Shown: positions 1 through 37,497 of the stretch, one piece after another
Numbering within the stretch: position 1 is the first letter of the stretch
Layout of the letters: the number at the start of each line of letters is the position of its first letter
Origin: Chloroflexota bacterium
Lineage (GTDB): Bacteria > Chloroflexota > Chloroflexia > Chloroheliales > Chloroheliaceae
Direction: 5' to 3'
Assembly: GCA_902812345.1 (NCBI GenBank)
Contig: CADDZM010000012.1
Location: 1 to 37,497, forward strand
Length of the DNA: 37,497 bases
Position numbers and translations under genes: made by a program
Notes under the pieces: generated by a model
Seen by the model: only the letters and a program-made list of their open reading frames with translations
Databases searched by the model: none
Told to the model about the DNA's origin: nothing

Positions 1-790
1 ATTTAATAATATCGAAATAGGGTGGGTGCATTATAAGTAGCTGGGCCGATTTCGCGCCCGCCTCTTTCAAGACCTGGCGGTAATCGAGACGGGTGCTGTC
101 GCCTACGACAACGCGGTTGGAAACGCCGTAAAGGTTTGGCTCGGCCTCTAAAAGCTGGCCGGAACGCTCGGCAATACCGGCTTGCAGTTCGATACCCAGA
201 CCGTTACGGCCCAGGCGCTGGCTCTCGATAAGGGTCGTACCCATACCGGAGAAAGTATCCAGCACCCAATCGCCCTGTTTGGTGTAGCGTTTCATAAGCT
301 GGGACGGGATTTGCGGCACAAAATTACCCCAGTACTGGGCATTGTGGACCCCGGTGTTATCGCGGCGGTCTAAAATCCAGAGGCTATCAGTATTGATGTC
401 ACGGTATTCTTTCCAGCGGTTGAGGTTAATGTCATTTATAGAGCCGGTCTTGACTTTGGTCAGCCCCTTAATAAGCCGATTGAGATAATAGCGGGCGCGT
501 TCGAGCGTAAAAGCCCCGGCAATCTGCTCAAGTTCTTCCAGCAAATAGTCCACGCTTAGTTCCTCAGCCGGTTCAAATTCGCTGCCGGGAGTTAAAGGGC
601 TGCTTTTGGCGTCGAACAACTGGCCGCGCAACTCACCGATGCTTTCGCGCAAAAGCTGGACCGGCTCGACCGTTTTTAGAAATTCAAGACTTGTGAGCAA
701 TTTCTGAGGATCTACCCTGATTTTTTGCCGGGTGGCAGCCTGCGGCAACTTTAAAGCGCCGGCGGAATTTAAGACCAGCTTGGCGGTCAA
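1..790 (-). CDS. DNA methyltransferase (N4/N6 amino-MTase fold), 3' end outside window
   Basis: I translated this frame by hand from a TTG start at 790; it is open for 263 codons to the left edge with no stop. The TTG is preceded by an AAGGAG Shine-Dalgarno with 7 nt spacing and has no better in-frame start. The first ~170 residues are a helical region of no recognised family. Residues 178-186 (DTFSGMGTT) are the SAM-binding motif I of amino-methyltransferases, and residues 255-258 (HPPY, followed by FDII) sit where the catalytic DPPY/NPPY motif IV belongs. Motif I before motif IV is the alpha/gamma order. No restriction endonuclease is visible, but the partner side is outside the window. An orphan regulatory or phage-defence methylase is possible. 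The family call is fairly secure; the specificity is unknown. Confidence 0.75.
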   Translation of the reverse strand, partial: MTAKLVLNSAGALKLPQAATRQKIRVDPQKLLTSLEFLKTVEPVQLLRESIGELRGQLFDAKSSPLTPGSEFEPAEELSVDYLLEELEQIAGAFTLERARYYLNRLIKGLTKVKTGSINDINLNRWKEYRDINTDSLWILDRRDNTGVHNAQYWGNFVPQIPSQLMKRYTKQGDWVLDTFSGMGTTLIESQRLGRNGLGIELQAGIAERSGQLLEAEPNLYGVSNRVVVGDSTRLDYRQVLKEAGAKSAQLLIMHPPYFDIIK

Positions 791-833
791 ATATTTTCTC
801 CTTCCAAAACCCCCATGAGTAAGTAATGAACCT

Positions 834-862
834 ATTTTACAAACGACTGACTCTTATGTAAA
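834..862 (-). promoter_or_regulatory. Sigma70-type promoter for the DNA methyltransferase
   Basis: On the minus strand TTTACA (862-857) and TAAAAT (839-834) are separated by exactly 17 bp, each 5 of 6 to consensus. The predicted start near 827 leaves a leader of about 36 nt that contains the AAGGAG site used by the TTG start at 790. Confidence 0.55.
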
Positions 863-871
863 GGTTTTTTT

Positions 872-886
872 CATGAATTTTTCATG
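872..886. promoter_or_regulatory. Palindrome between divergent promoters, possible operator
   Basis: CATGAA-TTT-TTCATG is a perfect 6-bp inverted repeat with a 3-nt centre. It lies between the -35 of the methyltransferase promoter (857-862) and the -10 of murI (919-924), where a regulator could affect both. Binding is inferred from position and symmetry only. Confidence 0.3.
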
Positions 887-915
887 GATTTTCGTTTTAT
901 AGCCAAAATTGGTCA

Positions 916-924
916 TGCTATAAT
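916..924 (+). promoter_or_regulatory. Extended -10 promoter of murI
   Basis: TGC-TATAAT is a perfect extended -10 element (TGN-TATAAT). No good -35 is found 17 bp upstream (TTTATA at 896-901), as is usual for this promoter class. Transcription would start near 931, about 55 nt before the GTG start of murI. Confidence 0.55.
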
Positions 925-986
925 CATCTGAAAGGCCATAAAGGTCTTTCAATGTAATTTTTAGCTTATAGGGACACAAGGAAAAG

Positions 987-1847
987 GTGAGAAAACTGGA
1001 AATACCGGTGGAGAGGAAGGCCAGGCCAATTGGGGTGCTGGATAGCGGGGTAGGCGGGCTTTCGGTAATCGAGGAAATCCGGCGGCAGTTACCCCACGAA
1101 GACATTCTTTATTTTGCCGATAGCGGGAACTGCCCTTATGGCGTGCGGCCCCCCTCGGAAATCCGGGAACTGGCCGAAAGCGCGGCGGTATTTTTGCTGG
1201 AACAGAACGCTAAAGCCCTGGTAATTGCCTGCAACACGGCCAGTACGGCGGCGGTAGCTTACCTGCGCCAGAAATGGCCCGGGTTGCCCATCGTGGGGAT
1301 GGTCCCGGCGGTAAAACCGGCCGCCCGCATGACGACTAGCGGAATTATCGGCGTCCTGGCGACTGAAGCGACCGGCAAAGCCCCGGTGCTGCTGGATGTG
1401 ATTGACCGGTTTGCCTCGGACGTAAAGGTGCTGATTGCCGCGCCGCCCGGCCTGGTGGAAGCGGTCGAAGATGGTCAGGCCGGAACGCCTGAAACGGTTG
1501 CTATCTTAAAGAAGGCGGTCGAGCCGATGCTGGAACAGGGAGCCGATGCCCTGGTGCTGGGCTGCACCCATTTCCCATTTTTGCGCCCGGCCCTCGAAGC
1601 CATTTTGCAGGGCCGCCTGCATATAATTGATAGCGGTGAGGCGGTAGCCCGCCAGACTGTCCGCGTGCTGGAAACGGCCAAGCTACTTAATCCGCAGACC
1701 GCACCCGGCCACCTGAAGTGCTACACCAGCGGCGACCCTGAACTTTCCCGTGTGGTAATCGCCAACCTTTTGAAGCTGCCCGACCCGGCGGCGCTCGACC
1801 TCGAGTATGTCGCCGCCGAGCGGAACTTTAGCTGGTCTAAAAAGTAA
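987..1847 (+). CDS. murI: Glutamate racemase
   Basis: Cofactor-independent Asp/Glu racemase that interconverts L- and D-glutamate in the cytoplasm, supplying D-Glu for peptidoglycan. At 286 aa it has normal length. The family signature VLDSGVGGLSV begins at residue 17 with the conserved Asp19-Ser20. The two catalytic cysteines are Cys82 (ACNTAST) and Cys193 (GCTHFP, with His195). The start is GTG with an AAGGAAAAG-like ribosome site just upstream, and it has its own promoter at 916-924. It converges on moeA with only 3 bp between the two stops, so there is no room for a terminator between them. Presence of murI implies a peptidoglycan-type wall. Very secure. Confidence 0.95.
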   Translation: MRKLEIPVERKARPIGVLDSGVGGLSVIEEIRRQLPHEDILYFADSGNCPYGVRPPSEIRELAESAAVFLLEQNAKALVIACNTASTAAVAYLRQKWPGLPIVGMVPAVKPAARMTTSGIIGVLATEATGKAPVLLDVIDRFASDVKVLIAAPPGLVEAVEDGQAGTPETVAILKKAVEPMLEQGADALVLGCTHFPFLRPALEAILQGRLHIIDSGEAVARQTVRVLETAKLLNPQTAPGHLKCYTSGDPELSRVVIANLLKLPDPAALDLEYVAAERNFSWSKK

Positions 1848-1850
1848 TCC

Positions 1851-3131
1851 TTAAACTTCGGGGCGGTCCACCAGCAAAGCCGGGACCGTCTCGCCCGCTT
1901 TAAAAAGGCTGGGGCCGGGGTCCAGGCGCAAGAGGGCGTTCGCGCCCAGCATCGAAAGAAGACGGCTGCTGTTCTGAGCGCCGGTGGTGCGGGCGGTATA
2001 GCGGTAGCCGCCGCCGGCCGGGTCGAACTGTTCGGTAACGATGGCGCGGGTAAACTCGTTGCGGTCCGGCGAGTGGGAAATATCGTGTTCAAGCTGGACC
2101 TGCACCACCTGGCGTTGAAGTTTGGTCCGGCCGCCCATTTTCAAAATCGCAGGCCGCACGAACAGTTCGAACGAAACCAGGCTCGACACCGGGAACCCCG
2201 GCAGGCCAAAGACCGGCTTGCGCTTGCCGTCCTGCTCGACCGTTACGAAGGTAAGCGGCTTGCCCGGCTTGAGATTAACCCGGCCAAAATGGATGGCGCC
2301 GATTTCCTCTAATAACTCTTTCACTAAATCCAGCTTGCCAACCGAAACCCCACCGCTTGTAATCAGACCGTCGTAATTCGCCAGGGCCGTACGAATGAGT
2401 TCGCGCAACTCTTCTTTGGTGTCCGGGGCAATCCCCAGCGAAACCGGCTCGGCGTAAGCCCGCCGGACCGCCGAAACCAGGCTAAAACGGTTGCTGTCAT
2501 AAATCTGGCCGGGTTTAGCCTCGCCGCCCGGCTCGACAATCTCGTCGCCGGTTGAAACGATAGCAATACGGGGCCGCCGCACAGCTTTGAAGGTGGGGCG
2601 GTTAACCGTGCCAATCAGACCGAGTTCGGCAGGACCGAGCAGCGTCCCCGCTGGCAAGACCGGCTGCCCGGCCTTTAAATCCTGCCCCTGGGGCCGGACA
2701 TTATCGCCCACTTTCGGCGCGAACTGCACCGTTAAAGTGTCGCCCTGCTCCCCGGTAAACTCCACCATAATCACGCTGTCGGCCCCGTCAGGCAGCGGCG
2801 CGCCGGTCATAATCCGCACGGCTGTACCCGGCGTGACGATCAGGCCGCTCAAACGCCCGGCGGTCTGGTCGCCCAGGATGCGGCGGGGTTGGTCGGCGTC
2901 GGCGGATAAAAGGGCATAACCGTCCACGGCGGTCGTGTTGAAAGGCGGCATGTCCTGGGTCGCCGAAATGTCCTCGGCCAGAACCCGGCCATCGCCTTCG
3001 AGAAGCGGCACCATTTCGAGGTCGTCCGCCGAGGGCGCGGGAACATTTTCAAAAATCAGGCGGGTGGCTTCTTCCGGCTCAATCATTGGGAAAGCGGAGG
3101 GCCGCATTATCCGTTCTTCGGTGTTACTCAT
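1851..3131 (-). CDS. moeA: Molybdopterin molybdenumtransferase
   Basis: MoeA inserts molybdate into adenylylated molybdopterin, the last step of molybdenum cofactor synthesis. The 426 aa are close to family length. Visible signatures are PPFNTTAVDGYAL at residues 62-74 (conserved Asp-Gly-Tyr), a TGDEIVEPG stretch, the MoCF-like TSGGVSVGKLD loop near residues 258-268 and GLPGFPVSSLVSF near the C-terminal domain. The ATG overlaps the nfo stop by 4 bp (ATGA), and AAAGGAG lies 7 nt upstream inside nfo, so the two genes are probably translationally coupled. No other Moco gene or molybdoenzyme is in the window. ATG at codon 9 is a less likely start because it lacks that ribosome site. Confidence 0.93.
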   Translation of the reverse strand: MSNTEERIMRPSAFPMIEPEEATRLIFENVPAPSADDLEMVPLLEGDGRVLAEDISATQDMPPFNTTAVDGYALLSADADQPRRILGDQTAGRLSGLIVTPGTAVRIMTGAPLPDGADSVIMVEFTGEQGDTLTVQFAPKVGDNVRPQGQDLKAGQPVLPAGTLLGPAELGLIGTVNRPTFKAVRRPRIAIVSTGDEIVEPGGEAKPGQIYDSNRFSLVSAVRRAYAEPVSLGIAPDTKEELRELIRTALANYDGLITSGGVSVGKLDLVKELLEEIGAIHFGRVNLKPGKPLTFVTVEQDGKRKPVFGLPGFPVSSLVSFELFVRPAILKMGGRTKLQRQVVQVQLEHDISHSPDRNEFTRAIVTEQFDPAGGGYRYTARTTGAQNSSRLLSMLGANALLRLDPGPSLFKAGETVPALLVDRPEV

Positions 3132-4003
3132 GCTTCTGCTCCTTTTAACAGCCCGCGCAGGGTCGCCAGGTTCAGCAAGTCTTCGGTGTCATCGGTGCCT
3201 TTAGGCGTTTCAAGGACCATCGGGGTGCTGGCAAAGCGGGCATCATTTACCAGGAAGCGGAACGGCTCGATACCAAGCTGGCCTTTGCCGATGGCTTCGT
3301 GTCGGTCTACCCGGCTGCCCAAACCTTGCTTGCTGTCGTTGATATGGAAAGCTCGCAGGTTCTGTAAGCCGATGTAGCGGTCAAACTCGCTCATGGTCGC
3401 ATCGTAGGTCTCGGCAGTGCGCATATCATAACCGCTGGCGAAGACGTGGCAGGTATCAAAGCAGATGCCGGCCCATTCAGGATGGTCGAGTTGCTCCAGA
3501 AGGCGGCCCCAGTGTTCGAACTTATAGCCCAGGCTGCTGCCCTGCCCGGCGGTGGTTTCGAACAAAATCATGGTGCCGGGCGGATTGCCGGTTTCCTCAA
3601 CAATCTCGTTGTGGACGCGGTTGACCGCCCGGGCAATCCGGGTCAAACCCGCTTCCTCGCCGCTGCTCATGTGCGCCCCGGCGTGTGTTACCAGGTAAGG
3701 AATACCAAGAAGGCGGTTGCGCTCGATTTCCTCTTTGAAAGCGCCCAACGACTTTTCCCAGGACTCTTCGACCGGGCTTGCCAGGTTTATCAGGTAGCTA
3801 TCGTGGGTAATAACCGGGGTAATACCATCGTGCGCGGTCACGGCTTTCTGCCAGGCGGCAATATCGGCCCCGGCCAGCGGTTTGGCCTTCCACTGGCTGG
3901 CATTCTTGGTAAAAATCTGGATAGTCTGGCACCCAACGGTCTTGCCTCGCTCGAAAGCTTTGTGCAGGCCGCCCGACACGGACATATGCGCTCCAAGTAA
4001 CAT
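3128..4003 (-). CDS. nfo: Endonuclease IV (AP endonuclease)
   Basis: Zn-dependent TIM-barrel enzyme that cuts DNA 5' of abasic sites in base excision repair. The protein is 291 aa, a standard length. The metal-ligand signatures are all present: GAHMSVSGG at the N-terminus, THAGAHMSSG, ILFETTAGQG (Glu), CFDTCHVFASGYD (Asp and His), FHINDSKQGLGSRVDRHE (His, Asp, His) and MVLETPKG (Glu). The ATG follows AGAGG by about 9 nt. It is the upstream member of a coupled nfo-moeA pair; the RlmI-like gene ends further upstream at 4027 and may be co-transcribed. Very secure. Confidence 0.95.
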   Translation of the reverse strand: MLLGAHMSVSGGLHKAFERGKTVGCQTIQIFTKNASQWKAKPLAGADIAAWQKAVTAHDGITPVITHDSYLINLASPVEESWEKSLGAFKEEIERNRLLGIPYLVTHAGAHMSSGEEAGLTRIARAVNRVHNEIVEETGNPPGTMILFETTAGQGSSLGYKFEHWGRLLEQLDHPEWAGICFDTCHVFASGYDMRTAETYDATMSEFDRYIGLQNLRAFHINDSKQGLGSRVDRHEAIGKGQLGIEPFRFLVNDARFASTPMVLETPKGTDDTEDLLNLATLRGLLKGAEA

Positions 4004-4026
4004 ATTGTTCTACCTCTTTGTATTAG

Positions 4027-5238
4027 CTAATTCACCCGGCAAAAAAGCACCTTTAGATAACGGCTTTCCGGGGCAATCAAGCTCCAGGGGTGGTCGGCCC
4101 CATTTTCAAAAATCTCCAGCACCTGTAAATCCCGGCCCGTATGCGCGCCCGCCTCCCGCACCGCGTTTTCAAACTCGGCCATCATAACGCTTCCGCTGCA
4201 AGAACAGGTTATAAGCAGCCCGCCTTTCCTGACCAGCGGCAAGCCCAGGCTGTTAAGGCGAGTATACCCTTTGAGGGCTTTGTCCTTCTCCCGGTGGGTC
4301 TTGGCGAAAGCCGGGGGGTCCAGGATAACAATCTCATGTTGAGCGCCGCGTTCGCGCTCCGCTTCCAGCCACTTAAAAGCATCGGCAGTCTTGAAGATAT
4401 GGGCCGCGGCAGGCAAGTTGTTGGCTTCGAAGTTCTGGCGGGCCTGTTCGAGGGCCGCCGCCGACTGGTCCACGTTAATCGTTTTAAGGCCCGGTCGGGC
4501 GGCCACAGCATAGACCGAAAACCCGGCGGTATAGCTGAAAAGGTTCGCCATAGTTGCCCCATCCGGTAAGGCGCGGGCGTAACGGGCGAGAGCCTGACGC
4601 TTATCGCGCTGGTCGGTAAAGAAGCCGGTCTTCTGGCCTTTCCAGGGGTCAATTTTAAAGCGCAGGCCGTTCTCCTGGACGGTCAGGCCGGGCGGGATTT
4701 CGCCCATGAGCAGACGCGGCTCGGCTTTCCCCAGTCCTTCCCGGCTGCGCACCGCCACGTCTGTCCGCAAAAGAATTGCCTTTGGCCGGGCCACTTCGGC
4801 CAGAGCCGCCGTCAGCGGTTCGAGCAACCGGTCAACACCGGCGGTATGGCTTTGCAACACGATAACCCCGGCGTAGTAGTCGGCGATAACGCCCGGCAGG
4901 AAATCGCCCTCGGCGTGAATAAGGCGGAAGACATCGGTGCGGTTCAGGTCGAGGGCTTGCTGGCGCAAGTCCCAGGCGGCCTGGACCCTTTTCCGGAAGA
5001 AAGCCTGGTCAACCGGTTCGTCCTGGCAGGTGAGAAGCCGGACCGCAATATCGGTCTTAGGGTTATAGTAGCCCCGCCCCACAAAACCGCCCGCCGCGTC
5101 CACCAGGTCTACCAGGCTGCCCGGCGCCAGGTCGCGCGGGGCTTGCTGGAGGCCGCCGGAAAAAAGCCAGGGATGGCCGCGTTTTAACTGCCACTCCCGG
5201 CCTGCCTTTATTTTTATGGTTGGATATTCGGACCCCAT
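4027..5238 (-). CDS. rlmI: Class I rRNA large-subunit methyltransferase, RlmI family
   Basis: Predicted SAM-dependent 23S rRNA cytosine-C5 methyltransferase. At 403 aa it has the RlmI layout. An N-terminal PUA-like RNA-binding domain spans about residues 8-75 (HPWLFSGG, LVDLVDAAGGFVGRGYYNP). A middle region ends with FFTDQRDKR, followed by a Rossmann domain with NLFSYTAGFSVYA near 226-238 (SAM motif). Then come DPPAFAK near 308-314 and TCSCSGS near 343-349, which carries the catalytic cysteine. The exact target base (C1962 in E. coli) is taken from the family. A 23-bp gap separates it from nfo downstream, consistent with a leftward rlmI-nfo-moeA operon. Confidence 0.88.
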   Translation of the reverse strand: MGSEYPTIKIKAGREWQLKRGHPWLFSGGLQQAPRDLAPGSLVDLVDAAGGFVGRGYYNPKTDIAVRLLTCQDEPVDQAFFRKRVQAAWDLRQQALDLNRTDVFRLIHAEGDFLPGVIADYYAGVIVLQSHTAGVDRLLEPLTAALAEVARPKAILLRTDVAVRSREGLGKAEPRLLMGEIPPGLTVQENGLRFKIDPWKGQKTGFFTDQRDKRQALARYARALPDGATMANLFSYTAGFSVYAVAARPGLKTINVDQSAAALEQARQNFEANNLPAAAHIFKTADAFKWLEAERERGAQHEIVILDPPAFAKTHREKDKALKGYTRLNSLGLPLVRKGGLLITCSCSGSVMMAEFENAVREAGAHTGRDLQVLEIFENGADHPWSLIAPESRYLKVLFCRVN

Positions 5239-5482
5239 TAGTATTCTTTACCTGTCCTTATTGGTTTAAGAAGCCTGCAAATTTTAACATACAACCCCCC
5301 CTAAATTCTACTCATAACCCTGGCTTTCGTGATTCAGGCAAAATACTAAAGAAAGTACCCCTTTGCCACCCTGTTTTCTTTGTAAACTAAGCCTAATAAA
5401 GTAAGATAGCATAAGATTATTTTCAGAACCAGGAAGGCATTCGTTCCTGCCGGGCGTTATAAAATAAGAGGGCGCTGGCGCG

Positions 5483-5512
5483 TTATCAACTTATCCACGA
5501 AGGTTATCAAGA
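5483..5512 (+). promoter_or_regulatory. Cluster of three DnaA-box-like sites
   Basis: TTATCAACT (5483-5491), TTATCCACG (5491-5499) and TTATCAAGA (5504-5512) all point the same way. The middle one matches the TTATNCACA consensus at 8 of 9 positions. They lie upstream of the rplI-dnaB replication block, so DnaA-dependent control is possible. The side copies are weak matches. Confidence 0.35.
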
Positions 5513-5594
5513 GCTTGTCTACATTTCCCCAGCCCGGCGCATCCGCAGCCGCCTAAAAAAGAGCCACCCATGACTAGACGGTTCAGGTCAGAGA

Positions 5595-5603
5595 TGGTAT
5601 AAT
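5595..5603 (+). promoter_or_regulatory. Extended -10 promoter of the rplI-dnaB block
   Basis: TGG-TATAAT is a perfect extended -10 with no good -35 at 17-18 bp. The predicted start near 5610 lies about 60 nt before the short leader ORF and about 97 nt before rplI. Confidence 0.55.
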
Positions 5604-5668
5604 GGCTCGATTATAAAAATTAAGGATACCGCCCTGCTCCCTTAAATTAAACAAACGGAGCTAAAGGC

Positions 5669-5710
5669 TTGAACCGTAACGAGTTGAAGGAGCTAATTGT
5701 CTTAAAATGA
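5669..5710 (+). CDS. Putative 13-codon leader peptide coupled to rplI
   Basis: TTG start at 5669 with GGAG 8 nt upstream (5657-5660), reading LNRNELKELIVLK and then TGA. The TGA overlaps the rplI ATG as ATGA. The only Shine-Dalgarno near rplI (AAGGAG, 5687-5692) is 14 nt from its ATG, which is too far for normal use and lies inside this ORF, so coupled re-initiation is plausible. The peptide resembles no known leader that I recognise. Inferred from layout only. Confidence 0.35.
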   Translation: MNRNELKELIVLK

Positions 5711-6243
5711 AGGTTATTCTGACCGAAGATATCCAAAACCTGGGCACTACCGGAACTATCCAGGAAGTTAAAAACGGCTACGCCCGCAACTATTTGCTGC
5801 CGCGCGGCCTGGCGAAACCGGCCACTCCCGGCACCGTTAAACTGATTGAGCAGAAAAAAGCCGCCGACGAGAAGAAACTCGCCCGCGCCGAGGAAGATAA
5901 TCGCGCTTTGGCCGGCCAGATCGAGCAGCAGACTGTTCGCCTGACCGCCCGGGTAGGCCAGAACGGCCGGTTGTACGGTTCCATCACCAGCGCCCAGATT
6001 GCCGACGCCCTTAGCGCCCAGCTCGGCCAGGAAATTGACCGCCGCAAGGTGGACCTTGCCGAAAATATTCACAGCGTGGGCCAGTACGAAGTGCCGGTCC
6101 GGCTGGTTGGCCGCCTGGCTCCGAAAGTGAAAGTTATCGTCGAAGACGAAAACGGTCCCGCGGCTGAAACCGCCGCCCCTGCTGCCGACACCGGCTCCGA
6201 GCCGGAAGTGGTTGATAGCGGCGCGGATACCGTCCAGAGTTAG
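5707..6243 (+). CDS. rplI: Ribosomal protein bL9
   Basis: Large-subunit protein that binds 23S rRNA near the L1 stalk base. The N-terminal domain (residues 1-50) has the signature MKVILTEDIQNLGTTG and NGYARNYLLPRGLA. It is followed by the long charged helix (about 45-75) and the C-terminal domain to about residue 148 (RLYGSITSAQIADAL, IHSVGQYEVPVRL). The usual length is about 148 aa; this one has an extra ~28-residue acidic Ala/Asp/Glu tail (from about 150), which is probably disordered. rplI followed by dnaB is a common bacterial gene order. Translation may be coupled to the leader ORF ending at 5710. Confidence 0.95.
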   Translation: MKVILTEDIQNLGTTGTIQEVKNGYARNYLLPRGLAKPATPGTVKLIEQKKAADEKKLARAEEDNRALAGQIEQQTVRLTARVGQNGRLYGSITSAQIADALSAQLGQEIDRRKVDLAENIHSVGQYEVPVRLVGRLAPKVKVIVEDENGPAAETAAPAADTGSEPEVVDSGADTVQS

Positions 6244-6300
6244 GTTCCAGGGCGTTTCGAGAGAGACGCCGCGCGAATTAAAAATTTAAGCTTTTAGCAG

Positions 6301-6355
6301 GTAGTCCGGCTGCGCCCCTCTGTTCCCGACGCTCAGCGGACACGGGCCGGACTAC
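6301..6355. repeat. Long-range inverted repeat downstream of rplI
   Basis: GTAGTCCGGC (6301-6310) and GCCGGACTAC (6346-6355) form a perfect 10-bp stem around a 35-nt loop in the 314-bp rplI-dnaB gap. It has no following T-tract, so it is not a standard terminator. A smaller GGCGT/ACGCC hairpin lies just after rplI (about 6251-6270). It could be an mRNA processing or attenuation element. I see nothing coding here. Confidence 0.45.
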
Positions 6356-6474
6356 ACCGCCAAAGCTGCCGGGATTGGGGTCAATTGCTTTAGACAGGGC
6401 CATTCCTCATTCGCTACCGGTCCGGTGATAAAGCTGGCTGGCTACTTTTGATTCAAAAGGCAGGCTTAAGCGGC

Positions 6475-6536
6475 ATAGCCCGGAACCGGACGCCTACCGG
6501 CGGTATTTGGTTTATTTTGAGATATAGTCGGGCTAT
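6475..6536. repeat. Inverted repeat just upstream of dnaB
   Basis: ATAGCCCG (6475-6482) and CGGGCTAT (6529-6536) are perfect 8-bp arms around 46 nt, ending about 40 bp before the dnaB start. In RNA they could enclose the leader; in DNA they could be a two-site operator. A near-palindrome CTTTTGATTCAAAAG lies at about 6445. Function unknown. Confidence 0.35.
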
Positions 6537-6575
6537 CGCGTTTCGCAATAACGCATCGTGAGGTTGATAGCGGCT

Positions 6576-8033
6576 ATGTCAAGTGAGACAACTCTTCCTT
6601 TTTCCACTTCCGATAACACTTCCTCTTACGAACGCGATAACGGTCGCCGCCGTGCAAACGCCGGGGCCGGGTTTCAGGTAACCTCCAATCCTGGGGCCGA
6701 TAAAGCCATCCCCTACAATCTTGAAGCTGAAGAAGCCGTTATCGGCGCGCTTTTGATTGACCGCGACACCATTATTAAAATTGCGCCCATGCTCCGGCCC
6801 GCCGATTTCTTCGGGGAAGAACGGGCCGCTGTCTATGAAGCCGTCATGGACCTCTACGAGCAGCGCACGCCCAGCGATGTCGTCACCCTGCGCGACGAAT
6901 TACGGCGGCGCGGCAAGCTCGGCGAAGGTGAAGGCCAGGTCAAAGCCTCTTACCTCTTAAACCTGATGCGCAGCACCGCCAGCCCGGTCCACGTCGAACA
7001 CTACGCTAAAATCGTACTGCGGTACTCGGTAATGCGGCGGCTAATTGGGGCCGGGGCCCAGGTGACCGCTCTCGGCTTTGACGAAAGCCTGGAAACCCAG
7101 GACATGGTAGACCAGGCCCAGCAACTCATCCACAACGTGGTCCAGCAGGGGGTCAAGAAAGATGCTGTTAAAGTGGGGGCTATCCTGGAAGAATATTTCG
7201 ACCGCCTGGCCTTTTTGCACGACCACCGGGGCGAACTCGTCGGTGTGCCCAGCGGCTTTACCGACCTGGATAAACTGACCGGCGGTTTCCAGCAGTCCGA
7301 CCTGATTATCCTGGCGGCCCGGCCTTCGGTCGGTAAGACTTCCTTCGCGATGGGCGTCGCCTACAATGTCGTAATGAAATATAAACGCCCGGTCGGCGTT
7401 TTCAGCCTGGAAATGTCGCGGGAGCAGTTGGTTCAGCGCATGCTCTCAATGGAAACCGGCGTTGACTCGCACCGATTGCGCACCGGCTACATTGATGAAA
7501 CCGAGTGGGATAGAATTAGCCGGGCCTTTGGCCGCCTCGCGACCGCCCCGCTCTACATTGACGACTCGGCCGGTATCTCAATCCAGGAATTGCGTTCGAA
7601 GGCCCGCCGGCTTCACGCCGAGTACGGTATCGAAATGCTTATCATTGACTACTTGCAGTTGATGAGCGGCGGCAAGACCGACAACCGGGTCCAGGAAGTC
7701 TCGGAAATATCGCGCAACCTGAAAGGGCTGGCCCGCGAACTTAATATCCCGGTCATCTGTCTCAGCCAGTTGAGCCGCGCTGTCGAGAACCGCACCAGCC
7801 ACGTTCCGCAATTATCCGACCTTCGAGAGTCGGGCGCTATCGAGCAGGACGCCGATATAGTAATGTTTATTTATCGCGAAGAACTGTATAACCCGGAGAC
7901 CGAGAAGAAGAATATCGCCGAAATTCACGTCGCCAAGCACCGCAACGGGCCGGTGGATGTGGTGCCGCTTTACTTCCACCACAAGACCACCCGTTTTGCC
8001 GACTGCGAACCCTACCGCGCCCCGGGCCGGTAG
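6576..8033 (+). CDS. dnaB: Replicative DNA helicase DnaB
   Basis: Hexameric 5'-3' helicase that unwinds the fork and carries primase. It has an N-terminal helical domain (about residues 40-140: IPYNLEAEEAVIGALLI), a linker, and a RecA-type C-terminal domain. That domain shows Walker A ARPSVGKTS, FSLEMSREQLVQRML, Walker B LLIIDYLQLM, ICLSQLSRAVENR, SDLRESGAIEQDADIVMFIYR and KHRNGPVG-like end motifs. Full length; no intein. I choose ATG 6576 (485 aa; GAGG 12 nt upstream). GTG 6558 adds 6 residues but has no ribosome site. An unusually Ser/Thr/Arg-rich ~35-residue N-terminal extension precedes the conserved start. The two genes that follow look like its loader system. Confidence 0.95.
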   Translation: MSSETTLPFSTSDNTSSYERDNGRRRANAGAGFQVTSNPGADKAIPYNLEAEEAVIGALLIDRDTIIKIAPMLRPADFFGEERAAVYEAVMDLYEQRTPSDVVTLRDELRRRGKLGEGEGQVKASYLLNLMRSTASPVHVEHYAKIVLRYSVMRRLIGAGAQVTALGFDESLETQDMVDQAQQLIHNVVQQGVKKDAVKVGAILEEYFDRLAFLHDHRGELVGVPSGFTDLDKLTGGFQQSDLIILAARPSVGKTSFAMGVAYNVVMKYKRPVGVFSLEMSREQLVQRMLSMETGVDSHRLRTGYIDETEWDRISRAFGRLATAPLYIDDSAGISIQELRSKARRLHAEYGIEMLIIDYLQLMSGGKTDNRVQEVSEISRNLKGLARELNIPVICLSQLSRAVENRTSHVPQLSDLRESGAIEQDADIVMFIYREELYNPETEKKNIAEIHVAKHRNGPVDVVPLYFHHKTTRFADCEPYRAPGR

Positions 8034-8160
8034 CCCGCCCAACGCATAACAATTTTGGACCAGGTTGATTTGCCTTTGGACTTGCGACTTGCAACCCTGC
8101 CGGAAAGATCTAAACTGCGGTTGTTATTGCCAACAGGGGCGAAAGGATTTTAAAGAGACG

Positions 8161-9219
8161 ATGCCGAGCAAGTTTGTAGGTTTTGATAACACGAACGGAC
8201 CCAATAGCGAACGAGAACGCCGCCTGACCGGGGTACCGGGCGCTTTCTTCACCCAGCTTTTGCCCCAGATTACCAACCCGAACGAGCTTAAAACCCTTTT
8301 GTACTTTATGTTTCTGGCCGGGCAAAAACGGGGCGAACCGAAATGGGTCGGCTACTGGGAACTGGCCGAAGCCAGCGAACTGCTTACGGGCTTGCGCAAA
8401 GGCGGCGACCCCCGCCCGGCTATCGAACACCTGCGCGAAGCCCTCGAACTGTGCATGGCCCGGGGCAGCCTGCTGCGGGTTGAAGCGGCCCCACCCCCGC
8501 CCGAATTCTTTGGCAACGGCCCGGTAAAGGGCGACCTGGAACCGGTGACGGTAACCTGGTTCTTGCTTAATACTTCGGGCAACCGCGATTTTTTAGCCAG
8601 CCTGGAAAAAGGTGAAATCCAGATCGAGGAAACTAACCTGCTGGTCGGGGTTGACCTCTGGGATAAACCGCTGCCAGACGTTGCCGCCAGCGGGGAAACA
8701 CCGCGCAACAGCGCCGCCATGGCCGAAATTAAAAAATGGACCAAGCAGCGCCAGTGGCGGGTGCGTTCCTCCCGGCCCGATATTTATACCCTTTATGAGC
8801 AAAATATCGGCGCGCTTACTCCTATTTTAAGCGAAAGACTGCGGGAAGCTGAGAATCTTTACCCGGCGGCCTGGATTGAAGAAGCTTTTGCCGAAGCTGT
8901 AAATTATAACCGACGTAGTTGGGCATATATTATCCGTATTCTGGAGAACTGGGTAACCAATGGACGAGAACGAAATCAAACAGGCGACCGGCCGCGACCG
9001 AAACCAGGCCAGGGTAACGCCCTTTCGCAGCGAGCAGGAAGAAGCGGAGGAACGGGTCTGGCAGGAGATGGAACGTCTTCGCCAGGAACAACGCCCGGTC
9101 CGGCCAATGCCGCGCCGGGAGGATCTTCCGCGCCCCGTAGCCGCCGAGGACCTATTGACTTCACTAAATATACGACCGGGAAATACGCCCACCTCACCGA
9201 GCCAGGCTCTAAAGACTAA
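8161..9219 (+). CDS. DnaD-domain replication protein, primosome component
   Basis: 352 aa from ATG 8161. An upstream ATG at 8065 is in frame but adds a Cys-rich stretch unlike the rest. Residues ~10-130 resemble a winged-helix N-terminal region. Residues ~205-265 match the DnaD C-terminal (DnaB_2) domain: YTLYEQNIGALTPILSERL, YPAAWIEEAFAEAVNYNRRS, WAYIIRILENW. A low-complexity Gly/Pro/Ser/Arg tail follows. The protein ends with DFTKYTTGKYAHL, which resembles the short C-terminal motif of DnaD-like proteins. DnaD-type proteins remodel DNA and help load DnaB, and the flanking dnaB and dnaC-like genes fit this. Its last 260 bp overlap the next gene in another frame. Confidence 0.8.
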   Translation: MPSKFVGFDNTNGPNSERERRLTGVPGAFFTQLLPQITNPNELKTLLYFMFLAGQKRGEPKWVGYWELAEASELLTGLRKGGDPRPAIEHLREALELCMARGSLLRVEAAPPPPEFFGNGPVKGDLEPVTVTWFLLNTSGNRDFLASLEKGEIQIEETNLLVGVDLWDKPLPDVAASGETPRNSAAMAEIKKWTKQRQWRVRSSRPDIYTLYEQNIGALTPILSERLREAENLYPAAWIEEAFAEAVNYNRRSWAYIIRILENWVTNGRERNQTGDRPRPKPGQGNALSQRAGRSGGTGLAGDGTSSPGTTPGPANAAPGGSSAPRSRRGPIDFTKYTTGKYAHLTEPGSKD

Positions 9220-10123
9220 CCCGCCGGTCGGGAATCCACCTACCCCGGCCCGGCCCACGCCAAACCAGGGGCGGGAAGGTCTACCCCCCCAACTCCCGGC
9301 CCCGGCGGAACCGGCCAAAGTCGTCCGTATCACCGATTTTGCCGTGACCGCCGCCAGCCCCTTCGCGCCTATAGAGGACGATTTCGAGCCGTACATCGAC
9401 ACCAGCGCCTGCCCGCATTGTAAGGGTAGCGGTTGGCTGCGCCTGGAGTCCCCGGTGGGCGACCAGAACTTTGGCAAACTGGTGCCCTGCGAATGTACAA
9501 TGGCTATCAAGGACCGCAAGGCTTTCGAGGAACTTAAAAAAACCAGCAATATTGAGCTTTTCCGTGACCTGACTTTTGAAACCTTTAACCCGCGTGTCCC
9601 CAAGACCCGTGAGGCTTATGATACGGCCCTTAAGTACGCCAAAGACCCCAGCGACTGGCTGCTTTTTATCGGTAATTACGGCTGCGGCAAGACTCATCTG
9701 GCCGCCGCTATCGCTAACGAAGCCCTCAACCGCCATATCCGGCTCTATTTTGCGGTCGTCCCCGACCTGTTGGACTACCTGCGCTCGACTTTTGACCCCA
9801 ACAGTGAAGCCAGTTACGACCAGCGGTTCGAGATGATTCGCAATGTGCCGTTACTGATTCTGGATGACCTGGGCACCGAAAACGCCAAGCCCTGGGCGCG
9901 TGAGAAGCTGTACCAGATTATTAATCACCGCTACAACGCCAAGCTGCCGACGGTTATCACGACCAATAATGATCTTGATAGCCTTGACGGGCGTATCCGG
10001 TCCCGGTTGTACGACCGCGAGTTGTGCCGGACGATTTTGCTACAGGCCGACGATTACCGCCTGCTTGATACTTCCGAGCGGGCCCGCTTCCGCCAGAACC
10101 CGGTAACGCGACCAAAATATTAG
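8960..10123 (+). CDS. DnaC/DnaI-like helicase loader ATPase
   Basis: AAA+ ATPase expected to load DnaB. The N-terminus (residues 1-50) is acidic and coiled-coil-like; 50-125 is a Pro-rich linker. Residues ~151-180 hold a Zn-binding CPHC...CEC cluster as in DnaI/phage DnaC proteins. Residue ~238 begins Walker A GNYGCGKTH, followed by Walker B LLILDDLGTE, sensor 1 TVITTNND and an arginine-finger box GRIRSRLYD. The predicted ATG at 8960 has GGAG 13 nt upstream. Starts at 9068 and 9109 are possible but would remove the ordered-looking acidic segment. It overlaps the DnaD-like gene by 260 bp in the +1 frame. An IstB-type transposase helper is unlikely, since there is no transposase and the neighbours are dnaB and dnaD-like. 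Confidence 0.88.
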   Translation: MDENEIKQATGRDRNQARVTPFRSEQEEAEERVWQEMERLRQEQRPVRPMPRREDLPRPVAAEDLLTSLNIRPGNTPTSPSQALKTNPPVGNPPTPARPTPNQGREGLPPQLPAPAEPAKVVRITDFAVTAASPFAPIEDDFEPYIDTSACPHCKGSGWLRLESPVGDQNFGKLVPCECTMAIKDRKAFEELKKTSNIELFRDLTFETFNPRVPKTREAYDTALKYAKDPSDWLLFIGNYGCGKTHLAAAIANEALNRHIRLYFAVVPDLLDYLRSTFDPNSEASYDQRFEMIRNVPLLILDDLGTENAKPWAREKLYQIINHRYNAKLPTVITTNNDLDSLDGRIRSRLYDRELCRTILLQADDYRLLDTSERARFRQNPVTRPKY

Positions 10124-10132
10124 ATAAATCAT

Positions 10133-10152
10133 CCCCGCCGCAAGCAGCGGGG
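10133..10152 (+). terminator. Weak hairpin after the primosome genes
   Basis: CCCCGC (10133-10138) and GCGGGG (10147-10152) close an 8-nt loop 10 bp after the loader stop. No T-run follows, so it may be a processing or Rho-assisted site rather than an intrinsic terminator. The rest of 10124-10476 holds the secD promoter and leader and no gene. Confidence 0.3.
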
Positions 10153-10312
10153 TATTGGTGCTGGCCCAATCCTGGGGAACGATTTATGGTAAGAAAAGGA
10201 AATTTTTAATTTTACTTCTTTGCTTTCAACCCCACGTTTTATGTTTAACGAATCACTAATTGATTTCTAATCGGTTTGAGCTAACCAGGGCGGTTTTGGG
10301 CTGGTTAAAGAA

Positions 10313-10341
10313 TTGACACTCCCCCCTCAGTCCTCTATAAT
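10313..10341 (+). promoter_or_regulatory. Consensus sigma70 promoter of secDF
   Basis: TTGACA (10313-10318), exactly 17 bp, then TATAAT (10336-10341): a perfect match to the housekeeping consensus. Transcription should start near 10348, giving a ~130-nt leader to the GTG of secD. A 12-bp palindrome GCTGT-CC-ACAGC (10349-10360) lies at the start point. A small TAGCCC/GGGCTA hairpin (10406-10422) lies further down the leader. Strong constitutive expression is expected unless the palindrome binds a repressor. Confidence 0.8.
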
Positions 10342-10476
10342 TCGGAATGCTGTCCACAGCTATTATCTAAAAAATCCCTATAACCCTGAGCGGACCGCAT
10401 TAATCTAGCCCTTTAAGGGCTAATAATCTAACCTTCAACCCCCAACGGGAAATCAAGTAGAGGAGAGAGCACAAAA

Positions 10477-12165
10477 GTGCATCGAGTTAGGAACAACCTT
10501 TTAGCCCTGCTGGGTATCGCCCTGATTGTGGCTGTTGGCGCCTGGATTGTCTTTGGCGGCGACCGCACCGAAAATATCCTGGGCGGTTCGGTAGATTTGC
10601 GGGTCAAAGAGGGTCTCGACCTGCAAGGCGGCTATCAAATTTTGCTGCAAGCCCGCGACCCTAATGTTACAGCCGACCGGCTGCAAGCCGCCCGCCAGAT
10701 TATTGAAAAACGCGTGAACGGCCTGGGCACCAACGAACCCAGCATCACTATCCAGGGCAACAACCGCATCAGCGTGGAATTGCCCGGCGTGACAGACGAA
10801 GACGCCGTTAAAAAAGCCATCGGTAGCACCGGCCGTCTTGAATTTATCCAGGTCGGTTCTGATACTGTCAATGTAGGCGATACCGTCCAGACCACTTACT
10901 GTACGACCGGTTCACTTTACCAGAAAGCCGCTAATCTGTGCGGCCCTGGCGTTACCAGCAGCGCCGGCGCCAGTTCTACCGCCAGCGCCACGCCTGGCAC
11001 CCCTGTAAATGAGGCGATTGGTCCGGCGGGAACTCCGGGCGCGACTACGCCCGGCGCTACGACCGCCGCCGGTACTACCCCTGGCGCGACCGCTACCGCC
11101 GCCAGCACCACGCCCGGCGCTACAACCGCGGCCGGTGCCGGGGCGGCAGGTACGCCCGGCGCAACCGCGGCTATCTCGGGTACCGCAACCCCCGCTCCCG
11201 GCAAGCTGAACTCCAGCAACCAGCCTTTCCAGACCGTTATTACGGGCGACCAGTTGGACCCGGCCAAAATTGACATCGGTTTCGCCGATAGCGGCGCCGG
11301 CTATAAAGTGCTGTTCGGCGTTAAAGCCGACGCTACCAATGTCTTCAGCCAGTTCACCAGCGCGAACCTGGGACAGCAGATGGCAATCGTCCTCGACGGT
11401 CAGGTAATCTCGAACGCGACCATCCAGGGCGTTATTTCGAACCAGGGCGAAATCACCAGCCCGAACTGGCAGACTGCTGCCGGTAAAGCTGACGCTCAGA
11501 ACCTGGTGCTGCAACTTAAGTACGGTTCCTTACCGGTTCAGCTTGACGTACAGGCCAGCCGTAAAGTTGGCGCGACCCTCGGCACCGATTCGATTGACCG
11601 CAGCCTTGTCGCCGGTATCGTCGGCCTGAGTATCGTGGCCGCCTTTATGATTTTGTACTTCCGCCTGCCCGGTCTGCTGGCTGTCTTTGCCCTGGTAATC
11701 TACTCGATTATCAACTTTGCGCTGTTCAAGCTGCTGGGCGTGGTGTTGACCCTGGCCGGTATCGCCGGTTTTATTCTCTCGATTGGTATGGCCGTGGACG
11801 CAAACGTGCTTATCTTCGCCCGCATGAAGGAAGAACTGCGCCTGGGCCGCTCGATTGAACGGGCTGTCGAAGAAGGCTTCCGCAACGCCTGGCCTTCCAT
11901 CCGTGACAGCAATATCTCAACCCTGATTACCTGCGGAATTCTTTACTGGTTCGGCGACTTCACCGGCACCAGCACGATTAAGGGCTTTGCCTTGACGCTG
12001 GCTATCGGTGTGCTGTGCAGTATGTTCACGGCTATTACGGTAACACACACTTTCCTGCGCCTGATGTTCCTGGCCACCGGTAGTCAGCGGCGGTTGGGCC
12101 GGGGCGGTTGGTGGTTCGGTATGAACCGGACCCGGCGGCGGACAGAAGAGGTTGGGCAGGTCTAA
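10477..12165 (+). CDS. secD: Protein translocase subunit SecD
   Basis: RND-type membrane protein that uses the proton motive force to help SecYEG complete protein export. One N-terminal membrane segment (residues ~8-30) is followed by a large extracytoplasmic domain beginning EGLDLQGGYQILLQ. From ~residue 380 come five membrane segments with the conserved GMAVDANVLIFARMKEEL. The GTG start has AGGAG 11 nt upstream. At 562 aa it is longer than many SecD proteins because residues ~160-243 are a Thr/Pro/Gly/Ala repeat (many TPGA(T) units) inserted in the extracytoplasmic domain. The C-terminus is Arg-rich. Paired with secF 65 bp downstream. Confidence 0.95.
   Translation: MHRVRNNLLALLGIALIVAVGAWIVFGGDRTENILGGSVDLRVKEGLDLQGGYQILLQARDPNVTADRLQAARQIIEKRVNGLGTNEPSITIQGNNRISVELPGVTDEDAVKKAIGSTGRLEFIQVGSDTVNVGDTVQTTYCTTGSLYQKAANLCGPGVTSSAGASSTASATPGTPVNEAIGPAGTPGATTPGATTAAGTTPGATATAASTTPGATTAAGAGAAGTPGATAAISGTATPAPGKLNSSNQPFQTVITGDQLDPAKIDIGFADSGAGYKVLFGVKADATNVFSQFTSANLGQQMAIVLDGQVISNATIQGVISNQGEITSPNWQTAAGKADAQNLVLQLKYGSLPVQLDVQASRKVGATLGTDSIDRSLVAGIVGLSIVAAFMILYFRLPGLLAVFALVIYSIINFALFKLLGVVLTLAGIAGFILSIGMAVDANVLIFARMKEELRLGRSIERAVEEGFRNAWPSIRDSNISTLITCGILYWFGDFTGTSTIKGFALTLAIGVLCSMFTAITVTHTFLRLMFLATGSQRRLGRGGWWFGMNRTRRRTEEVGQV
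10955..11205 (+). repeat. TPGA-rich coding repeat inside secD
   Basis: The DNA codes imperfect repeats around Thr-Pro-Gly-Ala-Thr, with variants of ACGCCCGGCGCTAC recurring. The frame stays open and the flanking SecD sequence is intact on both sides, so this is a protein linker, not a gene interruption. It is likely disordered and exposed outside the membrane. Confidence 0.7.
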
Positions 12166-12173
12166 AAGAGGCA

Positions 12174-12196
12174 GGCCGGGGGTTAAACCCCCGGCC
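12174..12196 (+). promoter_or_regulatory. Very stable hairpin between secD and secF
   Basis: GGCCGGGGG (12174-12182), loop TTAAA, CCCCCGGCC (12188-12196): a perfect, GC-only 9-bp stem starting 8 bp after the secD stop. No T-tract follows, so it is probably not a full terminator. It could stabilise the secD message or adjust the SecD:SecF ratio. Confidence 0.55.
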
Positions 12197-12230
12197 CACC
12201 CTTGGAAGAGGAAAGAGAAAGAATTTAGGA

Positions 12231-13292
12231 ATGAAACAATCGCTTAATTTAGTCAAACACCGCTGGACCTTTATCATTATCTCCTTAATTATAATTATTC
12301 CGGGAGTAATTTTTATCCTGCTGGGAGGTCTTCGGGCCAGTATTGACTTCACCGGGGGTACTTCCTGGGATATTTATTTCAACAAAGACAAAGTTCCAGC
12401 CGGGGCGAATATTGAAAAGACCCTGGTTGACGCCGACGCCGCCTTTATTAGCCAGTTGCAATCCAAACCCAATAAAAATCAGGCCGAACAGGACTTACTG
12501 GCCCAGCGCAGCCGCCAGCAGTTCCAGGCTATCGCCCAGCAAAGCGATAACGGCCTGGTAGTGGTCCGAACCGGCCAGATTTACGACAATACCGACGAAA
12601 AGACTGCCCTGACCAACGCCCTCACTCAAAAGTTTGGCGCGTCTAACGGTTTTGACCCCCAGAAGTTGGGCCTCAACACTTCCGGTCCGACCGTTGCGGG
12701 GGAAGTAACTACTCGTTCCTTCGTGGCGGTTATCCTGGCTTCGCTGGGTATCCTGGCTTACCTGGCCTATGCCTTCCGTAAAGTAAAACGGCCCTGGCGG
12801 TACGGCCTCTGCGCTATCTTCGCGATGGTTCACGACGTGCTGGTGGTGCTGGGTATCTTCGCCATCCTGGGTTACTTCTTCGGCGTGGAAATTGATGCTC
12901 TGTTCGTTACAGCCCTGCTGACCGTCATCGGTTTCTCGGTCCACGACTCGATTGTGGTCTTCGACCGGATACGCGAGAACCAGATTCGCAACCCTGGCGA
13001 ACCGTTCGACTCCCTGGTCAATCACAGCCTGGTCCAGACCCTGGTCCGTTCGCTAACGACCTCGCTGACGGTAATCTTCACCCTGTCGGCGCTCTACCTG
13101 TTTGGCGGCACAACGGTCCATAACTTCGTCCTGGCGCTCCTGATTGGCATCATCAGCGGTACTTATTCAAGTATCTTCAATGCTTCGATGCTGCTGGTAA
13201 TCTGGGAGAAAGGCGAGTTTGGCCGCCTCATTGGCCGCAAAAATGGGCCTAAAGTCCCGGCGTCCCGCCAGCCTGTCACCACTGCCCGCTAG
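12231..13292 (+). CDS. secF: Protein translocase subunit SecF
   Basis: Partner of SecD in the export motor. I start at ATG 12231 (353 aa) because the residues that follow, MKQSLNLVKHRWTFIIISL, are a typical SecF N-terminus. The longer frame from 12108 would overlap secD and cross the intergenic hairpin. The protein has one membrane segment (~12-33), then RASIDFTGGTSWDI. A soluble domain with a Gln/Asn-rich stretch (~75-105) follows. Five membrane segments from ~160 carry VHDVLVVLGIFAI and TVIGFSVHDSIVVFDRIREN. The C-terminus is basic. Transcription ends at the terminator just downstream. Confidence 0.94.
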   Translation: MKQSLNLVKHRWTFIIISLIIIIPGVIFILLGGLRASIDFTGGTSWDIYFNKDKVPAGANIEKTLVDADAAFISQLQSKPNKNQAEQDLLAQRSRQQFQAIAQQSDNGLVVVRTGQIYDNTDEKTALTNALTQKFGASNGFDPQKLGLNTSGPTVAGEVTTRSFVAVILASLGILAYLAYAFRKVKRPWRYGLCAIFAMVHDVLVVLGIFAILGYFFGVEIDALFVTALLTVIGFSVHDSIVVFDRIRENQIRNPGEPFDSLVNHSLVQTLVRSLTTSLTVIFTLSALYLFGGTTVHNFVLALLIGIISGTYSSIFNASMLLVIWEKGEFGRLIGRKNGPKVPASRQPVTTAR

Positions 13293-13307
13293 GAATCTCT
13301 AAAAGGG

Positions 13308-13336
13308 GCCAGGACAGAAATGTCCTGGCTTTTTTT
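13308..13336 (+). terminator. Intrinsic terminator of secDF
   Basis: GCCAGGACA (13308-13316), loop GAAA, TGTCCTGGC (13321-13329), then seven T (13330-13336). A perfect 9-bp stem with a tetraloop and U-tract, 15 bp after the secF stop. Confidence 0.93.
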
Positions 13337-13347
13337 ATTTCCTGAAT

Positions 13348-14874
13348 TTAACGGGAACCGCGAATGGAAGAACGCATCATCCGGATATAGCCGCCCACAA
13401 AGCGCGAAATAAGTTCGGGCTTGCGGTGCGGTTCAAGCGAAAAGACCGGCAGACCCTCGGCTTGCAGGACGGCGTTGGCGGCTTCAATACCGGTCACGCA
13501 GGCTCTTTCCAGGAAAAGGGCCGGGCTGGGATGGCGCACCCAGTCGCCGCAGCAGAACAGGCCGGGCCAGGGCGTGCGTATGCCCAGGTGTTCGGCCAGG
13601 GTGCCGATAGCAAAAAGGGTGTGAGTAGGCGGGTTGCGGCGGAAAGTGCGGTGAATAATCTTATCTTTAAGGGCGGGATAAATCCGGCCAAAGTCGGCGG
13701 TAACTTTTTCCAGCAGCGCCTCGTCCGGCTCGAGCAGCAATTCAGGCGGGCCGTAAATGTGGGCTTCCAGGGCCGCCCCGCCGGTCCGGCGGTGCCACTC
13801 TAAAAAAGCGGTCTGGAAGCGGTGCAGCCAGAAAAAGTTGTCCGCCGCGAAATCGCCGCTGATTATTCCCGCTTCCGCCTTCGGGTGCGGTTTTTCGGAA
13901 AACCAGAGCCGGACCACGATAGTTTCCAGGCCGCGCGGCCAGTGGAATTTCTCGGCCAGGGCTTGCGTTACCGGGCTATTTAGCATTATCCGGCGAGTGC
14001 CAGGCGCGTCACAGGCCAGCACCACGTTCGCCACCCCATCATACGTGCGGCCGTCTTCCAGGACGACTCGCCAGCCTGCCTCTAACCGTTCCAGGCGCTC
14101 GACCCGGCACCCGGCCTGAGCTTTCCCTCCAAGCTGTTCCAACCGGGCTAATAAAGGCTCGATAACAGCCTTGCCAGCATCCCCGGCCAGGTATTCAAAG
14201 CCCTGGCTGTCCCGCCGTAAAAGCGAATAGAACCGCAAGAAAGCGATAAACCCCGATAGCGGCACATCTTCGGGGTGAGCGCTCAGGCCGCTACGGGCAA
14301 GCGAGGCCACAAAAGCCCGGATTGCCGGGGGCCAACCCTTGCAAAAATCGGCCAGGGTCAGCCCTTCCATCTTTTTGTATTCGGCCAGCGGGTCAATCCC
14401 GACCGCCACCACCAGGCTGCCCAGCACCGCCGGAATCGAGAGCCAATCTCGCCAGCCAACCATGCGCCAGAAGGAAGGCCGGAACCACAACGCCCCATAG
14501 TGAAAAGGGGCAGGCCACCAGGTCCGCCGCACCACCCGGCCCATCTCGGCCCTTCTAACCCGCTTGCCGTCACCCTGAACCCATTCCTGGCGGTCGGCCC
14601 GCACAAATTCAGGCCGAATGTTGTGCCGGGCCAGCAACCCCTTCAGGTTGCGGTACTGCGACCAGAAGCCGTGAATCCCGTGTTCCGCCGGGAAGACCGT
14701 CACTTGTTCATTTTCAGGGAAAGCAAAGCTTGCCGCCGGTTTCTCGCTCAAACGGCCGCCAAAGACCGCCGGGTCACCTTCCAGCACCAGCGGCGCCAGA
14801 CCTCGCTCGGCCAGGCATATGGCAGCGCATAAGCCCGCCACGCCCCCACCTATGATAATGACCTGTTGTGACAT
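13348..14874 (-). CDS. FAD-dependent desaturase/amine-oxidase-like oxidoreductase
   Basis: 508 aa with an N-terminal dinucleotide-binding fold VIIIGGGVAGLCAAICLAERG (residues 5-25) and the FGGRL motif that usually follows in phytoene-desaturase-type enzymes. The C-terminal FAD signature is near residues 450-480 (GLFCCGDWVRHPSPALFLERACVTGIEAA). The middle contains HGIHGFWSQYRNLKGLL, similar in style to carotenoid or squalene-modifying members of the superfamily. Substrate unknown: carotenoid desaturase/isomerase, hydroxysqualene dehydroxylase-like or another polyene enzyme are possible. No crt or hpn gene lies beside it. It diverges from a nitrilase gene with a 41-bp gap. Fold secure, reaction not. 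Confidence 0.75.
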   Translation of the reverse strand: MSQQVIIIGGGVAGLCAAICLAERGLAPLVLEGDPAVFGGRLSEKPAASFAFPENEQVTVFPAEHGIHGFWSQYRNLKGLLARHNIRPEFVRADRQEWVQGDGKRVRRAEMGRVVRRTWWPAPFHYGALWFRPSFWRMVGWRDWLSIPAVLGSLVVAVGIDPLAEYKKMEGLTLADFCKGWPPAIRAFVASLARSGLSAHPEDVPLSGFIAFLRFYSLLRRDSQGFEYLAGDAGKAVIEPLLARLEQLGGKAQAGCRVERLERLEAGWRVVLEDGRTYDGVANVVLACDAPGTRRIMLNSPVTQALAEKFHWPRGLETIVVRLWFSEKPHPKAEAGIISGDFAADNFFWLHRFQTAFLEWHRRTGGAALEAHIYGPPELLLEPDEALLEKVTADFGRIYPALKDKIIHRTFRRNPPTHTLFAIGTLAEHLGIRTPWPGLFCCGDWVRHPSPALFLERACVTGIEAANAVLQAEGLPVFSLEPHRKPELISRFVGGYIRMMRSSIRGSR

Positions 14875-14915
14875 ATAATATTAGCCGAAATCTAAATTGC
14901 GATTGAGGGAGAAAA

Positions 14916-15686
14916 ATGACTGTAAAAATCGGGCTGGTCCAGATGTTTTGCGAAAAAGCTGCTATCGAACAGAACTTGCAAGCAATTCAGGATTATGCAA
15001 ATCAAGCTATCGCCCAAAAACTTGATTTCCTGTGCTTTCCTGAAATGAGTATCACCGGCTATATCAACCCGGAAAAAGATTTTGAGGCTATCCTGAGCCT
15101 GGACAGCCCGGCCGTTCGCCGCTTCGTGGGAATGAGCCGGGACAACGATTTGACCCTGATTGCCGGTATCGCGGAGAGCAACCCGACCGGTAAACCCTTT
15201 ATCACCCAATTAGTCGCTCGTCACGGCCAGCTTTCAGGCTACTACCGCAAAATCAACGTAGCCGACGACGAAAAGGAGTTTTTCGAACCCGCCAGCGAAG
15301 TAAAAACTTTCCCGGAGGCGGAAATGCCCTTCGGCCTGAGTATCTGCGCCGATATTGACAACCCGGCCATTTTCAGGGATAACGCCAGGGCCGGGGCAGG
15401 AATTATCTTTGAAGCGGCCGCGCCCGGTCTTTACGGTTCCCAGGCCAACCGCAACTGGGAAAGCGGTTACCGGTGGTGGAAAGAAGAATGTGAGACTAAA
15501 TTAGGCCGCTACGCCCGCGAAAACCAGGTTTATATAGCGGTAGCTACTCAGGCCGGACGCACCCGCGACGAAGACTTTCCGGGCGGCGGTTATCTTTTTG
15601 GGCCGGACGGTTCTCGCCTGGCCTCGACCGAAGACTGGTCGCCCGGTCTGCTGGTAGTCACGCTGCCCGACCCGGAGGCGGGCTAA
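14916..15686 (+). CDS. Nitrilase-superfamily carbon-nitrogen hydrolase
   Basis: 256 aa, the size of a single-domain CN hydrolase. The Glu-Lys-Cys triad is visible: Glu43 in FPEMSITGY, Lys112 in YYRKINV, and Cys144 in SICADIDNP. These enzymes cleave non-peptide C-N bonds in amides or nitriles such as omega-amidase or N-carbamoyl amine substrates; which one applies cannot be read here. The ATG follows GGGAG closely. The stop overlaps the lepA stop on the other strand by 4 bp (CTAA). Confidence 0.85.
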
Positions 15687-17515
15687 TCTTTCTTCTTGTT
15701 GCCGCTCTGCGAGTCGTCGTCCAGGCTGAGGACCGCCATAAAAGCTTCCTGGGGAATTTCGACGTTACCGACCATCTTCATGCGGGCTTTACCCTCTTTT
15801 TGCTTTTCCAGCAACTTGCGCTTGCGGGTAATGTCGCCGCCGTAACATTTCGCCAGCACGTTCTTACGCATGGCGTTGATAGTCTCACGGGCGACTACCT
15901 TGGAGCCGACCGCCGCCTGAATCGGCACCTCGAACAACTGGCGCGGTATCAGGCCGCGTAATTTGGTTGTGAGGGCGCGGCCCTGCGAGAAAGCTTTGTC
16001 GCGGTGGGTAATCAGCGAAAGAGCGTCAACCGAAGTCCCGGCAACCAGGATGTCCAGCTTGACGAGGTCAGCCGGTCTATAAGCGTTAAAGCTGTAGTCA
16101 AGCGAAGCGTAGCCCTGAGTCCGCGATTTTAGCTGGTCGTAAAAATCAACGATAAGCTCGGCCAGGGGCATTTCGTAGCCCAGGAGCACCCGGTTTTCAT
16201 CTAAATATTCCATTTTGGTATAGATGCCGCGCCGGTTTGTGACCAGTTCCATAATCGCGCCGATATAACGGGTCGGCGTGATAATCGAAATGTTCATCCA
16301 GGGTTCCTCAATCTCGGACATCTCGCCTGGATTAGGCATATCGCTGGGGTTATCCACCACGACTATTTCGCCGTTAGTACGCATTACGTGATATTCCACG
16401 CTGGGGGCAGTCGCCAGCAATTCGAGGTTATATTCGCGCTCCAGGCGTTCCTGGATAATTTCCATGTGCAACAGGCCCAAAAAGCCGCAGCGGAAACCAA
16501 ACCCAAGCGCCGCCGAGGTTTCCGGCTGATAAATCAGCGAAGCATCGTTCAGCTTGAGTTTTTCCAGGGCGTCGCGCAGTTCGGTATAGTCGTCGCTGTT
16601 GATAGGGTAAATCCCGGCGAAGACCATCGGCTTGGCCGGACGATAACCTTCCAGGGCTTTGCTGGCCGGTTCTTTTGCAAGGGTAATCGTGTCCCCGACC
16701 TGGCAATCAGCCACCACTTTTAGGCCGGTGGCGATATAGCCGGTCTCGCCGGTAAGAAGTTCTTTAATAGGGGTAGGGATAGGCCGGAAAACGCCCACTT
16801 CCAGGATGGCCGCGTTCTTGTCGGTCGCCATCATCTTGATAACGTCATCCGAGCGCACCTTGCCGTCAATCACCCGGCAATAAGCGATAACGCCCTTATA
16901 AGCGTCGTAGTGGCTGTCGAAAATCAGGGCACGCAACGGCTTGTCAGGCTCGCCTTTGGGCGGCGGCACCCGCTGGACAATCGCTTCGAGGATTTCAGAG
17001 ATACCTGTGCCCATCTTGGCCGAGGCTTCAATAATTTCTTCGCGCAACAGGCCGATAGTATTCTCAATCTCGGTCGCCACCACTTCAGGTTGGGCGGCGG
17101 GTAAATCTATTTTGTTAATGACCGGGATGATTGTCAGGTCTTGCTCGACAGCCATGTACAGGTTCGCCAGGGTCTGCGCCTCGATACCCTGGGTGGCATC
17201 CACAACAAGGATAGCCCCTTCGCAAGCGGACAGGCTGCGGCTGACCTCATAGGTAAAGTCAACGTGGCCGGGAGTGTCAATCAGATTAAGCTCATACTCG
17301 ATGCCATCTGAGGCGTTATAGTTCATGCGGACGGCGCGGGCCTTGATGGTAATACCCTTCTCACGCTCGAGATCCATGGAATCGAGCAACTGGGCCTGCA
17401 TGTCCCGGTGGGCGACGGTGCCGGTAAATTCCAACAAGCGGTCGGCCAGGGTTGATTTGCCGTGGTCAATATGCGCGATGATACAAAAGTTACGAATCCT
17501 GCTCTGTTCTGTCAC
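15683..17515 (-). CDS. lepA: Elongation factor 4 (LepA), ribosome-associated GTPase
   Basis: Translational GTPase that acts on stalled or assembling ribosomes. 610 aa, normal length. The GTPase domain shows G1 AHIDHGKST at residues 14-22, G2 EKGITIKA, G3 [10 protein letters not shown] and G4 NKIDLP. It is followed by domain II, the III/V-like domains, and the LepA-specific C-terminal domain ([22 protein letters not shown]). The start is GTG, with no strong Shine-Dalgarno. A promoter lies at 17562-17590. It overlaps the nitrilase stop at the other end. Confidence 0.96.
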
Positions 17516-17561
17516 AGCCTGTTTTCTCGGGTTTTCTAGTTAATCGAAGTTTTCAGGCCAA

Positions 17562-17590
17562 ATTATACACTACCGCTCCCTTAAACACAA
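17562..17590 (-). promoter_or_regulatory. Probable lepA promoter
   Basis: Minus-strand TTGTGT (17590-17585), 17 bp, TATAAT (17567-17562). The -10 is perfect, the -35 matches mainly in TTG. The start would be near 17555, 40 nt before the GTG. Confidence 0.5.
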
Positions 17591-17741
17591 AGGTTCGCTA
17601 ATTCTTGAACTTTTCCTATACCCTTTTTCTTACTTTTTTCGCCTTTTCTTAACTCAAAGTTCCAAATCGTGGAAGCGTATTTGCTCTAAATTCTGGGGGT
17701 TGGTTAGTAAAGAACTAAATAATTGAGAAAAGGAAGGTTTT

Positions 17742-18113
17742 ATGCATAACACCAGAGAAGGCTTGCCTATCGGACCAGCAGCCGCCAACGACCGGACCGG
17801 GCAGGAATGGGGCGGGATGTTCCCGGAAATCACCCGGCTTTCACCCGCGCAAGACTATACTTCGATGTACAAAGATTTGCCGGATGGAAAATGCCAGGCT
17901 GCTCACTGGGGATATGTGTTGTCAGGCACCCTCAAAGTTAGTTACAGTGACCACGAAGAGGAAATCGGGGCCGGTGAAGCCTTTTACCTGCCGCCGGGCC
18001 ACCTGCCGAACGTTGACGAGGAAACCGAACTTGTCCAGTTCAGCCCGCTCAAAGAGTTCCGGCAAACCATGGAGGCCATGCACCACCAGGCCCAACCCGG
18101 CAAAAATCTTTAG
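17742..18113 (+). CDS. Small single-domain cupin protein
   Basis: 123 aa. A cupin barrel is suggested by HWGYVLSGTLKVSY (His55, motif 1 region) and GEAFYLPPGHLP (His87, motif 2). The usual HxH plus Glu metal set is incomplete: only His55 is seen in the first motif, followed by Trp and Gly. It may bind metal weakly or act as a non-enzymatic sensor. The ATG has AAGGAAGG at good spacing. It stands alone, between lepA (opposite strand) and a gene-free region. Substrate unknown. Confidence 0.75.
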   Translation: MHNTREGLPIGPAAANDRTGQEWGGMFPEITRLSPAQDYTSMYKDLPDGKCQAAHWGYVLSGTLKVSYSDHEEEIGAGEAFYLPPGHLPNVDEETELVQFSPLKEFRQTMEAMHHQAQPGKNL

Positions 18114-18319
18114 GCCTACCTACTTTTATTTCTTTGCGTTATGAACGGTCTTGAAAGAACAAATGGCCTTACTTTGCTATGTGCCCTCCGGCAAGATTTT
18201 CTTTACAGAGTAGGAGAACCGCCAACTGGAAACACCGGATTTTAAAATTGTCTGGTAAAACTCAAACGAATCCCAAACGGCCTTGTTAATCTCTATGAGT
18301 GGCTTAAGAAAAATAATAG

Positions 18320-18586
18320 GCCCTTGCAAGAAGGGTTAGCTTGCAAGGGCATGGGATGGTGCAAGCGTTCCAGTGGAGTGAACGCCTGCGAAGGGTTTGA
18401 CCAGAATGATTTCCGGTCTACTTAGAGTTTAGCACACAACAATCATCAATTCAAATAGGTTGTCAAATTTAACTCTTTACAACACTAATTGTTTCTAAAA
18501 ACTTAAATATCAGGAAAAAAAACAACTACAACCATCATTCATACCCACAATAAGTCCGAGATTAAAAGGCTCTCGGACTTTTTTTT
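18320..18586 (+). ncRNA. Candidate structured non-coding RNA
   Basis: The 529-bp gap 18114-18642 has no ORF. It carries three back-to-back stems. The first is GCCCTTGCAAG/CTTGCAAGGGC (18320-18330 with 18340-18350, perfect 11 bp, 9-nt loop). The second is GCAAGCGTTC/GAACGCCTGC (18361-18370 with 18380-18389, one mismatch, 9-nt loop). The third is GACC-A-GAA/TTC-C-GGTC (18399-18405 with 18412-18418 approximately). An A+T-rich tail leads to a strong terminator at 18552-18586. The order hairpins then terminator, far from the cupin stop, suggests a separate RNA read rightward. I recognise no known family and found no clear promoter. Confidence 0.35.
18552..18586 (+). terminator. Intrinsic terminator in the gene-free region
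   Basis: AAGTCCGAG (18552-18560), 11-nt loop, CTCGGACTT (18572-18580), running into eight T (18579-18586). It works on the plus strand. It is 440 bp beyond the cupin stop, so it more likely ends a separate transcript, though a long 3' end of the cupin message is possible. Confidence 0.85.
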
Positions 18587-18642
18587 ATTTATAGGCTTTT
18601 TATTGTTTTCTAACAACCAGACCTTCGTTTGCAATAACCGGC

Positions 18643-19548
18643 CTAGATCACCTTGACCGAGTTCGCCAGGAGACCGATGCCTTCGATTTCGATTTCCACC
18701 AGGTCACCGGCTTGCAAGGTAAAATCGTCGGGCGGGACGATGCTGGTCCCCGTCGAAAGCAATACTCCTTCAGGGAAACTGTTAGAGCGGCCCAGATAGC
18801 CGATTAACTCCGGCAAAGTTCGTTTTAGCTGGGCAGTATTTGCGCCCCCGTGAAAGACTTCCAGTCCTTCCCGTTTGATACTACACTCCATCCGCAGCTC
18901 CGGCTTTTCCGGCAAGGCATCTACCAGCAAGACGGCCGGACCGACCGCGCAGCAAGCGTCGTAGAGCTTGGCCTGGGGCAGATAAAGCGGGTTAGCGCCT
19001 TCAATATCGCGAGAGCTTACATCGTTGCAAACTGTAAAGCCGATAAATTTAAGGCGGTTATCCAGCAGCACAGCCAGTTCCGGCTCCGGCACCGACCATT
19101 TGCTGTCCTGGCGGATAGCAATTTGCCCACCCGGCCCGACCACCCGGTGGGGCGTCGCTTTGAAAAAGAGTTCAGGCCGCTCTGCGTCATAGACCAGGTC
19201 GTAAATTTTGGAGGCAGTATCCGACTCCTCCATACGGGCCTGGCGGCTCCGCGAGTAAGTCACCCCGGCCGCCCACACTTCCTGGCGGTCCAGCGGCGTC
19301 AGCACCCGGCCCTGCAAGACCAGTTCGGGGAAACTACCCAGAGCCTCCGCGCCATCGCTGATTTCGGTTACAAATTCAATCAGGGGGCGGTCCCCGGCGC
19401 TGGTGATGAGTAAATCCCACGAGATAACATCTATAACTTCGCGCTGTCCTTCCTGCAAAGGCAGCCGCAATACCCGCACCTGTTCGTCGTCACCGACCAC
19501 AGCCAGGACCGACCCTACTTCTTGCAGCAATACCCGGCATATTTTCAT
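18643..19548 (-). CDS. Fumarylacetoacetate hydrolase (FAH) family protein
   Basis: 301 aa. The FAH catalytic domain occupies about residues 100-300. It has [11 protein letters not shown] near residue 147 (metal-binding Glu pair), [15 protein letters not shown] (conserved Asp), [13 protein letters not shown] and [19 protein letters not shown]. The variants resemble dehydratases of 2-keto-3-deoxy sugar acids (for example arabinonate) more than true fumarylacetoacetase, but this rests on motif likeness. GGAGG lies 5 nt before the ATG. No sugar-acid pathway genes are adjacent. Confidence 0.85.
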
Positions 19549-19583
19549 AAAAACCTCCTGGACTTTCTTCTTCTTCTATTCGC

Positions 19584-19611
19584 AAAAAGAAAAAGCCGGA
19601 AAAACCGGCTT
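19584..19611 (-). terminator. Terminator after the anchored protein gene
   Basis: Minus strand: AAGCCGG (19611-19605), loop TTTTT, CCGGCTT (19599-19593), then a T-rich run TTTCTTTTT. It lies 18 bp after the stop at 19629 and separates this unit from the FAH gene. Confidence 0.8.
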
Positions 19612-19628
19612 AAAACTTGTTTTAGATA

Positions 19629-20252
19629 CTATGAACTCACCGGCAGCACTACGATACTATCGGTGTCGTAGGTATCGGTGCCGTTGGGATGGCCCGCAAA
19701 CAGAATGGTGTCACCTACGGCCAACTGGACCGTCTGGTTCGGTATATTACGCCAGACCTGAGTTTTGTTGGGAATAATATTTAAAGTTGCGGTGTTACCG
19801 GACGGCTGGCCCGCCGAGTTAAGCAGCAAAACGGTGACTTTAGCGCCATCTATTTTATCCACCCGAGCGTAAACCGAAGTATTTACGTTAAAGCTGTTCT
19901 GCGGGACAATCGCCACTGCAGTTGCTTCAACCGGCCCGGCCGCCTGGGCAGTAGCCGTCGCGTTCCAGGAGGCCGCCCGCGCTTCCAGGAACTGGTCGCG
20001 TTCCGAGTTGGAATTGCCTTTGCCCCGGCTGACCCCAAAACTATAGGCTAAAATCCCCACGCCCACCAGCAAAGTAAGCACCAGAATCGCCGGAATAACA
20101 AAACCCGACCAGGGCCGGGACGAACCACCGAAAGCGGTTGGCCGCCGGATAGGGTCTTCAGCTAGCAACCTCCGCATGGAACCGTTAGTCTGGAGCGGGG
20201 TTTGCAGTGGAGTTGTATTCTTTTCAGGACCGCTATTATCTATATTGTTCAT
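19629..20252 (-). CDS. Membrane-anchored hypothetical protein
   Basis: 207 aa. A cytoplasmic N-terminus of ~50 residues has Arg-rich patches. One membrane helix covers residues ~52-73 (FVIPAILVLTLLVGVGILAY). A Ser/Ala/Thr-rich spacer follows, then an external domain of ~85 residues rich in beta-strand patterns (VYARVDKIDGAKVTVLLLNS, NIIPNKTQVWRN, VQLAVGDTILFAG). The pattern looks like a small beta-barrel, but I do not recognise a family. It lies 68 bp downstream of the HlyD-like gene and shares its terminator, so a joint envelope function is likely. Confidence 0.7.
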   Translation of the reverse strand: MNNIDNSGPEKNTTPLQTPLQTNGSMRRLLAEDPIRRPTAFGGSSRPWSGFVIPAILVLTLLVGVGILAYSFGVSRGKGNSNSERDQFLEARAASWNATATAQAAGPVEATAVAIVPQNSFNVNTSVYARVDKIDGAKVTVLLLNSAGQPSGNTATLNIIPNKTQVWRNIPNQTVQLAVGDTILFAGHPNGTDTYDTDSIVVLPVSS

Positions 20253-20320
20253 TACTCTCTCTTGTAAACTTTAGCCAAAGCCAATTCCTTCTTTTGCTAA
20301 AGCGCTGTCCTGTTTTCCGG

Positions 20321-22708
20321 TTAGCCTCTGGGCGTCGGCGTTGGCCCGGCAGGCTTCGGCGATGCGACACTTTGAGCGTTGACCACCGCTACCGAACTGG
20401 CCGGTGTAGCCGGTCCAATTGGCCCTGAGGTGGCCGCTGGAGTGGTCGAACCCGCGCCAGGCGGCCCGGTGTTTACGGATGCTGCCGGTGATGCAACCGG
20501 CGCCCCGGCAGTAACGGATGCCTCAGGCGAACCCGCGACCGGGGAACCGACCGGTGTTATTACCACAATCGGGGTTCCGGCAGGGGTCAAGTTGGCCGTA
20601 TCGGTTACCGCCGGGCTGCCGCCTGGAGTGACACTGGTGGTTGCGCCGGGGGTCGCCGCGCTGCCCGGAGTGGCGCCGGGGGTTCCGGAGGTGACGCCGG
20701 TATCCGGAGTTGAAACCGGCAGTTCCGGCACGGGCGCAGTCCCGTACAAAACTATCTTATCACCTTCACGCAATAGACCGGTGACCGCTACTTCGACGTA
20801 ATCGTCACCGATTAAGCCGACTGTGACCGGCGTCGTGACAATCAATCCGTCCGGCAAGACTACATCTACCACCGGGCCGACTGCGAGAGTACGCACCGCG
20901 ATTTTTGGCACCAGCAGGGCGTCTGGTTTGTTGGCAAGCACGAACCTGACCCGTCCACTCATACCCGGCTTCAGGGTGGAAAGTTGAGTATCCTGGTCGA
21001 GCGCAATCGTAACCGGAAAACCGCTCTGGTCGCCGGACGAGTTATTAAGCGCGTTATTTGGAGCGGGAGGAGTCGGTACCGTCAGGCTGCGACTGTCCTC
21101 GGTAGCGCCGCCGGTCGTGGGGTTTTTGAGACTGGTCGAAATCAGGGTAACTTTACCCAGGAAAGGCTCGGCGCGGACCCCCTGGATACCTTCAAAGGAG
21201 ACCCGCACCGACTGGCCTATTTTGATGCGCTGGATGCTGCTTTCGCTGACCCTGGCCTCAAATGAAGGTTTCGAAAGGTCCACCAGGGTAATCGCAATCG
21301 GGCCGGGCGCGATAGCCTGGCCGGGTGAGACATTAATGCTTTCTACCACGCTGTTAAAAGGGGCCAGCAGGTTGAGTTGCTCGATTTTTAGCTGGGCCTG
21401 CTTCACCTGGGAGGTCGCCTGGTCAAGGGCGCTCTGAGCCTTTGCCAAATCCGAAGCGGGCGCGCCCCTGCTTAAAGTGTCCACCTGCGCCTTGTATTTA
21501 TCAACTTCAGCCTGGGCTACCTGGATATCAGCCGGGTTGCCGCCTTTGTTTAGACCATTCAGGACCGATTTAGCCTGGTCAACTTCGGCCTGGGCCGCGT
21601 CAATTTCATCCTGGGTCGGGCCACCGGAAACGGCCTTGTCATAGTCGGCCTGGGCTTTATCTATGGCGGCCTGGGCGCTCAAAATAGCCTGCTGGGTCGG
21701 CCCGTCCTGCAAATCTTCCAGGGCTGATTGCGCCTCAATCATTAACGCCTCGGCTTCTTTTACCGCCGAAGTCTGCTGTGATTTAGCCGCTTCCAGGGTC
21801 TTATTAGCCGCTTCCAGGGTAATTTTAGCCTGGTCAACCGCCAGTTTTGCTGCCGCTTCGCGGTCAAGGTCGGCCTGGGTGGTTGTCGATTTAGCGGTGC
21901 CGTCGGCATTATAGAGTTCGGTATGAAGCTGGTTATAGGCGGCGTTGGCGGCGTCAAGACTTTTTTGAGCCTTATCCACACCCAATTGAGCCTGTACCAC
22001 CGCGTTGGAGCGTTCGCTCTTGACCTTTTCCAGGTTCTGAGTGGTCGCGTCAACCCTGGCTTTGGCCTCCGCAAGAGCGGCCTTCGAGGCGGGGGTCTGT
22101 AAAAGGGCCAGGTTAGCTTTGGCCTGGCGCAAAGCGGCATCCGCCGAGTTCACGTCTTTTATATTCGTGCGGGAAACAACCACGTTGTAGCGGTAGACCG
22201 CCGCATCTACGGCGTGCTGAGCGGCGGCCAGTTGGTCAGCAGTGCCGGTCACGCCCTGGACCTGGGCCAGGCGAGCCTGGGCAATTTTTAGGTTTTGCTG
22301 GGCATCGGCAAGCTGGCTGGCCGCCCCGGCTTTGATTGAGTCAAGGTTGCCCTGGGCGGCTTTCTGCCCGGCCTGGGCCGCTGAAAGTTGCGCTTCCGCC
22401 TCACGAGAATCCAACCGGCTTAAGACCTGGGAAGCCTGGACCACCTGGCCCGGCCGCACCAGCACATCACTGATTACGCCGCTGGCCTGGAAAGTTAAAT
22501 TGGCCGTCCTCGCCGTCACCAGACCGGGCGCTTTGACCACTTCTTCGATTTCGCCACGGGTAACATAAGAGGTGCGATAAGTGGATAGAATATTTTCCGC
22601 GTTACTGCGCTGTATATTCGACCCTACCACAAGAGCCAGGGCAACTAATATTGCGGCTGCGGCCAGCGCCCAGAAGAAACGTCCTTCCGCGTTGCGGAGC
22701 CTTCTCAT
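20321..22708 (-). CDS. Large HlyD/RND-type membrane-fusion (adaptor) protein
   Basis: 795 aa, well above the usual 350-450. A membrane anchor lies at residues ~12-32. A biotinyl-lipoyl half-motif follows (GLVTARTANLTFQASGVISDVLVRPGQVV). A very long Ala/Gln/Lys-rich coiled coil covers residues ~90-455. The second lipoyl half is LLAPFNSVVESINVSPGQAI, then a beta-barrel domain (VRVSFEGI, TLKPGMSGRVRFV). From ~660 to the end is a Thr/Pro/Gly/Ala/Ser tail with TPGA units. It would bridge a transporter to the outside, but no ABC or RND pump gene is next to it. The ATG has GGAGAA upstream. It appears to form a two-gene unit with the 19629-20252 gene. Confidence 0.85.
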   Translation of the reverse strand: MRRLRNAEGRFFWALAAAAILVALALVVGSNIQRSNAENILSTYRTSYVTRGEIEEVVKAPGLVTARTANLTFQASGVISDVLVRPGQVVQASQVLSRLDSREAEAQLSAAQAGQKAAQGNLDSIKAGAASQLADAQQNLKIAQARLAQVQGVTGTADQLAAAQHAVDAAVYRYNVVVSRTNIKDVNSADAALRQAKANLALLQTPASKAALAEAKARVDATTQNLEKVKSERSNAVVQAQLGVDKAQKSLDAANAAYNQLHTELYNADGTAKSTTTQADLDREAAAKLAVDQAKITLEAANKTLEAAKSQQTSAVKEAEALMIEAQSALEDLQDGPTQQAILSAQAAIDKAQADYDKAVSGGPTQDEIDAAQAEVDQAKSVLNGLNKGGNPADIQVAQAEVDKYKAQVDTLSRGAPASDLAKAQSALDQATSQVKQAQLKIEQLNLLAPFNSVVESINVSPGQAIAPGPIAITLVDLSKPSFEARVSESSIQRIKIGQSVRVSFEGIQGVRAEPFLGKVTLISTSLKNPTTGGATEDSRSLTVPTPPAPNNALNNSSGDQSGFPVTIALDQDTQLSTLKPGMSGRVRFVLANKPDALLVPKIAVRTLAVGPVVDVVLPDGLIVTTPVTVGLIGDDYVEVAVTGLLREGDKIVLYGTAPVPELPVSTPDTGVTSGTPGATPGSAATPGATTSVTPGGSPAVTDTANLTPAGTPIVVITPVGSPVAGSPEASVTAGAPVASPAASVNTGPPGAGSTTPAATSGPIGPATPASSVAVVNAQSVASPKPAGPTPTPRG

Positions 22709-22784
22709 AATTCCAGGTTCTCCAAACAGGTCCGTAAGAAATTAGATTTATTGCTCAAAAATTACTTTTGCTTTAAGCCTGCGA

Positions 22785-22811
22785 AAATCTGAGGCTTCCG
22801 AAATAGCCTCA
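22785..22811 (-). terminator. Possible terminator of the guanylyltransferase gene
   Basis: TGAGGCT (22790-22796) and AGCCTCA (22805-22811) form a perfect 7-bp stem with an 8-nt loop, 55 nt past the stop. On the minus strand it is followed by GATTTTCG, a weak T-tract. It also sits in the upstream region of the HlyD-like gene. Confidence 0.4.
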
Positions 22812-22865
22812 AACCAGTTGTTCCAGGCGAAAATCATAAAAAAGAATGTTGCAATTATAAAGGGT

Positions 22866-23948
22866 TTAGAGGAATTTATCCAGCCCTTGCTGCCGCAGTC
22901 TTTCGACAATCCGTTTAACTTCCTGGTTCTCGCTGCGAGGCGCTACCAGCAGTACGTCCGGCAAATCCACGATAATAAAATCTTTGACATTGATAGTCGC
23001 AATCAGCTTGTTCTCGTTTCCACCATAAATCAGGGAGTTGGAGGTATCAAACCCGAGGTGATGCCCGACCACGGCATTATTTTCCTCGGAAGGGTGACGC
23101 GAGGCTATAAGGTCAGCCACTACCGACCAGTCGCCCACGTCGCTCCAGCCAAATTCAGCGGGCATCACAGCCATACGGTGTGATTTCTCGGCAATACCCA
23201 CGTCAATGGTTTCGCTTTTAAGGCCGTTCCAGATACCGACCGCTTCAGGCCCGCTGGCCCGGGCGTATTTCTCCAACTGGTCTGAAAGTTCCGGCAGATA
23301 AGCGGCGTATTCTTCGGTAATGACCGAAAGCTTCCAGATAAACATGCCGCTGTTCCAGCTATAACGACCGGTCGCCAGGTATTGCTCGGCGGTTGCCCTG
23401 GGCGGTTTCTCGACAAAGCGGGCTACCCGGTAAGCCGGGAGGCCGTCCACTTCCTTAATCAGGGCATCGCGTTCGATATAGCCGTACCCGGAGTGAGGGT
23501 GGTCAGGGGTAATCCCCAGGGTCACGATATAGCCGTCCTGGGCTACCTCGGCTGCCGCCCGCACCACCTGGCAAAACCCGTCCGGGTTTGTAATAACGTG
23601 GTCGGCGTGAAACGAGCCGATAACCGGGTCGCTATCGCCTGCCGCTTCGGCCAGGGAGCGAACGCGGGCTAAACCAAGGCCGATAGCCGGGGCCGTGCCG
23701 CGCCCGACCGGCTCAATTAAAATATTATCCGGCAGTAGTTCCGGCAACTGGGCGCGTACCTGCTCGGCATGGTTCTCGCCTACGACAATCGTAATATTTT
23801 CCGGGGACATTAATCGTTTTAAGCGGTCCACCGTTTCTTGAATCATCGTACGTTCCGAAACGAGGTCAAGTAATTGTTTGGGGCTGTTATTGCGGCTACG
23901 CGGCCACAACCGGGAGCCTACGCCACCCGCGAGGACGATACCATACAT
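22866..23948 (-). CDS. manC: Mannose-1-phosphate guanylyltransferase
   Basis: Makes GDP-mannose from GTP and mannose-1-phosphate, the donor for mannosylated glycans and GDP-sugars. About 360 aa, a single nucleotidyltransferase domain without the C-terminal isomerase domain of bifunctional enzymes. Motifs: LAGGVGSRLWPRS near residue 7, SPKQLL, IEPVGRGTAPAIGL, GSFHADHVI, RFVEKP, YSWNSGMFIW and VGIAEKS near 250. I use ATG 23948 (AAGGG 9 nt upstream); a TTG just before it is also in frame. The downstream PIG-V-like glycosyltransferase and LCP genes fit a shared use in cell-surface glycans. Whether product use is GDP-mannose or another sugar is inferred. Confidence 0.9.
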   Translation of the reverse strand: MYGIVLAGGVGSRLWPRSRNNSPKQLLDLVSERTMIQETVDRLKRLMSPENITIVVGENHAEQVRAQLPELLPDNILIEPVGRGTAPAIGLGLARVRSLAEAAGDSDPVIGSFHADHVITNPDGFCQVVRAAAEVAQDGYIVTLGITPDHPHSGYGYIERDALIKEVDGLPAYRVARFVEKPPRATAEQYLATGRYSWNSGMFIWKLSVITEEYAAYLPELSDQLEKYARASGPEAVGIWNGLKSETIDVGIAEKSHRMAVMPAEFGWSDVGDWSVVADLIASRHPSEENNAVVGHHLGFDTSNSLIYGGNENKLIATINVKDFIIVDLPDVLLVAPRSENQEVKRIVERLRQQGLDKFL

Positions 23949-24029
23949 CAAAAGAAGCCCTTTCCCTTGGTTAGCAAGACATTCACCCTTAAATTTTTAT
24001 TTACAAGTGCAAACCCTAATTGGCAGATA

Positions 24030-24067
24030 AAGAAACCAGCCTGCTTCTATAATATTTAGAAGCAGGC
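24030..24067 (-). terminator. Hairpin between the O-methyltransferase and manC
   Basis: GCCTGCTTCTA (24039-24049) and TAGAAGCAGGC (24057-24067) give a perfect 11-bp stem with a 7-nt loop. On the minus strand the following run is TGGTTTCTTT, only moderately T-rich. It lies 25 bp past the O-methyltransferase stop and about 90 bp before manC, so it may end or attenuate the upstream transcript. Confidence 0.55.
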
Positions 24068-24091
24068 ATTTTGGTTAGTATACTATATTAT

Positions 24092-24775
24092 TTAGCTCCT
24101 GACTACTGACACACCCAGCCCATCCAGGTGGCCCCGGCTGAGTGGAATGATAATTGACTCCAGGCGCGGGTCGGTGGCAAGTTGGCGGTTGTACCCGGCA
24201 ATTATTTCGTTGGCCTCGCTGCTGCCGGGCTCCCCGGCATTGAGGACATCACCGTTACGGAGCAAATTGTCGCTTAAAATCAGGCTGCCGGGCCGGGACA
24301 GCTTAAGAGCCCAGTCCAGGTAGCCGGGATAATTGGGCTTGTCGGCGTCAATGAAAAAGAGGTCAAACGGCCCTTCCCCGGCCTCGGCGATTTTAGGCAG
24401 AGTAGCCAGCCCGGCCCCGACCCGCACTTCCACCCGGTCGCTTAACCCGGCTCGTTCCAGGTTGCGCCGGGCTACTTCGGCGTGTTTGGACGAATATTCG
24501 AGCGTTATCACCCGCCCTTCGGGCGGCAAGGCTTTCGCAATCCAGATGGTGCTATAGGCTCCCAGGGTGCCGACTTCGAGAACTTTTCGAGCGCCGGAAA
24601 GTTTTGTGAGCATATAAAGCAATTGGCCTTCGTTTGGCGATACGTTAATCTCCGGCAGGCCGTTCCGCGCCATCTCCTGCAAAGCCTGCTCAAAAACCGG
24701 GTCTTTAGGCACAAATAAATCTTCCAGGTAGCCGTCAATGCGGTGGCTCAAAGTCAATTCGTCTCTTTCGCGCAT
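24092..24775 (-). CDS. SAM-dependent O-methyltransferase (family 3, catechol-OMT-like)
   Basis: 227 aa, typical for small bacterial class I O-methyltransferases. The SAM fold shows VLEVGTLGAYSTIWIAKALP (residues ~66-85), VITLEYSSKHAEVARRNLERAG, and FDLFFIDADKPNYPGYLDWAL near 137-157. Its metal ligand Asp and the later LSDNLLRNGDV match Mg-dependent members. Substrate unknown; catechol-like phenols are common for the family. AGGAAGGA precedes the ATG. It is flanked by tandem repeats upstream and by a hairpin downstream. Confidence 0.86.
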   Translation of the reverse strand: MRERDELTLSHRIDGYLEDLFVPKDPVFEQALQEMARNGLPEINVSPNEGQLLYMLTKLSGARKVLEVGTLGAYSTIWIAKALPPEGRVITLEYSSKHAEVARRNLERAGLSDRVEVRVGAGLATLPKIAEAGEGPFDLFFIDADKPNYPGYLDWALKLSRPGSLILSDNLLRNGDVLNAGEPGSSEANEIIAGYNRQLATDPRLESIIIPLSRGHLDGLGVSVVRS

Positions 24776-24786
24776 AAGAAATCCTT

Positions 24787-24822
24787 CCTATTATTTATAA
24801 AACCCCTATTATTTATAAAACC
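24787..24822. repeat. Perfect tandem 18-bp duplication
   Basis: CCTATTATTTATAAAACC occurs twice back to back (24787-24804 and 24805-24822), followed by a partial third unit (TTTTATAAAAC). It is in the 74-bp gap just upstream of the O-methyltransferase, so copy number could affect its promoter. No similar unit was noticed elsewhere in the window. Confidence 0.9.
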
Positions 24823-24849
24823 TTTTATAAAACTTTGAACGTTGAACAC

Positions 24850-26166
24850 TTACGCGACCCAGTACCAGTTGGCGAAACGGGCGAAAAGCAGCCCCCCCAG
24901 CAGGGCCGCCCCAATCAAATAAATATAGTGTAATAAAGGCCAGCGTTCGCCCAACCGGGCCAGAGCTATGAAAGCCGGGAAGACCAGCAGGGCAAATCGC
25001 GGGTAACTCAGCAACGGCTCTTTGGCTGCCGGGGAGAACAGCGGCAGCAGCCAGGCGATAGCGAAATAAATCAGGTACGCCCCGGCCAGCCGTTTCTTCC
25101 AGACCTGAAAGGCCGCTATCACAAAAGAAACGGCCAGGAACAGCCAGAAAAGCAGGTCGAGCAAATTAGGGTCTTCGCGGTAAGCCGGGACACTGGCTGG
25201 CAAGGTCGTCAGATTTGTCATAAAAAGCTCGAAGGCGCGAGCGACCGTCTGCCAGGGCCAGCTTGAATGGCGGTTCCAGACCGGATTATTCTGGACCGAC
25301 ATAAAGTTAAGCGGGTCGGCCAGGGCAACCGCGTTAAAAAGCAGCCAGCTTCCCAGGAAAGCCACCGGCAGCAGCCCAAAAGCCAGGGTTGGCAGCAGTT
25401 GAAAGTCCGGCCGTTTTATCCGCCGCCAGCCGCCGCCGGAGAAAGTTACCAGGTCCACGCGGTGCTGCACCAGCCATTCCCAACCCAGCGGCGCCAGCAC
25501 CAAAATACCCAGGTTACGTGTGATGGCAGCGAGGCCAACCAGCAGACCGGCCAGCCACCAGTTCGAATACTTCCGGGCCGCCAGGAAAGCTCCCAGGGTC
25601 AGCGCCAGGAACAAACTTTCGCTGTAACAGGCCGCCAGGAAAAAAGAGGTCGGGAAGACCGCCAGGTAGAGAGCCGCCCTTTTTCCGGCAGGCTGGCCCA
25701 TTTCATACCCGGCCAGCAGGTACAGCAAGACAAAGGCCGCCGCCGCCGCGAGGGCGCTGATTATGACCCCGGCCCACAAATAATTGCCAAGAACCGCCGC
25801 CAGGATTCGCACCAGGACCGGGTAAAGCGGGAAGAACGGCGAAGTAAAGTCGCCGGGACGGTAGCCGACCTGGGCCACATACAAAAACCACTCGCCGTCC
25901 CAATGGCTCCATACGCCCCAGAACCTTTCGGCCAGCGGCCCCAGTCCGGCAGGAGTATAGGGAGCGGTGCCGCCTCGCGGCAGGCCAGGCATCAAAATCC
26001 CGGCCAGAAAAGCCAGCACGCCAAGCCCGACCCGCCAGCCCACAAACAACCCTAAAGGCTCTTGCCAGCCGGTTAACAACCGCCGGGCCAGAGAAAAATT
26101 ACCCCCAGGCCAACTGGACGCGGCCGGTTCTGGTTTCGGGGCAATTTTCTCAAGGTTATCTCTCAA
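24850..26166 (-). CDS. PIG-V-like membrane mannosyltransferase
   Basis: 438 aa integral membrane protein with about 10 hydrophobic segments. Features of the GT-C/PIG-V type are WSHWDGEWFLYVAQVGY with its acidic residues in the first external loop, FFPLYPVLVR, FPTSFFLAACYSESLFLAL and AAITRNLGILVL. These enzymes use polyprenyl-phosphate sugar, usually mannose, as donor. The GDP-mannose gene 0.9 kb downstream supports this. The start is TTG at 26166, with only AAGG 3 nt upstream, so the start is uncertain. The palindrome AAAGTC-GT-GACTTT (26265-26278) lies 100 bp upstream. Acceptor unknown. Confidence 0.75.
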   Translation of the reverse strand: MRDNLEKIAPKPEPAASSWPGGNFSLARRLLTGWQEPLGLFVGWRVGLGVLAFLAGILMPGLPRGGTAPYTPAGLGPLAERFWGVWSHWDGEWFLYVAQVGYRPGDFTSPFFPLYPVLVRILAAVLGNYLWAGVIISALAAAAAFVLLYLLAGYEMGQPAGKRAALYLAVFPTSFFLAACYSESLFLALTLGAFLAARKYSNWWLAGLLVGLAAITRNLGILVLAPLGWEWLVQHRVDLVTFSGGGWRRIKRPDFQLLPTLAFGLLPVAFLGSWLLFNAVALADPLNFMSVQNNPVWNRHSSWPWQTVARAFELFMTNLTTLPASVPAYREDPNLLDLLFWLFLAVSFVIAAFQVWKKRLAGAYLIYFAIAWLLPLFSPAAKEPLLSYPRFALLVFPAFIALARLGERWPLLHYIYLIGAALLGGLLFARFANWYWVA

Positions 26167-26373
26167 TTACCTTATCTCGTTCTTTATTTTTGGGGACTTT
26201 CGTTTGAATTTTTGGTTTTGGTTTTGATTTTCTCGTATCCCAAAGGCTTCTAAGGTTCAAAGCGAAAGTCGTGACTTTAAAAGAAAAGCATTTTGAAGGT
26301 CGAATAGCCGGAAACAGCAAGGGTAGCGACGGCTATTATACGCCAAAAGAGCCGGGCCGAGAAACTTCACATG

Positions 26374-26411
26374 AAAAAAGGCTACCACCGCTTAAAAGAG
26401 TGATGGTAGCC
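26374..26411 (-). terminator. Terminator of the LCP gene
   Basis: Minus strand: GGCTACCA (26411-26404), 16-nt loop, TGGTAGCC (26387-26380), then six T (26379-26374). It is about 36 bp beyond the LCP stop. Confidence 0.85.
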
Positions 26412-26446
26412 GTAAGCTTCTTGCATACAAACCGGCTGGGCAGCGG

Positions 26447-28021
26447 CTAAGGAGTAGTAATTCCTTTGTAGTCTTTACCCAGGAAAAGAATCAGGTCCGG
26501 CGCGTTCTCGTAAGGCTTATTATCCGCCGTCTTGGTATAGACTTTCATATTGGGCAGATATTTTTGAAGCTGTCCGATTACCCCTGTAGCCGCTCCGTTG
26601 GTATAGTCAACCAGATAGGTTTGATCTTCAAGGGCCGCCGCGTCGGTTTCGGACATCCTGAAACCCTGGTCACTCAGGTAATCGGTCAGCGCGCCGCCCT
26701 TGCCCTGAATACCGCTGGCGTTTAATACCTGCAACCAGGCGTTGTCGCGCCTGACCAGGGCGTGCTGGAAATCGCTCTTGACCCAGGCCTGGATATCGCC
26801 GTACTTATCTTCTCCGGCCTGCGGAACGAGCGCGTACCCGATCTCACCGCCCTTGTCCACTTCCTGGATGTAGTTGTTGCCGGTCATGATTTCAGGGTCG
26901 AACTTCAAGCCTGTCGCGATAGTTTTTCCTTCGCTGGAATTAAAGAAAGTCGCCAGGGCAAACATATCACCGGGGTCCATGCTGACCCGCAATTTTCCTT
27001 GAAGGGCGTCCATGTAGCCCAGGGCGTTGCCGACCAGATTTTTCTTCAAGATATCTTCTTTAATAGCCGCGATAACCTTCATCTGGCGGGCCGACCGCGC
27101 AAAGTCGCCGCCTTCTTCGCTGTTGCTATGACGGCTGCGCGAAAACTGGATAGCCCGTTCGCCGTTCATAAGCTGGCAACCGGCCTCAAACTTGATGGTC
27201 ATAACGCCCGCGTCCACCTGGTCGTCATCGTTGCGCGGGTACTGGTCATCCACGAAAGCCCGGTCCACGCAGACGGTCACGCCGCCCATTTTATCAATCA
27301 GGGTGCGGAAGGCTTCAAAATTCATGGTAATCCAGTAATCAATCTTGATACCCAGAATGTTCTGGACGGTATTCGCGGCCAGGTTAGCCCCGGCGGCCTG
27401 TTGTTCCTGAGGATTGGTGAAACGGTATTTAGGGTCGAGGTCGTCCTGGGTCGGTTTATCCCACTTCATAATAGTGGACAAAATGCCGTTCACTTTGCCT
27501 TTGTAAGTTTTACCGCCCGGCCCGGCGGGGACCGAAAGATACAGGTCGCGCGGAATATTGAACTCGGTAACCGTGTTGCTCCTGGGGTCAAAGCTTAGCA
27601 CCATCATAGTATCGGTCAGGTATTCACCTTCGTGGCCGGGGCCGCCATAACCCATATATAACACGCTGATGCGTTCGCCATTTTTGATGCGCTGGACAAT
27701 CTTGCTGTTGGAAGTGTCCGGGGTACCGGTGGGAGCGGGAATCGCAGTTGGCGTAAGCGCCGATACTTTCGTCATATCAGGGAGGACCGTACCCGGCGCA
27801 GCCGAGCACGAAGCGCTGGCCGCGCAGAGTTTAGCCTGGGCGGTAGCCGTAATTTGCTCAAAGGACTGGCTACCGGCCTGAGTCGCAATCGCGTCAGTCA
27901 CCCGTGTCGCCTGGACATCCACTATAAAGTTTAAGACCCGGAAGATAAGCAACCCGACTACGATAACGATTACGGCAACAAGGCCAATTACAATTCTTTT
28001 ACCATACTTTCTAAAGAACAC
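26447..28021 (-). CDS. LytR-CpsA-Psr (LCP) family glycopolymer ligase/regulator
   Basis: 524 aa. The N-terminal membrane anchor is at residues ~10-32 and a Thr/Pro/Ala linker lies near 85-105. The LCP domain (about 110-350) shows LTDTMMVLSFDP, FNIPRDLYLSVP (catalytic-type Arg), YWITMNFEAFRTLIDKMGGV and an Arg-rich FSRSRHSNSEEGGDFARSARQ. A C-terminal LytR_C domain covers about 420-520 (VLNASGIQGKGGALTDYLSDQG). LCP enzymes attach glycopolymers to peptidoglycan in monoderms, and the manC/PIG-V neighbours fit glycan work. The start is GTG with AAGGAG 11 nt upstream. Cysteines at ~67 and 71 in the external stem could form a disulfide. Confidence 0.92.
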   Translation of the reverse strand: MFFRKYGKRIVIGLVAVIVIVVGLLIFRVLNFIVDVQATRVTDAIATQAGSQSFEQITATAQAKLCAASASCSAAPGTVLPDMTKVSALTPTAIPAPTGTPDTSNSKIVQRIKNGERISVLYMGYGGPGHEGEYLTDTMMVLSFDPRSNTVTEFNIPRDLYLSVPAGPGGKTYKGKVNGILSTIMKWDKPTQDDLDPKYRFTNPQEQQAAGANLAANTVQNILGIKIDYWITMNFEAFRTLIDKMGGVTVCVDRAFVDDQYPRNDDDQVDAGVMTIKFEAGCQLMNGERAIQFSRSRHSNSEEGGDFARSARQMKVIAAIKEDILKKNLVGNALGYMDALQGKLRVSMDPGDMFALATFFNSSEGKTIATGLKFDPEIMTGNNYIQEVDKGGEIGYALVPQAGEDKYGDIQAWVKSDFQHALVRRDNAWLQVLNASGIQGKGGALTDYLSDQGFRMSETDAAALEDQTYLVDYTNGAATGVIGQLQKYLPNMKVYTKTADNKPYENAPDLILFLGKDYKGITTP

Positions 28022-28445
28022 TACGCGAACTTCTCCTTAAAACTCCCCACCCTTTTCGGGCAACGGACAATACCAGGCTGCAATAAGCCGCCTTTACTTC
28101 CTGCATCGATTATACAAACCGCGCACATTGCGAGATAAAATTTTGTAGTTAGTACACGGCGCTAACGGTCGGGGTAAATATCGCCGAGACTTTATGGGTG
28201 CAATTATATCATAGGCTTTCAAAAAACGCGCAAGCTTATTTTGGGTCTGTTTACTCATTTTCGTGGGTCTTTGAACACAAATTCCGCTTTTTGCTAAAAT
28301 TGACCCGGGCAGTAGCAAAGATGGGCTATTTAAAGTCCTGGCTGAACAGTTAAAATAAAACCTACACTATTGAACCTGACTTAGAAGAAGCAGGCCCGTT
28401 AGCAAACCTTTTTTCCCAATCCGATTCCAGGAGACAAGAGGCCCC
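28022..28445. other. Divergent intergenic region between LCP and receptor genes
   Basis: 424 bp with no supported gene. On the minus strand a second -10 (TATAAT at 28114-28109) and the extended -10 at 28211-28203 could serve LCP. No clear promoter was found for the receptor gene on the plus strand; AGGAGACAAGAGGCCCC gives only a weak ribosome site. Confidence 0.5.
28203..28211 (-). promoter_or_regulatory. Extended -10 promoter of the LCP gene
   Basis: Minus strand TGA-TATAAT (28211-28203), with a T-rich stretch but no clear -35. The start is near 28196, leaving a ~175-nt leader before the GTG, long enough for post-transcriptional control. A second TATAAT at 28114-28109 is an alternative. Confidence 0.45.
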
Positions 28446-30128
28446 ATGCAAAACCCATCTAATATTACCCCTGAACAGCAGCCCGGGCTGGCGCTATTTG
28501 TAGAGACAAAAGAGCAGCTTGAGCAAATCGAAAACAAACGGCGGCTTTCTTTGCTCAAAACCAGCGCCGGGGTAATGACCTGCCTGCCGCTGTCTTTAGC
28601 CCTGGTAAACTGGATCGCCACAAAACCTAACTATTCCCCTGGCACCTTCCTGATTGACCCTATCATATTCCTGGCGCTGGTGGTAACGCTTCTTTTCCTG
28701 GGGGGCTTTTTAATGGTCCGGCCCGGCATTGACCGGAAACAAGCCGATAGGATTACTTACTTCATTCTCGGGGTCGGCCTGGTAGCCCTGACGCTTTTCA
28801 CTACTTTGTTAGGGGTCGAGGCTTCGGGTAATGGAGCCTTACTCGCCATGTTTTTATTCATGCCGCTCCTGGCCGGAATTCTTGGCGTATCGACTCGAGG
28901 CATCACCGTCTTAACGGCTATAGCGGCCATCTTAATTGCCCTGTGTTATGCTTTCACCACCATTTTCAACCTGGTAGGCCCGGTAGTCACTTCGGATAAG
29001 ACCCCCCTGGCTGACCTGATTTGCTGGATGGTAGTTTTAGGGCTGGGCGGCTTCTGGGTCAACGTTATTACCAATCAGGCCCGCAAAGCCCAGGCCAGCC
29101 TGGTCCAGCGCATGGAGCAACTTGCTCACCTGACTTCCGTGCTGAACGCCACTAACGCATTTGGATCGACCCTGAGCCGGGAGCTGGCCGGAATGACGGC
29201 TGATTTGCACGTAACCTCGCGGCAGCAGGCCGCGAACTCTCAAGAACAGGTCGCAGCCGTTACCGAAGTTACAACCAGCCTGGAGGAACTTAACGAAACG
29301 GCCAACCAGATTGCTTCCAGCGCGGCCGCCGCCGTCGTATCGGCCACCCAGACCCTGGAAATCGCCACCCAGGTCCGTGATACCAGCGAACAGGCTCGTT
29401 CAACCTCGCAGGAAGGCAACCAGGCGGTAGACCAGGCGATTACCAGCGTGGAAAGGGTCCGCAACCGGATCGAACTGCTCGGGCAGCGCCTGCTGCACCT
29501 GACCGAACAGACCCGCAAGGTCGGGACAATTATTGACATTATTGACGAAATCGCGGACGAGACGCACCTGCTGGCCCTCAATGCCTCGATTGAGGCGGCA
29601 GGCTCCATTCAGGGCCAGGGCGGTGGCACCTACCGGAGCGTGCGGGGCGACCGTTTCGGGGTAATCGCCCAGGAGGTGAAGAACCTGGCCGACCGCAGCC
29701 GCGAATCCACCGAGGAAGTGCGGCAGGCTATCACGGAAATGCAGGGCGCGGTCGCGGCGGCGGTGCTGGTGGCCGAAGAAGGCAAAAAGGAGACTTCCGC
29801 CGCGTTATCCCGGTCGCAAATCGCCGGGGCCGTTATTGACAAGCTGAACGAGATTATTAACGGCAACGCCGCCCAGGCCGAGGAAATCCTTAGCGCGGTC
29901 GAAGAGGTAAATATTCGCTGCGACGAAATAAGCATCGCGACCGGCCAGCAGCGCAGCGCCAACCAGCAAATTCTCTACACCATGCGCACGGTCGCCCAGG
30001 TCTCGCAGGAAAGCGCCGGGGCAGTATCAGTGCTGTCGGACACCGTATCGCTGGTCAATCGCCAGGTGGACCAGCTTAACGCGACCCTGGAAAAGAGTAA
30101 CCAATCAATGCTGGTGACCGCAAACTAA
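28446..30128 (+). CDS. Methyl-accepting chemotaxis-type receptor, six membrane helices, no HAMP
   Basis: 560 aa. Residues 36-200 hold about six hydrophobic segments with short loops and no large external sensor, as in membrane-embedded sensor receptors. I see no HAMP domain between the last helix and the signalling rod. The cytoplasmic signalling domain (about 225-555) has the long helical pattern around DIIDEIADETHLLALNASIEAA (~365-385), then GVIAQEVKNLADRSRESTEEV. The tip between these differs: where the usual RAGExGxGF is expected there are ~18 residues GSIQGQGGGTYRSVRGDRF, about 10 longer and lacking the normal Arg-Ala-Gly-Glu. No che genes are nearby. Its stop overlaps that of the dehydrogenase by 4 bp. 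Confidence 0.85.
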   Translation: MQNPSNITPEQQPGLALFVETKEQLEQIENKRRLSLLKTSAGVMTCLPLSLALVNWIATKPNYSPGTFLIDPIIFLALVVTLLFLGGFLMVRPGIDRKQADRITYFILGVGLVALTLFTTLLGVEASGNGALLAMFLFMPLLAGILGVSTRGITVLTAIAAILIALCYAFTTIFNLVGPVVTSDKTPLADLICWMVVLGLGGFWVNVITNQARKAQASLVQRMEQLAHLTSVLNATNAFGSTLSRELAGMTADLHVTSRQQAANSQEQVAAVTEVTTSLEELNETANQIASSAAAAVVSATQTLEIATQVRDTSEQARSTSQEGNQAVDQAITSVERVRNRIELLGQRLLHLTEQTRKVGTIIDIIDEIADETHLLALNASIEAAGSIQGQGGGTYRSVRGDRFGVIAQEVKNLADRSRESTEEVRQAITEMQGAVAAAVLVAEEGKKETSAALSRSQIAGAVIDKLNEIINGNAAQAEEILSAVEEVNIRCDEISIATGQQRSANQQILYTMRTVAQVSQESAGAVSVLSDTVSLVNRQVDQLNATLEKSNQSMLVTAN

Positions 30129-31153
30129 GGGTTCAAAATAATCTTGCCGAACTGCTCCCGGTTGGCGAGGCGTTCCTCGGCGGCTTTAATCTGTTCAAGC
30201 GGGAAAGTCCGGTCAATAATCGCTTGCAGGCGGCCCTGGGCGGTCAGGTTCAAGACCTCTTTGAGATTTTCTTTGGTGCCGCCGTAAGAGCCGATTATCA
30301 TCACCTGTTTGGTAAAGAGGGTGGAAAGGTTAACGCCGCCATCGGCCCCGGTGGTAGTGCCGCAAATTACCACCCGGCCGTTCCGCGCCACCGAAGCCAG
30401 GCTTTTATCCCAGGTTGATTGCCCCACATGTTCCACCACGATATCTACTCCGCGCCGCTTGGTTAACTGGCGGACCACCCTTGAAAAATCGCGTTCGGCA
30501 TAGTTTATAACCTCGTCTGCGCCAAGTTCCCTGGCTTTTTCCAGGTTTTCGTCCCGGCTGGAAGTCGCGATAACCTGGGCGCCCCACAGCTTGGCAATCT
30601 GGATAGCCGCGACCCCGACCCCGCTCCCTGCCGCCAGCACCAGGACGGTTTCGCCGGGACGAACTCCCGCCTTATCCACCAGCATGTGCCAGGCCGTAAT
30701 CGTGGTAAAGGTCTGGGCGGCCGCTTCCTCGAAAGTGAGTTCTTCCGGCATCGCTACCAGGCAGTTACCCGGCACCTTAACGTACTCGGCGTGGCCGCCA
30801 TCGTCCCGCAGCCCTAAAATGTCACCGTTAAGGCAGGTAGTTTCTTCCCCGGCCCGGCAATAAATACAGGTGCCGTCGTGCAGGTAGGGCGCGACCACGA
30901 CTTGCTGGCCGGGCGAAAACCCTTTGACATTCTCGCCAAGCTGGGCGATTTCCCCGGCTACCTCCGAGCCGCCGATATGCGGCAGGGTCGGTTTGACCGG
31001 CGTAAGGCCCGCCCGCATCATCAGGTCGAGCCGGTTAAGACCTGCTGCCCGCACCCGCACCAGGGCTTCGTCCGGGCCAATCTCCGGCATAGGCCGGTCT
31101 TCTATGCGAAGCGCTTCCGGGCCGCCGTATTCGCTGAAAATCGCCGCTTTCAT
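30125..31153 (-). CDS. Medium-chain dehydrogenase/reductase (quinone-oxidoreductase-like)
   Basis: 342 aa NAD(P)-dependent enzyme. GroES-like N-terminal domain (VRVRAAGLNRLDLMMRAG) and Rossmann domain (VLVLAAGSGVGVAAIQIAKLWGAQVIATSS near 170-200). The catalytic zinc set of alcohol dehydrogenases is not conserved: the usual Cys after the GxN turn is replaced, and the His region reads GGSEVAGE. The structural-zinc loop keeps three of four Cys (TCIYC...TTC, first Cys replaced by Asp). It probably reduces enones or quinones without catalytic zinc. AAAGGA precedes the ATG. Substrate unknown. Confidence 0.85.
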   Translation of the reverse strand: MKAAIFSEYGGPEALRIEDRPMPEIGPDEALVRVRAAGLNRLDLMMRAGLTPVKPTLPHIGGSEVAGEIAQLGENVKGFSPGQQVVVAPYLHDGTCIYCRAGEETTCLNGDILGLRDDGGHAEYVKVPGNCLVAMPEELTFEEAAAQTFTTITAWHMLVDKAGVRPGETVLVLAAGSGVGVAAIQIAKLWGAQVIATSSRDENLEKARELGADEVINYAERDFSRVVRQLTKRRGVDIVVEHVGQSTWDKSLASVARNGRVVICGTTTGADGGVNLSTLFTKQVMIIGSYGGTKENLKEVLNLTAQGRLQAIIDRTFPLEQIKAAEERLANREQFGKIILNP

Positions 31154-31227
31154 AAAATTTCCTTTAAAATTCCTTTTCCAAACCAGCCGCCTACTAACCG
31201 CAATTTTTAGCTAACCTTCGCCTGGTT

Positions 31228-31716
31228 TTAGGGTTCGTCTTCCGCCATACCAAGCCTTTTCAGCCGCTTTCGGACCGCGCCAAGCACAATTAAATGGCTG
31301 CGCAGGTCCGGGCTATTCAATTCCCGGTCGAGCGCCACCAACCGGTCGAGTAACTCTTTCGCTTCCGGGTAGCGGCCTTCGGCCTGGAAAATCCCGGCCA
31401 GGTTAAAAAGAGCTTTGGCCTCGCCCGTCCGGTCATTGATACTCCGGCTGATTTCAAGCGCCTGACGGTAACAGCCTGCCGTCTCGCTTTGCCGCCCGGC
31501 CCGGTAGTAATAAAGACCGCCCAGCAGGTTCAGGGCAAGGGCTTCCAGGCGGCGGCCCGGGGCCGCGCTTTCCCGGCAGGCCGCCAGGGCTTGCTCAAGA
31601 AATTCCAGGGCTGGTTGCCACTCGCCCTGTTCGTAAAAAGCCTGGCCGCGCCGGAGCAATTCGAGCGCATCCGGCTGTCTTTGAGTTGTTTCGTCAAAAA
31701 TAGGTTTACTATCCAT
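31228..31716 (-). CDS. Small TPR protein
   Basis: 162 aa with about three tetratricopeptide helix pairs: LELLRRGQAFYEQGEWQPALEFLEQAL (residues ~17-43), LALNLLGGLYYYRAGRQSETAGCYRQAL (~60-87) and LFNLAGIFQAEGRYPEAKELLDRL (~105-128). It probably serves as a protein-binding scaffold; the partner is unknown. No signal peptide or membrane helix. No strong ribosome site is visible. It occupies the place downstream of priA-def where fmt is often found, but shows no fmt likeness and is cut off by a terminator. Confidence 0.75.
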   Translation of the reverse strand: MDSKPIFDETTQRQPDALELLRRGQAFYEQGEWQPALEFLEQALAACRESAAPGRRLEALALNLLGGLYYYRAGRQSETAGCYRQALEISRSINDRTGEAKALFNLAGIFQAEGRYPEAKELLDRLVALDRELNSPDLRSHLIVLGAVRKRLKRLGMAEDEP

Positions 31717-31779
31717 TATAGCTTAATTTCTAACCGGCCCCGATTATAGCATGAGCGCAAAAAATTAAACATCGAATCA

Positions 31780-31812
31780 AAAAGAGCCGCCCAAAAGTGG
31801 AGTGGCTCTTTT
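31780..31812 (-). terminator. Bidirectional terminator after def
   Basis: AAAAGAGCC (31780-31788) and GGCTCTTTT (31804-31812) pair perfectly around a 15-nt loop. The arms supply T-runs in both directions, so it can end def (minus strand) and would also block reading from the left. Confidence 0.85.
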
Positions 31813-31836
31813 AATTTTCTGCGGAAACCCGGAAGC

Positions 31837-32382
31837 TTACCGGACCCGCGCCATTTCTTTGGCGTGGACTTCCTCGCTCCGGGCGGCGGCCGCCTGGACC
31901 TTGTGCAGGGTCGAGGGGTCAGTCACTTTGTCGGTAAAGAGAATGCCGTCAAGGTGGTCAATTTCGTGCTGCAAGCAGACTGCGTTCAGACCTTCCGCCT
32001 TGATTTTAACCGGCTTGCCGTACAAATCCTGGCCCCTAACGGTAACCGTCTCGTAACGTTTGACCTCACCGTACCAGCCGGGAATGCTCAGACAACCTTC
32101 CTCGCTGACCTGTTCGCCCGCGCACTTGATAATTTCCGGGTTTACCAGGGCGACCTGGAAAGGTTCGCTGCCTTCGTAATCAAGGTCCTGGGGGATAGCA
32201 ATCACAATCAGGCGCTGCAAAACGCCTACCTGGGGCGCGGCCAGACCGATACCGTTGGCAGCGTCCATTGATTCAAACATATTCCTGGCAAGCTCGCGCA
32301 ACGCCTTGTCGAACTTGACGACCTTTTGCGATTTGAGGCGCAGACGCGGGTTGTCGTCGGTCAAAATAGTTAAGAGTGCCAT
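31837..32382 (-). CDS. def: Peptide deformylase
   Basis: Removes the formyl group from the N-terminal Met of new proteins. 181 aa. All three motifs are intact: GIGLAAPQ (residues 44-51), EGCLS (95-99, Cys97 metal ligand) and HEIDH (139-143, two His ligands and catalytic Glu140). The ~15 residues after IDHLDGILF look like a typical C-terminal extension. The ATG has GAAGG 7 nt upstream. It follows priA by 78 bp, in the usual priA-def order; fmt is not in the window. Confidence 0.95.
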   Translation of the reverse strand: MALLTILTDDNPRLRLKSQKVVKFDKALRELARNMFESMDAANGIGLAAPQVGVLQRLIVIAIPQDLDYEGSEPFQVALVNPEIIKCAGEQVSEEGCLSIPGWYGEVKRYETVTVRGQDLYGKPVKIKAEGLNAVCLQHEIDHLDGILFTDKVTDPSTLHKVQAAAARSEEVHAKEMARVR

Positions 32383-32460
32383 TCTAAAAACCTTCTATTT
32401 GTCTAAATAATAACCAGTTTTAATTAAGTGTTGTTTTAAATTTTATACGAATCTATTTTA

Positions 32461-35181
32461 CTACAAGATGCTCTGGGGGTCAACATCTACCGTCCAACCA
32501 TAGAGGTTGGACCGCAACCGCCCGATAACTTGGCGGATAAGCCGGGCATCTTCGGGGTGGCTGTCGTCCGCCCCCGGAATCCCCGTACCATATATACGTA
32601 TAATGAACTGATAACGATACAGGCCGCGCAGCTTGTGTTGAAAAGCCGGGGCCGGGCCGATAAAGTCGTAAATACCGCTGTCCTGTTCTAGCCCGGCTTC
32701 GTCAAACTGGTACTGGAGTTCTTTTGCGAGCTTGTCGGCCTCGATTTTAGCCTTTTGCTCGTCCTTGTGGCTGTAGACAAACTTTATCAGCTTGGAGAAA
32801 GGCGGGTAGCCGTGTTCGTAGCGGAAAGCCAGTTCCTGGGCGTAGAAAGTCTGGTAATCGTGATGGGCCGCCGCCTGGATAACATAGTGGTCAGGTGTAT
32901 AGCTCTGGACCAGAGCCCGACTGGGACCACTCCGCCGCCCGGCCCGGCCCAGCACCTGGGTCAAAAGCTGGAAAGTCCGCTCGGTCGCCCGGAAGTCGGG
33001 TAAATAGAGGCCCGTATCAGCAGTCACGACTCCGACCAGCGACACCAGCGGCAAATCCAACCCCTTCGCAATCATCTGGGTCCCGACCAGCAGGTCAGCT
33101 TCATGGTTCGCCATTTTGTCAAAAAGGGTCTGGTAGGAGTCGCGACCCCCCTCGGCAATGGTGTCCTGGTCCCAGCGGATAATCCTGGCCCTGGGGTAAA
33201 GCCGCTGCAATTCTTCCTCAACCCGCTTGGTGCCGACCCCGAAGTGGCGAATCCGCTCGCTGCGGCACTCCTTAGTTGGGCAAACCCGGGGACTGGGGGC
33301 GCGACGACCGCAGCGGTGGCAAATCAGGCGGTCCAGGTCGGCGTGAAAGACCATCGGCGTATCGCACAAATCGCAAACCACGACCGTCCCGCAGTCCCGG
33401 CACATCACAATTGTGGCGGTGCCGCGCCGGTTAAGAAACAAGATAGCCTGGCGGCGCTGCTCAAGCGTTTCTTTAAGGTCACGCTGCAAGTCGCGGCTGA
33501 AAATACTGTTGTTGCTGGCCTTCAACTCCTGGCGCAAATCCACTACCTGGACCGGCGGCAGCGGGAGCGGCCCGGCTACACCCAGAGGCTCTCCATTTCC
33601 AGAGCCGGGTTGGTGCGGCGAAACTCGTTCGGGCAGGCTCAACAGCGCGAACTCGCCCTGCTCGGCCCGGAAGAAACTCTCGACCGCCGGGGTCGCGCTA
33701 CCCAGGATAAGGGCCGCCCCGGTCAGTTTCGCCAGTTCGTGGGCGACCGTGCGGGTATGATAAAGGGCGCTGCCGGAGAAAGACTCGTCCTGCTTGTAGC
33801 TCCACTCGTGTTCTTCGTCAATAATAATCAGGCCCAGGTTCGGTACAGGCGAGAAAAGGGCGCTCCTGGCCCCGATGATAATCGAGGCTTCGCCGTCCCT
33901 GGCCCGCCGCCATTCGTCAAAGGCTTCACCGGGCGTGAGCTTGCTGTGCCGGACGGCTACCCGCCCCGGAAAGCGGGCCGCGAAACGGTCCACGGTCTGG
34001 GCGGTCAGGGCAATTTCCGGCACCAGGACAATGGCCTGTTTGCCATCTTTGAGGACGCGGGCTATCGAGCGCAGGTACAACTCGGTCTTGCCGCTCCCGG
34101 TCACGCCGTGCAAGAGGAAAGGCTGCGGCGTGGGCGACTGAAAGCCGTCCAATATAGCCCGCCAGGCTATTGACTGCCGGTAAGTCAGCAGCGGCGGTTC
34201 TTCCGGTTTGAGGCGGTGCGGGCGATTGGCTAGCGGGTCGCGCCGGACCTCGCGTTCTTCCAGTTCGAGCAGACCTTTTGCGGCCAGGGCACGTAAGGTC
34301 GCCAGGTCGGTATCGGCCATGAGGGCGGCTTCCTCACCGAGCAGCAAATAGCCCGGTTCGAGTTCGCGCCGCAAGACTTTAAAAACTTCTTTTTGCTTTT
34401 GCGAACGATTAAGCTTCTTTAAAATGCCGGGATCGTCCGGTTCGAGTTCGAGCAGGTAAGGAGCCAGCCGCACGAAAGGCTTTATCTGCGGTTTGACGCC
34501 CGGGCGGGGCAGAAAAAAGCTGCGGACGGCCAGCCCTTTTTCTTCGAGTGACTTAACCGTCCGGTCAAAAGTGGTCTTGCCGTGCCGGGCCTGGTATTCT
34601 TTTTTCAAATCATTCAAAAAGGACGGGGTAATCTCATCCTCGGCGGCGTGACCCCTGGTCTTGGGGCGTTCGCGGAGAAGGTCGAGCAGGAATAGTTCGT
34701 TGGAGTTGAGGCCGGGCGGCAGCAAGAGTTCGCTTCCGGCGGGGGTTATAATCAGGGTTGGCCGGGCCACCTTGCTAAAGCCGGGCGGCAGCATCAGGCT
34801 AACCGCTTCAAAAAGGCCGCAGTAGTAGTAACTCGAAAGCCAGCGCGCTAACCCAAGCTGATAGAGTTGCAGCACCGGGCGGCGGTCCACCAGGTCGGAG
34901 ATAGGCCGCACCTTAAAAGGCGGCGCAACCTTTCCAACCGACATCACGACACCCTGGGCGCGGCCCTTTTTGAGCGGACCCCAGACCAGTTGCCCCGGTT
35001 GAATGTCGTCTATAAGGTCGGGCGGAACGGCGTAGGTCAGACCTTCTTGCAGACCGGGCGAGTCCATAGCGACTTCCACATAAAGGGCGGATTTTAAGTC
35101 AACCTCAACTTCCAGCTCCTCGTCAGGCGGAAAAGGCGGTTCTTCGGCCAAAAAATCTTCGGTTAAAATTTCTCCGGTCAT
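32461..35181 (-). CDS. priA: Primosomal protein N', replication-restart helicase
   Basis: Restarts replication at collapsed forks. I start at ATG 35181 (906 aa), since the residues before it (from 35211) are upstream of the likely transcription start. The N-terminal DNA-binding region spans ~40-150. Then come the helicase motifs Walker A GVTGSGKTELYLR (near 390), IIIDEEHEWSYKQDE, LGSATPAVESF, LFLNRRG and QVLGRAGR. The Zn-binding part has CRDC, CDLC, CHRC and CPTKEC. The last pair has four residues between the cysteines where two are usual. It is followed by def. PriA suggests a DnaC-dependent loading route, matching the loader gene at 8960. Confidence 0.93.
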   Translation of the reverse strand: MTGEILTEDFLAEEPPFPPDEELEVEVDLKSALYVEVAMDSPGLQEGLTYAVPPDLIDDIQPGQLVWGPLKKGRAQGVVMSVGKVAPPFKVRPISDLVDRRPVLQLYQLGLARWLSSYYYCGLFEAVSLMLPPGFSKVARPTLIITPAGSELLLPPGLNSNELFLLDLLRERPKTRGHAAEDEITPSFLNDLKKEYQARHGKTTFDRTVKSLEEKGLAVRSFFLPRPGVKPQIKPFVRLAPYLLELEPDDPGILKKLNRSQKQKEVFKVLRRELEPGYLLLGEEAALMADTDLATLRALAAKGLLELEEREVRRDPLANRPHRLKPEEPPLLTYRQSIAWRAILDGFQSPTPQPFLLHGVTGSGKTELYLRSIARVLKDGKQAIVLVPEIALTAQTVDRFAARFPGRVAVRHSKLTPGEAFDEWRRARDGEASIIIGARSALFSPVPNLGLIIIDEEHEWSYKQDESFSGSALYHTRTVAHELAKLTGAALILGSATPAVESFFRAEQGEFALLSLPERVSPHQPGSGNGEPLGVAGPLPLPPVQVVDLRQELKASNNSIFSRDLQRDLKETLEQRRQAILFLNRRGTATIVMCRDCGTVVVCDLCDTPMVFHADLDRLICHRCGRRAPSPRVCPTKECRSERIRHFGVGTKRVEEELQRLYPRARIIRWDQDTIAEGGRDSYQTLFDKMANHEADLLVGTQMIAKGLDLPLVSLVGVVTADTGLYLPDFRATERTFQLLTQVLGRAGRRSGPSRALVQSYTPDHYVIQAAAHHDYQTFYAQELAFRYEHGYPPFSKLIKFVYSHKDEQKAKIEADKLAKELQYQFDEAGLEQDSGIYDFIGPAPAFQHKLRGLYRYQFIIRIYGTGIPGADDSHPEDARLIRQVIGRLRSNLYGWTVDVDPQSIL

Positions 35182-35187
35182 GCATGT

Positions 35188-35196
35188 ATTATACCA
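35188..35196 (-). promoter_or_regulatory. Extended -10 promoter giving a leaderless priA mRNA
   Basis: Minus strand TGG-TATAAT (35196-35188) with no good -35. Six bases separate it from the ATG at 35181, so the normal start point falls on the A of that ATG. No Shine-Dalgarno lies upstream of it. This supports a leaderless transcript. Confidence 0.55.
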
Positions 35197-35282
35197 GAAT
35201 TTATGTACCAATTTCTGGATTTATGAGCCTACTTTGTATATGCCGTGTCTTTCAGTCGGTGATTCAGAATAGAATTAATTGT

Positions 35283-36170
35283 TTAAACCCTGGAATTTAC
35301 TTTTTGCTCAATAAACTGGTCTAAGGTTGTCTGCTTCACTTTATATTGGTTTGCCAACTCGCTTGAGTCAGTAACGCTCGGTGTGGTGTCGAGCATAATA
35401 GAAAGCCCGATTATATTGCCTATCCCCGGCTTAAGCGGCTTGACCACTAGCCGCATCAAACGCAGTACGGGCAGGGGAAGATGAGTTACTTTTGGGGATT
35501 TGCCACCGGCCCTGGCAAATTTCTCTACTAGCTCGTTAACAGTAAAACTTCCAGGCCCGCCCAGTTCTATGATTTTATTTCGTAAAGTAGGCTCATTTAC
35601 CGCCAAAACAATAAATTCTTTAACGTCCTCAGCCGAAATAAAACTGACCGGGTTATCCCCACGACCGAAAACCAGGGTTTTGCCTTTCTTCAAAATGGAG
35701 TCACCTACAACCGTTCCCCAGGTTTCCATGTAAGCCTGCGGGCGAATGATAGTGTAATCTATTCCGCTGGCTTTCAAGTACTCTTCTGTGGCATATTTAT
35801 GACGGGCAAAATCAACCGGACTATTAGCGATGTCTCCGCTTATGGAAATAAAAATAAAATGCGCCACACCTTCTTTTTTGGCCGCATCAATAAGCGCTCG
35901 GTAGCCGTCGAGGTCTACTTTCTTTGAGGAATTGTCGCCATTACCCATTACCGCGTTGGCCGTTGCGACTACTGTTTTCACACCTTTACAGGCTTTAACA
36001 AGGGAATCAGGTTGCCGTAAATCGCCCTGGACCAGTTCAAGGCCTTTTTCAGCCAGTTCGGGATGCTTGGCCGGATTGCGGCAGAGTCCACGTACTTCAA
36101 AGCCGCGCTCTTTTAAGGCTGTGGCGACTTTACTACCCAGCAGTCCACTGGCACCTACTACCAGAATCAT
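35283..36170 (-). CDS. NmrA-like / atypical SDR NAD(P)-binding protein
   Basis: 295 aa from ATG 36170, which has AGAGGA 7 nt upstream; a start at 36191 lacks one. The N-terminal dinucleotide fold is ILVVGASGLLGSKVATALKERG (residues 2-23), then RGLCRNPAK and VQGDLRQPDSL. YATEEYLKASGIDYTIIRPQAYMETWG keeps the Tyr-rich substrate-side region. The best fit is an atypical short-chain reductase or NmrA/NAD(P)H-quinone-type protein. Codons are visibly A+T-richer than in the flanking genes. It is 37 bp downstream of the SnoaL-like gene, same strand, probable operon. Substrate unknown. Confidence 0.8.
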   Translation of the reverse strand: MILVVGASGLLGSKVATALKERGFEVRGLCRNPAKHPELAEKGLELVQGDLRQPDSLVKACKGVKTVVATANAVMGNGDNSSKKVDLDGYRALIDAAKKEGVAHFIFISISGDIANSPVDFARHKYATEEYLKASGIDYTIIRPQAYMETWGTVVGDSILKKGKTLVFGRGDNPVSFISAEDVKEFIVLAVNEPTLRNKIIELGGPGSFTVNELVEKFARAGGKSPKVTHLPLPVLRLMRLVVKPLKPGIGNIIGLSIMLDTTPSVTDSSELANQYKVKQTTLDQFIEQKVNSRV

Positions 36171-36207
36171 AGCTTTATCCTCTTTCCTCAATACTATGAG
36201 TTTTAGG

Positions 36208-36603
36208 CTAATCCTTAACCGCTTCGATATACAACCTGGACCAGCAAATTTGGTTATTTTGAATACCTGAAAGAGTTACGCCCCTGGTCAGTAGCTTCGT
36301 TCCGTCGGTATTGTTACCGCGATAAATTAGTTCAGTCCATATGGTGTCGCCTTCTACCGCCTCAGCCAGGATCTCTACCTGTATATCGGGAGTCATTTTG
36401 AAGAAAAAACCCCAATTATTGCGTACTCCCGTTTGTCCAATAAAGTTTCTCTCAGGATGAAAAGGTTGTTCACTGTGAAAGTCTGCCCCAAAACACGCTA
36501 CCATAGCCTCCAAATCGTGCCGGTTTATAGCTTGAATCATTTGCTCAAAGACTAATTTCGCAGGAGAAGTTGTTTGTACATTTTGTATGTGTTCTTGTGA
36601 CAT
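36208..36603 (-). CDS. SnoaL-like (NTF2-fold) small protein
   Basis: 131 aa. The NTF2/SnoaL cone fold is suggested by FEQMIQAINRHDLEAMVACFGADFHSEQP, which is the typical helix-then-acidic-strand opening, then a TPDIQVEILAEAVEGDTIWTELIYRGNN strand pair. Such proteins are cyclases, isomerases or binding proteins; the activity here is unknown. It is A+T-rich like its partner and probably co-transcribed with the NmrA-like gene. TATACT (36662-36657, minus) with TTGGAG upstream is a weak candidate promoter. Confidence 0.75.
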   Translation of the reverse strand: MSQEHIQNVQTTSPAKLVFEQMIQAINRHDLEAMVACFGADFHSEQPFHPERNFIGQTGVRNNWGFFFKMTPDIQVEILAEAVEGDTIWTELIYRGNNTDGTKLLTRGVTLSGIQNNQICWSRLYIEAVKD

Positions 36604-36848
36604 AAATTTTCTTCTTTCATTTTTAGAACTAAGCCAGAAAAAAGGCTTGCTCTTAAAGTATAAACAATAAGAGTTACCTCCAATTATACCCGCCTTTTTT
36701 ACTTTAACTAGAGGTTAGGGAATAATATCCTCACATCTTTATTATCCGGCTTAATCTATCATAGGATCTTAGGGGAATTAGTTATATTGTGAGAATTTGC
36801 AGGGGTGAGCTTGAAATGAGACGGGCTCCAAATAAGGCCCTAAACCTG

Positions 36849-37497
36849 TTAAGAAACACTCCGCAGGGCCGCATCCAACCAGCCCAGCACCGGGGCAGGC
36901 CACAGGCCCAGCACAAACACAAAAATTACCAGTACCAGGATAAGCAGCACCGCCGCCGGCGGTTCGGGCAGGGTCTTCAGTCCCGGCACATCGCTCCCCA
37001 TAAAAACCCGGTGGAAATAGCGCAAATAGGCAATCACGAACAACCCTAAAGCTAAGCCGCCCGCCAGTGCCCACAAAATACCTTCCTGGGCGGCCGATTG
37101 CAACAATAGATATTTTCCCGCAAAACCAGATAGAAACGGCAACCCTACCATCCCTAAAAATCCCACCATCAGGCCAATCGCCGCAACCGGCATCCGGCGG
37201 CCCAGACCGGTCAGGTTGTTGATGCTGAGGCCGTTGCAGCAGTACGAAACCACGCTCAGACAGGTAAAGATAAGCAGTTGCAAGAGGGCCAGGTTAAACG
37301 CCTCGAAAAGCGCCCCGTTAAGACCGGTCCGGTGCGGCGAGGCCAGCCCAAATAGAATAAGGGCAAAGTCCCCGCTGACTGTATAAGCCAGCATCTTGCC
37401 GATACCATTCTGGCCGAGCGCCATAAAACCGGCCAGGACCGCCCCGGTTAGCCCCATAATCATTACCGGCTGAGCTATCTGGTAGTTGTCGTAGACC
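36849..37497 (-). CDS. Proton-translocating antiporter-type membrane subunit (NuoN/NuoM/MrpD superfamily), 5' end outside window
   Basis: At least 216 codons are open from the right edge to TAA at 36849-36851; upstream of the first internal ATG the frame continues (VYDNYQIAQPV), so the gene starts beyond the window. At least five hydrophobic helices are visible. ALGQNGIGKMLAYTVSGDFALILFGL resembles the conserved Lys-containing segment before TM8 of Proton_antipo_M proteins. VGFLGMVGLPFLSGFAGKYLLL is the classic Gly-Pro helix. The C-terminus AYLRYFHRVFMG fits a complex I or Mrp subunit. Which subunit cannot be decided from the fragment. Confidence 0.85.
   Translation of the reverse strand, partial: VYDNYQIAQPVMIMGLTGAVLAGFMALGQNGIGKMLAYTVSGDFALILFGLASPHRTGLNGALFEAFNLALLQLLIFTCLSVVSYCCNGLSINNLTGLGRRMPVAAIGLMVGFLGMVGLPFLSGFAGKYLLLQSAAQEGILWALAGGLALGLFVIAYLRYFHRVFMGSDVPGLKTLPEPPAAVLLILVLVIFVFVLGLWPAPVLGWLDAALRSVS

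Follow-up and report, generated by a model that had tools for sequence, protein, structure and literature searches.

The window, i.e. the whole stretch of 37,497 nt that was analysed (genome G000), contains a 529-bp gap between the end of a cupin ORF at 18113 and the end of a convergent FAA-hydrolase ORF at 18643; all coordinates given here refer to the window and to the + strand of the element that lies in this gap. Nothing convincing was found inside the gap in the way of an ORF, as an earlier note on this DNA had stated, and the three stems of 7-11 bp within 100 bp described in that note were recovered by sequence reading and by folding (Table 1). The clear intrinsic terminator with eight T that it mentioned is present as well. 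Its loop of 9 nt, longer than the 8 allowed in a simple terminator scan, is presumably the reason why that scan did not list it. Upstream of the hairpins, the TCAAACGAA and TGTTA blocks may form the promoter of a small RNA; they are a poor match to sigma-70, and a promoter scan reported none at 18262-18289. The 5' end of such an RNA would be expected somewhere between approximately 18297 and 18314.

Table 1. Features of the element and its direct surroundings (window coordinates)
Feature	Position	Strand	Basis and remarks
Putative promoter blocks TCAAACGAA (18262-18270) and TGTTA (18284-18288)	18262..18289	+	Three-species alignment, spacing equal in all
Proposed small RNA	18314..18586	+	Approx. 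270 nt; blastn island 18314-18442 against G002, terminator taken as 3' end
Hairpin 1	18320..18350	+	11 bp (18320-18330/18340-18350), 9-nt loop AAGGGTTAG (18331-18339); folding
Motif GAAGGGTT, copy 1	18330..18337	+	Mostly within the loop of hairpin 1
Hairpin 2	18361..18389	+	9 bp and one A.C mismatch (18361-18370/18380-18389), loop CAGTGGAGT; folding
Motif GAAGGGTT, copy 2	18390..18397	+	Linker joining hairpins 2 and 3
Hairpin 3	18399..18418	+	7 bp and one A.C mismatch (18399-18406/18411-18418)
Conserved island AGTTTAGCACA	18426..18436	+	Possible pairing with GTGCAAGC (18359-18366), closing an alternative four-way junction
AT-rich spacer, poorly conserved	18447..18548	+	Identity counts; last part from 18526 identical in G001, not in G002
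Intrinsic terminator	18552..18586	+	Stem 18552-18561/18571-18580, then T18579-18586 (eight T)

Full copies of the element are present in all three genomes of the genus that were searched, one in each: the window genome, Chloroflexi bacterium 54-19 (G001, contig MKTJ01000034.1) and MAG RYN_336 (G002, contig JAQBPB010000031.1). NCBI taxonomy places strain 54-19 in Candidatus Chloroheliales, which a passage in PMC10972752 gives as the order formerly named 54-19. Two genomes from sister genera (G003, and G004, presumed to be that of Ca. Chlorohelix allophototropha) gave no match at E <= 10. A covariance model run against 158 genomes of the class returned six matches at E <= 1, three of which are the genus members (E of about 1e-30 or less), while the other three (E 0.06-0.83) are judged to be chance; among 400 genomes drawn evenly from the phylum only the window genome was recovered at E <= 0.1, G001 and G002 evidently falling outside the draw, and the stricter filters of both searches mean that weak matches can be lost. 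When 61 genomes were searched at the DNA level, 22 of them matched at E <= 1; just three of these matches were strong, and the remainder (E >= 0.02) are treated as chance.

Over the first 87 nt (18316-18402) the window is identical to G001 at 86 positions and to G002 at 83. For the hairpin 1 region (18319-18350) this amounts to 32 and 31 of 32 positions, and for the hairpin 2 region (18361-18390) to 30 and 28 of 30, respectively. The part directly upstream (18250-18311) is identical at only 43 (G001) and 30 (G002) of 62 positions and the AT-rich spacer at 58 and 47 of 97, gap columns apart in both cases. Hairpin 3 is variable in sequence and differs in length by 1-2 nt among the species, and just 3' of it the island AGTTTAGCACA is identical in all three. 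In G002 the terminator region is identical at 25 of 40 positions, where the stem has changed and the terminator has been retained, and the alignment places the T-run of every species on the strand of the RNA. Strain 54-19, but not G002, shares with the window every letter of the 47-nt tail before and into the terminator (18526-18572). Within a 13.4-kb block that is syntenic with strain 54-19, the element ranks first of 13,394 87-nt windows (86/87), above lepA, the next distinct windows reaching 83 and the median being 72 (positions outside blastn matches scored as mismatches). When the window is compared by blastn with a 17.9-kb stretch of G002, nothing but the element matches at E <= 1e-5. 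As far as these alignments indicate, selection acts on nearly every nucleotide of hairpins 1 and 2, their loops and their linkers.

Conservation of this kind could be sought in a peptide, i.e. the element could be a small mRNA in which a frame from TTG 18324 or ATG 18351 (...MGWCKRSSGVNACEGFDQN...) is translated into a short, conserved Cys-containing peptide. A matching frame is indeed open in all three species (33 aa in the window and 35 aa in G001, both from TTG, and 46 aa from ATG in G002). However, only one base in 87 has changed between the window and G001, whereas the third codon positions of the neighbouring genes are 65% identical between the same two genomes (260 of 402 in lepA, over the first 402 of its 610 codons, and 195 of 301 in the FAA hydrolase), and the constraint therefore lies on the nucleotides rather than on a peptide. 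Furthermore, G002 has CTG in place of the TTG start, three non-synonymous and two synonymous changes fall in the gap-free part of the frame (three-species alignment, read by eye), the indels of 1-2 nt in hairpin 3 shift the frame so that the C-termini differ, and ATG 18351 appears from the sequence to have no well-spaced ribosome-binding site. A coding role is, all in all, quite improbable.

In the window and in G001 the element is situated between lepA and the FAA hydrolase gene (with the cupin gene there too in the window), while in G002 it is found between an aldehyde dehydrogenase (Aldedh) gene and a gene for a 4Fe-4S/CCG-domain protein, an 81-aa ORF sitting before the latter. All three genomes have a convergent gene downstream of it. 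If shadow frames are left aside, the closest upstream ORF of both G001 and G002 is divergent (lepA in the former, the 81-aa ORF followed by the 4Fe-4S gene in the latter), and the ORFs listed upstream on the same strand all prove to be shadow frames lying within lepA or the 4Fe-4S gene. Because the neighbours differ in G002, while the downstream gene is convergent and a terminator of its own is present in all three genomes, the element appears to be a stand-alone transcript rather than the leader or 3' UTR of another gene, or a repeat. Judged by sequence alone, it is an independent transcription unit with its own terminator, untied to any neighbouring gene.

Seen from the window only, the element might be taken for a leader acting in cis (a riboswitch or an attenuator) or for the cupin gene's 3' UTR, as that gene is found on the same strand 200 bp upstream and hairpins followed by a terminator are attenuator-like. 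The convergent orientation of the next gene in all three genomes contradicts the riboswitch-like leader that the earlier note had proposed as one of its options, and a leader of the downstream gene is excluded on this ground. An origin as 3' UTR is likewise unlikely, since the same-strand upstream ORFs in G001 and G002 are only shadow frames and since the RNA has been retained in G002 despite its changed context, so that a cis-acting element of either type is very improbable. The occurrence of two different chromosomal contexts among three species would also suit a mobile or repeat element (MITE, REP or IS end) of which only a remnant is left, a reading that had been suggested as well in the form of a dead mobile repeat. 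Yet each of the three genomes contains a single full copy, and the many copies that would have identified a repeat were not seen. In addition, none of the eight neighbour proteins scanned is a transposase, the element gave no match by blastn against plasmids nor by an exact-pattern scan of the IMG/VR viral contigs, and its conservation is far above that of its flanks, which together make a mobile remnant hardly credible.

None of the 4227 Rfam families, which include 6S, SRP, RNase P, tmRNA and riboswitches, matched anywhere in the window at the gathering score, and ARAGORN found no tRNA or tmRNA genes, in agreement with the initial impression that the stems fit no recognised RNA family (tmRNA, SRP, RNase P or 6S). 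A permissive Rfam search of 18100-18700 gave eight sub-threshold matches at chance level (best E 0.086), and on the two homologous stretches Rfam returned, at the gathering score, only a tRNA and a 5S rRNA, away from the element. A literature search found no paper describing it. The proposal of a candidate new RNA is thus supported by exceptional conservation, by the lack of an Rfam match at the gathering score and by a conserved terminator; the element appears to be real and single-copy, ordinary in kind and unusually conserved.

With respect to structure, folding of 18310-18590 and of 18310-18425 gave z-scores of -3.63 and -3.22 relative to dinucleotide shuffles, with none of 200 shuffles equally good in either case. 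With a tighter cut of 121-123 nt per species, the z-scores were -2.25, -1.79 and -2.35 (6, 12 and 7 of 300 shuffles equally good). The predicted folding energy hence backs a structured RNA and is supportive, alone not conclusive. In the full-length RNA the outer pairing of hairpin 2 has a probability of 1.0, 0.98 and 0.91 across the three species, and its inner pairing 0.99, 0.98 and 0.29.

The fold given by RNAalifold is a different one, in which hairpin 1 precedes a four-way junction that has GUGCAAGC and GUUUAGCAC as its closing helix. This raises the possibility of a genus-specific structured RNA that switches between exclusive folds, either the three hairpins or a flush four-way junction (GUGCAAGC/GUUUAGCAC, with a GCGA tetraloop arm), and that would belong to an undescribed type of sensor or ribonucleoprotein RNA and not to the ordinary antisense sRNAs. 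Such a switch is favoured by the conservation of the 3' island in isolation, by the two G002 substitutions at hairpin 2, both of which stay paired in the junction fold, and by the closing helix, which in the 5' domain alone has a probability of 0.47, 0.19 and 0.03 in the three species. In the junction 96.6% of cells are paired, versus 92.0% in the three hairpins. For the 5' domain the energy of the junction is 0.7-2.9 kcal/mol below that of the bare hairpins as drawn, but folds of lower energy than the junction exist in all three species (containing hairpin 2 in G001 and G002, and of a third arrangement in the window). What disfavours the switch is that the closing helix has a probability of only 0-0.01 in the full-length RNA, and that 8.6% of shuffled islands pair as well as the real one at 18426-18436. 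An RNA that alternates between these folds is unlikely. Within the 47-nt tail of the window and G001, which G002 lacks, ACCATC (18531-18536) may furthermore pair with GATGGT (18355-18360).

Covariation argues neither for nor against a fold, as three sequences give no power. One of 29 pairs is compensatory for the hairpins and one of 39 for the junction, and 342 and 327 of 500 shuffles, respectively, reach as much (three sequences only). The two-sided change is at pair 18403/18414 in hairpin 3, which is A-U in G001, G-C in G002 and an unpaired A.C in the window.

The near-invariant stems and loops are compatible with a protein- or ligand-binding RNA too. In one such reading the element is a sponge or ribonucleoprotein scaffold that would offer two sites to a protein other than CsrA by means of its hairpins and the repeated GAAGGGUU. 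In line with this, the two copies of GAAGGGTT, 60 nt apart, are the only ones in the 37.5-kb window when both strands are counted; most of each copy (at 18330 and 18390) stays unpaired when the three hairpins form (in one fold of 18310-18425, part of the second copy is weakly paired with the stretch directly 3' of hairpin 3), and the stems of hairpins 1 and 2 are as fixed as their loops, which goes beyond the needs of simple pairing. On the other hand, at least two copies of GAAGGGTT per window were found in 40 of 100 shuffles, and no candidate protein is at hand, CsrA being missing from all five family genomes. Protein binding as the main function is thus possible but somewhat doubtful.

A CsrA sponge was rejected, since CsrA was found in none of the five family genomes (the control for the same search matched in 3 of 14 known genomes). 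Sponge RNAs of the CsrB/RsmY type share with the element G-rich motifs in loops and linkers, one GGA being present in the loop of hairpin 2, but they differ in that the family genomes of the element have no CsrA (five of five) and in that the element has few motifs; GAAGGGUU is presumably not the CsrA motif. Hfq was not found above the cut-off in any of the five family genomes. A sub-threshold Hfq-like match (23.5 bits, cut-off 27) is located at G004:C1:2705614-2705754, inside a 238-aa frame.

Of the three options offered at the outset, only that of a small regulatory RNA survives, its mechanism being our inference. The element is probably a stand-alone gene of approximately 270 nt, with its own promoter and terminator, for a trans-acting regulatory small RNA that base-pairs with mRNAs. 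In the absence of a recognisable CsrA and of an above-cut-off Hfq in these genomes, it would act without these helpers, and its likeliest role would be that of a trans-acting, Hfq- and CsrA-independent regulatory RNA, with base-pairing coming first and protein binding second. It would be transcribed from the + strand, starting at its own putative promoter and stopping at its own intrinsic terminator, of which the latter can be seen in the sequence. The 5' 90 nt would then form stable hairpins that present fixed single-stranded segments, namely the loop AAGGGUUAG, the linker AUGGGRUGGU, the loop CAGUGGAGU and the linker GAAGGGUUU with the second copy of GAAGGGUU. Either these segments or the conserved UUUAGCACA island would probably base-pair with mRNAs in trans, and the AT-rich spacer could serve as a loosely constrained tether to the terminator.

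Regarding possible targets, the three genomes together contain 13 sites for the antisense 11-mer of loop 1 and 14 for the reversed control, and the sole site of the 11-mer in G002 is the element itself. The antisense 10-mer of the island does show an excess, with 18 sites (three of them the element) versus 6 for the control, or 5, 7 and 6 per genome (element included) versus 4, 2 and 0. No shared target was recognisable in the three genomes with the 11-mer and 10-mer seeds; for the 10-mer sites, nearby ORFs were compared by eye on their first residues, and no gene was shared across the species.

Multi-hairpin, trans-encoded sRNAs are exemplified by OxyS. With the trans-encoded, intrinsically terminated bacterial sRNAs the element has in common its intergenic position, its own terminator, several 5' hairpins with exposed loops and a conservation that is independent of context, whereas it differs from them in that its host genomes have no Hfq above the cut-off and in that it belongs to no Rfam family at the gathering score. 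It also resembles the structured RNAs found computationally by Weinberg-type approaches, being a conserved, structured orphan RNA from comparative genomics, but it is found in one genus only, its covariation is not established and it is absent from Rfam 15. With an RNA core that is more conserved than any compared stretch of lepA, in cells for which neither CsrA nor above-threshold Hfq was found, the element would give a way into the study of RNA-based regulation in Chloroheliales, to which the phototroph Ca. Chlorohelix belongs. It merits naming as a candidate family, which would allow it to be checked in RNA-seq data sets.

Two further observations were made in the window. The region upstream of lepA (17516-17599, - strand) is strongly conserved too, with 82 of 87 positions identical to G001 over 17513-17599 and 79% identity to G002 over query positions 1-87 of 17510-17640; its folding is not unusual (z -0.94), and it contains TTGTGT-17 nt-TATAAT. 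Elsewhere, at 24787-24822, a perfect 18-bp tandem repeat (CCTATTATTTATAAAACC, two copies) is found, of which CCTATTATTT is, perhaps by chance, the reverse complement of AAATAATAGG (18311-18320) at the start of hairpin 1.
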